From: an uncultured bacterium
Lineage (GTDB): Bacteria; Bacillota; Clostridia; Oscillospirales; Oscillospiraceae
DNA length: 64,000 bases
Reading direction: 5' to 3'
NCBI GenBank assembly: GCA_949840775.1
Contig: CATKXO010000008.1
Span: forward strand, 27,592-91,591
A model generated the notes under the pieces. It worked only from the letters and a program-made list of their open reading frames with translations. It ran no database searches and had not been told where the DNA came from. Each line of letters starts with the position of its first letter. Position 1 is the first letter of the stretch. This document shows, in pieces, positions 1-64,000 of this stretch. Both the position numbers and the translations under genes were made by a program.

Positions 1-128
1 ATCCGGGCCAGCCGGGTCTTCATGCCCCAGTCGCAGTGGGCGGCCCCCTTCACATAAAAGCCCTCCTGGGCGGCGGGGATGTCCAGATGGTAATTATGGG
101 CCGCCTTATTTCCAATGTTGTCAGCCAT
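1..128 (-). CDS. LsrF/DhnA-family class I aldolase, 5' part only
   Basis: This is the first 42 codons of a gene that runs off the left edge. The visible peptide holds the pattern CDWGMKTRLARI, which resembles the N-terminus of LsrF (E. coli autoinducer-2 thiolase: a GxxDWGMxxRLxRIF stretch) and related DeoC/LacD/FbaB-type aldolases. The start is the ATG at 128, with AAGGAG six bases upstream inside the end of dhaK; only three bases separate the genes, so they are translationally coupled. Third gene of the dhaL-dhaK operon. It probably cleaves or transfers on a phosphorylated ketose made by the kinase. The substrate cannot be read from this fragment; autoinducer-2 processing is possible because a SorC/LsrR regulator is present, but no lsrK or lsrG was seen. 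Confidence 0.75.
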   Translation of the reverse strand, partial: MADNIGNKAAHNYHLDIPAAQEGFYVKGAAHCDWGMKTRLAR

Positions 129-131
129 GGC

Positions 132-1130
132 TTACTCCTTGCTGTAGGCGGGGGTGTGGCAGGGGGTGTTCCACAGGCGAATAAATTCTTCGTCCCACTT
201 GGCGATGTTCATCTGGAAGCCGCCGGCCTCCTGTACGGTGAGAATCTCGCCCACCATACTGGCCACAACCTCCACGTCCATGGCCTTCAGGAACTCCACG
301 GTATCCTTGAACAGCACCAGCAGCTCCATCATAGTGGTGGCGCCGCAGCCGTTGATCATGACGAATGCTTTGTCCCCGGCCTTCAGCTCCAGGTTTTTGC
401 ACAGAGCTCCGGCCACGGTGGACACGGTGTCTTTGGCGGACATCATGGGCACCCGGACGCCGCCCCCCTCGCCATGCTGGCCGGCGCCAATTTCCATCAG
501 GTTGGTCTCCCCCAGGTCACCGAAGGACATGCCGTTCTGGGGGTGGGTGGCGTCGGTGGACTTCACCGTGACGGAGGCCATGCTGTCGGCGTACCGCTGG
601 GCGATGGCGGTCACCTCGTCCAGGCTCTTGCCCTCCCGGGCGGCGGCTGCTGCAATGTGGTACAGGGCGACGGCTCCGGCCAGGCCCCGCTTGTTGTCCT
701 CACCGTTGGGGTCGTACTGAATCTCCTCTCCGGTGACCACCTGGCGGACGTTGAGCCCCGCCTTCTGGGCCAGCTTCATGGCCTGCTTGCCGGCCAGCTG
801 GTCGCCGGCGTAGTTCAGGGTGAGCAGCAGCACCCCGTGGCCCTTGTCGGCCAGCTTCATGGCGTCAAACACCAGCTGGCCGTTGGGAGCGGCAAAGATG
901 TCGCCCACCGCCTGGATATCCAGCATCCCCTTGCCCACAAAGCCGGCCTGGGCGGGCTCGTGGCCCGAGCCGCCGTAGGTGACAATGGTCACCCGGTCGG
1001 CGGAAGCAAGGTCCTTGCTGATGACCAGGTGGCCGTCCACGTCCAGAATGTCGGGGTAGGCCAGCCCCAGGCCGGTGAGCTCCTCGTCGGTGATGGTCTC
1101 CGGGGCGTTGATAAATTTCTTCATTTTCAT
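132..1130 (-). CDS. dhaK: Dihydroxyacetone kinase subunit DhaK-like
   Basis: A 332-residue DhaK-family protein, the usual length. DhaK binds a short-chain ketone substrate covalently through a histidine hemiaminal. The substrate loop GGSGHEP is at residues 53-59 and the substrate histidine is H219 in GAGQHGE. The start ATG at 1130 has AGGAGG seven bases upstream. It lies 26 bases after dhaL and 3 bases before the LsrF-like aldolase. No DhaM phosphoryl-carrier gene is visible, so DhaL probably uses ATP rather than PEP phosphotransfer, as in ATP-dependent kinases. DhaK/DhaL relatives also phosphorylate erythrulose and other ketoses, so dihydroxyacetone is not assured; with a pentose isomerase nearby, a C1 ketose kinase role is plausible. 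Confidence 0.9.
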   Translation of the reverse strand: MKMKKFINAPETITDEELTGLGLAYPDILDVDGHLVISKDLASADRVTIVTYGGSGHEPAQAGFVGKGMLDIQAVGDIFAAPNGQLVFDAMKLADKGHGVLLLTLNYAGDQLAGKQAMKLAQKAGLNVRQVVTGEEIQYDPNGEDNKRGLAGAVALYHIAAAAAREGKSLDEVTAIAQRYADSMASVTVKSTDATHPQNGMSFGDLGETNLMEIGAGQHGEGGGVRVPMMSAKDTVSTVAGALCKNLELKAGDKAFVMINGCGATTMMELLVLFKDTVEFLKAMDVEVVASMVGEILTVQEAGGFQMNIAKWDEEFIRLWNTPCHTPAYSKE

Positions 1131-1156
1131 GGTGTTGCCTCCTCAAAATTGTGGTG

Positions 1157-1765
1157 TCAGGGCTGTGCCAGACCCTGGAAAAAGTAGGACATGGACATGG
1201 CCCCGGCGTCCGGGGTGCCGATGGTCTTCTCTCCGTAGCTCCTGGCCCGCCCGAATTTGGATACAAATTGCTTGCTGGCCTCCGCTCCGTCCGCCGCAGC
1301 CCTGGCGGCAGCGGCAAACAGCTCGTTCTCGTCGCCGTCGGCATAGGCGGCAATGGCCTGGCTGGCGGGAATCAGGGCGTCCATCATGGTCTTGTCCCCC
1401 ACCTTGGCCCCGGACATGTCGCTCAGCTCCTCCAGGGCCCTGGCAAAGACGGCCTGAATGCCCGCCACGCCGATCTCCTCCCCCTCCGGGGCCGCCTCCT
1501 GCATCCCGTCCAGCCAGGTGTTCCACAGGGGGACGGCGCTGCCGCCGTTCAGGGTCATCACCGCCATGGCCGCGTCGTCCAGCATGGACTGGATGCCTCC
1601 CGCCGACTGCTCCACCGCGTGGGCAATGGCCCTGGCAATTTTCGACATGGTCAGGCCGTGGTCGGCGTCCCCAAAGTGGGAGTCGATCTCTGTCAGCTCC
1701 GCCTCCGCCGCTGTGACGGCCTCGCATCCATGTTTCAGCCGGGCGGCAAATTCAGCTTTTGTCAT
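1157..1765 (-). CDS. dhaL: Dihydroxyacetone kinase subunit DhaL-like (nucleotide-binding)
   Basis: 202 residues, normal for DhaL, the all-helical subunit that holds the nucleotide and two Mg ions. The metal-binding aspartates sit in GDADHG (residues 32-37, preceded by D28), and the second conserved block VGDKTMMDAL is near residue 122-131; a PDAGAMS motif follows near the C-terminus. The ATG at 1765 has GGAGGAGG nine bases upstream. First gene of the leftward operon dhaL-dhaK-aldolase, read from the promoter at 1853-1881 and overlapped by a likely SorC operator. The gene order dhaL before dhaK is less common than dhaK-dhaL. Confidence 0.9.
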   Translation of the reverse strand: MTKAEFAARLKHGCEAVTAAEAELTEIDSHFGDADHGLTMSKIARAIAHAVEQSAGGIQSMLDDAAMAVMTLNGGSAVPLWNTWLDGMQEAAPEGEEIGVAGIQAVFARALEELSDMSGAKVGDKTMMDALIPASQAIAAYADGDENELFAAAARAAADGAEASKQFVSKFGRARSYGEKTIGTPDAGAMSMSYFFQGLAQP

Positions 1766-1826
1766 TCGCGTTCACCTCCTCCCCTGTGTCGCCTGTAACA
1801 TTTTTTACTGATCCCGTTATCCTCGA

Positions 1827-1840
1827 CTTACATATGTTAC
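1827..1840. promoter_or_regulatory. Candidate SorC operator at the dhaL start site
   Basis: The sequence CTTACATATGTTAC contains the partly palindromic core TTACATATGTTAC. The identical 13-base core recurs at 2955-2967 in front of the sorC gene. It sits just downstream of the -10 box of the dhaL promoter, where a bound repressor would block transcription. Both sites lie in the only two promoters expected for a local SorC regulator. Confidence 0.65.
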
Positions 1841-1852
1841 ATCTGTGTGTTT

Positions 1853-1881
1853 ATCATACCACCCTTTGTTACATGAGTCAA
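1853..1881 (-). promoter_or_regulatory. Sigma-A promoter of dhaL-dhaK-aldolase operon
   Basis: On the minus strand a TTGACT box (1876-1881) and a TATGAT box (1853-1858) are 17 bases apart. Transcription would begin near 1846, directly at the palindrome 1828-1840. The -35 region also contains a GTTACAT half-site (1869-1874 area), so repressor could cover both ends of the promoter. Confidence 0.75.
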
Positions 1882-1939
1882 TTCAAAATTTTATTTCCAC
1901 AAGGCCGACAGAAATATATGTGGAAAATTGGCAAACCTG

Positions 1940-1982
1940 CACAAAAACAGACCTCCCAGACGGCCGGCGCCGTCTGGGAGGT
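1940..1982 (-). terminator. Intrinsic terminator of sorC
   Basis: A 13-base perfect stem (1952-1964 with 1969-1981, loop CGGC) is followed on the minus strand by CTGTTTTTGT. It lies 13 bases past the sorC stop codon, so it ends the sorC transcript before the dhaL promoter region. Confidence 0.85.
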
Positions 1983-1994
1983 TACAAATATTAC

Positions 1995-2927
1995 TTATTG
2001 CTCCAGCAATGTCTTAATCAGTTCCGACCGGGCCACGATGTGGGTAAAAAAGCCGGACTTTAGCGCGCCACGCAGAGCCTTGGCGCTGGTGTTGGCAGAG
2101 CAGACGCCGATGATGTTGGGACAGCGCTTCAAGATATCAATGGGGATTTGAATGGCAAAGTCCTGCTCCGACTGGATGACAAAGCCGTCCTCGTTGAAGT
2201 AGTAGATCAGCATCCGCCCGCAGGCCCGCTGCTGCTGAAGCAGACTGCCGTATCGGACCAGCGAGGCGAAGTCGGGGCTGGAGGGGTAGTCCCCGATGTT
2301 GACCAGCGCCGTGTCCAGCTGCTCCCATTGATGATGGATTTGCCGGTAGACCTCCGTGGAGCACAGCACCTGCTTCTCCTCCAGGTTGTCCGGCAGGGCC
2401 GGGAGGTAGAGAAAATGGGGGGTGGCCCCCATCTGCTGGGCCATCAGGCGGACATTTTCGTTGGACTGGTAGTTGCGGGCGGGGATACTGGCGTTGCCCA
2501 CCAGAGGGCAGATGTCGGTGATGGTGCTGTTGGGCTGGGGATTCTCCTCCAGCCAGGACACCAGCTGGCCGATGAGATAGCCCCAGCCCACCCCCAGCCG
2601 GCGGACGCCCAGCTGCCGCAGCAGCTCCACCGCCCCCTGGGACAGCAGACGGTTTGTGGCATCGTCATTCGTCCCCTCCGCCACCAGGATGCCCCCCCGG
2701 ATGGAGCTGGATAATTTCAGCCGCTCCAGCAATTTGGTTTCCCGGGTCCCCGGCTCATGGATTGTGATCTCCACAATGCCCAGCTCCCGCGCCTCTGACA
2801 GCATTCGGCTGATCAGCGGGCGGGATACCCCCAGCTCCCGGGCAATATCGCTCTGCTTCTGGTCCTCAATGTAGTACCGATGCGCCACATGAGCCAGCCT
2901 TTTTTGTTTCTCCAGGTTAGTGTCCAC
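1995..2927 (-). CDS. SorC/DeoR-type (LsrR-like) sugar-responsive regulator
   Basis: 310 residues. The N-terminus (about residues 10-55) is a helix-turn-helix with the SorC pattern YYIEDQKQSDIARELGVSRP; the rest is the SorC sugar-phosphate-binding domain (SIRGGILVAEG, LGVGWGYLIGQL, PLVGN). Such proteins are tetrameric repressors or activators released by a phosphorylated sugar. The gene lies upstream of dhaL in the same direction but is separated from it by a terminator and a separate promoter. The shared 13-base core at both promoters points to autorepression and control of dhaL-dhaK-aldolase. The inducer is probably the product of the DhaK/L reaction, as LsrR responds to phospho-AI-2; this is inference. 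Confidence 0.88.
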   Translation of the reverse strand: MDTNLEKQKRLAHVAHRYYIEDQKQSDIARELGVSRPLISRMLSEARELGIVEITIHEPGTRETKLLERLKLSSSIRGGILVAEGTNDDATNRLLSQGAVELLRQLGVRRLGVGWGYLIGQLVSWLEENPQPNSTITDICPLVGNASIPARNYQSNENVRLMAQQMGATPHFLYLPALPDNLEEKQVLCSTEVYRQIHHQWEQLDTALVNIGDYPSSPDFASLVRYGSLLQQQRACGRMLIYYFNEDGFVIQSEQDFAIQIPIDILKRCPNIIGVCSANTSAKALRGALKSGFFTHIVARSELIKTLLEQ

Positions 2928-2954
2928 AAAACGATCCCCCGTATTTACACCGTG

Positions 2955-3003
2955 TTACATATGTTACTCCCTCATTTATACCACAAATCGGGGGCAGAGG
3001 CAA
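2955..3003 (-). promoter_or_regulatory. sorC promoter with overlapping operator
   Basis: On the minus strand TTGCCT (2998-3003) and TATAAA (2975-2980) are 17 bases apart. The palindromic core TTACATATGTTAC (2955-2967) begins about eight bases after the -10 box, over the start site, the usual place for autorepression. Confidence 0.6.
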
Positions 3004-3194
3004 GTAAAAAGTATTTCCTCCGATTTTAAGAAGCATTTTTCAAAAGTGAATAAGAAACCCCCTCTAAGTCAAAAGACTCCCCCCTTGGATTTGCCGGATG
3101 TCTTTGCTAAACTGTTATTAGTGATAAAAAGAAAAGAATAAGCAGCTCTAAATTCATCGATTTGCAAAATAAATAGGAGGCCGGTGATCAAAAA

Positions 3195-4700
3195 ATGAGC
3201 GAAACCATTGTATCCATGCGGGGGATCTGCAAGAGCTTTCCCGGCGTCAAGGCCCTGGACCATGTGGACTTTGACCTGCGCTCCGGGGAGGTCATGGCCC
3301 TGCTGGGGGAGAACGGCGCAGGCAAAAGCACGCTGATGAAGGTGCTCAGCGGCGTGTACCAGCGGGACGAGGGCACCCTGGAAATTTTCGGGAAGCAGTA
3401 CGGCGATCTGAACCCCAAGCTGGCCCAGGAGGTGGGCGTGGCCATCATTCACCAGGAGCTGAACATGTGCAAGCACCTGTCTGTGGCGGAAAATATGTTT
3501 TTAGGCAGGGAAAAGCGCAGGGGCATCAGGCTTGACAACGCCAGTATGGAAGCGGAGGCAAAGAGCATCCTGAACGAGCTGAAAATTGATTTGGACCCCA
3601 AACAGGTGGTGGGAGAGCTGCCTGTGTCCAAGCAGCAGATGGTGGAAATTGCCAAGGCCCTGTCCACCAATGCCAGGGTGCTGATTATGGACGAACCCAC
3701 CTCCGCCCTCACCGCCCGGGAGATTGACGACCTGTTCCGCATCATCCAGGAGCTGAAGGCCAAGGGCTGCGGCATCGTGTATATCTCCCACCGGCTGGAG
3801 GAGCTGCAGCACATCGTGGACCGGGTGACCATCATGCGGGATGGCCAGTACATCACCAGTATGGACTTCAAGGATGTCACCCTGGACGAGATCATCGCCT
3901 ACATGGTGGGCCGGGAGATCAAGGAGAAGTTCCCCCGGGTGGCCTGCGAGAAGGGCAAAAAGGTCTTCGAGGTAAGGGGGCTCAACGCCGGGCGCATGGT
4001 GCGGGACATCGACTTCTCCCTGTATGAGGGGGAGATCGTGGGCTTCGCCGGGCTGATGGGCGCCGGGCGCACCGAGACCACCCGGGCCATTTTCGGCGTG
4101 GACCCCAAGGAGGGCGGGCAGATCATCCTGGACGGCAGAGAGGTGGCCATCAGGAACCCCAAGGACGCCATCCAGGCGGGCATTGTTTTGGCCCCGGAGG
4201 ACCGGAAGAAGGACGGACTTTGTACCAAGCTGTCCATCCGCCACAACATCGCCCTGCCCAACCTGGACTTTCTGTGCAATCGGTTCGGCATGATCCGGTG
4301 GGGCAAAGAGGCCGAAACCTGCGATAAAACGGTGCAGAACCTGAAAATCAAGACCCCCAATGTGGAGATCAACGCGGCCAACCTCTCCGGAGGCAACCAG
4401 CAGAAGGTGGTGGTGGGCAAGTGGCTGGCCCGAAACTCCCGGGTCGTTATTTTCGACGAGCCCACCCGGGGCATCGACGTGGCGGCCAAGGTGGAGATTT
4501 ACCACCTGATGAACGACCTGAAAAAGCAGGGGATCGCCGTCATGTTCGTCTCCTCGGAGATGCCGGAGGTCATGGGCATTGCCGACCGCATCATCGTCAT
4601 GTGCGACGGACGGATTACCGGCGAGCTCATGGCGGAGGACGCCACCCAGGAGAAGATTCTCTCCCTGGCTACCCAGTTTGAGAAGAAAATTGCTGTTTAA
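3195..4700 (+). CDS. Sugar ABC transporter ATPase, two-domain RbsA/MglA type
   Basis: 501 residues with two complete ABC domains. Domain 1 has Walker A GENGAGKST (about residues 38-46) and Walker B VLIMDEPTSA. Domain 2 has the usual RbsA-family altered P-loop GLMGAGRTE, the signature LSGGNQQK and Walker B VIFDEPTRG. It energises import of a carbohydrate with the permease at 4715 and the binding protein at 5793. The ATG at 3195 is preceded by GGTGA seven bases away and by AGGAGG further up. Gap to the permease is 14 bases. It is the functional counterpart of the decayed ATPase at 10385. Confidence 0.93.
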   Translation: MSETIVSMRGICKSFPGVKALDHVDFDLRSGEVMALLGENGAGKSTLMKVLSGVYQRDEGTLEIFGKQYGDLNPKLAQEVGVAIIHQELNMCKHLSVAENMFLGREKRRGIRLDNASMEAEAKSILNELKIDLDPKQVVGELPVSKQQMVEIAKALSTNARVLIMDEPTSALTAREIDDLFRIIQELKAKGCGIVYISHRLEELQHIVDRVTIMRDGQYITSMDFKDVTLDEIIAYMVGREIKEKFPRVACEKGKKVFEVRGLNAGRMVRDIDFSLYEGEIVGFAGLMGAGRTETTRAIFGVDPKEGGQIILDGREVAIRNPKDAIQAGIVLAPEDRKKDGLCTKLSIRHNIALPNLDFLCNRFGMIRWGKEAETCDKTVQNLKIKTPNVEINAANLSGGNQQKVVVGKWLARNSRVVIFDEPTRGIDVAAKVEIYHLMNDLKKQGIAVMFVSSEMPEVMGIADRIIVMCDGRITGELMAEDATQEKILSLATQFEKKIAV

Positions 4701-4714
4701 GGAGGGCGGAAACA

Positions 4715-5749
4715 ATGAACACGAAACCGAATCCCATAAAGCGCATCCTAAATACCCGGGGCATGGGCGGGGCGCTGACGGCCTTTGCCGGGCTGATTGT
4801 CATCTACATCGCCTTCGGCATCATCAACCCCACTGTGTTCTCCGGGCAGAACATCATGAACCTGCTGCGGTCCATGTCCAAGTACCTGCTCATCGGCATC
4901 GGGCAGAGCTATATTCTGATTACCGGCAACATCGACCTGTCCATCGGCTCGGTGGCGGGCATGAGCGCCATGATTTCCGCCACCCTGATGACCATGGGGG
5001 TCCACCCCATTGCCGCAATCCTGATTACGCTGGCCTGCTGCCTGGTCATCGGCGTGCTCAACGGCCTGCTGGTGGGCAAATGGCAGCTGCCCCCCTTCAT
5101 CGCCACCTTGGGCACTATGTTTGTGGCCCGGGGCGTGGCCTACATCGTCAACGGCAACCGCAACACCGACGCCATTGCCTCCGGCATCGGCAAGGAGGCG
5201 GCCGACACCTTCGGCAATTTCTTCTACTACGGCTCCACACTGGGCATCTACAACACCTTCTGGATTGCCATCGCCCTGTTTGTGGTATTTTTCTTCCTGC
5301 TGTCCGGGACCAGGACGGGCCGCCATATCTACGCCATCGGCTCCAACGTGGACGCGGCCAAGCTGTCCGGCGTCTCTGTGCTGGCCACCACCACCAAAGC
5401 CTATTTGGTCAGCGCCTTCTGCTCCTGCGTGGTGGGCCTGATCCTGTGCGGGCAGGCCGGCATGGGCAATATGGAGGCCGGCAACATGTATGAGATGTAC
5501 GGCGTGGCCGCTGGCGTCATCGGCGGCGTGTCTCCCCTGGGCGGCACCGGTATCCTGCTGGGCACCCTGGCCGGCGCGGCGGTGTGGCAGACCCTGGAGA
5601 ACGGCCTGAACATGATCGGTGCCCAGGTGGGCATCCAGCGGCTGGTCATCGGCATCATTGTGGTGGTGGCTGTGTTCCTGGACGTGGTGGTCCGCAACGG
5701 TGCCCACAAGAAAAAGCCCGCCAAGACCGGCGCGGCCAAGACGAATTAG
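4715..5749 (+). CDS. Sugar ABC transporter permease, RbsC/LsrC type
   Basis: 344 residues of mostly hydrophobic sequence with about nine to ten membrane segments, and the family motifs NIMNLLRSMSKYLLIGIG, ITGNIDLSIGS and GNVDAAKLSG-like (SNVDAAKLSGVSV) regions of the BPD_transp_2 family. The C-terminus is basic (AHKKKPAKTGAAK) and cytoplasmic. AAGGAGG lies eight bases before the ATG. Second gene of the importer operon. The RbsC family carries pentoses, hexoses and AI-2, so substrate is not determined by sequence alone. Confidence 0.93.
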   Translation: MNTKPNPIKRILNTRGMGGALTAFAGLIVIYIAFGIINPTVFSGQNIMNLLRSMSKYLLIGIGQSYILITGNIDLSIGSVAGMSAMISATLMTMGVHPIAAILITLACCLVIGVLNGLLVGKWQLPPFIATLGTMFVARGVAYIVNGNRNTDAIASGIGKEAADTFGNFFYYGSTLGIYNTFWIAIALFVVFFFLLSGTRTGRHIYAIGSNVDAAKLSGVSVLATTTKAYLVSAFCSCVVGLILCGQAGMGNMEAGNMYEMYGVAAGVIGGVSPLGGTGILLGTLAGAAVWQTLENGLNMIGAQVGIQRLVIGIIVVVAVFLDVVVRNGAHKKKPAKTGAAKTN

Positions 5750-5792
5750 ACACCGGCAGGTGCTAATTATAAAAAACAAGGAGGATTCGAAA

Positions 5793-7574
5793 ATGAAAAA
5801 ACTCACAGCAGTTCTGTGCGCCGCCTGTCTGATGGTTACAGCTATGACGGGCTGTGCCAAGAAGAACGACCCCGGCCAGAGCGGAAGCTCTGACACCATG
5901 ATCGCCCTGATTACCATGGACTCCATCGATCAGCACTGGATTGCCCTGAACGAGGGCGCCCAGAAGGCGGCCAAGGAGCTGGGTGTCAATGTCCAGTTCA
6001 TGTCCCCCAACACCAAGGACGACGCCCAGCAGATTGAGTGCGTCAACAACGCCGTCAGCGCGGGCGCCAAGGCCATCATCGTGGCCGCCAACGGCCCGGA
6101 CGCCATTTCCTCCGCCCTGAAGGAGGCCAAGGACAAGGGCGTGAAGATCGTCTACGTGGACTCCCCCGCCAACGTGGACGCCGAGGCCACCTTCTCTACC
6201 GACAACAAGGCCGCCGGCAAGACCGCCGGTGAGGAGATGCTCAAGGCGCTGAACGCCAAGGGCGTCAAGAGCGGCAAGGTGGGCATCATCAACGTAAACG
6301 CCGCCACCGACTCCTGTGTGGCCCGGGAAGAGGGCTTCCGCTCCGCCTTTGAGGGCAGCGGCTTCGAGCTGCTGGAGACCCAGTACGGCGAGGGCGACGC
6401 CGCCAAGTCCCAGTCCATCGCGGAGAACTACATCACCCAGGGCGTAGTGGGCATCTTCGGCTGCAACGAGGGCTCCACCACCGGCGCGGGCAACGCCATC
6501 AAGGCCACCGGCAAGGCCGACATCGTTGGCGTGGGCTTCGATAAATCCGACGCCATCCTGGGCCTGATTGACGACGGCTATCTGCTGGCCACCATGGCTC
6601 AGAACCCCGATGTCATGGGCTACGAGGGCGTGAAGGCCGCGGTCAAGGCCATCAACGGCGAGAGCCTGGGCGGCGCGGTCACCGACACCGGCGTGTCCGT
6701 CCTCACCAAGGAGGGCGGCTCCGCCGCCCCCGCCGGCACCACCGCCAGCCAGGAGTGGAAAATCGCCCTGATTACCATGGACTCCATCGACCAGCACTGG
6801 GTCACCCTGAACGAGGGCGCCCAGGCCAAGGCCAAGGAGCTGGGGGTCACCGTCACCTTCATGTCTCCCAACACCAAGGACGACGCCCAGCAGATCGAGT
6901 GCGTCAACAACGCGGTGGCCGGCGGCTACAACGCCATTATGGTGGCTGCCAACGGCCCGGACGCCATCTCCTCCGCCCTGAAAGAGGCCCAGTCCAAGGG
7001 CGTGAAGATCGTCTATGTGGACTCCCCCGCCAACGTGGACGCCGAAGCCACCTTCTCCACCGACAACAAGGCCGCCGGCAAGACCGCTGGCGAGGAGATG
7101 CTCAAGGCGCTGGACGCCAAGGGCGTCAAGAGCGGCAAGGTGGGTATCATCAACGTGAACGCCGCCACCGACTCCTGCGTGGCCCGTGAGGAGGGCTTCC
7201 GCTCCGCCTTTGAGGGCTCTGGCTTCGAGCTGCTGGAGACCCAGTACGGCGAGGGTGACGCCGCCAAGTCCCAGTCCATTGCCGAGAACTACATCACCCA
7301 GGGCGTGGTAGGCATCTTCGGCTGCAACGAGGGTTCCACCACCGGCGCGGGCAACGCCATCAAGGCCACCGGCAAGGCCGATATCATCGGCGTGGGCTTC
7401 GACAAGTCCGATGCCATCCAGGGCCTGATTGGCGACGGCTATCTGCTGGCCACCATGGCCCAGAACCCCGATGTCATGGGCTCCAGCGGCGTAGAGGCCT
7501 GTGTCCAGGCGCTGGAGGGCGCCGCCCTGAACGGTGCGGTCACCGACACCGGCGTGTCTGTGCTCACCAAGTAA
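5793..7574 (+). CDS. Tandem-domain sugar-binding lipoprotein (two Peripl_BP_4 domains)
   Basis: 593 residues. A lipoprotein signal peptide ends at the lipobox TGC (C near residue 22). Two periplasmic-binding-protein (RbsB-like) domains follow, about residues 35-306 and 324-593, joined by a short linker rich in Gly, Ala, Pro and Thr. The domains are nearly identical and match codon for codon with no insertion. Both keep the same likely ligand-contact segments (TMDSIDQHW, AANGPDAIS, DSPANVDAEATF, GFDKSDAI). Ordinary binding proteins of this class have one domain of about 300 residues. The ATG at 5793 has AAGGAGG nearby. It is the extracytoplasmic receptor of the importer and may also feed the downstream sensor genes. 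A double receptor could raise local ligand capture or bridge two partners. Confidence 0.9.
   Translation: MKKLTAVLCAACLMVTAMTGCAKKNDPGQSGSSDTMIALITMDSIDQHWIALNEGAQKAAKELGVNVQFMSPNTKDDAQQIECVNNAVSAGAKAIIVAANGPDAISSALKEAKDKGVKIVYVDSPANVDAEATFSTDNKAAGKTAGEEMLKALNAKGVKSGKVGIINVNAATDSCVAREEGFRSAFEGSGFELLETQYGEGDAAKSQSIAENYITQGVVGIFGCNEGSTTGAGNAIKATGKADIVGVGFDKSDAILGLIDDGYLLATMAQNPDVMGYEGVKAAVKAINGESLGGAVTDTGVSVLTKEGGSAAPAGTTASQEWKIALITMDSIDQHWVTLNEGAQAKAKELGVTVTFMSPNTKDDAQQIECVNNAVAGGYNAIMVAANGPDAISSALKEAQSKGVKIVYVDSPANVDAEATFSTDNKAAGKTAGEEMLKALDAKGVKSGKVGIINVNAATDSCVAREEGFRSAFEGSGFELLETQYGEGDAAKSQSIAENYITQGVVGIFGCNEGSTTGAGNAIKATGKADIIGVGFDKSDAIQGLIGDGYLLATMAQNPDVMGSSGVEACVQALEGAALNGAVTDTGVSVLTK
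5901..7571 (+). repeat. In-frame tandem duplication within the binding-protein gene
   Basis: The segment 5901-6710 is repeated at 6762-7571. The offset is 861 bases throughout, with no indel over 810 bases, and long stretches are identical at the DNA level. The two copies differ mainly at silent positions and in a patch around 6640-6680 / 7500-7540. The high DNA identity means either a recent duplication or ongoing gene conversion. Confidence 0.9.
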
Positions 7575-7591
7575 TTTCATAGCAAAAAAAG

Positions 7592-7625
7592 CAACAGGAA
7601 CGCCGGTTTTCCGGCGTTCCTGTTG
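7592..7625 (+). terminator. Strong hairpin after the binding-protein gene
   Basis: A 15-base perfect stem (7592-7606 with 7611-7625, loop TTTT) begins 17 bases after the stop codon and is preceded by seven A's. The downstream U-tract is poor, so it may be a partial terminator or an mRNA-protecting structure that raises binding-protein expression relative to the sensor genes downstream. Confidence 0.6.
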
Positions 7626-7727
7626 AAATTATCAAGACATCGTGATAAAGTAGTGTAAGCCCATCAGCAAAATCCGGTCAGATACCCAGATAATTCCGAG
7701 GCAGTTCGGTTGGGAGTGAGACAGCTT

Positions 7728-9305
7728 ATGTGGAAGGTTATTATCGCGGATGATGAAAAGTTGATCTGCCGGCTGATCGAGACGCTGATCGACTGGGAAA
7801 CGCTGGACATGGAGATCGTGGGCAAGGCGGAGAACGGGCTGGAGGCCCTCCGGATGGTGGAGGAGCTCCATCCCCACCTGCTGATTACCGACATCCGTAT
7901 GCCGGGCTGTGACGGCCTGGAGCTGATCCGTCAGGCCCGGGAGCTCAGCCCGGACATTGAGATTGTCATTATCAGCGGCTACGCACACTTTGAATATGCC
8001 AAAACCGCCATCGCCTACGGCGTGGGCAGCTATATCCTAAAGCCCGTCAACCAGGCGGAGCTGAACAAGACTCTGCAAAAAATTGTGCTCCGGTTGGAGG
8101 AGCGGGGCAAACGGGAGCGGACGGAGGAAGACCGGGAGAGCGGCCAGTCCGCGCCCCAGCGGCGCAGGGAGGAGCTGCTCCGGGACCTGTTGGAAGGAAA
8201 AAGGGAGTTTACCGAGGAAGAGCTGGCCGAAAGTTATCAGTTTCACATCTGCGGATGTCAGCTCCAGACCTTTTTCCTCAAGCTGGACTTGGACGGGGAG
8301 GAGTTGAGCAATCCGGCCCGGACCATCATCCGTCAGAAGGCGGAGGAGATGTTCCAGGCCACTGTACTGCCTTCCTGTACCGAAGGCGCGCTGTTTCTCC
8401 GGAACTTCGCGGGCTACGGCCTGCTCAGCTACCCGCCCGGGGAGCAGGACCGGGTGCGCCACAGCCTGCGGGAGCTGCTCAAGCAGCTGGAGGCCAACAA
8501 AAGCCTGTTTGGAAAAGTGGAGTTCACCATCGGCCTGGGCCGGCCCATTCAAGAGGTCCGGGAGCTGGCCGGCTCCATGAATACCGCCCGGCTGGCGGCG
8601 GAGGAGCGGCTGATCGAGGGCCGGGGCCGGATGCTGGAGGATGTGCCGCCCGATTCCAGCCTGCCCAAGCAGGCAATCCTGAACCGCTACACCAAGCTGG
8701 TGGACCACGGGATCGACATCATCGACGGGGACACCCTGCGCCTGGCCCGGGAGAGCCTGCGGGCCGGGGTGCTGGCTGTGTCCAGAGTACGCGGGCGGGA
8801 GATTTTTGAGCTGGTGCTGGATGCGGGAAAAATTTTTTCTCTTCGGGCGGGCAGCAGCGATGAGGCAGCCCAGGCATTTCAGCAGCGCTGCGGCCAGTGC
8901 GGGCGGACAGAGCTGCTGTTCCGGGAGCTGGAACAGCTCCACACCCAAGTGCTCCGGGAGCTGAAGGAGCGGCAGGAGAACGAAACCACCCGCCCCATCC
9001 GCATGGCAAAGCAGTTTGTTCAGGAAAACTACGGGCGGAACATCACCTTGGAGGATGTGTGCGGGGCCGTCGGCTTCAGCTCCACCTACTTCAGCGCCCT
9101 GTTCAAAAAAGAGACCGGGGAGGGCTTTTCCAAGTACCTGACCCAGGTGCGGATCGACCGGGCCAAGGAGCTGCTGCGGGAGACCGGACTGTCCGTGGCG
9201 GAGGTGTGCGAGGCGGTGGGCTACAGCGACCGGAAGCACTTCACCCAGACCTTTCACAAGATGACCGGCGTAAATCCGGCGGAGTTCCGCCGGCTCTACG
9301 GCTGA
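7728..9305 (+). CDS. Response regulator, YesN type with AraC output domain
   Basis: 525 residues. The receiver domain (1-120) has the acidic pair DD at 8-9, the phosphorylated D55 in ITDIRMP, and the conserved lysine in ILKPV. A middle region of about 270 residues with helical repeats follows, then a C-terminal AraC-type double helix-turn-helix (about 425-525; QENYGRNITLEDVC, GFSSTYFSALFKKETG). The start is ATG 7728 with GGGAG eight bases upstream; an in-frame TTG at 7710 is less likely. Next to the YesM-type kinase, 12 bases apart. It probably activates the importer or isomerase genes in response to extracellular sugar. Confidence 0.93.
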   Translation: MWKVIIADDEKLICRLIETLIDWETLDMEIVGKAENGLEALRMVEELHPHLLITDIRMPGCDGLELIRQARELSPDIEIVIISGYAHFEYAKTAIAYGVGSYILKPVNQAELNKTLQKIVLRLEERGKRERTEEDRESGQSAPQRRREELLRDLLEGKREFTEEELAESYQFHICGCQLQTFFLKLDLDGEELSNPARTIIRQKAEEMFQATVLPSCTEGALFLRNFAGYGLLSYPPGEQDRVRHSLRELLKQLEANKSLFGKVEFTIGLGRPIQEVRELAGSMNTARLAAEERLIEGRGRMLEDVPPDSSLPKQAILNRYTKLVDHGIDIIDGDTLRLARESLRAGVLAVSRVRGREIFELVLDAGKIFSLRAGSSDEAAQAFQQRCGQCGRTELLFRELEQLHTQVLRELKERQENETTRPIRMAKQFVQENYGRNITLEDVCGAVGFSSTYFSALFKKETGEGFSKYLTQVRIDRAKELLRETGLSVAEVCEAVGYSDRKHFTQTFHKMTGVNPAEFRRLYG

Positions 9306-9317
9306 CAGGAGAGGGCA

Positions 9318-10376
9318 ATGAAAAACGACAGGTTGCGATATTTGTCCCACCGGCTCCTGGCCGCGGGCCTGACGGCCGTCCTGCTCCATCTCTGCCTGCT
9401 GCTCTTCCTCTGCGCGGCGGCGAAGGACCTGGGCGGGCGCTGGTGGGAGCTGGCCGCCATGGGGGCGGCGGGACTGCTCCTTTTGGTGTGTTGGACCACA
9501 GTGTGGATCATCCGGCCGTTTCTCCGGCTGGAAAAGGAGACCCGGCTGTTTTTGGAGGGGCACGCTCCGAATGGCCTGCTGCGGGAGGAACATGTCTTCT
9601 TTACCCCCGCCGGCCGTCAGACCTGGGAGTGCCTGCAGGGGCTGCTGGACTCCTCAGAGCTGATGAAGATGAACAAGCGGCAGGCCCAGTACCTGGCCCT
9701 GCAAAACCAGATCAACCCCCATTTCCTCTACAACACCCTGGAGAGCATCCGAAGCGAGGCCCTGATTGCGGGACTGACCGGTCTGGCGGAGATGACGGAG
9801 GCCTTAGCCAGCTTCTTCCGCTATACCATCAGCAAAGTGGAGAATCTGGTGTCGGTGGAGGAGGAGCTGCAAAACTGCGAGACCTATTTCAAGATTCAAC
9901 AGTACCGCTTTGCGGAGCGCCTCCAGCTCACCGTCGAATGTGACAGCGCAGAGCGGGAGGAAATTTACAACTGCCGCCTGCCCAAGCTGAGTATGCAGCC
10001 CATTTTGGAAAACAGCATCATCCATGGCACCGAGTGTAAAATCGGCACCGGGCACCTGAAAATCCATCTGGAGCGGACGGGCAAGCTGCTGCTCATCCGA
10101 ATCTCCGACGACGGGGTGGGGATGGATGAGCAGACCCTGGCCAGAATGAATGGACAGCTGCAAAAAAAAGTCCGGGCCGCCGCGTCTCAGGACGGCCAGA
10201 CCCAGGGCGGCATTGCCCTGCGCAACGTGAACAACCGGATCCAGCTGCTGTTTGGAGAGGAATACGGCCTGCGGGTGTTTTCCATGCCCGGGGTGGGAAC
10301 CGATGTGGAGATTCTGCTGCCGGCTATCACCAGCGACAGGGATGTCCCCAATAAGGAGGCGCTGCGCTCCCTGTAG
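9318..10376 (+). CDS. YesM-type histidine kinase lacking an extracellular sensor domain
   Basis: 352 residues. Two membrane segments (about 12-35 and 43-66) are separated by only some eight residues, so there is essentially no extracellular domain; typical YesM kinases have about 250 residues there and are near 580 long. The His_kinase domain has the phospho-accepting H135 in QINPHFLYNTLE, and the HATPase part shows the N box ILENSIIHG, G1 box DDGVGMD and GIALRNVNNR. RBS AGGAGAG precedes ATG 9318. Being blind on its own, it presumably receives its signal through a partner membrane protein or through the adjacent ABC-like protein. Confidence 0.92.
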   Translation: MKNDRLRYLSHRLLAAGLTAVLLHLCLLLFLCAAAKDLGGRWWELAAMGAAGLLLLVCWTTVWIIRPFLRLEKETRLFLEGHAPNGLLREEHVFFTPAGRQTWECLQGLLDSSELMKMNKRQAQYLALQNQINPHFLYNTLESIRSEALIAGLTGLAEMTEALASFFRYTISKVENLVSVEEELQNCETYFKIQQYRFAERLQLTVECDSAEREEIYNCRLPKLSMQPILENSIIHGTECKIGTGHLKIHLERTGKLLLIRISDDGVGMDEQTLARMNGQLQKKVRAAASQDGQTQGGIALRNVNNRIQLLFGEEYGLRVFSMPGVGTDVEILLPAITSDRDVPNKEALRSL

Positions 10377-10384
10377 GAGGGTAT

Positions 10385-11914
10385 ATGCGAAACGAGATAC
10401 TGCGAATGGATCAGGTGACCTATGAGACCCAGGGCGTCACCCAGCTGGACAATTTCAGCCTGTCGGTGTGGGAGGGGGAAATTTTGGGGCTGGTCCCCGT
10501 GAACAACTGGGGGGTAGAGGCCCTGCTCTCTCTGCTGACCCAAAACCTTCCCCTGCGGTATGGATATGTTCATTACAACGAAAGGCTGGTAAATGACTGG
10601 CACAGCCACCGCAGAGGGGGAAACCGGGTCAGCGTGATTCGGAATGAGAGCTGTCTGGCCAAGGACCTGACGGTGGCTGACAACATCTTTGTCCTGCGTC
10701 CGGGGTTCAAAAAATGGCACATCCGCCCCCGTATCCTCCGGGAGCAGCTGACCCCCTTTATCCAGGAGGTGGGTGTCCCCATCCGGGCGGACGCCTATAT
10801 CGACAGCCTGACCACCTTTCAGCGGTTTGTGGTGGAGCTGCTAAAGGCGGTAGTGGCAGGCAGCCGGCTGATCGTGCTGGAAAACGCGGATGCCTTCATC
10901 AGTGAGAGCGAGCTGGCCAAGCTCCAGGAGATTTTACTGCACTACGCCGGTAAGGGCATCTCCTTTCTCTACCTCTCCGCCCATTTTGAGGAAACCCTGC
11001 GCTTCTGTCACCGGACGGCCCTGATGTCCAATGGACGCATCTTAAAATGCTTTGACCTGAAAAGCGGCAGCGCGGATATCCTGTCCCTGCCCTGTGTGGG
11101 GGACTACGACCGCTGGATCCGGGCCCATCTGGAGGAGCCGGTCCGGGAGCAGGCAGACAGGCCCATGCTGGAGCTGCGCGCCCTGTGCTGCGGGAACCTC
11201 CAGGATGTAGACCTGCGGGTAAATGCCGGGGAGTGTATCGTGGTGCAGGATACGGACGGCTGCGCTCTGAGCGACTTTCTCGCCGTTTTAGCGCGCGGGC
11301 AGCCGGAAAGCGGGCAGCTTTTGGTGGGGGGAAGGCCCCTGCGCTCCGGTCTGGACCGGAGCATTGCCATTGTCCAGGAGCGGCCTACAGAAACCATGCT
11401 GTTTTACAGCATGAGCTATATGGACAATCTGTGCTTCAATATGGATCACCGTTTCCCGAAAATCTGGCTGTCAAAGGGGATTCGCAGGAGCATCCGGGAG
11501 GAGTATGCCCCCCTTCTGGGGGCGGAAGTCTTTGACAGACGAATCAATGAACTGACCAACCGGCAGAAATATGATCTGGTGTATACCAGGCTGCTGCTTC
11601 AGCGGCCCAAGGTGGTGTTCTGCATCCATCCCTTCAAGAAGGCGGAGGTATCTATCCGAAGCCATCTGTGGGAGCTGATAGAGCGGCTTTTGGAGCGGGA
11701 TATTGCGGTGGTAATCCTTGCGGTAAACCTGGCCGACTCGCTGGCCCTTGCGGACCGGCTGGTCCGCCTGCGGAAGGGGGCGGTCCACGAGGTCTACCGG
11801 CGTGAGGACTTCACACGGCTGCCCGCCAATACTCCGTGGCTGTATCTCTACCGGGAAAAATATTCAAATATGGAAAGAAAGGTCGATATGTATGAAACGT
11901 TCCGAAATCAATAA
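10385..11914 (+). CDS. Degenerate two-domain ABC ATPase (RbsA-like pseudo-enzyme)
   Basis: 509 residues, same size and two-domain layout as the RbsA-type ATPase at 3195, but every catalytic motif is changed. Domain 1: the P-loop region reads PVNNWGVEALL (about 38-48) with no GKST; signature LTTFQRF; Walker B LIVLENADA with the metal aspartate lost; the switch histidine region reads YLSAHF. Domain 2: P-loop region QDTDGCALSDF, signature LTNRQKYD, Walker B position VVFCIHPF. It should not hydrolyse ATP. The frame is intact and codon usage normal, so it is a maintained protein, not a pseudogene. It follows the kinase by 8 bases and overlaps the isomerase by 23 bases. Likely a regulatory subunit linking a permease to the kinase. 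Confidence 0.85.
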   Translation: MRNEILRMDQVTYETQGVTQLDNFSLSVWEGEILGLVPVNNWGVEALLSLLTQNLPLRYGYVHYNERLVNDWHSHRRGGNRVSVIRNESCLAKDLTVADNIFVLRPGFKKWHIRPRILREQLTPFIQEVGVPIRADAYIDSLTTFQRFVVELLKAVVAGSRLIVLENADAFISESELAKLQEILLHYAGKGISFLYLSAHFEETLRFCHRTALMSNGRILKCFDLKSGSADILSLPCVGDYDRWIRAHLEEPVREQADRPMLELRALCCGNLQDVDLRVNAGECIVVQDTDGCALSDFLAVLARGQPESGQLLVGGRPLRSGLDRSIAIVQERPTETMLFYSMSYMDNLCFNMDHRFPKIWLSKGIRRSIREEYAPLLGAEVFDRRINELTNRQKYDLVYTRLLLQRPKVVFCIHPFKKAEVSIRSHLWELIERLLERDIAVVILAVNLADSLALADRLVRLRKGAVHEVYRREDFTRLPANTPWLYLYREKYSNMERKVDMYETFRNQ

Positions 11915-12578
11915 GGCGCTCAAGGAGCTGGAGGCCATGTGTGTCCAATACCGCTTTGCCCTGCCGCCCTTCTGCCATTTCACTCCGGAGCAGTGGAAGG
12001 AACTGGGACACGAGTACGACGAGGTCCGGGACTGTATGCTGGGCTGGGACATCACCGACTACGGCAAGGGGGACTTTGACCGCTTCGGCTTTTCCCTGAT
12101 CACCATCCGCAACGGCAACCGGGCCATGGCGGACAAGTACCCCAAGGTGTACGCCGAGAAGCTGCTCTATCTGAAGGAGGGCCAGTATGCCCCCAACCAC
12201 TTCCACTGGTATAAGACCGAGGACATTATCAACCGGGGCGGCGGGAACGTGCTCATCCGGGTGTACAACTCCCTGCCCGACGAGGAGATTGACTACAGCT
12301 CCGACGTGACCGTCCATACCGATGGGCGCACCTACACCGTCCCCGCAGGAACCCAGGTGCGGCTCACGCCCGGGGAGAGCATCCACATCCAGCAGAGGCT
12401 GTACCACGACTTCTCCGTGGAGGAGGGGTCCGGCCCTGTCCTGCTGGGCGAGGTGAGCCAGTGCAACGACGACAACACGGATAACCGCTTCAACCCGCCT
12501 GTGGGCCGCTTCCCCGCCATTGAGGAGGACGAGCCCCCCTATCGTTTACTGTGCAACGAGTACCCGCCGGCCCAATGA
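11892..12578 (+). CDS. D-lyxose isomerase (YdaE-like cupin)
   Basis: 228 residues, typical of the D-lyxose ketol-isomerase family (Pfam PF07385 type), metal-dependent cupins that interconvert D-lyxose and D-xylulose and also D-mannose and D-fructose. The cupin metal motif is visible as NHFHWYKTEDIINRGGGN, with another histidine in ESIHIQQRLYHDF. The chosen start is ATG 11892, which overlaps the end of the pseudo-ATPase gene in another frame. Last gene of the rightward set. It gives the strongest hint to the imported sugar: D-lyxose, D-mannose or a related aldose. Confidence 0.85.
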   Translation: MKRSEINKALKELEAMCVQYRFALPPFCHFTPEQWKELGHEYDEVRDCMLGWDITDYGKGDFDRFGFSLITIRNGNRAMADKYPKVYAEKLLYLKEGQYAPNHFHWYKTEDIINRGGGNVLIRVYNSLPDEEIDYSSDVTVHTDGRTYTVPAGTQVRLTPGESIHIQQRLYHDFSVEEGSGPVLLGEVSQCNDDNTDNRFNPPVGRFPAIEEDEPPYRLLCNEYPPAQ

Positions 12579-12637
12579 TTGCCCGCAATACTGCGACCGC
12601 ACCCGAAGCAAAGACTGCAAAGCTGGGGGGGGGGAAT

Positions 12638-13876
12638 TTACGCCTGCTCCAGCTGCTGAAATACCTTTTTGGACCTCAATGCCACCAGGCCAGACAGAAC
12701 CGCCGCCCCCAGCAGGACGGTCCAGGGGGGCAGGGCGTCGAAGAGGAGGCCGTACCCCAGCTGTCCCAGGGGTGAGGCGCAGTTGGCCACCGCCTGGATG
12801 CAGGCGATCACCTTGCCCAGTAGCTGGCCGGGCACCTGGGCCTGGACCAGGGTGAGGAGGACCACGGTGAACAGCATGGCGGCGGCCATGGCCAGCATGG
12901 ACATGACTGTTATCAGCCAGTAGCTGGCAAGGACGGGCATACCGGGCAGGACAGACAGCCCCATCGCCCCCGCCGCCCCGGCGCAGAAGAGCAGACAGAC
13001 GGAGCTGTGCCGGGGTTTCAGCCGTGTGCCCAGGAGGCCCGCAAGAAGGCCGCCCAAAAGGCCGCCCAGACTCATGACTGCCTGGGTCAGGCCCAGGGCA
13101 GCGTCGCTCCTATGCAGCACCTGGGCCACAATGGCGGGGATGCCCACAATCATCACCGCCGACAAAATCAGGTTGAAGGCGGACAGCACCAGCGTCACCG
13201 ATAAAAACACGGGCCGCTCCCGGGAGATGTACCGCCAGCTCTCCCCCAGGTCCTTCCCCACGGTGGCCAGCACCCCGGCGTCACGGGGCCGCCTCTCGTG
13301 GGGGATGCGGATGAAAATTTCCATGACAGCCGAGCAGAAGAAGCACACCCCGCCGATGGTCAGGATGGGCCCCAGTCCCCACAGGCCGAAGATGACGCCC
13401 CCCAGAGCGGGCCCCAGGAGGTTGGCCAGGGTGGAGATCATGTTGATGACCGCGTTGCCCTGGGTGAGCCTGTCGGGGGCCAGGAGCAGGGGCAGGCTGG
13501 CCTGGACCGCCGGCTGGTAGGCCCCGGCGATGGCGTAGAGGAGCATCAGCGTGACGATGACCAGGGGGACCAGAGGGGCCCTGCCCCACAGCAGGACGTA
13601 GCACGCCGTCAGCCCTGCGGTGAGGAAGTCCAGCCCCGCCATGATGCGGCCCTTGTGGACCCGGTCCGCCGCCGTCCCGCCGATGGGGCCCATCAGGATC
13701 ATGGGCAGGAAGGAGCAGGCGTTCACCGCCCCAAACAGGGCGATAGAGCCCGTCTCCCGCAGCAGGTACAGGGGCAGGGCGAAGTGGAGGATGGCGTTGC
13801 CGAACAGAGAGATGATCTGCCCGATGAGCACCAGGGTGAAATCCCGGGTGAACAGGGCGCTTTTTTGTGTTTCCAT
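12638..13876 (-). CDS. MFS exporter (MFS_3, drug/macrolide efflux type)
   Basis: 412 residues with about twelve hydrophobic segments. Loop 2-3 carries the MFS motif GPIGGTAADRVHKGR (residues about 65-79), and the family resembles EntS/MefA-like exporters. The start is the ATG at 13876 with GGAAGGAG upstream; an upstream extension would have no ribosome site. The gene is preceded by an inverted repeat (13897-13917) related to the one before the neighbouring TetR gene, so it is probably repressed by that TetR protein and induced by its substrate. It converges with the isomerase gene; a run of ten G's lies just past its stop. The substrate is unknown. Confidence 0.9.
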   Translation of the reverse strand: METQKSALFTRDFTLVLIGQIISLFGNAILHFALPLYLLRETGSIALFGAVNACSFLPMILMGPIGGTAADRVHKGRIMAGLDFLTAGLTACYVLLWGRAPLVPLVIVTLMLLYAIAGAYQPAVQASLPLLLAPDRLTQGNAVINMISTLANLLGPALGGVIFGLWGLGPILTIGGVCFFCSAVMEIFIRIPHERRPRDAGVLATVGKDLGESWRYISRERPVFLSVTLVLSAFNLILSAVMIVGIPAIVAQVLHRSDAALGLTQAVMSLGGLLGGLLAGLLGTRLKPRHSSVCLLFCAGAAGAMGLSVLPGMPVLASYWLITVMSMLAMAAAMLFTVVLLTLVQAQVPGQLLGKVIACIQAVANCASPLGQLGYGLLFDALPPWTVLLGAAVLSGLVALRSKKVFQQLEQA

Positions 13877-13896
13877 AAGGTACTCCTTCCTTATTA

Positions 13897-13917
13897 AAAC
13901 CGACCGTCGGTTTGTAT
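13897..13917. promoter_or_regulatory. Candidate TetR operator before the MFS gene
   Basis: A 17-base palindrome AAACCGACCGTCGGTTT (13897-13913). Over 13898-13917 it matches 16 of 20 positions of the palindromic region 14656-14675 in front of the TetR gene. The shared pattern is ACnGACCGnCGGTnTGTAT. Confidence 0.7.
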
Positions 13918-13928
13918 ATAGGGTTAAT

Positions 13929-13997
13929 GTAGGGGCGGGTATTACCCGCCCGCTCTGACGAAATACGCTCATTCGGGCGGATGATATCCGCCCCTAC
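13929..13997. repeat. REPIN-like paired palindrome, copy 1
   Basis: Left arm GTAGGGGCGGGTATTACCCG and right arm CGGATGATATCCGCCCCTAC face each other over about 25 bases. It lies between the TetR stop and the MFS operator. Each arm is itself a hairpin. It belongs to the repeat family described under findings. Confidence 0.8.
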
Positions 13998-14000
13998 AGG

Positions 14001-14636
14001 TCATGTCCTGCAAAGGGCCACTATAGCGTCGATGATATCCTCGTCCAGCAGCTCAAAGCCGTACTGCCGGGTGAACTGGTTATAGAAATCGCACCGGGCC
14101 CGGACCTGCTCAGGGGTGCTGGGGCGGAGGACGGGGTGGAGCCACAGGTCGGACAGGAGCAGAAGCACCTCGGCCAGCTGCTCCGGGTAGTCGGCGTGAA
14201 TGGAGCCGTCGGCGATGCCCTCCCGCAGGATGGGCAGGGCGTAGTGGGGGGCGGCCTCCTCCAAAATGCTCTGCATCTGAAGGGCCATGAACCTGGGGTT
14301 CTCGATGAGGAAGGGCAGCATGTGAACGATGCCGCCCTGGAAGGACAGGAGCACAGCGGAGCGGCACATCTCCCGCAGCTTCTCTGCCCCGGTGAGGCCC
14401 TTCCTGTCCCGGATTTCCGCCAGGATGGCGGTGTTGTGCTCCCCCATCCGGTCCGCCACGGCGATGAGAATAGCCTCCTTGGAGGCGAAGTGGTGGTAGA
14501 TGGCCCCCTTGGACAGATGGGTGGCGTCGATGATGTCCTGGAGGGTAGTTTTGTCGTAGCCCTTTTGGAGAAAGAGCTTGGCCGCGGTGTCTAGAATGAG
14601 CTGTACGGTCTGTTCGGGGTGCTTGTTCCGGGCCAT
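14001..14636 (-). CDS. TetR-family repressor
   Basis: 211 residues. The N-terminal helix-turn-helix (about 8-55) reads ILDTAAKLFLQKGYDKTT then IIDATHLSKGAIYHHF, a clear TetR_N domain. The C-terminal ligand domain is not recognisable. The start is ATG 14636 with AGGAGG seven bases upstream. It is oriented toward the MFS gene and its own 5' region holds a perfect 21-base palindrome, so it most likely represses itself and the exporter. Confidence 0.92.
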   Translation of the reverse strand: MARNKHPEQTVQLILDTAAKLFLQKGYDKTTLQDIIDATHLSKGAIYHHFASKEAILIAVADRMGEHNTAILAEIRDRKGLTGAEKLREMCRSAVLLSFQGGIVHMLPFLIENPRFMALQMQSILEEAAPHYALPILREGIADGSIHADYPEQLAEVLLLLSDLWLHPVLRPSTPEQVRARCDFYNQFTRQYGFELLDEDIIDAIVALCRT

Positions 14637-14654
14637 GGGGGACCCTCCTTCCAG

Positions 14655-14675
14655 ATACAGACCGGCGGTCTGTAT
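14655..14675. promoter_or_regulatory. TetR operator before its own gene
   Basis: A 21-base palindrome with one central unpaired base; its core is ACAGACCGGCGGTCTGT (14657-14673). It overlaps the likely promoter of the TetR gene and is similar to the site at 13897-13917. Confidence 0.8.
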
Positions 14676-14701
14676 TATTTTAGCATGGGAAATAACGGTT
14701 G

Positions 14702-15181
14702 TCAAGAGAATGCGGGATAGGACCCGGTGTAGATATGATATATTTGTGCGGCCATATAGTCTTCCAATGATTTTTCATCTTCCGAGAGCAGAGCGCCTGC
14801 TTCACAGTATCGGGACAATACATCCAAATGGTCGGGCCGCTGTTCAAATGCCCGCAGGCTGTTGCAGTGTTTTTTGACTGCCTCATAGCCCATCTCCATT
14901 GTATTGTAAGCATATATATCACACATAAACGGGTAATCGAGCGCGGTCAGGAGGAGAGCGCCGGTGGTCATGTGCTCCAAGATTTCGTCCGGGACCTGAC
15001 ATGCCTTCGTGCGGGCGATTACACCGCCCAGGTCGAGCCACTCCTGGGTGCCCGGCAAAATGGGATACTCATAGGGGGTGTCGATGGTGTAGGGCGACAC
15101 GGGAGGCTTGGAAGCGGCCACCGCCCACAGGGCCAGGACGCTGACCGCAAGAAACACGGCTGTGGAAATTTTGTTGCGCAT
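14702..15181 (-). CDS. Hypothetical exported or membrane-anchored protein
   Basis: 159 residues; no family recognised. An N-terminal hydrophobic stretch (about residues 7-25, STAVFLAVSVLALWAVAAS) is a signal peptide or anchor; there is no lipobox. The rest is helical and acidic, with three cysteines (one in CDIYAYN). The ATG at 15181 has AAAAGGAG upstream. It follows the DUF815 ATPase by 25 bases, so the two form an operon. Function unknown. Confidence 0.75.
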   Translation of the reverse strand: MRNKISTAVFLAVSVLALWAVAASKPPVSPYTIDTPYEYPILPGTQEWLDLGGVIARTKACQVPDEILEHMTTGALLLTALDYPFMCDIYAYNTMEMGYEAVKKHCNSLRAFEQRPDHLDVLSRYCEAGALLSEDEKSLEDYMAAQIYHIYTGSYPAFS

Positions 15182-15206
15182 GTGGCGCTCCTTTTCTCCA
15201 GCGGGC

Positions 15207-16406
15207 TTATACATTCAGGCTGGCTACAAATTGCCTTGCCACCCGGGGGGTGCGGCCAGCGTGGCGGATTTCCCAGGTCATGGCCTGGGCGTGGAGGCGG
15301 TCGGCGGGGATGTCGATTCCTGCCTGGGCGGCCAGATGGTCCACCAGGGCCAAGTAGTCCGCCTTGTTCATGGTCAGGTAGGGGATGCGCAGGCCGAAGC
15401 GCTCGGCCAGGGCGGTCTTTTCCGAGATGGTCTCAAAGGTGTCCACCTCGTCCCCCGCCCGGTCGGAGAAGGTCTGGCGCACCAGGTGCCGCCGGTTGGA
15501 GGTGGCGCAGATGCACACGTTGACGGGCCGCTTCTCCAGGGTGCCCTCCAGAATGGTCTTGAGGGTGGAGTAGGTCTTGTCGTCCTGGTCGAAGGCCAGG
15601 TCGTCGATGAACAGGATAAACTTCTGCCGCCGGCTGGCCAGGGAGCGGATGAGGTCGGGCATGCCGGTAAGGTTCTCCTTCTCCACCTCGATGAGGCGCA
15701 GGTCCTCCATGTCGGGGAGGTAGAGCATGGACTTCACCGTGGCCGACTTGCCGGTGCCCCCGTCGCCGAAGAGCAGGACGTTGTTGGCCTGCCGCCCCGC
15801 CATCATCAGGCGGGTGTTCTGCTCCACCTGGCCCCGCTGGTGCTCGTAGCCCAGCAGGTCCTCGGGCCGGGGACAGTCCGGGTCGGCCACCGGGATCAGC
15901 ATACCGTCCTCCCACAGGAAGGCCCGGTATTTGGCAAACTCCCCCGCCCCGTGGTCCCGGTAGAATTGGGTAACGCTGTCAAAGTTGAAGGGGGCCGCCG
16001 CCCGCCACCGGGGCAGGCCGGCCAGCACCGGGGCAAACTCGTTGCCCAGCAGGGGCTTCATGGCGTCGATGAAGCGGTCGCAGTCGGTTTCGGCCAGCAG
16101 GACCAGGGTGTCGATGTCCCGCCGGGCGGCGTTCTCCAGGGCGGGGTCGGACTTCCCCTGGTCGATGAGCCGGGAGTAGGGGGTCTCGTTGTACCGAAGC
16201 CAGTCCCACAGCCAGTCGCCCAGGCCCTCGTAGCCGTCTGAGCGCAGGACGTGGAACCGGGAGACGTATTCCTCCAGGGCCTCCTCCCCGTTTTTCTGAT
16301 ACAGGGCGTCCAGCATCATCCAAATGCCGCCAAGGACGGTGGTGTTGGTTACCTCCCGATAGGCGGATATCCCCCGCAGGGCGGCACGTAAGGCGTTCAG
16401 TTCCAT
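15207..16406 (-). CDS. DUF815-family AAA+ ATPase
   Basis: 399 residues. Walker A GDGGTGKS is at 214-221 and Walker B FILFIDDLAF near 266-275, with a sensor-like CICATSNRRHLV segment. The whole C-terminal half (VEKENLTGMPDLI onward) matches the DUF815 family of predicted ATPases. The N-terminal 170 residues are helical. Start ATG 16406 has GGGAGA upstream; an ATG at 16421 is an alternative. Role unknown; the family is widespread and single-copy in Clostridia. Confidence 0.88.
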   Translation of the reverse strand: MELNALRAALRGISAYREVTNTTVLGGIWMMLDALYQKNGEEALEEYVSRFHVLRSDGYEGLGDWLWDWLRYNETPYSRLIDQGKSDPALENAARRDIDTLVLLAETDCDRFIDAMKPLLGNEFAPVLAGLPRWRAAAPFNFDSVTQFYRDHGAGEFAKYRAFLWEDGMLIPVADPDCPRPEDLLGYEHQRGQVEQNTRLMMAGRQANNVLLFGDGGTGKSATVKSMLYLPDMEDLRLIEVEKENLTGMPDLIRSLASRRQKFILFIDDLAFDQDDKTYSTLKTILEGTLEKRPVNVCICATSNRRHLVRQTFSDRAGDEVDTFETISEKTALAERFGLRIPYLTMNKADYLALVDHLAAQAGIDIPADRLHAQAMTWEIRHAGRTPRVARQFVASLNV

Positions 16407-16456
16407 GATAATCTCTCCCATTTGAGTTTTTTCCATTTTACCGGGAGATTGCGGCC

Positions 16457-16485
16457 TTGTCAACATGGAAAGGACATGATACAAT
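16457..16485 (+). promoter_or_regulatory. Promoter of dusB-sigma operon
   Basis: TTGTCA (16457-16462) and TACAAT (16480-16485) with 17 bases between. Transcription would start near 16492, giving a leader of about 150 bases that includes the repeat hairpins at 16506-16612. Confidence 0.65.
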
Positions 16486-16505
16486 GAGGAAACTTCGTAA
16501 TAATT

Positions 16506-16612
16506 GACGGGCGCACACTGTGCGCCCCTACACACCCCGCCTGTAGGGGCGGACATTGTCCGCCCGCAAAAACCAGATGCGACACAGACGGGCGGATGAT
16601 ATCCGCCCCTAC
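16506..16612. repeat. REPIN-like repeats, copy 2 with an extra half copy
   Basis: A single arm GCGCACACTGTGCGCCCCTAC is at about 16511-16531. A full pair follows: left arm from 16543 with GCGGACATTGTCCGC and right arm ending 16612 with GCGGATGATATCCGC. Both lie in the predicted 5' leader of dusB. Confidence 0.8.
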
Positions 16613-16644
16613 AGGCGATTTTTAACCGGGCGAGGAGAAACCCT

Positions 16645-17616
16645 ATGGTCACCATCGGAGGAATTACAATCGAGACGCCCCTGGCCCTGGGCCCCATGGC
16701 CGGGGTGACGGACCTGGCCTTCCGCACCATCTGCCGGGAGCAGGGGGCGGGGCTGACCTGCACCGAGATGGTCAGTGCCAAGGCCCTGTGTTACCAGGAC
16801 AGGAAGTCCATTCCCCTGCTCCAGATGGGGGAGAACGAGACCCCCGCCGCCGCCCAGATCTTCGGCAGCGACCCGGTGTGCATGGAGGAGGGGGCCGCCA
16901 TTGCGCATGAGGTGTCCGGGGCGGACATCATCGACATCAACATGGGCTGTCCCGTCCCCAAGGTGGCCAATTCCGGGGACGGCTCCGGGCTGATGAGAAA
17001 CCCGGACCTGGCCGTTAAGGTTGCGGAGGCGGTCATCCGGGGGGCCAGGTGTCCTGTGACGGTAAAATTCCGCCTGGGCTGGGACAAGGGGTCCATCAAC
17101 TGTGTGGAGTTTGCCAGAGCCATGGAGGAGGCCGGGGTGGCGGCGGTGGCCGTCCACGGGCGGACTAAAGTACAGATGTACTCCGGCACCGCCAACTGGG
17201 ACTGGATTCGGGAGGTCAAAAAGGCGGTGAAGATACCCGTCATCGCCAACGGGGACGTGTTCAAGGGAACCGACGCCCCCCGCATTCTCAAATACACCGG
17301 GGCGGATATGGCCATGATTGGCCGAGGGGTGTTCGGCAACCCCTGGATTTTCACCCAGTGCAAAGCGGCACTCAACGGGGAGCCCATCCCGGAGCTGCCC
17401 CCGCTGGCGGAGCGGTGCGACACCGCCGTCCGTCAGTTCGAGATGGCCGCGAAAAACAAGGGGGAGAAGATCGCCTGCCTGGAGGCCAGAAAGCAGTACG
17501 CTTGGTATCTCAAGGGCGTCCCCCATGCGGGGTATTACAAGGAGCAGATCGTCCGCATCACCACCCTGGAGGACGTGTACCGGGTGACGGCGGGGATCAA
17601 ACGGGATTTGTGTTAG
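16645..17616 (+). CDS. dusB: tRNA-dihydrouridine synthase B
   Basis: 323 residues, an FMN-dependent TIM barrel that reduces uridine in the tRNA D-loop. Family landmarks are ALGPMAGVTDLAFR at the N-terminus, the catalytic cysteine in NMGCPVPK (about residue 103), VHGRTKVQMYSG, IANGDVF and MIGRGVFGNPWIF. The start ATG 16645 has GAGGAG upstream. Followed 17 bases later by an ECF sigma gene and probably co-transcribed with it. Confidence 0.95.
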   Translation: MVTIGGITIETPLALGPMAGVTDLAFRTICREQGAGLTCTEMVSAKALCYQDRKSIPLLQMGENETPAAAQIFGSDPVCMEEGAAIAHEVSGADIIDINMGCPVPKVANSGDGSGLMRNPDLAVKVAEAVIRGARCPVTVKFRLGWDKGSINCVEFARAMEEAGVAAVAVHGRTKVQMYSGTANWDWIREVKKAVKIPVIANGDVFKGTDAPRILKYTGADMAMIGRGVFGNPWIFTQCKAALNGEPIPELPPLAERCDTAVRQFEMAAKNKGEKIACLEARKQYAWYLKGVPHAGYYKEQIVRITTLEDVYRVTAGIKRDLC

Positions 17617-17633
17617 AAAAGGGGTGAAACGCC

Positions 17634-18263
17634 GTGACCGACCGGGAGCTGGTGGAGAAAGCGAAAACCGGCGACCAGGGGGCCTTTGAGCAGCTGGTGC
17701 TGGACAATCAGAATAAGGTATACGCCCTGGCCCTGCGCATGGTGAACGACCGGGAGGAGGCGGCGGACCTGGCCCAGGAGGCCTTTGTCAAAGCCTGGCA
17801 GGGGATGAAATCCTTCCAGGGGGAGAGCAGCTTTGCCACCTGGATTTACCGGCTCACCGCCAACCTGTGCATCGACTGGCTGCGCAGGCAGAAGCGGCGG
17901 GAAGGGGTGGAGCCTGCCGTCTCCCTGGACGATGAGAGCAGCGGCTGGGCGGAGCCCGCCGACCGGGACAGCGACCCCCAGCTGGTGCTGGAGAAGTCGG
18001 AGCGGGGCAGGGCGCTGGCCCGGGGGCTGGACCGGCTCCCGGAGTGGCAGCGGCAGGCCCTGGTGCTCCGGGAGCTGTCCGGCCTGAGCTACCAGGAGAT
18101 CGGCCAGGCCCTGGACATCGACCTGGGGACGGTGAAGTCCCGCATCGCCCGGGCCCGGCTGTCCCTACGAAAAATTTTAATGGAGGACGGGAACTTTTTT
18201 GGATATGAGCCGTCTAAACCATCGAAGGATCAAACAGGAGGGGGTGAGGCCCATGGACTGTGA
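17634..18263 (+). CDS. ECF RNA polymerase sigma factor (SigW/RpoE type)
   Basis: 209 residues. Region 2 (about 22-88) contains DREEAADLAQEAFVKAWQ and SFATWIYRLTANLCIDWLRRQ; region 4 (about 135-190) contains RLPEWQRQALVLRELSGLSYQEIGQALDI-type helix-turn-helix sequence. The start is GTG 17634 with AAAGGGGTG upstream. It overlaps the downstream anti-sigma gene by 11 bases, a standard sigma/anti-sigma arrangement. Confidence 0.93.
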   Translation: MTDRELVEKAKTGDQGAFEQLVLDNQNKVYALALRMVNDREEAADLAQEAFVKAWQGMKSFQGESSFATWIYRLTANLCIDWLRRQKRREGVEPAVSLDDESSGWAEPADRDSDPQLVLEKSERGRALARGLDRLPEWQRQALVLRELSGLSYQEIGQALDIDLGTVKSRIARARLSLRKILMEDGNFFGYEPSKPSKDQTGGGEAHGL

Positions 18264-19062
18264 CAAATATTTGGAGCTGCTCTCCGCCCGGCTGGACGGA
18301 GCCCTGACCGAGGGGGAGGAGCGGGCGCTGGAGGCACATCTGTCCGCCTGCCCGGACTGCCGGGCAGCGGGAGCGCAGCTGGCTGCGCTCCAAGGGGCTT
18401 TCCCTGAGCTGGAGGACATTGAGGCCCCCGAGGGCTTTGCCCGGGGCGTGATGGACCGCGTTCGGGAGCTGGAGACGGAGAAGAAAGTGGTCCCCCTGTT
18501 CAGGCGTCCCCAGTTCCGGGCCCTGGCCGGGCTGGCCGCCTGTCTTGTGCTGGCCGTCGGGCTGTACGGCGCGTCGGTGCGCCAGGATCAGGAAAATATG
18601 ATGCTGACAACCAGAAGCTTCAGCCAGGACGTTGTGGAGGATTTTTCAGATGTCTCCTCCCTGGAGGCTCTGCCTGGGGACGGGGCCGGTCCCAGGGTGA
18701 ACGCCGCCCTGGCCGGTCCGGAGGACGCCCCCCAGATCGCCGCCTACGCCGCGCCGCCGGCGGATACGTCCGCCGGGACGGCGGGGATGGAGAAGGCCGC
18801 GCCCAACTGCTACGGCGCGGACAGCCTGACCGGCGATTGGGACTATGCAGAGGTCGTCCTGACCCTGGATCGGATGCCCGAGGGGGGCTGGGAGCTGATT
18901 CCCCCGGAGACCCCCGTTTCGCCGGTTGGCCTGACGGTCTCGGGGGAGCTGATGGAGCAGATCGAACAGATGGCCCTTGAGCAGGGGATCGGTGTGTCCA
19001 GAGTTGTTGGGCCGGAGGCCAACGACCACTGTTTGATTGTTATTTTGGACGAGGAAACATAA
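18253..19062 (+). CDS. Membrane anti-sigma factor with zinc-finger (zf-HC2) domain
   Basis: 269 residues. The cytoplasmic N-terminus has the zinc motif H29-x3-C33-x2-C36 (HLSACPDC) of ZAS anti-sigma factors. One membrane helix lies near 93-113 (LAGLAACLVLAVGLYGA). The extracytoplasmic part (about 150 residues) has no recognised domain. The ATG at 18253 is chosen because it follows GGAGGGGGTGAGG and starts at the conserved MDCDKYLELLSARLDG; an upstream start would add unrelated sequence. It should hold the sigma factor inactive until an envelope signal arrives. Confidence 0.9.
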   Translation: MDCDKYLELLSARLDGALTEGEERALEAHLSACPDCRAAGAQLAALQGAFPELEDIEAPEGFARGVMDRVRELETEKKVVPLFRRPQFRALAGLAACLVLAVGLYGASVRQDQENMMLTTRSFSQDVVEDFSDVSSLEALPGDGAGPRVNAALAGPEDAPQIAAYAAPPADTSAGTAGMEKAAPNCYGADSLTGDWDYAEVVLTLDRMPEGGWELIPPETPVSPVGLTVSGELMEQIEQMALEQGIGVSRVVGPEANDHCLIVILDEET

Positions 19063-19069
19063 ATGGAAT

Positions 19070-19152
19070 GTAGGGGCCGCCGCCCTCGGCGGCTCACTTT
19101 TTTCATTGGCTGTATCAGTCATTTGCGGGCCGCCCAGGGGGGCGGCCCCTAC
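19070..19152. repeat. REPIN-like paired palindrome, copy 3 (GCCGCC variant)
   Basis: Left arm GTAGGGGCCGCCGCCCTCGG and right arm GCCCAGGGGGGCGGCCCCTAC face each other directly after the anti-sigma stop codon. Same end motif GTAGGGG...CCCCTAC as the other copies but a different inner stem. Confidence 0.7.
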
Positions 19153-19187
19153 TTTTTTCCTGAAACCAAAATCCCTCAAAAAAACAG

Positions 19188-19216
19188 TTGTCATAGAGCA
19201 AGATTTAGTGTATAAT
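19188..19216 (+). promoter_or_regulatory. Promoter of the EF-G-like gene
   Basis: TTGTCA (19188-19193) and a perfect TATAAT (19211-19216) with a 17-base spacer, about 70 bases before the start codon at 19290. Confidence 0.8.
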
Positions 19217-19289
19217 GACAAACAGCGTGTAACGCCCATGACCGGAATTTGTCCGGGGCGATACCAAACGATAAGGAGTGGAACCAATT

Positions 19290-21362
19290 ATGAGCTATTC
19301 TGTACAAAACATCCGCAACGTGGCCCTGATCGGGCATGGCGGCAGCGGCAAGACCGCCCTGGCCGAGAGCCTGCTGTACATGACCAAGGCCATCGACCGC
19401 ATGGGCAGGGCCACCGACGGCAACACCGTGTGCGACTACGACCCCGAGGAGGTCAAGCGCCAGATTTCCATCTCCCTGGCCGTGGCCCCCATCGAGTTCA
19501 AGGGCTGCAAGATCAACGTGCTGGACACCCCGGGCGGCTTTGACTTCTCCGGCGAGGTGATGGAGGCCCTCCGGGCCGCCGACGCCGCCATTATCGTCTG
19601 CTCCGCCAAGGACGGCATTTCCGTGGGCCTGGAGAAGGCCTGGAAGTACTGCGAGGAGCGGAACATGCCCCGCTTCATCTATATCTCCAAGACCGACGAG
19701 GACAACTCCGATTACAATGCCACCTTTGAGGCCCTGCGGGAGAAGTACGGCAACAAGATCGCCCCCCTGGTGGTCCCCATCTGGGACGACAACAAGAAGG
19801 TCACCGGCATCATCGACGTGCTGAACAAGCGGGCCTATGAGATGCAGAAGCTCCAGCGGGTGGAGATTCAGCTGCCCGAGAGCAAGGCCGGCGTTATCGA
19901 CGAGTTCAACGACGCCCTGAAGGAGTCGGTGGCCGAGACCAGCGAGGAGTTCATGGAGAAGTTCTTCGGCGGTGAGGATTTTACTTACGCCGAGATGATC
20001 CAGGGCCTGCGCCAGGGGGTGCGGGAGCTGTCTCTCTTCCCTGTGCTGTGTGGCTCCGCCGTCAGCTGCATGGGCTCCCTGATGCTGATGGACTACATCG
20101 TGGAGCTGCTGCCCACCCCCATGGAGGGCAACTACCACAAGGCCACCCTTCAGGACGGCGGGACCGAGGAGTTCGTGGTCTCCCCCGGCGGCGTGCCCAC
20201 CGCCTTCGTGTTCAAGACCGTCTCTGACCAGTACGGCAAGTACTCCTTTATTAAGGTCATGTCGGGCCACATCACCTCCGACCTCACCCTGGTCAACTCC
20301 CGCACCGGTGCCACGGAGAAGCTGGGCCGGCTGTACGTGATGAAGGGCAAGAAGGCCGAGGAGGTCAAGGACCTGGGCTGCGGCGACATCGGCGCCATCG
20401 GCAAAATGGACAAGGTGAAGACCGGCGACACCCTGTGCGACAGCCGCAAGGTGGTGGCCCTGAAGCAGATCCCCTTTGCCGAGCCCTGCTACTCCGTGGC
20501 CATCGCCCCCAAGACCCGGGGCCAGGAGGACAAGGTGGCCCAGGGCCTGAACCGCCTCAACGAGGAGGACCCCTCCTTCACCTTGGTGAACAACGGCGAG
20601 ACCCACCAGATGGTGCTCACCGGCGCCGGCGACATCCAGGTGGACGTGCTGGTGGCCAAGCTGAAAAGCCGCTTCAACGTGGAGGCCGTCCTCAGCGAGA
20701 CCCGGGTGCCCTACCGGGAGAAGATTCGCAAGACCGTCCAGAAGCAGGGGCGGCATAAGAAGCAGACCGGCGGCTCCGGTCAGTTCGGTGACGTGTGGAT
20801 TCGCTTTGAGCCCAACCTGGAGGAGGAGCAGATGGTCTTCGCCGAGGAGGTCTTCGGCGGCTCGGTGCCCAAGAACTTCTTCCCCGCGGTGGAGAAGGGT
20901 CTGCGTGAAGCCTGCGTCCACGGCCCCCTGGCCGGCTACCCCGTGGTCAACCTGAAAGCCGTCCTCTACGACGGAAGCTATCACCCGGTGGACTCCTCTG
21001 AAATTGCCTTCAAGACTGCCGCCCAGCTGGCCTATAAGGCGGCCATGCCCGAGGCCAACCCTGTGCTGCTGGAGCCCGTGGGCGAGCTGAAAGTCACTGT
21101 GCCCGACAGCTACATGGGCGATGTCATTGGTGACCTGAACAAGCGCCGGGGCCGCGTGATGGGCATGAACCCCACCGGCGACGGCGACCAGATCATCGAG
21201 GCCGAGGTGCCCATGGCCGAGATGACCTCTTACGCCATCGACCTGCGGGCCATGACCCAGAGCCGTGGGTCCTACACCTTCCACTTCGTTCGCTACGAGG
21301 ACTGCCCCCCCGCCGCCCAGGAGAAGGCCATCGCCGCCGCCAAGGCTATGGCCGAGGAATAA
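19290..21362 (+). CDS. EF-G-2-like translational GTPase
   Basis: 690 residues with the full five-domain elongation factor G layout. The P-loop is GHGGSGKT (canonical EF-G has GHIDAGKT), the switch II motif is DTPGGFDF in which the catalytic histidine of DTPGH is a glycine, and the NKxD position reads ISKTDED. These changes match the EF-G-2/FusA2 group, not canonical EF-G, so it is probably an auxiliary factor rather than the essential translocase. Domain IV-V sequence is intact to the C-terminus. Start ATG 19290 has AAGGAG eleven bases up; a GTG at 19278 is in frame but overlaps that site. Monocistronic, ending in the terminator at 21374. Confidence 0.88.
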   Translation: MSYSVQNIRNVALIGHGGSGKTALAESLLYMTKAIDRMGRATDGNTVCDYDPEEVKRQISISLAVAPIEFKGCKINVLDTPGGFDFSGEVMEALRAADAAIIVCSAKDGISVGLEKAWKYCEERNMPRFIYISKTDEDNSDYNATFEALREKYGNKIAPLVVPIWDDNKKVTGIIDVLNKRAYEMQKLQRVEIQLPESKAGVIDEFNDALKESVAETSEEFMEKFFGGEDFTYAEMIQGLRQGVRELSLFPVLCGSAVSCMGSLMLMDYIVELLPTPMEGNYHKATLQDGGTEEFVVSPGGVPTAFVFKTVSDQYGKYSFIKVMSGHITSDLTLVNSRTGATEKLGRLYVMKGKKAEEVKDLGCGDIGAIGKMDKVKTGDTLCDSRKVVALKQIPFAEPCYSVAIAPKTRGQEDKVAQGLNRLNEEDPSFTLVNNGETHQMVLTGAGDIQVDVLVAKLKSRFNVEAVLSETRVPYREKIRKTVQKQGRHKKQTGGSGQFGDVWIRFEPNLEEEQMVFAEEVFGGSVPKNFFPAVEKGLREACVHGPLAGYPVVNLKAVLYDGSYHPVDSSEIAFKTAAQLAYKAAMPEANPVLLEPVGELKVTVPDSYMGDVIGDLNKRRGRVMGMNPTGDGDQIIEAEVPMAEMTSYAIDLRAMTQSRGSYTFHFVRYEDCPPAAQEKAIAAAKAMAEE

Positions 21363-21373
21363 ACCGCATAAAA

Positions 21374-21405
21374 AAATCCGCTCCAAATGGAGCGGATTTT
21401 TTATC
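21374..21405. terminator. Bidirectional terminator
   Basis: Stem AAATCCGCTCC / GGAGCGGATTT (21375-21402) with A's on the left and T's on the right. It serves the EF-G-like gene on the plus strand and the small gene at 21401-21655 on the minus strand. Confidence 0.9.
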
Positions 21406-21655
21406 CAAAATTGTGCCGGTTCCCGCAGTCGAGGCCAATCAGCTCCAATTCATGAACAATGGCCTCAATTTGATGGAAGCAGTCCTTGTCGTTCAGGGAT
21501 TCATCCCTGAGGATTTCCTGAATTTTAACCAGAGCGTGGTACGCTGCGGCCTCCACAATCTCATTGGCGCTGAAGCTGAGGCCGGGAAAGGTTACCTCAA
21601 TTTTGGCGGGGCGGTTTTGCAGCATGTGGGTCAGAATCTCCGTGTACTGGTCCAT
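21401..21655 (-). CDS. Small hypothetical protein (84 aa)
   Basis: 84 residues, mostly helical and acidic, ending CGNRHNFG; no family recognised. The start ATG 21655 has GAGGTG nine bases upstream; a longer form from 21715 would read through the direct repeats at 21686-21718 and is less likely. It is divergent from the XRE gene at 21772. A TACAAT box on the minus strand (21675-21680) is its likely -10 element. Confidence 0.6.
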   Translation of the reverse strand: MDQYTEILTHMLQNRPAKIEVTFPGLSFSANEIVEAAAYHALVKIQEILRDESLNDKDCFHQIEAIVHELELIGLDCGNRHNFG

Positions 21656-21685
21656 ATTTTTCACCTCGCTAACTATTGTAACTTT

Positions 21686-21718
21686 AATTTCCACTATGTT
21701 AAGGTGAATTTCCACTAT
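21686..21718. promoter_or_regulatory. Two direct repeats, candidate XRE operator
   Basis: AATTTCCACTAT occurs at 21686-21697 and again at 21707-21718, exactly 21 bases apart, two helical turns. The sites lie between the divergent genes 21401-21655 and 21772-21999, where the XRE protein would act. Confidence 0.5.
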
Positions 21719-21771
21719 TTTATTTTGTTATTTCATCTCCAAGACCATCATATAATAAATATGGTGATTGG

Positions 21772-21999
21772 ATGGATAAACTTCAAATTGAAAAATATGA
21801 GGCGTTTGGCTTAAATGTGTACTATTACCGCCGAAAACGCAAATTGACACAAGAACAGTTGGCAGAAATGGTTGCAATCGAGCCAAACCATATGAGCAAC
21901 ATTGAGTTGGCAAAAGCTGGTGCGTCTCTGGACGTGGTATTTCGTCTCGCGGATGCGCTGGAGGTGCCTGTCCACAAGCTGTTTGAGTTCCGGGACTGA
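21772..21999 (+). CDS. XRE-family helix-turn-helix regulator
   Basis: 75 residues, essentially one Cro/C1-type DNA-binding domain (YRRKRKLTQEQLAEMVAIEPNHMSNIE and LADALEVPVHKLF). The codon usage is richer in A and T than the neighbouring housekeeping genes. A TATAAT box is at 21751-21756. Likely regulates itself and the divergent small gene through the direct repeats at 21686-21718. Confidence 0.85.
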   Translation: MDKLQIEKYEAFGLNVYYYRRKRKLTQEQLAEMVAIEPNHMSNIELAKAGASLDVVFRLADALEVPVHKLFEFRD

Positions 22000-22186
22000 A
22001 AAGTGCGGACTTGATTTCAATCATGGGTGTACAATTTTGTGCAACTTTTCTTTTGTTCGCTGGTGACAGTGGGGAATAATTTTATGGCGGTATACGGACT
22101 TCGGGTCTTGCAAATTGGGGATATTGATGATATAATTTGTGCTGTAGAGAAATAGTAGTGTATTATGATTGAAAGGGGGCGGAATC

Positions 22187-22372
22187 ATGACTGGAGAAAA
22201 AGGTAGTAGTATGAGAAAGTTGAATTTTGACAAACTGTCCTTTTCCGGCGATACGATTTCAACACGAGAGGCATTGCGCGACGTGACCCCTGTTGATTGG
22301 CCGCAGTCTGTTTATGACGGGGCGGTAAAAGTGGTTGTGGATCACCTTCACGAAAAGGAAAAAGAGACATAG
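22187..22372 (+). CDS. Probable antitoxin of a PemK-like pair (61 aa)
   Basis: 61 residues with no recognised domain. The start ATG 22187 has AAAGGGGGCGG upstream; an upstream in-frame TTG would sit inside that site. It ends 13 bases before the toxin-like gene and its stop codon overlaps the toxin's AGGAGA ribosome site. Small size, place directly in front of a PemK-like gene and low GC suggest an antitoxin. The C-terminal half (VYDGAVKVVVDHLHEKEKET) is acidic and helical, as antitoxin toxin-binding tails often are. Confidence 0.6.
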   Translation: MTGEKGSSMRKLNFDKLSFSGDTISTREALRDVTPVDWPQSVYDGAVKVVVDHLHEKEKET

Positions 22373-22385
22373 GAGACGGTTGGGG

Positions 22386-22820
22386 ATGTGCAAAAGAGGA
22401 GACATTATTCTTGTCCGGAATTATCAGGATGGAGACAGACAGCTTGGGCAGCACTCTTTTGTTGTCTTGGATGATGAGGGCGGCAGTGTTCGGGGTGTAG
22501 CCTATGACTTGATTGCGCTTGTCATGTCTTCTTTTAAGACAGAGGAACAGCGTGAGAAAAAGTTGAGGTATGCAGGTAATTTTGAGATTTCCGCAACGGA
22601 TGAACAGATGACGATTGCCGCGCATGGGAGAGACGGCTACATAAAAGCGGAACAATTTTACTATTTTCAGAAAGAGAATTTAGATTATGTGCAGATTGGC
22701 TCTTTGACTATAGACGCGTGGGATGCCTTGCTTGATTTTATTGAAACCTTTGCTGGGAAGGGCATTCAGATCAAGCAAATTACAGACAATTTATCTCAAG
22801 ACGGAGGCCCGGACGTTTAA
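22386..22820 (+). CDS. PemK/MazF-like toxin family protein
   Basis: 144 residues. The N-terminus CKRGDIILVRN followed by QHSFVVLDDE and later GYIKAEQFYYF resembles the larger Firmicute branch of PemK/MazF-like proteins (SH3-like barrel RNases). Classical MazF is about 115 residues; this form has a longer C-terminus. Start ATG 22386 with AGGAGA at its ribosome site. The stop codon lies inside a terminator hairpin. Low GC against its surroundings suggests acquisition. Activity as an RNase is inferred from family, and catalytic residues are not certain by eye. Confidence 0.65.
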   Translation: MCKRGDIILVRNYQDGDRQLGQHSFVVLDDEGGSVRGVAYDLIALVMSSFKTEEQREKKLRYAGNFEISATDEQMTIAAHGRDGYIKAEQFYYFQKENLDYVQIGSLTIDAWDALLDFIETFAGKGIQIKQITDNLSQDGGPDV

Positions 22821-22834
22821 CGTCCGGGCTTTTT
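22807..22834 (+). terminator. Terminator overlapping the toxin stop codon
   Basis: Stem GCCCGGACGT / ACGTCCGGGC around the loop TTA, followed by TTTTTCC. The toxin stop codon TAA is in the loop. Confidence 0.88.
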
Positions 22835-22920
22835 CCATAAATTCCTTCTGATATCTTTACCCAGGTGGCAGTTTGTGGTATACTAGCTCTAATTGAGTAT
22901 CAGAACGAGGAGGCTATACT

Positions 22921-23463
22921 ATGGATTTGAGCGAAAAAATGGTGAGCAGTCAGACGCTTTTCGAGGGCAAGATTATCAAGGTGACTCTGGACCAGGCCAG
23001 GCTGCCCGACGGCACCCTGGCAGCCCGTGAGGTGGTCTACCACCCCGGCGGGGTGGCGGTGCTGGCCCTGGACGAGGACAAGACGGTCTATCTGGTGAAG
23101 CAGTACCGCTATCCCATCCAGCAGCTGCTGCTGGAGCTGCCCGCAGGCAAGCTGGACCACGGCGACGGGGAGGACCGCCTGCTGGGGGCCCAGCGGGAGC
23201 TGAGCGAGGAGACCGGCCTGGAGGCGGCGGAGTGGACCTATTTGGGATACACCCTGGCCTCCCCCGGCTTCTGCGACGAGGCGCTGCACATGTATCTGGC
23301 CCGTGGGCTCACCCGGAAGGGGCAGCACCTGGACGAGGACGAGTTTTTGGACGTAGTCACCATGCCCTTCGACGAGCTGGTGCGGCAGGTGATGGACGGC
23401 ACCATCACCGACGGCAAGACCGTGTCCACAACGCTGAAGGTAAAGGTTTTATTGGGACTGTAA
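22921..23463 (+). CDS. NUDIX hydrolase, ADP-ribose pyrophosphatase type
   Basis: 180 residues. The NUDIX box core RELSEETGL is at about residues 93-101, preceded by ELPAGKLD, the ADPRase-type signature; KQYRYPIQQLLLELP is also characteristic. It hydrolyses ADP-ribose or a related nucleoside diphosphate sugar to AMP and a phosphate. The spacing between the first glycine and the glutamate of the box is two residues longer than the textbook form. Start ATG 22921 has GAGGAGG upstream. Ends 13 bases before walR and probably heads that transcript. Confidence 0.9.
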   Translation: MDLSEKMVSSQTLFEGKIIKVTLDQARLPDGTLAAREVVYHPGGVAVLALDEDKTVYLVKQYRYPIQQLLLELPAGKLDHGDGEDRLLGAQRELSEETGLEAAEWTYLGYTLASPGFCDEALHMYLARGLTRKGQHLDEDEFLDVVTMPFDELVRQVMDGTITDGKTVSTTLKVKVLLGL

Positions 23464-23476
23464 AGGAGGCCGTTCA

Positions 23477-24184
23477 ATGGGAAAAACCGTTTTGATCGTA
23501 GAGGATGAGCAGAGCATTGTGGACATTTTGTCCTTTAATTTGACTAAGGAGGGCTACGACACCCTGGAGGCCCTGGACGGCCCCACGGGCTTGCAGCTGG
23601 CCCTGGAGCAGAACCCGGATTTGGTGCTGCTGGACCTGATGCTCCCCGGCATGAGCGGCTTTGACGTGTGCCAAAAGCTCCGCCAGGCAGGGTCGCTGGT
23701 GCCCATCGTGATGCTCACTGCCCGGGAGGAGGAGGACGACAAGGTCCGGGGGCTGGAACTGGGGGCCGACGACTACATCACCAAGCCCTTTAAGAACCGG
23801 GAGCTGATGGCCCGGGTGAAGGCCAACATCCGCCGGGTGGGCATGGCCCCCGCCGCTGTCCCCGCTCCCCAGCCGGAGGCCGGCGCCCCTCTGGGGGAGC
23901 GGGTCCAGGTGGACGAGGAGCGTGCCACCATCTTCAAGGACGGCGCCCCTCTGGACCTGACCCAGCGGGAGTACGACCTGATCCGCTTTTTGGCCGCCCG
24001 GCCGGGAAAAATCTTCTCTCGGGAGGCCCTGATGGAGCACGTGTGGAATTACGAGGGCTATGTGGGCGATGTCCGGGCAGTGGACGTGGCCATCCGCCGC
24101 CTGCGGGAGAAGATCGAGGACGACCCCGCCAACCCCGCATTTATCAAGACCAAGCGGGGGATGGGGTACTACTTCGGGGAGTGA
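23477..24184 (+). CDS. walR: Response regulator WalR/PhoB type
   Basis: 235 residues. Receiver domain with phosphorylated aspartate in LVLLDLMLPGMSGFD (about residue 54) and the lysine in ITKPFKN; C-terminal winged helix (LDLTQREYDLIRFLAARPGKIFSREALMEHVW ... VDVAIRRLREKIEDDP). Followed by a kinase and YycH and YycI homologues, which identifies it as the WalR (YycF) cell-wall regulator rather than PhoB. It controls peptidoglycan hydrolases in Firmicutes and is usually essential. Confidence 0.88.
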   Translation: MGKTVLIVEDEQSIVDILSFNLTKEGYDTLEALDGPTGLQLALEQNPDLVLLDLMLPGMSGFDVCQKLRQAGSLVPIVMLTAREEEDDKVRGLELGADDYITKPFKNRELMARVKANIRRVGMAPAAVPAPQPEAGAPLGERVQVDEERATIFKDGAPLDLTQREYDLIRFLAARPGKIFSREALMEHVWNYEGYVGDVRAVDVAIRRLREKIEDDPANPAFIKTKRGMGYYFGE

Positions 24185-24189
24185 GCTTT

Positions 24190-24254
24190 GTGGGGCCCGC
24201 CGCCCTCGGCGGGCCATATTTCCGGGGTGACCCGGCCAGGGGGCCGGGTCCCAC
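24190..24254. repeat. REPIN-like degenerate copy between walR and walK
   Basis: A stem GGCCCGCCGCCCTCGGCGGGCC is followed by GACCCGGCCAGGGGGCCGGGTC; the outer ends GTGGGG and CCCCAC-like (CCCAC) are diverged from the usual GTAGGGG and CCCCTAC. It fills most of the walR-walK gap inside an operon. Confidence 0.5.
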
Positions 24255-24286
24255 AGCTATCAATCAGATGAGAGGAGGTCCCGCCT

Positions 24287-26065
24287 GTGCTGCGCAGCCT
24301 GCATATGAAGCTGGTCATGATTATGATCCTGCTCATCCTGTCCCTGATGATGGTGGTGGGGGCTTTCCTCATCAACTCAGTGACCGCATTCTATCTGGAG
24401 GACTTCTACAGTCAGATGGCGGATGTCTTTGGAGACCCGCTGCTCCTCCACGACCTGCGGACCCCCTCGGAGGAGGAGGAGGACGGGGCGGCCCAGCTGT
24501 CCCTGGTGCTGGACGCCTACGCCGGCGAGCTGGGGGTGGACAACCGCAACCGCAAGCTGTACATCCTGGACGGCAGCGGCCTGTGCCGGGAGTCCCCCGG
24601 CGGGGAGACGGCCCAGCTGGAGTATACGGAAAACCTGACCTTTGCCCTGACCACCGGCCTGGAGACCGGCGAGACAGGGGACAAGAGCAACCTGGCCCTG
24701 GATTACATGGACGTGGCCATCCCCATCCACCGGGGAGAGGAGGACTATGTCATCTATATCCTGGACAATAAGTCCACCTCCAACGACCTGACCGACCAGA
24801 TGCTTGTCCTCATCATCGAGGCCCTGATCTTCGGCCTGGTGATTTCCATTCTGCTGTCCTTCCTGCTGTCCAAGACCCTGGTCACCCCCATCCAGAGCCT
24901 GACCGAGGGGGCCATGCGGGTGGCGGAGCGGGACTTCTCAAAAAAAATTAAGGTGCCCTCCCAGGATGAGATCGGCGTATTGACAGACACCTTCAACGAC
25001 ATGGCGGGCCAGCTTCAGGACACCCTGCGCCAGGTGGAGAACGAGCGCAATAAGCTGGATACCCTGTTCCTCCACATGACCGACGGGGTGGTGGCCTTTT
25101 CCCGGGCGGGGCTGGTTATCCACTCCAACCCCGCCGCCAACCGGATGCTCCGCCGGGCCATCCGTCCGGAGACCACCTATGAGGAGCTGTTCGGCGGCGT
25201 GGCCTCCCTGGAGCAGGTGCTGGATGCCCCCGACCATTTGGAGGGGGAGCTCCAGGTGCGGGACAGCTTCCTCCAGCTGCTTATGGCCCCCTTTGACCGG
25301 GGCCGGGCCGGGGGCGGCGCCTTGGCGGTGCTCCACGACGTGACCGAGCAGCGAAAGAATGAGGAGATGCGCCGGGAGTTTGTGGCCAATGTGTCCCACG
25401 AGCTGCGCACTCCCCTGACCAACATCCGCTCCTATGCCGAGACCCTCATTGACAACGCCGGGGAGATGCCCCCCAATATGGAGAAAAAATTTCTGGGCGT
25501 TATCCTCAACGAGAGCGACCGGATGACCCACATCGTCCAGGACCTGCTCACGCTGTCCCGGTTCGACTCGGAGCGGGATGAGCTGAAGCTGTCCCGGTTC
25601 CCCTTCGGGGAGGCGGTGCGGGATATCTACAATGCGGTCTATATGGACGCCCAGAAGCACAACCACACCCTGACCCTGGACCTGGAGCCTGATATTCCGG
25701 AGATTCTGGCCGACCGGGAGCGGGTGCTCCAGGTGATTATGAATATCGTGTCCAACTCCATCAAATACACCCCCGACGGGGGGCATATCGACATCTATGC
25801 CGGCTGCAAGCGGGACCGGGTGTGGATGATTGTGGACGACGACGGCATCGGCATCCCGGAGGAGGACCGCCCCCGCATCTTTGAGCGGTTCTACCGGGTG
25901 GACAAGGCCCGCTCCCGCCAGTCCGGGGGCACCGGCCTGGGGCTGTCCATCGCCAAGGAGATTGTGGAGCGCCACCGGGGACGGATCACGCTGCTGGACA
26001 AGAAGGGACCGGGGCTGGCCATCCGGTTGGACTTGAATATCGAGGGACCGGGCGATGGAAAATAA
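24287..26065 (+). CDS. walK: Sensor histidine kinase WalK (YycG) type
   Basis: 592 residues. Two membrane segments (about 10-30 and 170-192) enclose an extracytoplasmic domain of about 140 residues; a HAMP domain (about 193-245, TPIQSLTEGAMRVAERDFSKK), a PAS domain (about 260-350), the H box FVANVSHELRTPLTN and the HATPase domain follow. This order is the WalK order. The start is GTG 24287 with AGAGGAGG eight bases upstream. Its last codons overlap the yycH gene by 11 bases. Confidence 0.92.
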   Translation: MLRSLHMKLVMIMILLILSLMMVVGAFLINSVTAFYLEDFYSQMADVFGDPLLLHDLRTPSEEEEDGAAQLSLVLDAYAGELGVDNRNRKLYILDGSGLCRESPGGETAQLEYTENLTFALTTGLETGETGDKSNLALDYMDVAIPIHRGEEDYVIYILDNKSTSNDLTDQMLVLIIEALIFGLVISILLSFLLSKTLVTPIQSLTEGAMRVAERDFSKKIKVPSQDEIGVLTDTFNDMAGQLQDTLRQVENERNKLDTLFLHMTDGVVAFSRAGLVIHSNPAANRMLRRAIRPETTYEELFGGVASLEQVLDAPDHLEGELQVRDSFLQLLMAPFDRGRAGGGALAVLHDVTEQRKNEEMRREFVANVSHELRTPLTNIRSYAETLIDNAGEMPPNMEKKFLGVILNESDRMTHIVQDLLTLSRFDSERDELKLSRFPFGEAVRDIYNAVYMDAQKHNHTLTLDLEPDIPEILADRERVLQVIMNIVSNSIKYTPDGGHIDIYAGCKRDRVWMIVDDDGIGIPEEDRPRIFERFYRVDKARSRQSGGTGLGLSIAKEIVERHRGRITLLDKKGPGLAIRLDLNIEGPGDGK

Positions 26066-27407
26066 CAGAAAAGCAAGGGCGGTGGAGCTGGGGAAGGATG
26101 TGCTCATCCTCCTGCTCACCATTTCCGCCCTGTGGCTGGCCGCCCAGACGCCCCTGGCTGCCCCCCTGCAGGGGCTGTTCCGGGAGGAGGGGCGGCAGAC
26201 CGTCAGCCTCCCCGGCCAGGGCGTGAACCGGGTGGAGGGGGCGCTCCCTATGGCCATGGTGGCCAATCTGCCCGGTGGGACGGGTCTGCCTCTGGCCGTA
26301 CCGGATGCGGCAGAGGGGGTGCGCTGCGGAATCCAGTATGACCAGGCCGCCTGCCAGGAGCTGTTTCAGCAGGTGGCCGGCCCGCTGGTGGAAGCCCTGT
26401 CCAGTGCAGGAAAGCCGGAGGAGGTGGGGCGCCAGGAGTGGGAACGGGCATTGACCGGAACCCTGGGCGTCTATATGGACTTTCAGGGGCAGATTCCCAT
26501 GCCGGTGCTGGTGGGATGGCTGTCTGGGGAGCGCACCCAGCTCACCGCTACCGTCCGCCGGTTGGCCCTCACCGTGAGGGAGGACGGGGTGGACCTGTAT
26601 TATCGGGACGAGGAGACCGGCAGTTGCTACCGCTGCCGGTCTGAGGTGGCCGATCCCTTCCCCCTGGCTGAAGCCCTGTCCGGATTGACAGGCAACGGGG
26701 CCTTTTATGCCTTTGAGTCGGAGCTGTATCAGGACCTGGACCCGGATACTCTCATTTTCCCCGGAACGCCCGCCCCGGCGGTGTACGCCGCCGCCAATCC
26801 CATGAGCGCCGGGCAGGAGACCCTACAGGCCCTGGTCCAGGACCTGGGCTTTTCCCTGAACTCCACCAGCTTTTACTCCACCGATGAGCAGGTGGCCCGC
26901 AGCGGAGACGATAGCGTGCGCCTGTCTGACCGGGGGGTGGCCCAGTATCAGTACGAGGGGCGCCGGGGGGGCGGCCTGTTCCCTGTTTTGAACCAGGGGG
27001 AGGCCGGGGCCCTCTTTGACAGTGTGGAGACCTGCCGCCAGCTTGCTCTGTCCGCCATAGGAAGCCGGTGCGGCGAGGCCCGGCTCTATCTTGAGTCCGT
27101 TCAGACCCGGCAGGAGGGCTGGGAGATTCAGTTTGGCTACAGCCTCAACGGCGTCCCCGTCCTCACCGAGGGGGGAAGCGCCGCCCGCTTTGTGGTGGAG
27201 GGGGGAGAGATTGTCCAGTTCTCTCTGTACCTGCGCAGCTACACCAACAGCGGAGCCCTCTCTCTGGTCCTGCCCCCCAGGCAGGGGGCGGCTGTCCTGC
27301 TGGCCAAGGGGCTGGAGGGACAGGAGCTGGCCCTCACCTACTCCGACGGCGGTGACGGGCTGACCGCCGGCTGGTCGGCCCGGGATTCCCGCCGGAAGGA
27401 GGGCTGA
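26055..27407 (+). CDS. yycH: YycH-like regulator of WalK
   Basis: 450 residues with one N-terminal membrane segment (about 13-33, KDVLILLLTISALWLAAQ) and a large extracytoplasmic part. Sequence resemblance to YycH is weak but size, topology and position between walK and yycI fit. In Bacillus, YycH and YycI contact WalK in the membrane and restrain it. It overlaps walK by 11 bases and is 3 bases from yycI. Confidence 0.82.
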   Translation: MENNRKARAVELGKDVLILLLTISALWLAAQTPLAAPLQGLFREEGRQTVSLPGQGVNRVEGALPMAMVANLPGGTGLPLAVPDAAEGVRCGIQYDQAACQELFQQVAGPLVEALSSAGKPEEVGRQEWERALTGTLGVYMDFQGQIPMPVLVGWLSGERTQLTATVRRLALTVREDGVDLYYRDEETGSCYRCRSEVADPFPLAEALSGLTGNGAFYAFESELYQDLDPDTLIFPGTPAPAVYAAANPMSAGQETLQALVQDLGFSLNSTSFYSTDEQVARSGDDSVRLSDRGVAQYQYEGRRGGGLFPVLNQGEAGALFDSVETCRQLALSAIGSRCGEARLYLESVQTRQEGWEIQFGYSLNGVPVLTEGGSAARFVVEGGEIVQFSLYLRSYTNSGALSLVLPPRQGAAVLLAKGLEGQELALTYSDGGDGLTAGWSARDSRRKEG

Positions 27408-27410
27408 GCG

Positions 27411-28226
27411 ATGCCCTGGAGCAAAATGAAAAATATTATCCTGGCCATTCTGGCCGTCACCAATCTGGCCCTTCTGGTGCTGGTGGGCGGACGGGCCATC
27501 CAGGGCAGCCGCCTGCTCAGCCAGGCCAGGGAGGACTCCCTCCAGTTCCTGCGGAACCGGGGGGTGGAGGTGGACGAGAGCATCGTCCCCCAGTCTATGG
27601 AGCTGGAGCCCCAGATTGTGGAGCGGGACCTGGAGGGGGAGGAGCGGGCGGCGGCCGCCCTGCTGGGCAGGCCGGTGGCCGCCGAGTCCCGGGGGGGCGA
27701 GGTGTACCGCTACTTTAATGAGAAGGGGTCCGTCCAGTTTCACAGCGACGGCACCATCTCCGCCCAGCTGGAGGGGGGTGCCTTTCCCCTGGGCAGTGAC
27801 CGGGCAGCGGACTGCGCGGCGCTGATGAAGCGGATGGGCTTTCAGGGGACGGTCCTGAAGGAGGAGGGGGAAGAGCTCACCTTCCGTCAGACCTGGAAGG
27901 GCATCCCCCTGTTTACCCAGCAGGTGACCCTGGTCTGCCGGGGACAGGAGCTGAGCGCCATCACCGCCGGGCGGCAGCTGGCGGGCAAGCCCCAGGCGGA
28001 CCCGGCCCGAAAGACCGGGTCTGTTGCCACCGCATTGATTAACTTTTTCAACGGGGTGGGCGCCCTGGGCGACGTGTGCAACCGGATCGACGCCATTGAG
28101 CCGGGCTATGCCGCCTCCGCCTCCCTGTCTGGTCCCATCGTCCTCACTCCGGTGTGGCGGGTGACCACCGACACCGGGGCCTATCAGCTGGATACCGTCA
28201 CCGGGACGGTGACAAGGGTGTCCTAA
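27411..28226 (+). CDS. yycI: YycI-like regulator of WalK
   Basis: 271 residues. The N-terminus MKNIILAILAVTNLALLVLV is a signal anchor, followed by an extracytoplasmic YycI-type domain (YRYFNEKGSVQFHSDGTI). The first ATG (27411) is used; a second at 27426 is possible and would begin exactly at the anchor. Last gene of the walRKHI operon. The usual next genes walJ and htrA are not here. Confidence 0.82.
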   Translation: MPWSKMKNIILAILAVTNLALLVLVGGRAIQGSRLLSQAREDSLQFLRNRGVEVDESIVPQSMELEPQIVERDLEGEERAAAALLGRPVAAESRGGEVYRYFNEKGSVQFHSDGTISAQLEGGAFPLGSDRAADCAALMKRMGFQGTVLKEEGEELTFRQTWKGIPLFTQQVTLVCRGQELSAITAGRQLAGKPQADPARKTGSVATALINFFNGVGALGDVCNRIDAIEPGYAASASLSGPIVLTPVWRVTTDTGAYQLDTVTGTVTRVS

Positions 28227-28340
28227 GACGGAGAGATACCGCATAGATGTATGTTGCAGGGCGCGACGGTCCGGTGCGCCATAAATTGAGCGGCGTGTCC
28301 AGTGGTCATGCCCTGCAAATTCTTGGTTTGGGAGGAACCC

Positions 28341-29159
28341 ATGTCAGATCAACACAGCCCCGTGGGCATTTTGGACTCCGGTATCGGGGGCTTCAGCGTG
28401 GTCAAACAGGTGCAGAAGCTGCTGCCGAAGGAGGAACTGCTCTACTTCGGTGACGGGGCCCACATCCCCTACGGCAACCACCCCCAGGAGCTCATTGTGG
28501 ACATGGCCCGGTATATGTTCCGCTTTATGGAGGCGCGGGGGGTGAAGGCCCTGCTGGTGGCCTGCAACACCATCTCCTGCGTGCTGGACCGGTGTGCAGG
28601 GGCGCTGTCCTGCCCGGTGTTCAGCGCCGTCCAGGCGGGGGCGGATGCCGCCGCCCGGCTGGACGCGGACAAAATCGGGGTCATTTCCACCGTCTTTACC
28701 CATAATTCCCGCATCTATCCGAAGAAAATTCAGGCCCAGAGCCCCCGAAAGGTGGTGGTGCTCAGCTGTGGCTGTCCCGACCTGGCCGGGCTGGTGGAGC
28801 ACAGCCTGGGGGACCCGGCGGGCATGGCCCGGGTGGAGGAGAACCTCCGCCTTGAGCTGGACCACATGGTGCTGGAGGACAGGGTGGACTGCTGTGTGCT
28901 GGGTTGTACCCACTACCCCCTGGTGGCGGACAGCATCCGCAGGCTGTACCCCGGCCTGCCCCTCATCGACCCGGCGGAGGAAATGGCCCGGTCCCTGAAA
29001 GCCTGTCTGGAGGAGGCGGGGCTGTTAAACCCCCGGACGGTCCCCGGTTCCCTGACCGTCTACACCACCGGCGGCGTGGCCGAGTACGCCCTCCGGGCCC
29101 GGCAGGTGGGGCTGGAGCGGGTGGCCGGCGTGGAATTTTACCCGCCCATGGAGCTGTAG
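28341..29159 (+). CDS. murI: Glutamate racemase
   Basis: 272 residues. The catalytic cysteines are in VACNTISC (about residue 76) and GCTHYPL (about 191); the N-terminal ILDSGIGGFSVV and the PYGNH region are also diagnostic. It supplies D-glutamate for peptidoglycan. Start ATG 28341 with GGAGG five to six bases upstream. It lies 114 bases after the walRKHI operon, which also serves wall homeostasis. The gap contains the inverted ends TGCAGGGC and GCCCTGCA (28256 and 28311), a possible decayed repeat. Confidence 0.95.
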   Translation: MSDQHSPVGILDSGIGGFSVVKQVQKLLPKEELLYFGDGAHIPYGNHPQELIVDMARYMFRFMEARGVKALLVACNTISCVLDRCAGALSCPVFSAVQAGADAAARLDADKIGVISTVFTHNSRIYPKKIQAQSPRKVVVLSCGCPDLAGLVEHSLGDPAGMARVEENLRLELDHMVLEDRVDCCVLGCTHYPLVADSIRRLYPGLPLIDPAEEMARSLKACLEEAGLLNPRTVPGSLTVYTTGGVAEYALRARQVGLERVAGVEFYPPMEL

Positions 29160-29208
29160 GGGGCGGCGCCCTCGCTGCCCCGCATTTCAAAAGACAGGAG
29201 GACTGAAC

Positions 29209-30237
29209 ATGAGCCTGCCGCCCATCAAAAAGGGGATCAATTTTTCCGGGATCGAGCTGTATGAAGTTCTGCTGAAGGTGGATTTTGACGCCCTGGTGGA
29301 GTTTCTCAACAGCCGCGGCGGCCTGAACGGGGTGGAGGAGTACGGCCGGACGGCCTTGATGGAGCTGACCATCGGCCGGGTCCGGGATACGGTGAAGTCC
29401 TGGGACAGGCAGGAGGGCGGGCTCTACGCCCAGGAGGGCCGGAACGAGCTGATGAAGGCCTTTTTCCGCCGGTGCCGGGATTTTTCCATAGAAGAGCTGC
29501 TCCGAATAGAAAACGAGTTTGCCAAACAGCTGGTGGAGCTGGGCTGTGACATCAACCAGCGGGACCGCTACGGCTTCACCGCCCTGCGCTACGCTGTACA
29601 GGATAAAAATTACGAGATGGCGGAGTATCTGCTGGCTTGTCCCGGGGTGGAGTTCCAGGACGTGACCCCCAGCATGGACGACCGGATGGACAGCATTCTG
29701 GTCCGGGGCGGCTGTGATATCTTCACACCCCGAACCAGTATGCTCCAGGGTTGCAAGCGGCCCTTCCTGGAGGGATGGCTGAACTGGCACCAGGGGAAGG
29801 GGGACATCGTGCCCTGGATGCCGGGCTGGAGGGACTTCTCTCAGACCCTGGCCGCCATTCAGGAGCTTTACCCCGACCGCCTGCCGGAGATTCCGCCCTT
29901 CTATCTGGACACGGTGGAGTATGACTTCCTCTTTCAGGATTTTACCGACTACAACACCAAGCCCTTCGCCAGCAAGAAGGCCATGACGGCGTTCATCAAA
30001 GGGCTGGGGAAGGGGCTGGACAGCCGGGACGAGAGGGGGAGGAACCTGCTGTCCTGCTGCGCCCTGATCTTCCGGCACTACAGCGGGGACAAGCACTTTC
30101 AGGCCGATGCCCGCCGGGCGGCAAAGCGGGCGGGGGAGCTGCTTGCCATGGGAATCTCCCTGACCCAGCCCGATTTTGCCGGGAAGACTCCGGCGGACCA
30201 CCTGAGAGAGGCGGGACTGACCGGCTTGCAGCCCTAG
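29209..30237 (+). CDS. Ankyrin-repeat-like protein
   Basis: 342 residues with scattered ankyrin signatures: YGRTALMELTIG near 45, LGCDINQRDRYGFTALRYAVQDKNYEMAEYLLA near 108-141, and DSRDERGRNLLSCCALIF near 265. The repeats are irregular and separated by a non-repeat middle. No signal peptide. Start ATG 29209 has AGGAGG. Probably a cytoplasmic protein-binding scaffold; partner unknown. Confidence 0.7.
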   Translation: MSLPPIKKGINFSGIELYEVLLKVDFDALVEFLNSRGGLNGVEEYGRTALMELTIGRVRDTVKSWDRQEGGLYAQEGRNELMKAFFRRCRDFSIEELLRIENEFAKQLVELGCDINQRDRYGFTALRYAVQDKNYEMAEYLLACPGVEFQDVTPSMDDRMDSILVRGGCDIFTPRTSMLQGCKRPFLEGWLNWHQGKGDIVPWMPGWRDFSQTLAAIQELYPDRLPEIPPFYLDTVEYDFLFQDFTDYNTKPFASKKAMTAFIKGLGKGLDSRDERGRNLLSCCALIFRHYSGDKHFQADARRAAKRAGELLAMGISLTQPDFAGKTPADHLREAGLTGLQP

Positions 30238-30255
30238 CGGGGTGTGAGGACGCCT

Positions 30256-30332
30256 GTAGGGCGGGACAACCCGGCCCGCCGTTTTGATTGATGTACCGTG
30301 GTTGTGCGGCGCGCCGAGTCGTCGCGTCCTAC
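30256..30332. repeat. REPIN-like diverged copy
   Basis: Left end GTAGGGCGGGACAACCCGGCCCG and right end CGTCCTAC face each other in the gap before the methyltransferase gene. The right arm is strongly diverged. Confidence 0.45.
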
Positions 30333-30354
30333 AAAAGAGAAACGAGGAACTCCC

Positions 30355-31470
30355 ATGTCAGAATTGCAATTTGCCATCCCCACCCTCTTTGGACTGGAGG
30401 GAATCTGCGCCGACGAGGTCCGGCGGCTGGAGCTGCCCCAGGTGCGAGCGGAAAACGGCCGGGTGCTGTGCGCCGGGTCGGACAAGGACCTGCCCCGGCT
30501 CAATCTGAATATCCGCACCGGGGAGCGGGTGCTGCTGGTGCTGGGGACCTTCCCGGCCCAAGATTTCGACGCCCTCTTCGAGGGGACAAAGGCCCTGCCC
30601 TGGGAGCGGTTTATCCCCAGGGAGGGACAGTTCCCCGTGAAGGGACACTGCCTCAACTCCGCCCTCCACTCGGTGCCCGCCTGCCAGGCCATTGTGAAGA
30701 AGGCCATCGCCGCCCGGCTGGGGGGCAAGTACGGCCTGAACACCCTCCCGGAGACGGGGCCGCTGTATCAGGTGCAGTTTTCTGTTATGAACGACGAGGC
30801 CGCCCTGATGCTGGACACCTCCGGCCCCGGCCTGCATAAGCGGGGCTACCGGGCCCAGGGGGTGGCCGCCCCTCTGCGGGAGACCCTGGCAGCGGGGCTG
30901 GTGCTGCTGTCCCGGTACAGGGGCCGAGACCCTCTGTGCGACCCCTTCTGCGGCTCGGGCACCATCCCCATCGAGGCGGCCCTCATTGCCAAAAACCGGG
31001 CCCCCGGCCTGAACCGGTCCTTTTCCGCCCAGAAGTGGGGCTGGCTGGACAAGCAATTCTGGATGTCCGCCGCCGATGAGGCGATAGACCAGGAATTTGA
31101 CGGGGATTACGAAATCTGGGGCGGGGATATCGACCCCGAGGCTGTGGCCCTGGCCCGGCACAACGCGGAATTGGCCGAGGTGGACGAGATCGTCCGCTTC
31201 GACGTGGACGACGCCACCCGGTTCCACTGGGGCGGGTTGTACGGCAGGGTGGTCACCAATCCCCCCTACGGCGAGCGGGTGATGGAGCGGAAGGAGGCCG
31301 AGGAGCTGTACCGGGCCTTCGGCAGGGCCTGGGACAAGCTGTCCGAGGGCTGGAGGCTCTACCTGCTGTCCTCCCACACCGAGTTTGAGCGGACCTTCGG
31401 CAAAAAGGCGGACAAAAAGCGGAAGCTGTACAACGGGATGCTGAAGTGTGATCTGTTTATGTATCTGTGA
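30355..31470 (+). CDS. 23S rRNA (guanine-N2) methyltransferase, THUMP + RlmL type
   Basis: 371 residues. An N-terminal THUMP region (about 1-155) is followed by a class I SAM methyltransferase domain with DPFCGSGTIPIEAAL (about 200-214), a GGDIDPEAVALARHNA loop and the catalytic NPPYGER (about 302). This is the YpsC/RlmL-N family, which methylates guanine N2 in rRNA. Start ATG 30355 is set by the THUMP start; GAGGAAC lies upstream. Confidence 0.9.
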   Translation: MSELQFAIPTLFGLEGICADEVRRLELPQVRAENGRVLCAGSDKDLPRLNLNIRTGERVLLVLGTFPAQDFDALFEGTKALPWERFIPREGQFPVKGHCLNSALHSVPACQAIVKKAIAARLGGKYGLNTLPETGPLYQVQFSVMNDEAALMLDTSGPGLHKRGYRAQGVAAPLRETLAAGLVLLSRYRGRDPLCDPFCGSGTIPIEAALIAKNRAPGLNRSFSAQKWGWLDKQFWMSAADEAIDQEFDGDYEIWGGDIDPEAVALARHNAELAEVDEIVRFDVDDATRFHWGGLYGRVVTNPPYGERVMERKEAEELYRAFGRAWDKLSEGWRLYLLSSHTEFERTFGKKADKKRKLYNGMLKCDLFMYL

Positions 31471-31478
31471 CGGCCCGC

Positions 31479-31501
31479 GGACGCACAATGTGCGCCCCTA
31501 C
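31479..31501. repeat. REPIN-like single arm
   Basis: A single arm with stem GCGCACATTGTGCGC type (here GACGCACAATGTGCGC followed by CCCTAC) between the methyltransferase stop and the lipid kinase start. It resembles the half copy at 16511-16531. Confidence 0.5.
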
Positions 31502-31519
31502 AAAAGTGAGGTGCCCACC

Positions 31520-32449
31520 ATGCGCCATCTGTTCATCATCAACCCCGCCGCCGGGAAGAAGGGAGCAACAGCCCGTTTGGAGGGGCTGTTGGACAGGCTG
31601 TCCTTTCCCCATGAGGTGGTCTACACCGAGAAGGAGGGGGACGCCCGCCGGTTTACCCAGGAGGCGGTCCGGGGCGGAGAGCCGGTGCGCATCTACGCCT
31701 GCGGTGGCGACGGCACCCTGAACGAGGTGGTCAACGGGGCGGCGGGCCACGGCCACGCGGCCATTACCAACGTCCCCAAGGGGACGGGGAACGACTTCCT
31801 GAAAATTTTCGGGCCCGACTACCGGACGCTGTTCTACGACCTGGAGGGGCTGGCCGTGGGGCCTCAGACGGCCTTCGACCTCATTGACTGCAACGGGCAC
31901 CTGGGTATCGACGTGGTGTGCGCCGGGGTGGACGCCCGCATCGCCGCCGGCGTCCACCGGTATAAGGACTGGTGGTTTGTGTCCGGGATCGGGGCGTATA
32001 TCCTGGCGCTGATGGAAAACGTCTTTTTTAAGGGAATCGCCCGGCCTGTGACGGTGCGGATGGGGGAGGTCCGGTGGGAGGACCGGCCCGCGTCCCTGCT
32101 GTGTGTCTGCAATGGCCGGTACTACGGCGGCGGCTTTATGCCCGTGGGGGAGGCCATGCCCGACGACGGCGTATTGGACATGCTGCTGGTGCGGAAGGTG
32201 GGGCTGTTCACCTTCCTGCGGCTGGTGGGGAAGTACGCTAAGGGGCTTTATAAGCAGTACCCGGAGCTGATTCTGGACTACCACGGCCGGGAGGCGTCTT
32301 TCTCCGCGAAGGAGCCCATGACCGTGGTGGTGGACGGGGAGGTCATGCGGAACACCGCATTTACCGTACGGCTGTCGGAGAAGAAGGTGAACTTCTTTTA
32401 CCCCGCCGGGGCCGGCTATCAGGTCTCCAGTGCCGATAAAACCTCTTGA
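31520..32449 (+). CDS. Diacylglycerol/sphingosine-kinase-like lipid kinase (DagK_cat)
   Basis: 309 residues. The glycine-rich nucleotide loop is ACGGDGTLNEVVNG (about residues 64-77), preceded by FIINPAAGKKGA and followed by PKGTGNDF, all diagnostic of the DagK/YegS family. The C-terminal beta domain (VDGEVMRN) is complete. It phosphorylates diacylglycerol or a related lipid at the membrane face. Start ATG 31520 with GAGGTG. Its last 31 bases overlap the tail of the opposite-strand gene at 32419. Confidence 0.92.
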   Translation: MRHLFIINPAAGKKGATARLEGLLDRLSFPHEVVYTEKEGDARRFTQEAVRGGEPVRIYACGGDGTLNEVVNGAAGHGHAAITNVPKGTGNDFLKIFGPDYRTLFYDLEGLAVGPQTAFDLIDCNGHLGIDVVCAGVDARIAAGVHRYKDWWFVSGIGAYILALMENVFFKGIARPVTVRMGEVRWEDRPASLLCVCNGRYYGGGFMPVGEAMPDDGVLDMLLVRKVGLFTFLRLVGKYAKGLYKQYPELILDYHGREASFSAKEPMTVVVDGEVMRNTAFTVRLSEKKVNFFYPAGAGYQVSSADKTS

Positions 32450-32682
32450 CGCAGACCCAGGCCGAAGAGATAATAGGCTTGGACCAGCCGGGCCATGTAG
32501 CGGGAGTGAATTTCTTCAAAGCGGCTGGATGTCTCATAGCCCAGCCGGTCCTCCAGCTCCTGTTCCGCCTCCCGATAAGCCCGCTCCGCCTCCCGATACT
32601 CCGGGAGAGTCTTGCAAAAGGCGGCGACCTGCTCGGGGATGCAGGGGTTGTCAAGGAATAGGGTGTTGAGTATAGTATTCAT
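32419..32682 (-). CDS. Small helical protein (DUF6809-like, 87 aa)
   Basis: 87 residues, strongly helical (YREAERAYREAEQELEDRL and VQAYYLFGLGLRQEVLSALE). The ending resembles the small Clostridial DUF6809-type proteins, but this is not certain. Start ATG 32682 with AAGGAGG. It is divergent from the ribbon-helix-helix gene at 32782 and overlaps the lipid kinase gene tail to tail by 31 bases. Confidence 0.6.
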   Translation of the reverse strand: MNTILNTLFLDNPCIPEQVAAFCKTLPEYREAERAYREAEQELEDRLGYETSSRFEEIHSRYMARLVQAYYLFGLGLRQEVLSALET

Positions 32683-32711
32683 TGTGTTTCCTCCTTATAT
32701 GAGCATTATAG

Positions 32712-32763
32712 CATACTGATTTCAGTATGTATATTGACAAAATAAACAAATGATATCAGTATG
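32712..32763. promoter_or_regulatory. Inverted repeats, candidate RHH operator
   Basis: A perfect palindrome CATACTGATTTCAGTATG (32712-32729) and a further half-site ATATCAGTATG (32753-32763) lie between the divergent genes at 32682 and 32782. TTGACA occurs at 32734-32739. Repeated CAGTATG half-sites are typical for RHH (Arc/MetJ-type) proteins. Confidence 0.6.
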
Positions 32764-32781
32764 ATTTGTGGGGTAATCGTG

Positions 32782-32988
32782 ATGGGCAAAACATCTAGTA
32801 AGGTCAAGGATAGATATAACGCGAAAGCATACGATACAATTTTAACACGGCTTCCTAAGGGGCAGAAGGCGCAGATTCAGGCTCATGCAGCTGCTCAAGG
32901 GGAAAGTGTCAACGGTTTTGTAAGCCGGGCAATTGCCGAAACAATGGAGAGGGACAAAGAAAAAACCGCCCCGGACGGGACGGCTTGA
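32782..32988 (+). CDS. Ribbon-helix-helix (Arc-type) DNA-binding protein
   Basis: 68 residues. The N-terminal part KAYDTILTRLPKGQKAQIQAHAAAQGESVNGFVSRAI is a typical RHH fold: a short strand (TILTRLP) then two helices. Similar proteins are antitoxins or transposon-borne repressors; no toxin gene follows. Start ATG 32782 is preferred (an ATG at 32761 would lie inside the operator half-site). Low GC relative to neighbours. Confidence 0.8.
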   Translation: MGKTSSKVKDRYNAKAYDTILTRLPKGQKAQIQAHAAAQGESVNGFVSRAIAETMERDKEKTAPDGTA

Positions 32989-33013
32989 CAAGAGAGCCAG
33001 GAGCGGTTATAAT
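32985..33013 (+). promoter_or_regulatory. Perfect consensus sigma-A promoter
   Basis: TTGACA (32985-32990), 17 bases, TATAAT (33008-33013). The -35 box overlaps the stop codon of the RHH gene. No protein gene with a ribosome site follows for over 400 bases, so it probably drives a non-coding RNA. Confidence 0.85.
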
Positions 33014-33019
33014 AAAGAC

Positions 33020-33160
33020 TAGAGGGCGGTCAGCCAGTTGCAGCTGGTTGACGGTCAATCTTCAGACAAGTTTATAGCTTGAGAAATTGCCGTCTTCTTA
33101 ACTGTGTTCTAGGGGGCGGCTACTTCTTTAGGTGCCGTCCGATGGTGATTCCTAAAGTAG
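33020..33160 (+). ncRNA. Candidate structured RNA
   Basis: Downstream of the consensus promoter the RNA can form three paired regions: GTCAGCCAG / CTGGTTGAC (33029-33037 with 33044-33052); GACGG(T)CAAT / ATTGCCGTC (33050-33059 with 33086-33094) enclosing CAAG / CTTG; and GGGCGGC / GCCGTCC (33114-33120 with 33134-33140). The loop of the last (TACTTCTTTAGG) is complementary to CCTAAAGTA (33151-33159), a possible pseudoknot. No known family was recognised. The next clear terminator is at 33311-33352. An unlikely TTG-initiated frame at 33079 has no ribosome site. Confidence 0.45.
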
Positions 33161-33236
33161 GGGCCGCCCCCCTGGGCGGCCCGAAACCAGGGGAGGCGCT
33201 GCATTTTGGCGGGCCGCCGAGGGCGGCGGCCCCTAC
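33157..33236. repeat. REPIN-like paired palindrome (GCCGCC variant)
   Basis: Left arm GTAGGGGCCGCCCCCCTGGG and right arm GCCGAGGGCGGCGGCCCCTAC. Close to the copy at 19070-19152 in sequence and inner stem type. Confidence 0.75.
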
Positions 33237-33310
33237 ATTAAATCTGCGTAAAGGACACTCCCGAATTTAGCACTCCACCCACCCGTTTGTGAACGAAATG
33301 TAAATCCTTT

Positions 33311-33352
33311 CAAATCAACCCCCATTTTTTTTAAATTGGGGGTTGATTTTTT
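33311..33352 (+). terminator. Terminator upstream of groES
   Basis: Stem AATCAACCCCCA / GGGGGTTGATT with a T-rich loop, followed by seven T's. It would end the candidate RNA from 33020. Its right side also contains the -35 box of the groESL promoter (33343-33348). Confidence 0.8.
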
Positions 33353-33409
33353 TGCCGGAAGCGGTTATTATCTTAAACAGAGTTAGCACTCAAAAGAATT
33401 AAGTGCTAA
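33343..33409 (+). promoter_or_regulatory. groESL promoter with CIRCE operator
   Basis: TTGATT (33343-33348), 17 bases, TATTAT (33366-33371). The CIRCE element follows at 33383-33409: TTAGCACTC, nine bases, AAGTGCTAA, one mismatch from the consensus (GAGTGCTAA). HrcA is expected to bind it. The gene for HrcA is not in the window. Confidence 0.93.
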
Positions 33410-33424
33410 ACGCGAGATTGTTAG

Positions 33425-33745
<321 letters not shown>

Positions 33746-33751
33746 AGGCGT

Positions 33752-33906
33752 GTAGGGGCGGCCTGTGGCCGCCCGCGACCCGCCTAATTCGTAGGGGCGG
33801 ATAATATCCGCCCGCAACCCCTGGCACGTGGCAGAACGGGCGGATGATATCCGCCCCTACAGCCCATCTGGCACAACTAAATCGGGCGGCCACAGGCCGC
33901 CCCTAC
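33752..33906. repeat. Nested REPIN-like repeats between groES and groEL
   Basis: Four arms occur as two nested pairs. The outer pair has stems GGCGGCCTGTGGCCGCC (from 33752) and GGCGGCCACAGGCCGCC (to 33906). The inner pair has GCGGATAATATCCGC (from 33792) and GCGGATGATATCCGC (to about 33861). The arrangement suggests one element inserted in another. It fills nearly all of the intercistronic gap of the groESL operon. Confidence 0.88.
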
Positions 33907-33926
33907 AACACAAATTTTGGAGGTAA

Positions 33927-35558
<1,632 letters not shown>

Positions 35559-35573
35559 GCCATAACAAGTGCA

Positions 35574-35602
35574 AAGCCCGGAGCGCAAGCTCCGGGCTTT
35601 TC
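35574..35602 (+). terminator. groESL terminator
   Basis: Stem AAGCCCGGAGC / GCTCCGGGCTT with loop GCAA and trailing T's, 15 bases after the groEL stop. Confidence 0.9.
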
Positions 35603-35607
35603 CGATA

Positions 35608-35730
35608 TTAAGCGGCGGTGGCAGCCAGCTCCTCACGGGCCTCCCGCTCGTTGTCGGCGGAGAAGCAAAACCGCCCCGCCCAGTCGTAGACCTCTACGTG
35701 TCCCCTTACCCAAACAATGCTGTAATCCAT
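35608..35730 (-). CDS. Small hypothetical protein (40 aa)
   Basis: A 40-codon reading frame beginning MDYSIVWVRGHVEVYDWAG and ending ELAATAA. Its ATG at 35730 has AAAGGAG nine bases upstream on the minus strand. It converges on the groEL terminator, which can also end it. It is a probable beta-hairpin-helix small protein; no family recognised. Confidence 0.55.
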   Translation of the reverse strand: MDYSIVWVRGHVEVYDWAGRFCFSADNEREAREELAATAA

Positions 35731-35824
35731 AGCGTCTTGCTCCTTTCTTGTATTGTGACCTCAGTATACAAGAGGAACAGTCCCATAAACCGGACTTTTA
35801 TCCGGGCCGAAGGAGGGAATTTTA

Positions 35825-35986
35825 TTGGATACCATCGTTTACACCGTCCGGGCGATCAATGGCGATTACGCCGACCTGGTCACTGACGGCGGTGGGGAGC
35901 ACTCCATCACCATGTTTCTGCTCCCCGAGGGCACCACTGTGGGCAGCAGGCTCAAGCTGGAGAACTTTCAGTGGGAGCTGGTATGA
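35825..35986 (+). CDS. Small protein, DUF3006-like (53 aa)
   Basis: A 53-codon frame from TTG 35825 (GAAGGAGG six to nine bases upstream) with sequence IVYTVRAINGDYADLVTDGG and ending KLENFQWELV. The pattern of a short beta-barrel protein with an early 'GDYA.L' turn and a 'LPEGTTVGS.L' middle recalls DUF3006 proteins, which are small and similar in length. Divergent from the 40-aa gene at 35608-35730. Function unknown. Confidence 0.6.
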   Translation: MDTIVYTVRAINGDYADLVTDGGGEHSITMFLLPEGTTVGSRLKLENFQWELV

Positions 35987-36059
35987 AAGCCTTGCGTCCT
36001 ACAGAGCCCTGTGCTATACTGAGGAAGAAAATTCCTTGGAAAAGAAAGGGAGAGACGCC

Positions 36060-36443
36060 ATGGGAATCTTTGATTATTTCAGTACCTTGATTGTTCTGGC
36101 CCCTGTCATCATCATTGGGGTGCTGTTTGTTGTGAAACGGGGCAAATATAAGAACAAATCCAATGCCGGGGCGTTTTTCTTTGAGGACGGCAGCCTGGTG
36201 CTGAACACGGGAATCCCATACCCCATTCCCTTTGAGAATATCGACCGCGTGGAGCTGTCCTACAGCCCCTGGGAGCTGGAGCACAGGCTCTCCTACAGCC
36301 TGGGGGTAAAGGTGTTTAAAAAGGACGGCAAAAAGAAATGGGTGTTCTACAAGGGCTACAAAACAGCCAAGCTGGCTACTCCCTATGACATGGAGGCCGC
36401 CCTGAAAGCGCATGGAATCCGCTGCGTCATGGTGGAGGAATAA
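36060..36443 (+). CDS. Hypothetical membrane protein (127 aa)
   Basis: 127 residues. One N-terminal membrane helix (about 9-26, LIVLAPVIIIGVLFVVK) then a cytoplasmic domain resembling a small PH-like or bacterial 'bPH' fold (FFEDGSLVLNTGIPYPIPFENIDRVELSY), this fold being a guess. ATG 36060 with AAAGGGAGA upstream. Monocistronic, ending in the bidirectional terminator 36445-36475. Confidence 0.7.
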   Translation: MGIFDYFSTLIVLAPVIIIGVLFVVKRGKYKNKSNAGAFFFEDGSLVLNTGIPYPIPFENIDRVELSYSPWELEHRLSYSLGVKVFKKDGKKKWVFYKGYKTAKLATPYDMEAALKAHGIRCVMVEE

Positions 36444-36444
36444 G

Positions 36445-36475
36445 GAAATCCCGGCCTTGCGGCCGGGATTTTTAC
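36445..36475. terminator. Bidirectional terminator
   Basis: Stem AAATCCCGGCC / GGCCGGGATTT with loop TTGC, ending TTTT. It lies between converging genes 36060-36443 and 36472-36738. Confidence 0.88.
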
Positions 36476-36738
36476 GTCTTATTCGGGTCATTGACGAAGG
36501 ATTGGAACAGTTCGCCTATCTGATAGCCACACTGAGGGCACTCGAAGGAATCTAGATCATCGGGAATTTCTTCGGTCTCCTCAATATCAATGTCCGGGGC
36601 TTGCAACATATAAATCTCCTCCGCATCCAGACAGGCCTGCTCCAAACAGTGCAGGGCGGCTTGATAATCCTGCCATTCAATCATCTCAATGGCGTCAGTG
36701 ATGCCGTTGAACAGTGTGTGGTACATTTTTTCGTACAT
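36472..36738 (-). CDS. Small acidic protein with a C-terminal CxxC motif (88 aa)
   Basis: 88 residues. The first 60 residues form acidic helices (AIEMIEWQDYQAALHCLEQACLDAEEIY). The C-terminal part holds ECPQCGYQIG, half a zinc site. The ATG 36738 with AAAGGAG is chosen over 36771. It is divergent from the XRE gene at 36869. It resembles the small gene at 21401-21655 in size, acidity and position opposite an XRE gene, though not clearly in sequence. Confidence 0.65.
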   Translation of the reverse strand: MYEKMYHTLFNGITDAIEMIEWQDYQAALHCLEQACLDAEEIYMLQAPDIDIEETEEIPDDLDSFECPQCGYQIGELFQSFVNDPNKT

Positions 36739-36785
36739 AGTTAACGCTCCTTTCGCGCTGTAAACCTGCAATCTTCACCTAAAAA

Positions 36786-36839
36786 TTGATATGGTTCGAT
36801 AATTTTACATATTATATCATAAAAGATAGAGAATGTAAA
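36786..36839 (+). promoter_or_regulatory. Promoter and inverted repeat before XRE gene
   Basis: TTGATA (36786-36791) and TATTAT (36810-36815) are 18 bases apart. TTTACAT (36804-36810) and ATGTAAA (36833-36839) form an inverted repeat across the -10 box and start, a plausible autoregulatory site. Confidence 0.5.
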
Positions 36840-36868
36840 TATCTCACTGGATAAATAACGAGGTATTT

Positions 36869-37117
36869 ATGAAACCTATCTATTCCGATATATTGAAAGA
36901 ACTTCGGAAAGACAAAAAGCTGACCCAGCAGGATATGGGAGATATGATGGGGATTTCGCAGGCGACTTACTGTGATTATGAGAACGGTGTGCGCAGGATG
37001 CCGCTGACGATGCTCAGCTTTTTGGCGGATACGTTGGGAACATCAACCGACTATATCCTTGGCCGGACAGCGGAGCCCCGGCCCTATCCCAAACGGCCTG
37101 GACGGCCTGAAAAATAG
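36869..37117 (+). CDS. XRE-family helix-turn-helix regulator
   Basis: 82 residues. A Cro/C1-type domain (LKELRKDKKLTQQDMGDMMGISQATYCDYENG, LSFLADTLGTSTDYILGR) plus a short Pro-Arg-rich tail. ATG 36869 has CGAGG upstream. Probably represses itself and the divergent gene at 36472-36738. Confidence 0.88.
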   Translation: MKPIYSDILKELRKDKKLTQQDMGDMMGISQATYCDYENGVRRMPLTMLSFLADTLGTSTDYILGRTAEPRPYPKRPGRPEK

Positions 37118-37157
37118 AAAAAAGCGGCACACGGTAAGCTCCGTGTGCCGCTTTTCA
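37118..37157. terminator. Bidirectional terminator
   Basis: A stem of about 15 pairs (AAAAGCGGCACACGG with CCGTGTGCCGCTTTT) around TAAGCT. It separates the converging XRE gene and CoA-transferase gene. Confidence 0.9.
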
Positions 37158-37168
37158 TATATTTGACG

Positions 37169-38506
37169 TTACTTGTTGCTCCTTCTCCAAATGCCCATCT
37201 TCTGGGCGTCCTGGATGAGCTGCTCCCGGAACTGGGGGTCAGCGATGGAGATAATGGCCTCAGCCCGCTCCCAGGTGGACAGACCCTTGAGGTTAATCAT
37301 GCCGTGTTCGGTGACGATGTACTGCACGCAGGACCGGGGGTCGGTGGCGATAGAGCCGGGGGTGAGGGTGGGGACGATGCGGCTCTTCACGGAGCCGTCC
37401 TTGCCGGTGACGGTGGAGGACATGCAGATGAAGCTCTTGCCGCCCTTGGACAGATAGGCTCCCATCACAAAGTCCAGCTGCCCGCCAGTGCCGGAGATGT
37501 GCTTCAAGCCGGCGGACTCGGCGTTGACCTGCCCGAAGAGGTCCATGTCGATGGCGTTGTTGATGGAGATGAAGTTGTCCAGCTGGGCCAGCACGCGCAC
37601 GTCGTTGGTGTAGTCCACCGGCGCGGCCATAACGGCGGGGTTGCGGTCCACATAGTCATAGAGCTTCTGGGTGCCGGCGGCGAAGGCGTACACCTGCCGG
37701 CCCTTGTCCAGAGCCTTGTTCCGCCCGGTGAGCTTGCCCGCCAGGGCCATATCCACAAAGCCGTCCACGTACATCTCAGTGTGGACGCCCAGGTCCTTCA
37801 AATCGGACTGGGCAATCATAGAGCCCACGGTGTTGGGCATCCCGCCGATGCCCAGCTGGAGGCAGGCGCCGTTGGGAATCTGCTCCACAATGAGCTTGGC
37901 CACCGCCCGGTCCACGTCGGTGGGCTCGCCGCCCCCGCCCAGCTGGGCCACGGCGGGGTTGTCGCCCTCGACGACGTAGTCCACGTCGGCGATGTTGATC
38001 TCACAGCCGGTGAGGCCGTAGACCCAGGGCAGGTTCTGGTTGACTTCCACGATAATGACCTTGGCCTTGTCCAGCATGTCGGCCAGGTGGGAGGCGGCCA
38101 GGGCGTAGCTGAAATTGCCATGGCTGTCCATGGGGGTAACCTGGATCATAGCCACGTCTACCGTGACGTTTTCCCGGTAGAACCGGGGCAGCTCGGAGTA
38201 GCGCATGGGGGCGAAGAAGCCCATCCCCTTGCCGATAATCTTCCGGTCCACGCCGGAGCAGTGCCAGGAGTTCCAGGTGAAGTGGTCCCCGGCGTCCTCT
38301 GCCTTGGCGATCTCGGGCATCCACATGGTGACGCCGCCGCGCACCTTCACGCCGGTGAGCTCGTCCTTCCGGGCGGCCAGGGCGCGGTCCAGGGCTACGG
38401 GGTGGTTGGTGCACCAGCCGTAGTCCACCCAGTCTCCCGACTTGACCACCTTGACGGCCTGGTCGGGAGTGGTCAGCTTCTGCTGGTAAAGGGCTTGATA
38501 ATCCAT
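37169..38506 (-). CDS. Butyryl-CoA:acetate / 4-hydroxybutyrate CoA-transferase family
   Basis: 445 residues, closely resembling But-type CoA-transferases: [13 protein letters not shown] near the start, the catalytic glutamate region [45 protein letters not shown] and IWRRSNK at the C-terminus. But transfers CoA from butyryl-CoA to acetate, the last step of butyrate formation; the sister family uses 4-hydroxybutyrate. The diagnostic loop reads [10 protein letters not shown] where But commonly has GAGGPATDVD, so butyrate specificity is likely but not proven. GGAGG precedes ATG 38506. Monocistronic. Confidence 0.88.
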
Positions 38507-38536
38507 GATAATTTCCTCCTGTCGATGTATCTTTAT

Positions 38537-38613
38537 GTAGGGGCGGACATTGTCCGCCCGGTTCTAACGAAAGGATCGCGATGGGGATGCGGGCGGATGA
38601 TATCCGCCCCTAC
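38537..38613. repeat. REPIN-like paired palindrome upstream of the CoA-transferase
   Basis: Left arm from 38537 with GCGGACATTGTCCGC, right arm to 38613 with GCGGATGATATCCGC; end motifs GTAGGGG and CCCCTAC. It sits between the helicase stop and the CoA-transferase start. Confidence 0.85.
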
Positions 38614-38626
38614 ATGCCGTGGCGGG

Positions 38627-40543
38627 TCACCGCCCAATGTCCAAATAGTAGGGTTTCATCAGGCTCTCCTGTTCGGTGGAGTCCTTGGGCTGATTCTTCC
38701 TGGGGGGCTGGGGGGGCATGGGGCGGTCCCGGCGCTGGGGTTTGGATGCCCCCTTCTTCCCGGACTGCTGGGAGGCGGGAGCGGCCTTCTTCGGGGGGGC
38801 CTGCCCAGCCTTGACGGGCTTCTGCCCCTTTTTTGCCTTGGGCTGCTGTTCAGGCTTGGACTGCTTTGCCTTTTTCGGCTCCTCCTGCTTGACCGGTTTT
38901 TTCTTCTGCGCCTTAGATTTTTGCTGCTCAGGCTGCTTTTTCCGGTCCTTCTCCCCGCCCTTGGGCAGGATGGTGGACAGCAGCGACCGCCGGGGGGCCA
39001 GCAGGCGGGCGGTGGCGTCCATAATGGTGTCGCTGTCCAGGGGATTGGGGCGGTGAAATTCGGTGTTGGGCATGGCGTCGCCGGTGTCCATCAGGGTCCC
39101 GGAGCGCACCCCCCGCTTGGGGGCGGAGGGGGGAGCGGGCAGGTAGTCAAAGGCGTCCTCCTCAGGGGAGGCGGGACGGAGAATGACCTCCTCGGGGATT
39201 GAACCGCTCTTCTTTTTGCGGCGGCTCTTCTTTTTCGGGGCGGGCCCGGCGGGGACGGCCTCCTCCTGGACGGGCCTGGTCTTTGCCGCCTCCAGTCCAG
39301 CGGCTTTCCGGGCCTCCTCCCGCTGACGGCGGAGCTCCCGGGCGGCCTGACGGGCCTCCTGGTCCTCCTCGTTGATAATTTTGCCGTTCTTGTCCCGCTT
39401 GGGGGCCTCGAAGACCTGCATGGGGTAGGGGTGATTCTCCACCAAAGGTATCTTTTTGCCGGTGAGCTTCTCAATGTCCTTCAGCAGGGGCTTTTCTCCG
39501 AAGTCGCAGAAGGCGATGGCCTCGCCCCCCCGGCCGGCCCGGCCGGTGCGTCCGATGCGGTGGACGTAGGTCTCAGGCACCTCGGGCAGGTTGTAGTTGA
39601 ACACGTGGGACAGCTCCTCAATGTCCAACCCCCGGGCGGCGATGTCGGTGGCCACCAGGCAGCGGATCTTTCCCGCCTTGAAGTCGGCCAGAGCCTGCTG
39701 GCGGGCGGTCTGGCTCTTGTTGCCATGGATGGCGGCGGCGGAGATGCCCGCCTTGCCCAGGTCCCGGGCAACCTTGTTGGCCCCATGCTTGGTGCGGGTG
39801 AAGACCAGGGCGTTTTTCACCCGCTTTTCCCCCATCAGGTGGGCCAGCAGAGCAGTCTTGTTCCCCTTGTCCACCAGGTAGACGGATTGGCGGATGACCT
39901 CCACCGGGGAGGAGATGGGGTCCACCGCCACCTTTACCGGGTTTTTCAGCAGGGAGTTCACCAGGTCGGTAATCTCCGGGGGCATGGTGGCGGAGAAGAA
40001 GAGGGTCTGCTTCTTCTGGGGCAGCCACTTGAGAATTTTGCGGACATCGTGGATAAAGCCCATGTCCAGCATCCGGTCGGCCTCGTCCAGAACGAAAATC
40101 TCCAGCTTATCCAGGGAGACAAAGCCCTGGTCGTGGAGGTCCATCAGCCGGCCCGGGGTGGCTACCAGGATGTCCACCCCCTTTTTCAGGGCCTCCACCT
40201 GGGGGTTTTGGCCCACGCCCCCGAAGATGACGGTGTGGCGCAGTTTGAGGTACTTGCCGTAGGCCTCAAAGCTCTCACCGATCTGGATGGCCAGCTCCCG
40301 GGTGGGGGTGAGGATGAGGGCTCGGATGGGCCGCCTGGGGGCATTGACCGCCACCAGACGCTGTAGAATGGGGGCGGCAAAGGCACAGGTCTTGCCGGTG
40401 CCCGTCTGGGCGCAGCCCAGTACGTCCCGCCCCTGGAGGGCGGGGGGGATGGCCTTCTCCTGGATGGGAGAGGGCTTGGAGTAGCCCTGCTCCTCCAGGG
40501 CTCTCAGGATGGGGGCGTTCAGCCCCAGGTCACGAAACTGCAT
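38627..40543 (-). CDS. DEAD-box RNA helicase, RhlE type, with long charged tail
   Basis: 638 residues. The helicase core (1-about 375) has motifs Q (GYSKPSPIQ), I AQTGTGKT, Ia PTRELA, Ib TPGR, II DEAD, III SAT, V ARGLDIE and [13 protein letters not shown]. The remaining 260 residues are low-complexity, rich in Lys, Pro, Gln and Ala, as in cold-shock or ribosome-assembly helicases, and would bind RNA without sequence specificity. ATG 40543 has AAGGAAG upstream. Confidence 0.93.
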
Positions 40544-40621
40544 GGAAAACTTCCTTCTTTTTATTCACGGCGGACGGTTGAGTCCGGCGCGGCCTACGCT
40601 TTTCCCTGTAGGCTGGGGCGG

Positions 40622-41161
40622 TTATTTGCCGAGGGTCAGAAGCCGCTGCCTTACGATCAGGGCGGTTTCGGACAGCTCCTGCCCGGGAGGGCAGGGAAGC
40701 ACCAGGTCGGCATATTTGTTGTAAAGGGGCTCCCGGGAAGCCATCACGTCGGCCAGGGTCTGGCCCGGCTCCATGGCGATGCCCCGGGTGGACAGATTTT
40801 TGATGCGGCGCGTCAGCTCCTCCAGGGGAACCTGGAGATAGACCACCGGGCCCATGGCCTTCAGGTGGAGGGCCGCCTTCTCCCGGCAGACGGCGCTGCC
40901 CCCTGGGGCGATGACGGTGCGGCGGCAGGACAGGCTGCGCACCGCTAGCTCCTCCGCATCCAGAAAAGCCGCCGTCCCCCGGCTGTCCAGAATCTCCTGG
41001 AGCAGCGCCCCCTCCCGCTCCTGAATGAGCAGGTCCACGTCCAGAAATTGATAGCCCAGCAGCTTGGCCAGCAGAACGCCTACGGTGCTCTTTCCCGAGC
41101 CCGGCATACCGATGAGGGTGACGTTGTCCAAAGTGTTCCCAGCCTTTACATACAAATTCAT
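40622..41161 (-). CDS. aroK: Shikimate kinase
   Basis: 179 residues from ATG 41161. P-loop GMPGSGKST is at about residues 18-26, the shikimate site DVDLLIQE follows, and GGSAV is the second substrate loop. It phosphorylates shikimate in aromatic amino acid synthesis. The start is uncertain: ATG 41161 has no ribosome site and a TATACT box ends four bases before it, fitting a leaderless mRNA; alternatively TTG 41119 (with AAGGCTGGGA upstream) begins exactly at the usual family N-terminus. No other aro gene is adjacent. Confidence 0.88.
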   Translation of the reverse strand: MNLYVKAGNTLDNVTLIGMPGSGKSTVGVLLAKLLGYQFLDVDLLIQEREGALLQEILDSRGTAAFLDAEELAVRSLSCRRTVIAPGGSAVCREKAALHLKAMGPVVYLQVPLEELTRRIKNLSTRGIAMEPGQTLADVMASREPLYNKYADLVLPCPPGQELSETALIVRQRLLTLGK

Positions 41162-41210
41162 TTTACAGTATACCACAAGGCGGAAAAAAAGAAAAGGGGG
41201 AAGGGGACGA

Positions 41211-41241
41211 AAAAGAGACAGCGGCTTTCACCGCTGTCTCT
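41211..41241 (-). terminator. Terminator of the gene at 41249-42058
   Basis: Stem AGAGACAGCGG / CCGCTGTCTCT with loop TTTCAC, then TTTTTC on the minus strand, just past the stop codon. Confidence 0.85.
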
Positions 41242-41248
41242 GATGCTG

Positions 41249-42058
41249 TCAGTCCGGATGATAAGCCGCCGCTACTTTTTCCAGTTCCTTGGAAAAATCG
41301 CCCTCGATTGCGTCGAAGCCGCTGGCCGTAGCATTTTTTAGCGCATAGATTTTATCTTCACTAATCAGAATCAAACTATCCATCTGTTCTTTTGGATAGA
41401 TGTGTCTTCCACACAGCATGTACTGTGCGCCGTCCGCAACAGCCTCTTTTAAATCATATGCTGTAATTTTTCCATATACCTCCTCTCCGCGGCAATAGAT
41501 TTCATTAAATCCTCTGGTGGTGTTGTACTTGCTTTTGGATTTATCATCTAATAGGCCATCATAACGGTTTGTCACATAGATAGAACCTGCTTGAAAATCG
41601 CCACAGTAGCCAGTGTAGGTATCTGTGGTTTTGGTTCCGATAGATTCCATCCCTTCCACCCCCAGACCCTTGGATGTGGACGATGACCACTCGGTTTCCC
41701 CGTCGTAGTAACCGCCCAGACCGGGTTGTACCACATAGACCTCACAGTGTTCCAGCAGCATATCAATAAAGGCGCTGGTGTCTGGATAGCATTTCGTCAG
41801 AGACCCGGTGGCTACCATCAGCCTGAGCTCATAACTCAGCTTGTCAAATGCTTTTTCCGTTAGGTATGATTCGATAAGCTGGCGTTGTTCGGAGACATAA
41901 CGCTGGTGCTGCATGTACTTAAAGCCCGAAAAAGCAGCAACGAGGCCAACAGCAATAGCCACTAAAATGATAATCAGTTTTTTGGTTCCCGGAGACATTC
42001 CGCCGGTATTTGTGCCGGGTTTGCTTGTTGAAACTGGCTGTTTCTCAAGTTTAGCCAC
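41249..42058 (-). CDS. Hypothetical membrane-anchored protein behind an AT-repeat promoter
   Basis: 269 residues; family not recognised. One membrane helix (about 27-46, KLIIILVAIAVGLVAAFSGF) near the N-terminus, then an extracytoplasmic domain with a GGYYDGETEW motif and three cysteines. The GTG start at 42058 has AAGGAG. Lower GC than its neighbours. Its only plausible promoter contains a (TA)12 run, making it a candidate for switching by repeat-length change. Confidence 0.75.
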   Translation of the reverse strand: MAKLEKQPVSTSKPGTNTGGMSPGTKKLIIILVAIAVGLVAAFSGFKYMQHQRYVSEQRQLIESYLTEKAFDKLSYELRLMVATGSLTKCYPDTSAFIDMLLEHCEVYVVQPGLGGYYDGETEWSSSTSKGLGVEGMESIGTKTTDTYTGYCGDFQAGSIYVTNRYDGLLDDKSKSKYNTTRGFNEIYCRGEEVYGKITAYDLKEAVADGAQYMLCGRHIYPKEQMDSLILISEDKIYALKNATASGFDAIEGDFSKELEKVAAAYHPD

Positions 42059-42121
42059 TGTAATCCACTCCTTCACAAAATAAAAATTTGAAAAGCTGTC
42101 ATTTCCTACAACTTTTCGCAA

Positions 42122-42159
42122 ATTATATCATATATATATATATATATATATATTGTCAA
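42122..42159 (-). promoter_or_regulatory. Promoter with (TA)n spacer
   Basis: On the minus strand TTGACA (42154-42159) is followed by an alternating TA run (42130-42153, 24 bases) and TATAAT (42122-42127). The spacer is 26 bases, nine longer than the optimum. A TATATA inside the run at 42131-42136 lies at 17 bases and could serve as an alternative -10. Loss or gain of TA units would alter the geometry. Confidence 0.65.
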
Positions 42160-42205
42160 TACCTTTTTGAGAATTTCCCCACAAAATTTTGATAGACGAA
42201 AAGAG

Positions 42206-42234
42206 GTGACAAACCGGGCCGGAGATGATACAAT
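42206..42234 (+). promoter_or_regulatory. Promoter of the NhaC-family gene
   Basis: GTGACA (42206-42211), 17 bases, TACAAT (42229-42234), about 25 bases from the start codon at 42265. Confidence 0.6.
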
Positions 42235-42264
42235 CTCCCTTAGACTAAATTTTGGGAGGAAATC

Positions 42265-43593
42265 ATGGATTTATTGGCGGCATTTGGTGTATTTCTGGCC
42301 TGCGTGGCGGGGTGCATGGTAAAGGGGCTGTCCCTGTTCTGGGCTCTGCTGGTGGGATTTTTCTGCTTTTTTGCCGTGGGAGTCCGCCGGGGCACCCCAG
42401 CCCCCGCTCTGCTGAAAATGGCTGGGGAGGGAATGAAGACCTCCTTCAAAGTGCTGCGCATTCTGCTGCTGCTGGGTCTGCTCACCGCCCTGTGGCGGGC
42501 CGGGGGGACGGTGGCCTTCTTCGTCTGGATGGGGGTACGGCTGATTACGCCGGGCACCTTTATCCTGGTGGCCTTTCTGCTGTCCTCCCTGTTCAGCCTG
42601 GCCTTCGGCAGCTGCTTCGGCGTTGTGGGGACGGCGGGGGTCATCCTGATGACCATTGCCCGCAGCGGCGGGGCCAATCTGGTAGTGACGGCAGGGGCCA
42701 TCATGTCAGGCATCTACTTCGGGGAGCGGCTGTCTCCCGCATCCTCGTCGGCAGCGCTGGTGTCGGCGGTGGCGGGGGTGGACCAGCACGATTTTCAGGT
42801 TCGGATGTGGCGGGACACCCCCGTCCCCTTTCTGGTCACTCTGGCCCTCTACGGGGGGTTGTCCGCCCTGTATCCCATCCGGGAGGTGGACGCCCGGATT
42901 GTGTCCGCCCTGGAGGAGGGCTTTTCTTTGACCTGGCCTGCCATTCTGCCCGCTGCGGCCCTGCTCATCCTGCCCTGGTTGAAGATGGGCACCATGGCGT
43001 CTATCGCGGTGAGCTGCGCGCTGGCGGGCGGGTGCGCCCTGTTTGTTCAGGGCCTGCCCCTGTGGGAGACCCTCCGGGCCTGTGTGCTGGGCTACCGCCC
43101 CGCCCTGCCCGCCCTGGCGGAGCTGATGAGCGGGGGCGGACTGATCTCCATGGTCAGCGTGTGCCTCATCGTGATTTTGTCCTGCGCCTACTCCGGCATG
43201 TTCAACGGCACCGGCCTGCTGACCCCTGTGACCGGCCGGGTGGGCGGCCTGTCAAGGCGGATCGGGCTGTTTGGGGCCCATGTCGTGGCCTCCTTCGGCT
43301 GCTGTGCCCTGTTCTGCAACCAGACGGTGGGCATCGTCATGAGCGGGCAGCTGCTGGGGGAGGAGTACCGCCGGCGGGGCCTGCCGCCTATGGAGCTGGC
43401 CGCCAATATCGGCAACTCAGTGGTCAATCTGGCGGGCCTGGTGCCCTGGGCCATTGCCTGTACGGTTCCCCTTACCACGATGGAGATAGGCATATCCGTC
43501 CTGCCCCTGTCCTTCTACCTGTATCTGCTGCCCCTGTGGTGCTGGCTGGGGGCCTCTGGGAGGTTTAAGAAAAAATCACCAAAAATGAGTTGA
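42265..43593 (+). CDS. NhaC-family Na+/H+ antiporter
   Basis: 442 residues with about eleven to twelve membrane segments. The conserved membrane motifs of the Na_H_antiporter (NhaC) family include AFGSCFGVVGTAGVI, SGIYFGERLSPASSS and QTVGIVMSG. Related proteins exchange sodium for protons or malate/lactate. TTGGGAGG precedes ATG 42265. Single gene, followed directly by a promoter for degV that overlaps its stop. Confidence 0.88.
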   Translation: MDLLAAFGVFLACVAGCMVKGLSLFWALLVGFFCFFAVGVRRGTPAPALLKMAGEGMKTSFKVLRILLLLGLLTALWRAGGTVAFFVWMGVRLITPGTFILVAFLLSSLFSLAFGSCFGVVGTAGVILMTIARSGGANLVVTAGAIMSGIYFGERLSPASSSAALVSAVAGVDQHDFQVRMWRDTPVPFLVTLALYGGLSALYPIREVDARIVSALEEGFSLTWPAILPAAALLILPWLKMGTMASIAVSCALAGGCALFVQGLPLWETLRACVLGYRPALPALAELMSGGGLISMVSVCLIVILSCAYSGMFNGTGLLTPVTGRVGGLSRRIGLFGAHVVASFGCCALFCNQTVGIVMSGQLLGEEYRRRGLPPMELAANIGNSVVNLAGLVPWAIACTVPLTTMEIGISVLPLSFYLYLLPLWCWLGASGRFKKKSPKMS

Positions 43594-43618
43594 GTTTTGG
43601 CGCGGTTTGATATATAAT
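43590..43618 (+). promoter_or_regulatory. Promoter of degV
   Basis: TTGAGT (43590-43595) overlaps the nhaC stop codon; TATAAT (43613-43618) follows after 17 bases. Confidence 0.75.
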
Positions 43619-43692
43619 TATACTGTTACCCACCGGACGGGGTCCGGTTACGGCCCGTCTGAGGGGCGGGCCACGAAACAAAGGAGAGAACT

Positions 43693-44589
43693 ATGAAGTT
43701 CCGGATTGTCAGCGACAGCTCCTGTGACCTGGGCAGGGAGAGAATGGAGAGGCTGGGCGTGACCATGGTGTCCTTTTATGCGGCCGTGGGCGACGAGGTC
43801 TATTACCGGGAGGAGCGGGACATCCCCACCCACGATTTTTACCAGATGATGGCGGACCGCCCCGGGGTGTTTCCCAAGACCTCCATGCCCACCCTGGAGG
43901 ACTATCTGGAGGCTTTCCGCCCGTTGGCGGCCCAGGGGGACCCCATTCTGTGCATCTGTCTGAACGCCCAGTTCAGCGGCTCCTGCCAGACGGCCCTGAA
44001 CGCGGCGGCGGAGCTGGAGGAGGAGGTTCCCGGCGCTCAGATCCGGGTGGTGGACTCCCAGCTGGCCACGGTGCTCCAGGGGCTGTTTGTGGAGGAGGCC
44101 GCCGCTCTGCGGGACGCGGGGCTCACCCTGGAGGAGGCGGTGGAGGCTCTGAAGCCCCTGCCCGCCACCGGGCGCATCTTCTTTACCACCAACGATTTGG
44201 AGTACCTCCGCCACGGGGGGCGCATCGGCCGGGCGGCGGCGGCCACCGGGACGCTGCTGAAGGTAAAGCCCCTCATCGGCTATAAAGACGCCGGGCTCAT
44301 CTCCGACGGCATCGCCCAGGGGCGGAAGAAGTCGCTGGTCAAGGTGCGGGAGCTGTTCTTCCGCCACCTGGAGCGGGAGCGGATCGACCTGGAGGGATAC
44401 CGCGTGGCCACCGGCTTTGGGCTGGACAGGGAGGAGCACAGGGCCTTTGCCCAGACCGTCTACGACGGTCTGCTGGACCTGGGCTATGACAGGCCCGAGG
44501 TGCTGCATCCCTATCAGATCGGCGTGACCATCGGCGTACACACCGGACCCAGTCCCATTGGCGTGGGGCTGATTCGGAGGGCAATTTGA
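43693..44589 (+). CDS. DegV-family fatty-acid-binding protein (FakB type)
   Basis: 298 residues. N-terminal IVSDSSCDLG, the KTSMPT loop, NAQFSGSCQTA and the C-terminal VGVHTGPSPIGVG are DegV landmarks. FakB proteins present fatty acids to the kinase FakA. AAGGAGAG before ATG 43693. Monocistronic between the TATAAT promoter and the terminator at 44599. No fakA gene is in the window. Confidence 0.93.
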   Translation: MKFRIVSDSSCDLGRERMERLGVTMVSFYAAVGDEVYYREERDIPTHDFYQMMADRPGVFPKTSMPTLEDYLEAFRPLAAQGDPILCICLNAQFSGSCQTALNAAAELEEEVPGAQIRVVDSQLATVLQGLFVEEAAALRDAGLTLEEAVEALKPLPATGRIFFTTNDLEYLRHGGRIGRAAAATGTLLKVKPLIGYKDAGLISDGIAQGRKKSLVKVRELFFRHLERERIDLEGYRVATGFGLDREEHRAFAQTVYDGLLDLGYDRPEVLHPYQIGVTIGVHTGPSPIGVGLIRRAI

Positions 44590-44598
44590 TCATACTGC

Positions 44599-44628
44599 AT
44601 CCCCGGCCCGAAGGAGCCGGGGATTTTG
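44599..44628 (+). terminator. degV terminator
   Basis: Stem ATCCCCGGC / GCCGGGGAT, then TTTGT, 10 bases past the stop codon. Confidence 0.8.
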
Positions 44629-44636
44629 TAACGGTT

Positions 44637-44666
44637 TTGTCACTTGAAATTTGATGAAAATATGAT
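44637..44666 (+). promoter_or_regulatory. Promoter of the SGNH-DUF4358 pair
   Basis: TTGTCA (44637-44642), 18 bases, TATGAT (44661-44666), about 60 bases before GTG 44726. Confidence 0.6.
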
Positions 44667-44725
44667 ATCCTGAAAAGGAACGGTTTCGACAGCGTTTGAC
44701 TGCTTCCACAGGGGGGTGTTTGCAA

Positions 44726-45676
44726 GTGGCCAATTATAAGGGGAAGCGGGTGGCCCAGGATCGCTGGGCTGTTATCCTGCTGTCTGTGGCATCGGTTGTG
44801 CTGGTGCTGGCTGTTGGGATTATAATCTACCAGAAATACTGGAATAAAACGCCTGAGCGTCCAGATGCCTCCCAGGACAGCAGCGCCCCGTCCGCTGGCA
44901 GCGCCTCCTCCGGAGAGGCCCCGGATGTCTCCGACGAACCCCAGGCGTCCCTCTACGACTTCTCCCAGCCTGCCCCGGAGGGGGAAGCGGTGGATAACAG
45001 CTATTTTGACAACGCCGCCTTTGTGGGTGACTCCCGCACCGACGGCCTGATGCTCTACAGCGGCATCGGGACAGGGGAAAACCTGACCTCCAACGGCCTG
45101 TCTGTGTTCAGTTTGGCGGAGAAAAAGGCGCTGACCATCGGGGAGGAGAAGTATACCCTGCTGGAGGCCCTGGCCCTGAAGGAGTACGGCAAGGTATACC
45201 TCTCCCTGGGCGTGAACGAGCTGGGTTACAGCAGCAAAAACGACAGCAGCTTTTACCGCCATTACTGCGAGGCCATCGACGCAATCCGCCGGGTCCAGCC
45301 CAATGCGGTCATCTATGTCCAGACCCTGATCCCGGTGAACGAGAAACAGGTCGAGGAGTACAACGGCAACAAGTACAACCTGACCAACGACCGGCTGCGG
45401 ACGTACAACGACCTGATCCGTCAGGCGGCGGAGGAGAAGCAGGTGGTCTGTCTGGACCTGTACAGTCTCTTCGTGGATGAGAACGGTTCCCTTCCTGAGG
45501 GGGACAGCCGGGACGGGGTCCACCTGAGAAAGGAGCCCTGCCAGCGGTGGCTGGACTACCTGAAAACCCACACGGCGGACTTCGATGTGCTGTACCCCGA
45601 CGGCCCGCCTGTGCCGCCTGAACCTGAGCCGGTAGAACCGGACGCATCAACTGCGGATGGAAGTGTGCAAGGATGA
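44726..45676 (+). CDS. Membrane-anchored SGNH/GDSL-like hydrolase
   Basis: 316 residues. One membrane helix (about 15-36) is followed by a Ser/Pro/Ala linker and an SGNH domain: block I FVGDSRTDG with the catalytic serine, block III LGVNELG, and the C-terminal DGVHL with catalytic Asp and His. Such proteins add or remove O-acetyl groups on cell-surface glycans. GTG 44726 is used, following GGGGGGTG; TTG 44720 is an alternative. Its stop overlaps the next gene by 4 bases (ATGA). The MBOAT acyltransferase gene often found in front of this pair is missing. Confidence 0.88.
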   Translation: MANYKGKRVAQDRWAVILLSVASVVLVLAVGIIIYQKYWNKTPERPDASQDSSAPSAGSASSGEAPDVSDEPQASLYDFSQPAPEGEAVDNSYFDNAAFVGDSRTDGLMLYSGIGTGENLTSNGLSVFSLAEKKALTIGEEKYTLLEALALKEYGKVYLSLGVNELGYSSKNDSSFYRHYCEAIDAIRRVQPNAVIYVQTLIPVNEKQVEEYNGNKYNLTNDRLRTYNDLIRQAAEEKQVVCLDLYSLFVDENGSLPEGDSRDGVHLRKEPCQRWLDYLKTHTADFDVLYPDGPPVPPEPEPVEPDASTADGSVQG

Positions 45677-46149
45677 AAAAGCTTTTGTATTGGACGCTGG
45701 CCCTGGCCCTGCTGCTGGGCCTGACCGCCTGCGGAAAAAACGATGCCCCGCCCCTCTACAATGCCGCCGATGTGACCGCCATTGACGGGGCAGGGGCTTT
45801 TAACGCTGAACTCGATGACATGGAGGGGCTGGACGCGGACATTGCTTTCCTGCTGTATGGGCTGGAGGATGCCGGTTTGGAGCGGGAGGACTTGAAGTCC
45901 TGCTCCGGACGCCGCTCCGCCGGGGCCACCTGCGAGGAGGCAGCGGTGCTGATTTTTACCGACAGCGATAAGGCGGAGACAGCGGCGGGTGCCCTCAAGG
46001 ACTACGTTCAGCGGCAGATCGACGAAAATGTAGACTACCGTCCCGCAGAGATTCCCAAGCTGGAGAACGCCTACATCGATCGGCGGGGGGAGAGTGTCCT
46101 GCTGGTGGTGGCCAGCGACATAGATGCCGCGAAGAAAGCGGTGGAGTGA
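45673..46149 (+). CDS. DUF4358-family lipoprotein
   Basis: 158 residues. The signal peptide ends in the lipobox LTAC (cysteine near residue 20); the rest matches the DUF4358 proteins found next to SGNH hydrolases in Clostridia. Overlaps the upstream gene by ATGA and is translationally coupled to it. Likely works with the hydrolase at the outer face of the membrane. Function unknown. Confidence 0.8.
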   Translation: MKKLLYWTLALALLLGLTACGKNDAPPLYNAADVTAIDGAGAFNAELDDMEGLDADIAFLLYGLEDAGLEREDLKSCSGRRSAGATCEEAAVLIFTDSDKAETAAGALKDYVQRQIDENVDYRPAEIPKLENAYIDRRGESVLLVVASDIDAAKKAVE

Positions 46150-46180
46150 AAAAAATCCCGGCCAAACGGCCGGGATTTCC
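46150..46180. terminator. Bidirectional terminator
   Basis: Stem AAATCCCGGCC / GGCCGGGATTT (loop AAAC) with A's before and T's after, between two converging genes. The same stem sequence occurs at 36445-36475. Confidence 0.88.
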
Positions 46181-47092
46181 TTATGCCTGACAGTAGTCGC
46201 AGGGCTCGTCCACGGTGACGGTATACTTCTCCAGCAGAGCCACCGGGTGGTAGGACAGCTTGCTGGTGCGCAATCCCATATCGCCGGTGTCATCCTCCCG
46301 GTTGATGAAAGCCACCGTCCCCTCCTGGGCAAACTGCTGGGCGAACTGGGCCACCAGCATCTGGTAGCAACCCTCGTAGTCCCGGTCAGCTTTTTCAATG
46401 TGGGTGAACAGGGTGTCGCCGATAATCTCACCCAGGGAGAAGCCTGCAATCCGGCCATCCACCAGCAGGACCCCGCCCAGCAGGTCGTAGGTCTGGTAGT
46501 TGTCCAGCACCTCGTGGGTTTTGGCGATGTCTTCCTGGAAGGTGGCCGCCCCCTTGTCCCAGCGGGCGGCGTAGCTGTCCAGAAAGGACTTCACCGCCGG
46601 GATGTCTTCGGGTTCGATGGGGCGGAAGGTCCAGCTGCCGTAAGTTTTCAGGAACTTGTTCACGTGGTTGCGCTGGCCGCTGAGCTTTTTGCCCCGGAAA
46701 TACTTCAGGTCCTCCGCCCGGTAGAGATAGTCGAAGTTGTTCCGCTCGCCCACGGCGGTACTGGCGGGGAAGAACTCCTGGAGCTGGTCCAGCTCGTCCT
46801 TGGGGACGGGGTAGAAGGCGATGGGCATGTTCCGGCGGCAGCAGTAGGCGGCAATCTGCCGGTAGTGCTCCAGGCGTCCGCCACCCAGAGGGAGGGTGAA
46901 GGTGGGGCCCAGGCCGGGGTAGTCCACCTTGAAGTAGAGGGAGCCGTCGAAGACCGCCCACTCAGTTTTGTAGATGTCCCGCCAGATGAAGACGGTGCCG
47001 GGGGTGGTGTCACAGATGCGGCTGCGGCTGTAGCCGAAGAAGGGGCGCAGGCGGGGCAGGTCCTCCAGCCGGAGGGGATGGAAATCCAACAT
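46181..47092 (-). CDS. DUF2156 protein (MprF C-terminal / GNAT-like)
   Basis: 303 residues. The sequence LRLEDLPRLRPFFGYSRSRICDTTPG and RNHVNKFLKTYG, with a C-terminal CYQMLVAQFAQQFAQEGTVAFINREDDTG, fits the DUF2156 family related to the soluble domain of phosphatidylglycerol lysyltransferase and to GNAT acyltransferases. No membrane segment, so it is a cytoplasmic stand-alone domain. Ends CDYCQA. An ATG at 47092 follows a poor ribosome site. Confidence 0.82.
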   Translation of the reverse strand: MLDFHPLRLEDLPRLRPFFGYSRSRICDTTPGTVFIWRDIYKTEWAVFDGSLYFKVDYPGLGPTFTLPLGGGRLEHYRQIAAYCCRRNMPIAFYPVPKDELDQLQEFFPASTAVGERNNFDYLYRAEDLKYFRGKKLSGQRNHVNKFLKTYGSWTFRPIEPEDIPAVKSFLDSYAARWDKGAATFQEDIAKTHEVLDNYQTYDLLGGVLLVDGRIAGFSLGEIIGDTLFTHIEKADRDYEGCYQMLVAQFAQQFAQEGTVAFINREDDTGDMGLRTSKLSYHPVALLEKYTVTVDEPCDYCQA

Positions 47093-47112
47093 AAATTCAA
47101 ATCCTTTGATTT

Positions 47113-47141
47113 GAAATTCCCCGCCACCGGCGGGGAATTTC
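47113..47141 (-). terminator. Hairpin after the phosphoesterase gene
   Basis: Stem GAAATTCCCCGCC / GGCGGGGAATTTC around ACC lies a few bases past the stop of the gene at 47148. The T-tract is weak, so it may only partly terminate. Confidence 0.55.
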
Positions 47142-47147
47142 AGTATT

Positions 47148-48245
47148 TTACTCCATTATATCCGATAACCGCCCATAATACCAGCCCGTAACCCCCTCTT
47201 TTTTGCACAAAAAACCGCTCTTGGTTTTTCTTACCACCGTCAAAAGGTCCCCTGGCTCCACCGGCAGGCGGTAGTCGGTGGAGTCCTCGCACCATAGGCC
47301 CTGAGGGCCCCGGCGCAGGTACTCGTTGAGGATATACAGCTCCCGGCCCGTCTCCAGGTGGCGGCAGAGGGAGAGCTCCCCGCCCTCCTCCAGCAGCTCC
47401 AGGGCAGACCGGCCCCAGCGGATGTTGACGGAGCCAGTGCCGGCCTCCTGGGGGTCCAGGGCCGTGGCGGTGGGCAGGCCGTCCCAGGCGGTCCAGGTGA
47501 AGTCCTCGCTGTCCTCCGAGGGGAGCATGAGTGCGTTGAGCTGGCCATCCACCTTGAGGACGCAGGCGCCGTCGATGGAGATAATCCTCCGGTCCCGGGT
47601 AAAGATGGGGGCGGAGGAGGGGATGTGGGGGTCGTAGAGGGTGACGGGCCAGTGGCCCACGATGATCCACTTGCGGAAGGAGCGCCCCTGGCCCAGAAAG
47701 TTGTCGTTTTTCATGCACTTCCACCGGTCCAGCTCCTCCATTCCCTCCAGAGAGGGGACGCCCCCGTGGACAAAGACCAGGTGGTCCGTCTCCAGGATGG
47801 TGGGCATGGACCGAAGCCAGGCCCACTCCGGCTGAAAGGCGGCCCGCAGGTCCCGGCGGAGACGGGGCAGGTCCTCCGTCTGGTCAAAACCACCCTCCCG
47901 GGCCAGCTGGCGCAGGGTGGACTCCGGGTGCCGGGGGAGGTAGGAGGAGAAAAAACGGGCGTCCAGCTCGTCGGTGTCGAAGAAGCGGAGGACCAGCCCG
48001 TCGCAGTTGCCGCACAGGGGGTAGAGGGTGTGGGTTTTGGACAGCTCCATCAGGTGGCGCAGCAGGGGCAGGCTGTCCTGCCCCTTTTCCAGCATGTCGC
48101 CGTTCAGAACGAGGATGTCCTTCTGGGTCAGTTTGACTTTGTCCATCAGGGCCAGGAAAAAGGGGAGGTTGCCGTGGATGTCACTGACGGCGATGATCCG
48201 CCGTCCCGGTTCAAACCTTGGGCGGATGACAATGGCTTTGTCCAT
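47148..48245 (-). CDS. Metallophosphoesterase with SH3-like tail
   Basis: 365 residues. The calcineurin-like core has AVSDIHGNLPF (about 20-30), LNGDMLEKG, GNCDG (GNxD/E) and VGHWP, the usual metal ligands. The last 50 residues (VEPGDLLTVVRKTKSGFLCKKEGVTGWYYGRL) look like a bacterial SH3 domain. No signal peptide. Start ATG 48245 with AGGAGG seven bases upstream. Substrate unknown; serine/threonine phosphatase or nucleotide phosphatase are both possible. Confidence 0.85.
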   Translation of the reverse strand: MDKAIVIRPRFEPGRRIIAVSDIHGNLPFFLALMDKVKLTQKDILVLNGDMLEKGQDSLPLLRHLMELSKTHTLYPLCGNCDGLVLRFFDTDELDARFFSSYLPRHPESTLRQLAREGGFDQTEDLPRLRRDLRAAFQPEWAWLRSMPTILETDHLVFVHGGVPSLEGMEELDRWKCMKNDNFLGQGRSFRKWIIVGHWPVTLYDPHIPSSAPIFTRDRRIISIDGACVLKVDGQLNALMLPSEDSEDFTWTAWDGLPTATALDPQEAGTGSVNIRWGRSALELLEEGGELSLCRHLETGRELYILNEYLRRGPQGLWCEDSTDYRLPVEPGDLLTVVRKTKSGFLCKKEGVTGWYYGRLSDIME

Positions 48246-48423
48246 GGCGGTACCTCCTCTGCATGTCTTTGTGTTCAGCATAACACAGATTGGGAGGATA
48301 ATTCAAGAGAAAAGGATGGGGCGGTCCCGTCCCTGAAGTGTCCCCAGAATAAAGAACCTGTTTTTGCTGCGCTGCCCGAGACAGCCTGGAGGACATGGAC
48401 CGGGGCCTGCTGGCCGCGCGCGG

Positions 48424-48571
48424 CTGGTACAGAAGGCAAAAGCCGGGGATACCCTTGTTATCAAGTGTATCGACCGGCTGGGACGGAATTATTGAGGAGA
48501 TACTGGAGCAGTGGCGGCTGCCGGCCAAGGAGAAACACCCGGCGGTGGCGCAAAACCGGTTTGGCCACTAA
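48424..48571 (+). pseudogene. Serine recombinase (resolvase) fragment, frameshifted
   Basis: The frame from about 48424 reads LVQKAKAGDTLVIKCIDRLGRNY, the resolvase 'DRLxRNY' region. One extra T (48493) then shifts the frame to EEILEQWR, the next part of the same protein. The frame ends at TAA 48571. Upstream to 48246 and downstream to about 48750 no gene is seen. A small piece of a Tn-type or IS607/Tn1546-like resolvase, left at the border of the polysaccharide cluster. Confidence 0.75.
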
Positions 48572-48764
48572 AGTGTGGTTTGCGGTCCACACAGAGCGAG
48601 CCGTGATTCTAAGCGGGATTTGTCGTTTTTTACACAACGGCACGTCTCGCTTTTGTCAATTTTACAGAGACATTTTATCACAGCCGCTTGAAAAACGCAA
48701 TAGCGAAAATGGCCTGTAAACCACACCTTGCAAGCCGCACCTTTGGACAGAAAAAGGAGGTGCA

Positions 48765-49238
48765 GTGGTGTATTCCAGAAAGAAATTGGACTTGACCGGG
48801 CAAAAATTCGGACGGCTGACCGTCCTGGCCCCGGCGGCGAATGTGGGCAATCGGACAGCATGGCTGTGCCGGTGCGACTGCGGAAAAAAGACGGTGGTAA
48901 GGACCTATCATCTGCGGTCCGGGCATACAAAGAGCTGCGGCTGTCAAAACGGTGATGGAGGCCCCAGGTACGCGCTGGGCCTGTCCTATGTGGACGGCAC
49001 CTGTGTGGAGATGCTGGCGGCCAAAACGGTGCGGAAAAACAACACCAGCGGGGTACCCGGTGTGGACTGGTGGGCGTCCAAGGGGCGGTGGCGGGCTGCC
49101 ATCTGCTTTAAGGGAAAGCGCTACTACCTGGGCAGCTATACCCGTTTTGAGGATGCGGTCAAGGCCCGCAAGAATGCAGAGGAAAATCTGCACGATCGAT
49201 TTCTCAAGGAGTATGAAGAGCGTACCAGGCTGGTGTGA
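48765..49238 (+). CDS. AP2-domain protein (phage/homing-endonuclease type)
   Basis: 157 residues. The N-terminus KFGRLTVLAPAAN ... WLCRCDCGKK ... LRSGHTKSCGC is the zinc-like segment common in phage HNH/AP2 proteins; residues about 92-140 (GVPGVDWWASKGRWRAAICFKGKRYYLGSY) form an AP2 DNA-binding domain. No HNH nuclease motif is visible. AAGGAGG lies four bases before GTG 48765 and seven before GTG 48768, the more likely start. Next to the resolvase debris, so probably of mobile-element origin. Confidence 0.8.
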   Translation: MVYSRKKLDLTGQKFGRLTVLAPAANVGNRTAWLCRCDCGKKTVVRTYHLRSGHTKSCGCQNGDGGPRYALGLSYVDGTCVEMLAAKTVRKNNTSGVPGVDWWASKGRWRAAICFKGKRYYLGSYTRFEDAVKARKNAEENLHDRFLKEYEERTRLV

Positions 49239-49390
49239 GGACGCAGACTTACAGGTTTTGAACTATGCGCTGCCAAAGGATATTTTTGGCAGATGTGGAA
49301 GGCGGGGGTGATGAGGTGGCAGCCTTGGACCTGGAAAAGGCTTTGGAGGGGGCGTCCTCTAAGCAGAGCCATCCTGTGAGCTGTCTTAAA

Positions 49391-50011
49391 ATGACAAAGA
49401 GGCGGCGCGTATATCTGCGCATCAAACGAATACAGGATGCCGTATTATCGGTGCTGGCTCTGGTAATCCTCTCCCCGCTGATGCTGCTGATTGCGCTGGC
49501 TGTGGTGATTGATGACCCCCAGGGCGGCCCAATCTTTTCCCAAATTCGCTGCGGCCGGGATGGAGAGACATTCCGCCTCTATAAATTCCGCACCATGTGC
49601 GTGGGCGCAGAGCAGCGTCTGTCCGAGCTGCTGCCATACAACGAGATGGTCGGGCCCGTGTTTAAGATTCAGAACGACCCGAGGATTACCCGCCTGGGGC
49701 GGTTTTTGCGGTCTACAGGCATGGATGAGCTGCCCCAGCTGCTCAACATTCTAAGGGGGAATATGTCGATAGTCGGCCCCCGCCCCCCTCTGCCCAGAGA
49801 GGTGGCGGAGTACACCCCGTATCAGCGGCAGAGACTGACGGTCACCCCAGGGCTTACATGCTTCTGGCAGGTGAGTCCCCACCGCAACAGCCTGAGTTTT
49901 GACGACTGGGTGGAGCTGGATCTGCGTTACATACAGGAGCAGAGCTGGCTGTTGGACTGGAAGTTGACTTTTCGGACCGTGAGGGCCGTTTTACGCCGGG
50001 AAGGGCTGTAG
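49391..50011 (+). CDS. Initiating sugar-1-phosphate transferase of the EPS cluster
   Basis: 206 residues from ATG 49391. One N-terminal membrane hairpin (about 15-40) and the bacterial sugar transferase domain: KFRTM, NDPRITRLGRFLRSTGMDELPQLLNIL, SIVGPRPPLPREVA. It transfers a sugar phosphate from a UDP sugar to undecaprenyl phosphate to begin each repeat unit. The start is uncertain: no strong ribosome site precedes 49391, and an open frame extends back to 49265. First enzyme of the cluster. Confidence 0.9.
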   Translation: MTKRRRVYLRIKRIQDAVLSVLALVILSPLMLLIALAVVIDDPQGGPIFSQIRCGRDGETFRLYKFRTMCVGAEQRLSELLPYNEMVGPVFKIQNDPRITRLGRFLRSTGMDELPQLLNILRGNMSIVGPRPPLPREVAEYTPYQRQRLTVTPGLTCFWQVSPHRNSLSFDDWVELDLRYIQEQSWLLDWKLTFRTVRAVLRREGL

Positions 50012-50038
50012 CAAGCAGAGTTGACAGGAGGTTTGAAT

Positions 50039-50935
50039 ATGCAAAAAAATAAGGGCGGACCTGGTGGAAGCCGGGCGGCCAAGCCCAAACGGCGCGGGCG
50101 GGCGTTTTTGTGCGGACTGCTTGTAATCGCGCTGCTGGCGCTTGGCGGATATCATCTTTTCTCAAATGAGCTGGAGGTGACCTTTTATCACCTGTACTCA
50201 CCGAAGATTGCGGGCGGGGAAAATATCCGTGTTGCCGTTCTGTCAGACCTGCACAACCGGGAGTTTGGCCCAGGGAACGGGGAGCTGGTGGAGCGGATCA
50301 GGGCGTTGAAGCCGGACCTGATCGCCATAGCAGGTGACATGGTCAATGCAGATGACGGTAATCTGGATGTGATTTTAACCTTGTGCAGCAAACTGACAGA
50401 GATTGCCCCTGTCTACTACAGCCCGGGAAATCACGAGAGCAACCTTATGTATGAAAAGGGAAGCCCGCTTGAGAGTATGCTGCTGGAGCAGGGTGTCCGC
50501 GTCCTGGTGAATCGGGCGGAGGAAGTGACCATACACAGGACCCCTCTCCTCATCGGAGGACTGACCACGTCCACAGAGGGATATGAGGAGTACGGCGCCG
50601 TGTTTTTTGACGAGTACGAAAAAAGCGCAGCCTTTAAACTGCTGATCGCCCACTACCCCAGTCTCTACTACGAATATCTGGCGGATGGGCATGTTGATCT
50701 GGGCATCTGCGGCCACTACCATGGCGGCCAGTTCAGGCTCCCCGTGGTTGGCGGGGTCTACCACGGGGATACGGGCTTCTTCCCGAAATACAGCGGGGGG
50801 ATGTATCAGCTTTCCAACAGCACAATCTTTGTCTCCCGGGGCATGGGGGGGCACAACGGTCTGCCCCGTATCAACAACCGGCCTGAACTGGCAATAATTG
50901 ATATCAACGGCCGTCAGGATACAAATTTCTCGTAA
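50039..50935 (+). CDS. Membrane-anchored metallophosphoesterase in the EPS cluster
   Basis: 298 residues. Membrane anchor at about 22-42 after a basic cytoplasmic N-terminus, then a calcineurin-type domain on the outside: LSDLHNREFG, AGDMVN, GNHE, and GHYHGGQ with the metal-binding histidines. It resembles YkuE-like enzymes that act on extracytoplasmic phosphates; here possibly undecaprenyl pyrophosphate or a phosphate in the polymer. AGGAGG before ATG 50039. Between the initiating transferase and a membrane protein of the cluster. Confidence 0.88.
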   Translation: MQKNKGGPGGSRAAKPKRRGRAFLCGLLVIALLALGGYHLFSNELEVTFYHLYSPKIAGGENIRVAVLSDLHNREFGPGNGELVERIRALKPDLIAIAGDMVNADDGNLDVILTLCSKLTEIAPVYYSPGNHESNLMYEKGSPLESMLLEQGVRVLVNRAEEVTIHRTPLLIGGLTTSTEGYEEYGAVFFDEYEKSAAFKLLIAHYPSLYYEYLADGHVDLGICGHYHGGQFRLPVVGGVYHGDTGFFPKYSGGMYQLSNSTIFVSRGMGGHNGLPRINNRPELAIIDINGRQDTNFS

Positions 50936-50963
50936 TCAATATCATTGGAGGTGTGATGACAGC

Positions 50964-52397
50964 ATGGTTTTGGTATGTGCGATTGTTCCTGCGCTGATGC
51001 TATGTCTGGCCATCCTGTACATAATGCTGCTCCGGCGCTTCTTCCTGGTAAAGGCGAAGCTGCCGGTGCTGGGCGTACGGGGTGTGTTGGGCCGCACAGA
51101 GGGCAAGCGGCGAAAAATAGCGGCCTGGGCGGCGCTGTTCCTTGTGGTCTGCCTGACCGCCCAGCTGGCCGCCAGCGCCTGGGCGCCCGGTATGCTGATG
51201 GTGTTCAGCTACGAAGAGGCGACCCGGGGGCAGAATCCCAACGTCACCCGGTTTAATGAGTCCAACATCCTTTCCGACGACATTCTGGAGCAGGTCATCC
51301 AGCGTGGCGGCCTTGGGATCAGCGTAGAGCAGCTGTCCAAGTGCCTGAGTATCTCCACCTCCCTGGATGCGGAGAAGCTGGATGTCACCCAGGAATCGGA
51401 CATGAAAATATCCACAGAGTACCGGGTCTACTGTTCCGGGCGGGCAGCCCTGTACGGTACGGAACCTAAGACGGTATTGAATCTCCTGGCCGACGTATAC
51501 TGGGAGAAATTTGTGCTGAACTATGCGGAAAATGACAGCATTCTGGACCTGTCCTTTGAAAAGCTGGAGGGCATGGAGTATCTGGACGCGAAGGACTATC
51601 TGGAAATGCAGGCAAACAAGCTGCGCAACTACCTCCCCGGCTACAGCAGCGAGAGCAGCAGCTTCCGGGCGGCTGACAGCGAGGAGACGTTCTCCTCCCT
51701 GTCCCAAAAAATCAGCAACTTTATTGAGATTGAGCTGGAGCGCTATGAGGCATTTGTTCTGGAAAAGGGTCTGGCTGACAACCGGACCACCTATCAGTCC
51801 CGGATGCAGTACGTCAACCACCAGCTGGATGTCTCAAGACGAAAAGAAATGGCGTCCCACGACGTGCGGATTGAGGCCATCAACATGTATAACGCCTACA
51901 TGACCCGCTTTGTGCTCATTCCCACCTATGACACCGACAAGGAATTTTACATGTCCAAGACCAAGGTAGGCGTGGACTACTTTGCCGACGAGGCGAAGGA
52001 GCATCTGGAGTCCGCCACAGAGCTGGTGGAGAAAATCGAGCACAACACCTATGCCTCCCAGCAGGTCGGCGGCTCCCACGCCTCCTCCTCCGCTTACGAT
52101 CAGGCGGACCAGCGGATTGAGGCCTTGAAGGCCGAGCTGATCAATCTGGCGGCCCAGAGCCGTGAGCTTTGCAGCACCTACGTCCGGGAAAAGCGGGACG
52201 GCTACATTCAGGTGAGCTTTGCCGCCCCTGCCGTTCTGGACAGCGCCCTGAAGGCGCTTCTGCTCACAGCTCTGTTTGCGGCCGCTCTGGGCGGAAACGC
52301 TGTGCTGGATCCCTTCTACCGGGAATACCAAAAGGGCCGGCCTGCCGGGCGGAGAGGCAGCCGCGTAGTAAAGAAGCAGGAGGAGTCTGCGTCATGA
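50964..52397 (+). CDS. Large membrane protein with Wzz-like topology
   Basis: 477 residues; sequence not clearly in a family. Two N-terminal membrane helices (about 3-22 and 50-72), an extracytoplasmic region of about 350 residues with predicted coiled helices (AEKLDVTQ, DQRIEALKAELINL), and one C-terminal helix (about 430-450) with a basic cytoplasmic tail. This layout matches chain-length regulators. AGGTG precedes ATG 50964. Its stop overlaps the Wzz-GGDEF start by four bases, so the two are coupled and may act together. Confidence 0.72.
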   Translation: MVLVCAIVPALMLCLAILYIMLLRRFFLVKAKLPVLGVRGVLGRTEGKRRKIAAWAALFLVVCLTAQLAASAWAPGMLMVFSYEEATRGQNPNVTRFNESNILSDDILEQVIQRGGLGISVEQLSKCLSISTSLDAEKLDVTQESDMKISTEYRVYCSGRAALYGTEPKTVLNLLADVYWEKFVLNYAENDSILDLSFEKLEGMEYLDAKDYLEMQANKLRNYLPGYSSESSSFRAADSEETFSSLSQKISNFIEIELERYEAFVLEKGLADNRTTYQSRMQYVNHQLDVSRRKEMASHDVRIEAINMYNAYMTRFVLIPTYDTDKEFYMSKTKVGVDYFADEAKEHLESATELVEKIEHNTYASQQVGGSHASSSAYDQADQRIEALKAELINLAAQSRELCSTYVREKRDGYIQVSFAAPAVLDSALKALLLTALFAAALGGNAVLDPFYREYQKGRPAGRRGSRVVKKQEESAS

Positions 52398-54268
52398 AAG
52401 AACTGGACGTATTTCGATATCTGAAAAAATACCGCGCCGTCATCGCCGGCCTGTCGGTTCTGGCGGGTGTCGTTTTCTTTCTGATTGCCCAGCTCCGTAT
52501 TCAGCAGTACACTGCCGTCACAGTGATTGAGTATACCGGTGCCCGGGCTGAGGAGGGCTACTCCCCGGACGGGAAGAAAATTGATACCACTGAGCTGTAC
52601 GCCACCAATCTGGTTGCCCAGGCGATGAAAAAGCTGGGCATCGACGATACCCAGGCCACAGCTGACAGCATCCGGATGAATATCCACGTGGAGCCAATCA
52701 TCACAGAGGAGGACCTGATGATACAGCAGTCCATGCTGGACAACGGAGAGCTGGACTATGAGCTGAATCCTACCCGCTATGTGGTGTCCTTTCATTGCGG
52801 CGTCAGCAACGGAAAGGAGTACCCCCGCAAGGTCCTGAATCAGATTTTGCAGGAGTATGCCAGCTATTATGGAAAGAACCACGTCAACACTTCCCTGGCC
52901 GCCAACCCGGTCAGCGACATCACCACAAAGGGCTATGACTACCTGGAGATGGCGGAGGTCATGGATGAAACCCTGACCAATATTGCGGAGCATCTCTCCG
53001 ACAAGGTGGAGTGGAACGGCGAGTTTCGCTCCAGCCGGACGGGCCGCAGTTTCCAGGACCTGAAAGACGAGTTTGAGTTTATCCGGGACGTGGAGGTCGG
53101 GCAGTTGTTTTCTGAGATTCTGGCGGGCAGGATTACCAAGGACCGGGATCTGCTGCTGGAAAAGTACCGGAACCGGAATAACAATCTGGTGATCGCCAAC
53201 AATGCCGCCGCCTTTGAGATCGACCGCATCCAGGGCATTATCGGCGCTTACGAGAACGCCATGGGGGAGTTCAGCGTCCCCGTTGTCAACGGCGCGGGAG
53301 AGAATGTGGGTGATGTGCTCCAGAACAATGTTCTGCCCGATGTCTATGACGACTGGAACGAGGACGCGGACGGCAATTGGACACCGGTGGATCGGACTGC
53401 GGAGTACGATGTGCTGCTGCGGAAGTACATCGAGGACAGGACCCTCTATGAGCACAACATCATCGACAGCGACTATAATGACTACATTCTCAGTGTGTTT
53501 GCCAGCGCCCCTGCCAGCTCGCCCCAGGCCGCTCAGGATCAGGTCCAGGCGGAGATTGCCCGGCTGGCAAAGGAGATCAACGCCCTCCAGTCCATCTACT
53601 ATGAGACCAACGACGAGTATAACGAGTATCTGGGCGCCCAGAACATTATGATGCTCTCCAGTGTCCGGGTGACAGAGCGGTTCCCCATCCTGATTTTCAC
53701 CGTCCTGATCGTGGTGATCTTTGGCGCGCTGGGCTGTGCCGGGGCTGCGCTCTTCGGGCGGATTGAGGACTTTATCGAGTATTACGCCTTTACCAACAAG
53801 GTGGACGGACTGCCCAACCGGGCCAAGTGCGACCAGTTCATCGCCTCCCGGGAGGGGCGGCCCCTGCCCGAGACCTTCGCCTGCGTTGTGTGCAGGCTGG
53901 CAAATTTGCAGGCGGAGAATGCCCGGCTGGGCCGGGAGGCCGGCGACCAGATGCTGAAGGACTTTGCCGGAATGCTGACCTCTGTGTTCCCGCCCTCCGA
54001 CAAGCTGTTTGTGGGAAACAACGGTGCGGGGCAGTATCTGATCTTTGGCGACTGCCTGGAGGCGGACCAGATCGAGGCGGCCCTGTTCCAGATGGGGGTT
54101 GCCTTGGAACAGCGGTCCCAGGACCGGGGATATCTGCTGGATCTGCGTCACAGCTATGCCCAGGCAAGCGCGGAGCAGTGCTACTATATCCGGGAGCTTC
54201 TCTCCATTTCCATCAAGCGGGTCAATGCGGCCGGCGCAGAATCAGAAGCCAGCGCTGTAAGCGTGTAA
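52394..54268 (+). CDS. Wzz-type chain-length protein fused to a degenerate GGDEF domain
   Basis: 624 residues. A membrane helix near 15-34 and another near 430-455 flank a 390-residue extracytoplasmic region with coiled coils, the Wzz polysaccharide co-polymerase topology. The cytoplasmic C-terminus (about 465-615) resembles a GGDEF diguanylate-cyclase fold: DGLPNRAKCDQF at the start (GGDEF proteins have D.LTGLPNR), GREAGDQMLKDFAGML, and then GNNGAGQYLIF (about 541-551) where RYGGDEF is expected. The catalytic signature is lost, so it is probably a nucleotide sensor or scaffold. ATG overlaps the previous stop. Confidence 0.8.
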   Translation: MKELDVFRYLKKYRAVIAGLSVLAGVVFFLIAQLRIQQYTAVTVIEYTGARAEEGYSPDGKKIDTTELYATNLVAQAMKKLGIDDTQATADSIRMNIHVEPIITEEDLMIQQSMLDNGELDYELNPTRYVVSFHCGVSNGKEYPRKVLNQILQEYASYYGKNHVNTSLAANPVSDITTKGYDYLEMAEVMDETLTNIAEHLSDKVEWNGEFRSSRTGRSFQDLKDEFEFIRDVEVGQLFSEILAGRITKDRDLLLEKYRNRNNNLVIANNAAAFEIDRIQGIIGAYENAMGEFSVPVVNGAGENVGDVLQNNVLPDVYDDWNEDADGNWTPVDRTAEYDVLLRKYIEDRTLYEHNIIDSDYNDYILSVFASAPASSPQAAQDQVQAEIARLAKEINALQSIYYETNDEYNEYLGAQNIMMLSSVRVTERFPILIFTVLIVVIFGALGCAGAALFGRIEDFIEYYAFTNKVDGLPNRAKCDQFIASREGRPLPETFACVVCRLANLQAENARLGREAGDQMLKDFAGMLTSVFPPSDKLFVGNNGAGQYLIFGDCLEADQIEAALFQMGVALEQRSQDRGYLLDLRHSYAQASAEQCYYIRELLSISIKRVNAAGAESEASAVSV

Positions 54269-54286
54269 GAACGCCGGCAAAAAGGG

Positions 54287-55588
54287 GTGATATGGTTGAG
54301 TTCCATTCTATACATGATTCTGGCTACCGGCATGTTCTTCTTTCAGGACACCTATTTTTCTTTGGGCGGCATGGAGCTGAGCCTGAAAAACCCCTGTGCG
54401 CTGGCAATTCTCTTTTTGGCGTTGCTGAACCTTACGGCAACGGTGCGCCTGGACCGCCTGATGGTCCTGAGCCGCCACACGACAGTCCAGGCGCTGCCCT
54501 ATCTGGTTCCGCTGGTCTTTTCCGCTGTGATCTGGGTGGGCACAAAGGCAGAGAGCGCCGCTGTTTTGAACGGCATCTCCATGATCCTGCCCCAGCTGCT
54601 TTCGGTGCTGGTGGCTGCCGCCACAATATACCTGTTTGGCGGCAAGGGAATCTGGTACTGCCTGGTGGCCATGTGCGCCGCGAATTTTATCAGCGTTCTG
54701 GTTGTGATCTATACGGGTGGACTAACCGAATTTTTACAGGAATTTTATACACTCCTGATTACCTTCAGCAAAGAGACCGGCCCTCTGATGACGCGGCTGG
54801 AGACCCACGACCTGACCTTCGCTTTTGGCCCCTTCCTGCTCTATCTCCTGCTGCACTGGAAAACATCCCCCCACCCCGTTTTTTGGCTGGTGGTTGTCTC
54901 CTTCTTCTGTCTGGTCGGACTGAAGCGGATCGCGTTTCCCGCTCTGGCTCTGGCCCTTCTGACGGCGCTGCTTCTGCGCCGTCTTCCGGACCGGGCGGCC
55001 AGGCAGACAGCGGTGTGTGTGTCCATCGCCATGATGGTGGTCAGCTTTCTCTACATCGCAGGGATTCGCTACGGCCTCTTTGACTACCTGGAGGCACAGC
55101 TTGGACTGGACACCAAGGGCCGGGCGCTGCTGTTTGCCAATGTGGCGCCCTACTACGAAATCAGTTTTACCTACATGGGCCGGGGAACGGGGTTTGAACG
55201 CATGGTAGAGTGGCTCTCCGGGGCGGTGCAGGCCGTTCCCATGCGCACGCAGACCCAGATTCACAATGATTTTCTCCGTATGTACCTGAATATCGGATTT
55301 ATCGGGTACTGGGTCTGGCTCTGGAGCTGGCTGCCGGCACGACTGGGCTACTGGTTCCGCCAGGCGGGGAAGGACGCGGGCTGTCTTTTCCTGGGAATCT
55401 GCGTCTACTGCTTCGTCCTCTATGCCACTGACAACGCCATCTATTACCCCTACACTATGATTGCCTGCGCCCTGGTCCCCATGGCCTGCCGGTTTGACAT
55501 CCAGGCGGAGACTGCCCTTGCGCGGCGCTGCGCCCAGTGGAGCGGAACGCCGGTGGAGAGCCCGGATACGCTGCACGTTGAGAGGTGA
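54287..55588 (+). CDS. O-antigen/EPS polymerase-like membrane protein (Wzy)
   Basis: 433 residues with about ten to eleven hydrophobic segments. A large loop precedes the last four segments (about 270-330), with RTQTQIHNDFLRMYLNIGFIGYW, the region that in O-antigen ligase/polymerase proteins carries the HND(F/Y)L motif. It would polymerise the flipped repeat units at the outer face. GTG 54287 is the likely start; an upstream purine run is close to it. The cluster position supports the role. Confidence 0.85.
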   Translation: MIWLSSILYMILATGMFFFQDTYFSLGGMELSLKNPCALAILFLALLNLTATVRLDRLMVLSRHTTVQALPYLVPLVFSAVIWVGTKAESAAVLNGISMILPQLLSVLVAAATIYLFGGKGIWYCLVAMCAANFISVLVVIYTGGLTEFLQEFYTLLITFSKETGPLMTRLETHDLTFAFGPFLLYLLLHWKTSPHPVFWLVVVSFFCLVGLKRIAFPALALALLTALLLRRLPDRAARQTAVCVSIAMMVVSFLYIAGIRYGLFDYLEAQLGLDTKGRALLFANVAPYYEISFTYMGRGTGFERMVEWLSGAVQAVPMRTQTQIHNDFLRMYLNIGFIGYWVWLWSWLPARLGYWFRQAGKDAGCLFLGICVYCFVLYATDNAIYYPYTMIACALVPMACRFDIQAETALARRCAQWSGTPVESPDTLHVER

Positions 55589-55594
55589 GCCGGC

Positions 55595-56065
55595 TTGCAC
55601 AATGGGAAACTGCGGCTCTGCTTTGCCGCGTCCTCCGGCGGGCATCTGTCGGAGCTGATGATGCTGCGTCCCCTGATGGACCGCTATGACAGCTTTCTGG
55701 TTACAGAGAAGACGGCCTACAGGGCTGTCCCGGAGGGGATACGGTGCCACTGCCTCCTTCAGGTCAACCGGCGGGAGTGGTCCTGCGTCCCAAGACTGAT
55801 TGTAAACGCCGCTCTCGCCCTAAAAATCTGCCTTCGGGAGCGGCCGGACGCGGTCATCTGCACCGGAGTGCTGGCAACAGTGCCCCTGTGCCTGCTGTGC
55901 AAGCTGTTGGGGAAAAAGCTGGTGTTTATCGAGTCTTACGCCAAGGTGAATACCCCAACCCTGACGGGAAAGCTCCTTTACCCCTTTGCGGACCGGTTCT
56001 ACGTCCAGTGGGAGGAACTGCTGGAGTTCTATCCCAGGGCCATATTCACGGGCGGTGTCTATTGA
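55595..56065 (+). CDS. Alg14/PssD-like glycosyltransferase membrane subunit
   Basis: 156 residues. Sequence AASSGGHLSELMML and IESYAKVNTPTLTGKLLYPFADRFYVQWEEL is characteristic of Alg14/EpsE-type proteins, which recruit the Alg13-type catalytic subunit encoded immediately downstream. TTG start at 55595 with GAGGTGAG upstream; a later ATG is out of frame. The two genes are 9 bases apart. Confidence 0.9.
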   Translation: MHNGKLRLCFAASSGGHLSELMMLRPLMDRYDSFLVTEKTAYRAVPEGIRCHCLLQVNRREWSCVPRLIVNAALALKICLRERPDAVICTGVLATVPLCLLCKLLGKKLVFIESYAKVNTPTLTGKLLYPFADRFYVQWEELLEFYPRAIFTGGVY

Positions 56066-56074
56066 GGTAACAGC

Positions 56075-56551
56075 ATGATATTTGTAACGGTTGGCTCTCA
56101 GAAATTCCCCTTTGACCGCCTGATCAGAAAGGTGGACCAGATGGTCCGGGAGGGTATGATAGAGGACGAGGTCTTCATCCAGACGGGGACCAGCCAATAT
56201 ATTCCCGCATGTCCCCATCAGGCATTCTGCGGGCGGGAACACTTTGCAAAGCTGATGGAGACCTGCGATATTCTCATCACCCACGGCGGCGCGGGCACAA
56301 TGGTGGACGCGGTGAAGCTGGGGAAGAAGGCCGTCGCCGTTCCCCGGCTGGCCCGGTATGGGGAGCATGTGGACGACCACCAGATGGAGCTGACAGCGCG
56401 GTTTCATGGGCTGAACCTGCTCTGTGCCTGCCCGGACGTGGAACAGCTTCCGGAGGCGCTGCTCTCTGTCAGAGGCCGCAGCTTTGCTCCCTTTCGCTCC
56501 AATACGGAGACCTTCCTCACGTCTCTGGAGGGCTATATCCGCTCGCTGTAA
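56075..56551 (+). CDS. Alg13/PssE-like glycosyltransferase catalytic subunit
   Basis: 158 residues. Sequence MIFVTVGSQKFPFDRLI and ILITHGGAGTMVDAVKLGKK is a GT-28 C-terminal domain, the nucleotide-sugar-binding half. It pairs with the Alg14-like protein upstream to add a sugar, in many EPS systems a glucose or galactose, to the lipid-linked primer. Start ATG 56075 with GAGGTAA; ends 13 bases before the next gene. Confidence 0.92.
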   Translation: MIFVTVGSQKFPFDRLIRKVDQMVREGMIEDEVFIQTGTSQYIPACPHQAFCGREHFAKLMETCDILITHGGAGTMVDAVKLGKKAVAVPRLARYGEHVDDHQMELTARFHGLNLLCACPDVEQLPEALLSVRGRSFAPFRSNTETFLTSLEGYIRSL

Positions 56552-56564
56552 ACAGGAGGAATCT

Positions 56565-57623
56565 ATGAGGATTTTAGAGATTGGCCCCAGTGAGGCCCGC
56601 TCCCGGGGCGGAATGGCGGAGGTCATCCGGGGAATCCGTGAGAGCGAAGTCCTGAGCAGGGAATTTGAGGTGGACAGCTTTCCCTCCTACATTGATGGCA
56701 GCCTGCCTGTCCGGTTGCTTTATTCTCTATATGGATACCTACGCTTTCTCACCTGCTGCCGGAAATATGACCTGTTCCACATTCACACAGCGGAGCGGGG
56801 CAGCACCTTCCGCAAGAATTTTTACCTGCGGAGGGTGAAGCGGGCGGGAAAAAAGGCTGTTGTCCATATCCACGGCGCGGAGTACCTCACCTTCTACGAC
56901 GGGCTGGACAGCCGGAAGAAAGAAATTGTAGCGGACTTTTTCCGCCGGGCGGACCTGGTGCTGGCCCTGTCGGGCAAGTGGAAGGAGGAGCTGGAAGGCC
57001 GCTTTCAGATGAGCGCCTGTCAGGTCCTGTACAACGGCGTGGAGCCCGAAAAGCTTCAGCGGGCGGTTTCTGACCCGGCGGAGCACCGGAACTCCTTTTT
57101 GATGCTGGGCAGACTGGGGGAACGAAAGGGAACCTATGACCTCATCGCCGCGGCGGAGCTGGCCCTCCGGCAAAATCCTGCGCTGAAGCTCTGCTTGGCA
57201 GGGGACGGCGAGGTGGACCGGGTCCGGGCTCTGGTAAAGGAGAAGGGGCTGGAACAGAATATCACGGTACCGGGCTGGATTGACGGGGCAGAGAAGCTGC
57301 GCCGCCTGCGGGAGGTGGCTACGGTGGTCCTGCCCTCCCACTATGAGGGACTGCCCATGGCCATTCTGGAGGGAATGGCGGCGGGCAAGGCCATCATCAG
57401 CACCACCGTGGGCGCAATCCCGGAGGTCGTTGGGGAGGAAAACGGTATTCTGATTGCCCCCGGCGACGTACCCGCCCTGGCGGACGCCCTGTTGCGGTGC
57501 AGCGGCGATCCCGGACTGCTGGCAGATATGTCAAAAAACAACCGGGAAAAAGTGGAGCGGGAGTTCAGCGTCCGGCGGATGCACCAGCAGCTGGCAGCGT
57601 ATTACAGACAGGTCATGGAGTGA
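56565..57623 (+). CDS. GT4-family glycosyltransferase
   Basis: 352 residues. The N-terminal SRGGMAEVIRGI and HIHTAERGST region and the C-terminal SHYEGLPMAILEGMAAGKAIISTTVGAIPEVV with the EX7E motif define a GT4 (Glycos_transf_1) retaining enzyme. AGGAGG before ATG 56565. It adds one sugar of the repeat unit at the cytoplasmic face; donor and linkage not known. Confidence 0.93.
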   Translation: MRILEIGPSEARSRGGMAEVIRGIRESEVLSREFEVDSFPSYIDGSLPVRLLYSLYGYLRFLTCCRKYDLFHIHTAERGSTFRKNFYLRRVKRAGKKAVVHIHGAEYLTFYDGLDSRKKEIVADFFRRADLVLALSGKWKEELEGRFQMSACQVLYNGVEPEKLQRAVSDPAEHRNSFLMLGRLGERKGTYDLIAAAELALRQNPALKLCLAGDGEVDRVRALVKEKGLEQNITVPGWIDGAEKLRRLREVATVVLPSHYEGLPMAILEGMAAGKAIISTTVGAIPEVVGEENGILIAPGDVPALADALLRCSGDPGLLADMSKNNREKVEREFSVRRMHQQLAAYYRQVME

Positions 57624-57633
57624 GGAGGCTGAA

Positions 57634-58611
57634 ATGGAGAAACCGCTCATCAGTGTGATCGTGCCGGTGTATAACGTGGGGGACTATCTGGAACGGTGCA
57701 TGGATTCTGTCCTGTCCCAGACCTATCCGAATTTTGAAGTTGTTCTGGTGGATGACGCCTCCACAGATCAGAGCAGCGCCGTCTGTAACGCCTGCGCGGC
57801 CCGGGACAGCCGGGTCCGGGCGGTCCGTCTGTCTCAAAACCGGGGACCCTCCGCCGCGCGGAACGAGGGAATCCGCCGGGCCCGCGGGGCCTATATCTCC
57901 TTTGTGGACGCGGACGACCGTGTGGAGCCGGACCTTCTGGAAAAGCTGTATGAGAGTCTGGTACAGGCCGGGGCGGAGGTCAGCGCCTGCGGGGCTGACG
58001 GCATTGATCTGAAGCGCGGTCCCGCCGCCGTCTATACCCGGTCGGAGGCGGTCTGCTGTCTGGCCCGGGGCGTCCCTTTCAATCTTGTGCCCTGGGGCAA
58101 GCTCTACAGCGCGGAGCTGGTAAAAAAGACGCTCTTTCCAGAGGATATTTTTTACAGTGAGGACTTGCTCTTTCTCTATTCCCTCCTGAAACAGAGCCGG
58201 CGGGTCAGCTACCGGCCGGATATCCTCTACCACTACACCCAGAGGGAGGGCAGTCAGATGCAGAGCGGCGCCAGTGAGCGGAAGCTTACGGCCTTTGCCG
58301 CCCAGGATTTTGTCTGCGAGGACGCCGGGGTGAGCTTCCCGGAGGCGGCGGAGGATTTCCGCCTTCTGGCCCTGGAGGCCAACCGGTGTCTGGCTGTGCT
58401 GACCGTGAAAAAGGGCGGGGAGGGCGGACATACCCTTGGGTACTTAAAGCGGATTCAGAAGAACACCCGACGGCATTTCAGCTGGCGGACAGTGAAGCGC
58501 TGTCCCCGAAAGAGAGACGCGGCGGCGCTGCTGGCCCTGTGCACCAGCGCATGGGGATTCTGGGCGGCGGCATCGGCCTTCACCTGGGTCAAGCGTCTGG
58601 GGGGCCAGTAG
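57634..58611 (+). CDS. GT2-family glycosyltransferase
   Basis: 325 residues. GT-A fold: SVIVPVYNVGDYLERCMDSVLSQTYPNFEVVLVDDASTD at the N-terminus, SQNRGPSAARNEGIR, and the DADD metal motif. The C-terminal 100 residues are helical. Similar in layout to the next gene, suggesting a duplication. ATG 57634 with GAGGAGG. Confidence 0.93.
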   Translation: MEKPLISVIVPVYNVGDYLERCMDSVLSQTYPNFEVVLVDDASTDQSSAVCNACAARDSRVRAVRLSQNRGPSAARNEGIRRARGAYISFVDADDRVEPDLLEKLYESLVQAGAEVSACGADGIDLKRGPAAVYTRSEAVCCLARGVPFNLVPWGKLYSAELVKKTLFPEDIFYSEDLLFLYSLLKQSRRVSYRPDILYHYTQREGSQMQSGASERKLTAFAAQDFVCEDAGVSFPEAAEDFRLLALEANRCLAVLTVKKGGEGGHTLGYLKRIQKNTRRHFSWRTVKRCPRKRDAAALLALCTSAWGFWAAASAFTWVKRLGGQ

Positions 58612-58613
58612 GG

Positions 58614-59600
58614 ATGGGAGCTCACAGACCGAAGATCAGTGTGGTCATACCGGTGTTCAATGTGGAGGGGTATCTGGAAAAGTGCCTGTCCTCGCTGGTA
58701 GCCCAGACCTATTCCCATATGGAGGTCATTCTGGTGGATGACGCCTCCACCGACGGCGGGGGCCGCATCTGCGACGCCTGGGCAGCCCGGGACGGACGGT
58801 TTCAGGTGATCCACCTCCCGGAAAACCGGGGGGTTTCCAACGCCCGGAATGAGGGCGTTCGCCGGGCGTTGGGGGAGTACATCGCGTTTGCGGATTCAGA
58901 CGACTATGTGGAGCGTTATTTTCTGGAAGCGCTGTATGACGCGCTGGTGGAAAACCGTGGGGACATCAGCATCTGCGGAAATGAAGGATTGCGCCTGAGG
59001 GCCGGACCCGCCCAGGTCCTCTCCCCGGAGGAGGCGGCCCGGTGTATGGCCCGGCGCGCCCTCTTCCTGTGGACCGCCTGGGGAAAGCTTTTTCCAACTG
59101 AGCTGGCAAAGCAAATCCCCTTTGACAGACAGGCCCTTTGCTGTGAGGACCTTCTGTTTTTTTACCAGGTTTTGAAGCGAGTCCGGCGAATCGCCTATGT
59201 GCCGGGCCCGCTTTATCACTACGTCTACCGGGAGGGCAGTATCATCAACCACGGCGTAACAGCGAAGCGCTGTACGGTGCTTCCTGTCCTGGACCGGATA
59301 TGCGGGGACGCTGCCGGTTTCCCGGAGGTGAAGACATGCTTTCATCAGATAGCGCTGGATACCGCCGCCCGACTGGCTATGCAGGCCATGGAGAACGGCG
59401 CGGACGGCAGCGTCCGGGACTATTTGAAGTATTTCCGGAGTACCGCCCGCCACCATTTCGGCTGGAGGGCACTGACCCTCTGCCCGGACCAAAAGAGCGC
59501 GGCGGCACAGCTGGCCCTCTGCGCCGGCATACCGGCCTTTGGGGCGCTGGCGGCCGTCTATCGGTTGATGAAGCCCACGAGGCAGAAGGAAATGGGGTGA
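58614..59600 (+). CDS. GT2-family glycosyltransferase, paralogue of the preceding gene
   Basis: 328 residues. The start is the ATG at 58614, two bases after the previous stop. GT2 signatures: SVVIPVFNVEGYLEKCLSSLVAQTY, VDDASTDGGG, LPENRGVSNARNEGVRRA and ADSDDY. It parallels the preceding protein closely in order and spacing of motifs, including the late ...HHFGWR(A/T)... region (RRHFSWRTVKRC there, RHHFGWRALTLC here). Two tandem enzymes probably add two sugars. Confidence 0.93.
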   Translation: MGAHRPKISVVIPVFNVEGYLEKCLSSLVAQTYSHMEVILVDDASTDGGGRICDAWAARDGRFQVIHLPENRGVSNARNEGVRRALGEYIAFADSDDYVERYFLEALYDALVENRGDISICGNEGLRLRAGPAQVLSPEEAARCMARRALFLWTAWGKLFPTELAKQIPFDRQALCCEDLLFFYQVLKRVRRIAYVPGPLYHYVYREGSIINHGVTAKRCTVLPVLDRICGDAAGFPEVKTCFHQIALDTAARLAMQAMENGADGSVRDYLKYFRSTARHHFGWRALTLCPDQKSAAAQLALCAGIPAFGALAAVYRLMKPTRQKEMG

Positions 59601-59609
59601 CAAAGTCTG

Positions 59610-61130
59610 ATGGGCAGCGCGGAACATATGGCAAAAAACATCAAATATGCTGTGGCCGGCGAATTTCTGCTGGCCGTTCTGAAATTTTTGTCCCGCCGGG
59701 TATTCGTTTTGCTGCTGGGGCGGGAATACCTGGGGCTGAACGGCCTCTTTACCGATGTGCTCTCCATGCTGTCCCTGGCTGAGCTGGGGTTCAGCGTTTC
59801 CATTACCTACAGTCTCTACCGCCCGGTGGCCCAGGGGGACACGGAGATGATAAAATCTCTGGTCCGGCTGTACCGCCGGGTTTACCGGACCATAGGCATG
59901 GTGGTTTTGGCGTTAGGGCTGTCCCTGACCCCGTTCTTGGGTTTCTTTTTTAAGGAAATCCCCCCAAATATCCCTAACATTCCACTGATCTATGTGCTGA
60001 ATCTGATAAATGCCAGTATCTCCTATTTTTTTACCTACAAGTCCACGCTGCTTTTTGTCCATCAGAAGAAGTATATCGAGACCTCCATCCGCGCCGCTGT
60101 GTCGCTGGCCGCCACTGCGGCTCAGATCACAGTGCTCTTTTTGACCAGGAATTACCTGTTTTACCTGTACATTACCATCGGCGCTACAGTGATACAGAAT
60201 GCTGCCATCGCGGTGAAGGCGGACCGGCTTTTCCCCTACCTGCGGGAGAAGAATGTCCGTCCGCTGCCCGCCGGGACGCTGGATGAAATTTACCGCAACG
60301 TGCGTGCCATGCTGCTCCACCGGATTGGGACCGTGGCGGTTTTCAATACAGACAACCTTTTGATCTCTAAATTTGTAGGCGTGGCGGCTGCCGGGCTGTA
60401 TTCCAACTATATGATGATACGGGGTTTTCTGAATATCCTGGTCAGTGCGCTGTTCGATGCTATTACGGCTTCCCTGGGACAGCTGACCGCGACAGAGACG
60501 GAGGCATACAAGCAGACAGCCTTTCGCCGCCTGAGTTTTTTCTCCGCCTGGCTGTTTGGCTGGATGAGCATCTGCCTGTTCTGTCTCTATGATCCGTTTA
60601 TTGATATTTGGCTGGGGAAGGGCTACCTGCTGTCCAAACCGGCAGTACTTTTGATCGTCCTGAATTTTTACGTCAGCAGCATGCGTACTCCGGTGAACAA
60701 CACCAAAAGCGTCCTGGGGCTGTTCTGGGATGACCGCTACAAGTCGATTGTGGAGGCGGCCGTCAACCTGGTGGTCTCTGTGATATTGGTCCAGCGGTGG
60801 GGTGTTGAGGGCATTATGGCTGGGACATTAATCAGTACGCTGGCCTTTCCCTTCTGGTGCGAGCCCATGGTTCTCTGTCACCGGGGCCTGCACGTATCTG
60901 CCAAAGGCTACTTCAGGGACTACCTGATACATTTGATTGTTACCGTTGCTGCCGGGGTGATGACGTGGCTTCTGTGCTGCACGATTGGTGAAGGGTATAT
61001 TGGTTTTATGTTGAGATGTCTGGCCTGTGCGGTCATTCCCAATTCGGTTTACTTAGTTGTATACCGCCGGACAGAGGATTTTGCGTTTTACCGCCATGTA
61101 CTGAGACATGCGGCGCGAAAAAAAGCTTGA
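59610..61130 (+). CDS. Repeat-unit flippase (Wzx/MATE-like, polysaccharide_synt family)
   Basis: 506 residues with about twelve to fourteen hydrophobic segments and the MOP-superfamily N-terminus (NIKYAVAGEFLLAVLKFLSRRVFVLLLGREYLGLNGLF). It moves the lipid-linked repeat across the membrane. Two ATG codons (59610, 59628) are possible; 59610 is used because GGGGTGA precedes it. Last gene of the cluster. Downstream 61131-61321 holds two hairpins (61145-61174 and 61182-61197) without T-tracts. Confidence 0.92.
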   Translation: MGSAEHMAKNIKYAVAGEFLLAVLKFLSRRVFVLLLGREYLGLNGLFTDVLSMLSLAELGFSVSITYSLYRPVAQGDTEMIKSLVRLYRRVYRTIGMVVLALGLSLTPFLGFFFKEIPPNIPNIPLIYVLNLINASISYFFTYKSTLLFVHQKKYIETSIRAAVSLAATAAQITVLFLTRNYLFYLYITIGATVIQNAAIAVKADRLFPYLREKNVRPLPAGTLDEIYRNVRAMLLHRIGTVAVFNTDNLLISKFVGVAAAGLYSNYMMIRGFLNILVSALFDAITASLGQLTATETEAYKQTAFRRLSFFSAWLFGWMSICLFCLYDPFIDIWLGKGYLLSKPAVLLIVLNFYVSSMRTPVNNTKSVLGLFWDDRYKSIVEAAVNLVVSVILVQRWGVEGIMAGTLISTLAFPFWCEPMVLCHRGLHVSAKGYFRDYLIHLIVTVAAGVMTWLLCCTIGEGYIGFMLRCLACAVIPNSVYLVVYRRTEDFAFYRHVLRHAARKKA

Positions 61131-61321
61131 GTCTTTCGATACGATCACCTGCTGGATGCAATTCCGGCAGGTGAAAGAAATGGGCCTTTAGAGGCCCGGA
61201 AACAACATAGGAGCAACGTGGGAAACCGCCGCTCATATATTCTACTTTTCCAAAATCCATTTTGTTATCAACGCTTGACAATGGTAAACACACCATTGAA
61301 TAAAGCGCTGGGGGTAAGAAA

Positions 61322-61607
61322 TCAGATTTTCCACTCAAACGACACACAGTCAGCGGTGGCGTGGACCTGGGAGAGAATGATGTCGACTACCTGCCGCCGG
61401 TCCTCAAAGTCGATGTTGTCCCAGTTGCCCAGGTGGGCGGACAGGAACTCGATCTTTTGCGGAGAAACACTTTCAGCGTTCAGCGCGGCGATCTCCTTGA
61501 TCAGCCCTTGGCGGCGGGTGTCCAGCTCCTCGATCTTCCCGTTGGCGTAGGACATCAAAACCACGCTGGCCCCCGTCAGGGTGAAGTGCTCCCCGTCAAG
61601 AGGACAG
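61322..61607 (-). pseudogene. C-terminal piece of a large serine recombinase
   Basis: On the minus strand the frame ends in FEDRRQVVDIILSQVHATADCVSFEWKI, the typical tail of a large serine recombinase (DKRxVVDxLI...FEWKI pattern), with the coiled region (KIEELDTRRQGLIKEIAALNAE) before it. About 90 residues survive; the N-terminal catalytic and zinc parts are gone. Its upstream edge meets the end of the primase-like frame at about 61607, where the two frames overlap. Confidence 0.75.
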
Positions 61608-64000
61608 TGAAAAAATATATTTTTCTCGGCCAGCAGCCAAGTGTTGCTGGCCGCATTTTATGCAGCAAGACATAACTCGTGCTTTTCCATCGGTGTCAGC
61701 ACACCTAAGTTGCGCTGCACTCTCATGGTAGTTTAACCGTCTTAGCGTTTCCTTTGCTGTTGAGCAATCATCCGATGCAAAGAAAGCAAATAACTCTTGT
61801 TCGTCCTGTTCATCAACAGAAACCAATTCGTCAATGTGCCTGTGATAGAGCGCATCATATTCAAGAGCTGTCCGTTGTCCTGTTGTCAGCCTTAGAACGT
61901 TATCCGCCGCCGCGCCTTTGAAAATCACTTTCTCCCTGATTTTCTTATAATCCGCACCCCATACCGCCTTAAAGAAATTGTCCCGTTTGTCGTACCTAAT
62001 GCCGCCCCACAAAATTCTGTGGCGTGCGTTGCTGCTTCGTTCTTCTTCGTCCAAAGCGTTGCCCGCACACACACTTTCGTGTTGCCATTGGATAGGCAAG
62101 CCCCGGAACGCCAGCGGCTCGGCGGCTGGAAAAATTTCATCTACCCCTTCAAAATCGAGCGGGAGCGGGAGTGTTGGATTATCGGCTGGCATTTTTGCTT
62201 GCCGCTCCGCCCGTATCTTCTCGCCTAATTCCTTTAGCTGCTGAATGTCTGCTTGCCGCTGCGCTTCTTCTTCACTAACAATTCTGTCAAGGCCCATAAT
62301 GGCCCGCCAGCGATTATTTGAAAGTGTACGCTGTCCGTCTGAACATTGCTCATTGACAAATTCCCATTTCCTGACACACTGAAACGGTACATACTTTTCG
62401 CCGCCGCGCTTGCTCCACCATAGAAATACTTGTGCTGCCAGTTCGTCACCATCGGCAGTCTGAAACGCATACCAAATATCATAGGCAACGCTTGTCCATT
62501 TGCTGTCGTTGCAGTCTGCTGGAATGTTTTTCAAATCTTCAAATATTTCACGCTGTTCCGCTGTCATTTCTGACTTTAATTCATTCTCTGTTCTGCCCTC
62601 GATTACTGTACCTTGATATTCTGCATCAGAATTAGAAACAGCTTTTGGTGCTATTCTATGTTTCCTTGTCCGTCTTGGATGGGTAGTATTATTTTCGTGT
62701 AACCGTTCACGACTTTTTGGCCTCTGAAATGAAAAGTTTGCTTTAATCAGCTCATATAATTCTTGTGTTTTATCGGTTAGTCCCTTGCAATTATCCCATT
62801 CTTCCCATTCATAAATTGGATGCGGAGTATCACAAAAGAAATCCACTTTATTTCGCCCATCCAGTGTAACATCTTTACCTCCCCTACATACAAAACTTTT
62901 GGCCCCGCTGCTTGTCAGTAGGTTAATGCTATCAAATAATGGCTCCGCCTTTTTCCTGTCAATACCATAAAACATATGATACCCGCCGCCTTGGGAACGT
63001 GTAACCTTATCTGCAAGTTGCAACGCACCCTTAAAAAATGGAGCTTCTGTATCTATGTTCCCATCTATTTTATCAAAATCCAGAATGAACACAAATAAAT
63101 TACTTCGTCCCGCCATAGCCACGGTAGGAGATACTTTTGCGGCATATTGAGCTGCCGGGATGGCTGCTACAAACGCAAAAAATAGTGTAATGAGCGCACT
63201 TGCCAACAGGAAAATACCTTTGCCAGAGTTGCTTTCTGCAATCAGAAGATTTAATTCATCTCTGTTCTGCACCAAAAAAATTTCTGGAGAAACCAAACTG
63301 GTTGCGGCAGTCAGGATTCCTTTTGCCGACAGCGTTCCCAGCAGAAGTCCAATCGGAATATAGCAGTAGGTGACGCCGCCGCTTTCGGTTACGCCCACAC
63401 CGATGCTGTCACAGTCCGGCTTTATCATGGTTTCAAAGTGTCCGGGGGAATTGAGCCAGTTTTCCAGGGCGTGTTGGGCGGTATCTTCCGTGGCTACGCC
63501 GGTGAATACCGTCAGGTTTACGCCGAAGCCGTAGGGGTAGCCGCTGTCAATCACGGCCTCACATTCCTCTTTCGTGTGGTGCCAGGTATAATGCCGGTCG
63601 GAGAGACTTTGCGCAGCGGTCATCAGGGCCTCGCTGACAGGCAGCTCCGCCACGCCGTTGGCCCTGCGGGTCTGATTGATAAGCCGTATCAACTCCTGCC
63701 GCACATCTGGTTCCTCCATGGGGCTGGGGCCGTCTGTGGTGTCAGGGGCCGATGGGGTATCGGAGCCAATGGTCAGGGCCAGGGTTCCGCTCTCTCCGGC
63801 GCGATTGACGGCGGTGATCTCCACGTGCCCCTCCGCCTTGGCGACGGCTACCCAAAAGCCCATGACCTGCTCCACCGCCGCCGTGTCCGGGTCGCTGGAA
63901 GTGACGGTGTACTCCGTCCCGCTGGGGCCGATGATAAGGCCGCTGCGCTCTCCTACCTCCAGGGTATTGCCCTTGTAGCTGCTCACCCGGATGGGCGGGG
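61596..64000 (-). CDS. Chimeric frame: BIG2/CAP secreted domain joined to primase-like sequence
   Basis: An open frame from the window edge (5' end not seen) to TGA 61596. Residues counted from GTG 63986: about 1-85 resemble a BIG2 domain (DTAAVEQVMGFWVAVAKAEGHVEI); 95-212 are a CAP/SCP domain (LINQTRRANGV, HYTWHH, WLNSPGHFETM, CDSIGVGVTE); 213-295 unrecognised with a hydrophobic stretch; then from 296 a lower-GC part with VFILDFDKIDG and GGGYHMFYGID, resembling the AEP-type primase of plasmid or phage elements, and a later WW/WSKRGGEKYVPF segment. A secreted CAP domain and a cytoplasmic primase do not belong in one protein, so this is probably a fusion created by integration or deletion. Confidence 0.6.
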   Translation of the reverse strand, partial: PPIRVSSYKGNTLEVGERSGLIIGPSGTEYTVTSSDPDTAAVEQVMGFWVAVAKAEGHVEITAVNRAGESGTLALTIGSDTPSAPDTTDGPSPMEEPDVRQELIRLINQTRRANGVAELPVSEALMTAAQSLSDRHYTWHHTKEECEAVIDSGYPYGFGVNLTVFTGVATEDTAQHALENWLNSPGHFETMIKPDCDSIGVGVTESGGVTYCYIPIGLLLGTLSAKGILTAATSLVSPEIFLVQNRDELNLLIAESNSGKGIFLLASALITLFFAFVAAIPAAQYAAKVSPTVAMAGRSNLFVFILDFDKIDGNIDTEAPFFKGALQLADKVTRSQGGGYHMFYGIDRKKAEPLFDSINLLTSSGAKSFVCRGGKDVTLDGRNKVDFFCDTPHPIYEWEEWDNCKGLTDKTQELYELIKANFSFQRPKSRERLHENNTTHPRRTRKHRIAPKAVSNSDAEYQGTVIEGRTENELKSEMTAEQREIFEDLKNIPADCNDSKWTSVAYDIWYAFQTADGDELAAQVFLWWSKRGGEKYVPFQCVRKWEFVNEQCSDGQRTLSNNRWRAIMGLDRIVSEEEAQRQADIQQLKELGEKIRAERQAKMPADNPTLPLPLDFEGVDEIFPAAEPLAFRGLPIQWQHESVCAGNALDEEERSSNARHRILWGGIRYDKRDNFFKAVWGADYKKIREKVIFKGAAADNVLRLTTGQRTALEYDALYHRHIDELVSVDEQDEQELFAFFASDDCSTAKETLRRLNYHESAAQLRCADTDGKARVMSCCIKCGQQHLAAGREKYIFSLSS

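Follow-up and report, generated by a model that had tools for sequence, protein, structure and literature searches.

The window analysed here is a stretch of 64,000 nucleotides carried by contig C8 of a genome of 2.6 Mb in 64 contigs. Between positions 3195 and 12578, its + strand encodes, in this order, an RbsA-like ATPase, an RbsC-like permease, an RbsB-like lipoprotein, a YesN-type response regulator, a YesM-type histidine kinase, a second RbsA-type ATPase that appears catalytically dead and a D-lyxose isomerase. Domain and profile matches, together with a motif alignment, identify the first gene (3195 to 4700) as the canonical RbsA-type ATPase of an importer. The permease (4715 to 5749) matches PF02653 (BPD_transp_2), and domain matches show that the RbsB-type lipoprotein (5793 to 7574) is a tandem fusion with two binding domains. 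These assignments confirm an initial annotation of this DNA, which had placed a real RbsA-type ATPase, a permease and a binding lipoprotein upstream of the kinase. The frames, spacing and neighbours that it gave are also right for the genes that follow: the YesN-type regulator (7728 to 9305), with a receiver and an AraC-type HTH by domain matches, ends shortly before the kinase gene (9318 to 10376), which is followed by the pseudo-ATPase gene (10385 to 11914), and the frame for the D-lyxose/D-mannose isomerase, a local catabolic gene, starts at 11892 and runs to 12578, all on the + strand.

The kinase of the window, at 352 aa, is an intact LytS-type enzyme of the YesM/LytS group with a PF06580 (His_kinase) and a HATPase_c domain, including the conserved His and the ATP-binding residues, and it has no extracellular domain. 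AlphaFold2 predicts helices at residues 11-38 and 41-79 (9348 to 9554, + strand; mean pLDDT 75.4 for the protein) that correspond to a membrane hairpin and the start of a linker, and visual inspection puts the hydrophilic loop that joins them at about eight residues. The initial description of a YesM-type kinase with two membrane helices and a turn of about eight residues is therefore borne out by the predicted helices, and it also holds for the relatives of this kinase. Specifically, all 30 module kinases with a readable N-terminus show two membrane helices, almost nothing between them and no extracellular sensor domain (the kinase of locus L031, a fused frame, was left out of this reading and of the alignment). 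Their phospho-accepting histidine lies at residue 131-135, except at 162 in L115 and 176 in L037, both of which are start-extended frames. Among the matches listed for the 27 genomes that carry the module, 28 short kinases score 472-563 bits with frames of 337-394 aa, the next score is 236 bits, and all other YesM proteins have frames of 418-703 aa. One of these genomes, G034, has two modules with two short kinases and two pseudo-ATPases.

The pseudo-ATPase (509 aa), which we propose to be a signal adaptor, retains the RbsA-type (CUT2) layout, as seen in its tandem ABC_tran fold, its length of about 500 aa and its full-length matches to the AraG, XylG-type and RbsA models. Their scores of 110-117 bits compare with NCBIfam cut-offs of 689-745 bits and with 573-596 bits for the window's real RbsA in the same three models. 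Such matches to sugar ABC ATPase models, far under the cut-offs, are a warning for annotation, as the protein is easily mislabelled as a transporter subunit. The AlphaFold2 model has two domains and is confident (mean pLDDT 83.7, pTM 0.74); its best-ranked Foldseek matches are the A2 component of the complex that activates methyl-coenzyme M reductase, the importers DppD and OppD with their tandem NBDs, and ABC-F proteins. Of 92 and 189 PDB sequences, the 60 listed from each set contained no solved structure named as RbsA-type, and neither did the 50 Foldseek rows listed.

Motif alignment shows that the NBD1 P-loop, GENGAGKST in RbsA, is represented in the window copy by the remnant VPVNNWGVEA (10493 to 10522, + strand) and that the NBD1 Walker B has become LIVLENADA (10868 to 10894, + strand). 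No Walker B aspartate, no NBD1 switch histidine and no NBD2 LSGG signature remains in any of the 30 unbroken members of the family, a set that includes the window copy and L038, which is ended by its contig end; the broken pseudo-ATPase frames of L031 and L032 were left out of the motif counts. All of these residues are retained in the 25 neighbouring RbsA proteins examined, so that the canonical composite site (NBD1 GxxGxGKST, DEP and His; NBD2 LSGGNQQ) occurs in 0/30 family members versus 25/25 neighbouring RbsA. A sequencing error is ruled out because the same residues are missing in 30 unbroken members from many contigs. The initial annotation had spoken of motif loss in both domains, and this holds for both Walker B aspartates, the NBD1 histidine and the NBD2 signature. 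It does not hold for the NBD2 P-loop lysine and switch histidine, since the 25 neighbouring RbsA proteins already have G-R-T as their NBD2 Walker A and no NBD2 switch histidine; the second Walker A is likewise degenerate in Bacillus subtilis RbsA, as described in excerpts of PMC11466899. Thus, the derived change is the loss of the single working composite site. Judged by its missing key residues, the pseudo-ATPase is probably catalytically dead. Decay is graded outside the window's clade, with an NBD1 P-loop GK in 10/30 members (followed by S/T in two, L037 and L119); 9/30 have a Glu at the Walker B position of NBD1. Given these residues, some family members may bind nucleotide. We also observed a histidine one residue past the position of the lost NBD1 switch histidine in 26/30 members.

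A profile search found family members in 4/394 genomes of the order, 13/391 of the class and 7/398 of the phylum, in genome samples that overlap, and a single-sequence search found them in 10 of 149 relatives, the own genome included. In four single families, members are present in 4/32, 3/13, 3/3 and 5/13 genomes, and the genomes with members carry ten family labels. Scores with the family profile range from 298 bits (G1192, matched over residues 1-245) to 851 bits, and other RbsA-like proteins score at most 240 bits; a contig-truncated member in G498 scores 218 bits.

We annotated 32 loci from at least 10 families of the phylum. YesM directly adjoins the pseudo-ATPase on the same strand in 31/32 of them, with a gap of at most 23 bases or with overlapping frames. 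RbsA is encoded in the same stretch in 28/32 loci and the full RbsABC set in 25/32; among the remaining seven, L035, L107, L108, L114 and L121 reach a contig end, in L031 the module has decayed, with YesN and the pseudo-ATPase in pieces, and L105 belongs to genome G801, which is considered below. The gene order in the window's clade is RbsA-RbsC-RbsB-YesN-YesM-pseudo-ATPase (with inserts in L034), and in the remaining loci it is YesN-YesM-pseudo-ATPase-RbsA-RbsC-RbsB. The genome-neighbourhood check that the initial annotation had called for, of the ATPase-like family beside YesM/YesN pairs, shows near-constant adjacency and an importer that is usually present. Short YesM, YesN, the dead RbsA paralogue and the RbsABC importer form one conserved module, and the observation is genuine and holds generally across this set of Firmicutes modules from gut bacteria. 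As the lyxose isomerase is found in just 6/32 loci, one of these being a fragment, an oddity tied to lyxose at this one locus is ruled out. The catabolic genes change from one locus to the next and the signalling genes remain, which is expected if RbsB and RbsC set the specificity. Inositol-pathway-like genes were noted near L108, L110 and L111, by eye from protein starts.

The pairing of kinase and pseudo-ATPase is also evident at the level of whole genomes. The short kinase (at least 440 bits) occurs in 14/391 class genomes, comprising all 13 genomes with a pseudo-ATPase and G498, where the pseudo-ATPase runs off the contig. Fisher's test for this co-occurrence gives p = 2e-23 over the 391 class genomes, a value that is uncorrected for shared ancestry and that comes from kinase and pseudo-ATPase searches apparently made on the same draw of genomes. 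In G801 the pseudo-ATPase stands alone on contig C6 (L105), and YesN-YesM-RbsA-RbsC-RbsB lie on contig C30 (L135) with a gap of 144 bases between YesM and RbsA, where the pseudo-ATPase is expected. The two G801 stretches are nearly equal in G+C content (0.432 versus 0.429). That the pseudo-ATPase frame is unbroken away from its module argues, in this one draft genome, that its product is needed; the closest homologue of the pseudo-ATPase is in L116 and that of the kinase in L110, and in a single draft genome such differing homologues could reflect a binning error or separate histories. Overall, the short kinase and the pseudo-ATPase very probably constitute a functional unit, and their strict pairing makes the idea testable by one gene deletion.

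For comparison, we examined the 40 readable RbsA-like proteins that score next best outside the family, which were picked by profile score and not at random (L063, L089, L091 and L100 were dropped as no main ORF was read). All 40 keep the working composite site, with D-N in the second Walker B in L049 and L053, and none has a YesM match in flanks of about 1.5 kb. Weak AraC-type matches were seen in the flanks of three of them.

The pseudo-ATPase is kept under purifying selection. Its dN/dS in close pairs is 0.04-0.23 (10/13 pairs with finite dS; L117-L121 is near saturation), which is higher than that of RbsA in 7/9 comparable pairs and mixed when compared with YesM. In a 100-sequence FastTree phylogeny with a midpoint root, the pseudo-ATPases are monophyletic (26/26, support 0.974), and among the sequences listed the module RbsA proteins group together within the canonical ones; near-identical loci were left out of the tree and of the distance tests, and the deep placement in this tree is unsafe owing to long branches.

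What, then, does the pseudo-ATPase contribute to the unit? Gene order alone fits a contact with RbsC, RbsA or YesM equally. With the pairing observed, we infer from sequence that docking on the permease, followed by signal flow to the kinase, is the best mechanism for the unit. Under this mechanism the pseudo-ATPase would serve as input subunit for a kinase unable to sense alone. It would preserve the RbsA-type fold and the surface facing the permease, take the position of RbsA on the RbsC dimer and be unable to power transport there. Binding of sugar-loaded RbsB would be relayed via the permease and the pseudo-ATPase to the linker that follows TM2 in YesM, with the hairpin and linker of the kinase, its sole non-catalytic parts, reading the complex from the side. 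YesM would then phosphorylate YesN, turning on the importer and catabolic genes. A permease with RbsA would thereby import and a permease with the pseudo-ATPase would signal, so that RbsC and RbsB become a sugar receptor. The published RbsABC model, as excerpted from PMC11466899, has one RbsA per two RbsC, and with this stoichiometry the pseudo-ATPase could replace RbsA on RbsC and thereby make up the receptor. We regard the full mechanism, in which the pseudo-ATPase is an input subunit that docks on the permease and signals to YesM, as having about an even chance of being correct.

Conservation within the family bears on this mechanism and on its strongest competitor, in which the pseudo-ATPase is a soluble cytosolic sensor of a sugar phosphate, a nucleotide or another ligand that acts directly on YesM with no docking on a permease. 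The segment after the Q-loop, LTVADNIFVLR (10667 to 10699, + strand; LSVAENMFLGR in RbsA), is the best conserved 11-mer of the family, and its NBD2 counterpart, SYMDNLCFNMD (11414 to 11446, + strand), ranks eighth in window-wise conservation; both are taken by us to be permease-facing, as in ABC importers. These presumed contact segments lie at conservation percentiles 78 (NBD1) and 76 (NBD2) in the pseudo-ATPases, where each Walker A is at 46 and the NBD2 signature at 50. The corresponding percentiles in RbsA are 68 and 55 for the contact segments, 76 and 70 for Walker A and 79 for the NBD2 signature. In the pseudo-ATPase, second and third place in the conservation ranking go to the H-loop of NBD1 and the Walker B strand of NBD2, which carry new residues (other percentiles: SIG1 72, H1 74, WB2 67, H2 66), and thus high conservation is not unique to the permease face. 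Partial correlations of patristic distances, calculated over 19 loci, point to no clear partner of the pseudo-ATPase (YesM 0.39, RbsC 0.05, RbsA -0.27, RbsB 0.55, YesN 0.41). A soluble sensor would fit the near-zero value for RbsC, the strict pairing with the kinase, the P-loop GK kept in part of the family and the ability of the gene to stand apart from importer genes in G801. It does not account for RbsA in 28 of the 32 stretches and RbsABC in 25, with contig ends, decay and G801 behind the other seven, or for presumed permease-contact segments that are among the best conserved, and we consider it unlikely while giving it more weight than any other alternative.

The pseudo-ATPase could also be a regulatory subunit that throttles the importer by occupying RbsC in competition with RbsA, with its position next to YesM reflecting operon order only. 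The usual presence of importer genes and the retained tandem-NBD fold agree with such a role. However, the pseudo-ATPase co-occurs with this particular kinase subfamily and this is not a feature of RbsA generally, as indicated by the lack of YesM near all 40 next-best RbsA-like proteins, and throttling would leave the kinase with no other visible input. We therefore judge importer regulation improbable. A poorer prospect still is that YesM senses sugar-loaded RbsB directly on the outside, as LytS does with XylFII, and that the pseudo-ATPase has an unrelated role. Sensing from binding protein to kinase is known for CuaD-CuaS, and XylFII-LytS is cited in the same source (excerpts of PMC10384115), but in CuaS, according to that text, the membrane helices are separated by about 266 residues, and the kinases of the module have a turn of a few residues, making direct sensing very unlikely. 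Finally, the view of the pseudo-ATPase as a decaying duplicate or functionless pseudogene, to which the loss of key catalytic residues and the broken frames in 2/32 loci (L031 and L032) might point, is rejected as having next to no probability, given unbroken frames in 30/32 loci (L038 being cut by its contig), the low dN/dS, monophyly across families and retention away from the module in G801.

The mechanism of permease docking resembles several known systems in part. The BceB permease of the Bce system is FtsX-like with a large outer domain. In Bce-type antimicrobial peptide sensing, a kinase without a sensing domain of its own, BceS, is under the control of the ABC transporter BceAB, and signalling requires ATP binding and hydrolysis by a working ATPase (both according to excerpts of PMC10314905). 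The likeness lies in a sensor-less kinase beside an ABC transporter, with transporter-kinase coupling in our case being a proposal. The differences are that here the proposed coupling subunit is apparently dead, a separate working ATPase is present, the permease is of the BPD_transp_2 sugar-importer type and is not FtsX-like, and the kinase belongs to the YesM/LytS type. By analogy, the module may work like Bce-type transporter-coupled sensing, but it is not a member of the Bce group. The XylFII-LytS and CuaD-CuaS systems share with the module a sugar-binding lipoprotein, a kinase and a regulator that control a sugar importer (in the excerpted text of PMC10384115, with XylFII-LytS as cited there), but their kinases contact the binding protein through an extracellular part, which the module kinase lacks. 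With RbsA and other CUT2 ATPases, the pseudo-ATPase shares the two-domain layout, the RbsC and RbsB neighbours and one site that is already degenerate in RbsA (PMC11466899, in part), and it differs in having lost the remaining working site, in forming its own clade and in scoring well below the model cut-offs. Likewise, kinase and regulator have the usual YesM/YesN composition of PF06580 plus HATPase_c and of receiver plus AraC-type domain, and the kinase subfamily is set apart by its length from the other YesM proteins listed for the 27 carrier genomes.

We found no dead ABC ATPase described as a histidine kinase partner among the titles and abstract openings listed from open-licence PubMed Central. 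If the mechanism is true, it would assign a clear function to dead ABC ATPases that form an unnamed family spread over many Firmicutes families, it would explain the signal input of short YesM kinases, and it would show the ABC ATPase fold serving as a signal adaptor and not as an engine.

Similar arrangements exist outside the family. Four further short YesM kinases are clustered with an RbsA-like protein that is fully degenerate in three cases and partly degenerate in one. Three of them (L136, L137 and L138) are second-tier kinases, a group scoring 274-309 bits, and each adjoins a different RbsA-like protein that also appears dead, with a canonical RbsA nearby; in L136 the dead protein is on the opposite strand. 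The fourth, L158, follows YesN and an RbsA-like protein with NBD1 motifs and without the NBD2 signature. Kinases of intermediate length, 444 aa in L139 and 485 aa in L140, are found near half-degenerate or near-canonical RbsA-like proteins. Large-sensor kinase homologues with no link to a transporter, which the initial annotation had named as evidence against its idea, do not occur inside the family; outside it, degenerate RbsA-like proteins occur in clusters with kinases of at least 600 aa (L141 and L143), and the long second-tier kinases of L144 and L145 have no two-domain RbsA-like neighbour in their stretches. Given these loci, shedding of the kinase sensor domain and decay of the ATPase motifs may be two separate trends that coincide in this module. 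It is conceivable, at somewhat less than an even chance, that degenerate RbsA paralogues were recruited to sensorless kinases more than once, with a permease shared by RbsA for transport and by the pseudo-ATPase as a receptor. Two further short or disrupted YesM proteins were seen at G529:C89 and G649:C1:4276416.

Within the H-loop of the first nucleotide-binding domain (NBD1) of the catalytically degenerate, two-domain RbsA-like protein (the dead ATPase), a histidine lies one residue past the position of the lost switch histidine, at about 10970-10990 in the window. This shift is conserved, as it is found in 26 of the 30 unbroken family members. In one genome the dead-ATPase gene (L105:6615-8069) is separate from its YesM-RbsABC module (L135:6005-8704) and its frame is still unbroken. 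At locus L031 the whole module is decaying jointly, with the frames of both YesN and the dead ATPase fragmented and with RbsA, RbsC and RbsB not found in this stretch.

Besides those of the family, there are four short YesM kinases (L136, L137, L138 and L158), and the cluster of each contains a different RbsA-like protein, three of which are dead and one partly degenerate. Degenerate RbsA-like proteins also occur in clusters that hold full-length YesM kinases (L141:17541-19043 and L143:4968-6464), where permease genes adjoin them, and it is possible that these proteins and their permeases are dead transporters serving as receptors.

The binding lipoprotein of the window (5793-7574) consists of two RbsB domains fused in tandem, and these are nearly the same, the halves exhibiting ~80% identity when compared with each other. 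Such long forms are present at 7 of the 32 annotated loci (L026, L027, L029, L030, L038, L112 and the window), and having two binding domains on one polypeptide may affect stoichiometry. Directly upstream of the cluster, on the opposite (-) strand, are genes for Dak1 and Dak2 proteins of the dihydroxyacetone-kinase type and for a regulator with a sugar-binding domain (132-1765 and 1995-2927). The cluster substrate could be a small sugar different from lyxose.
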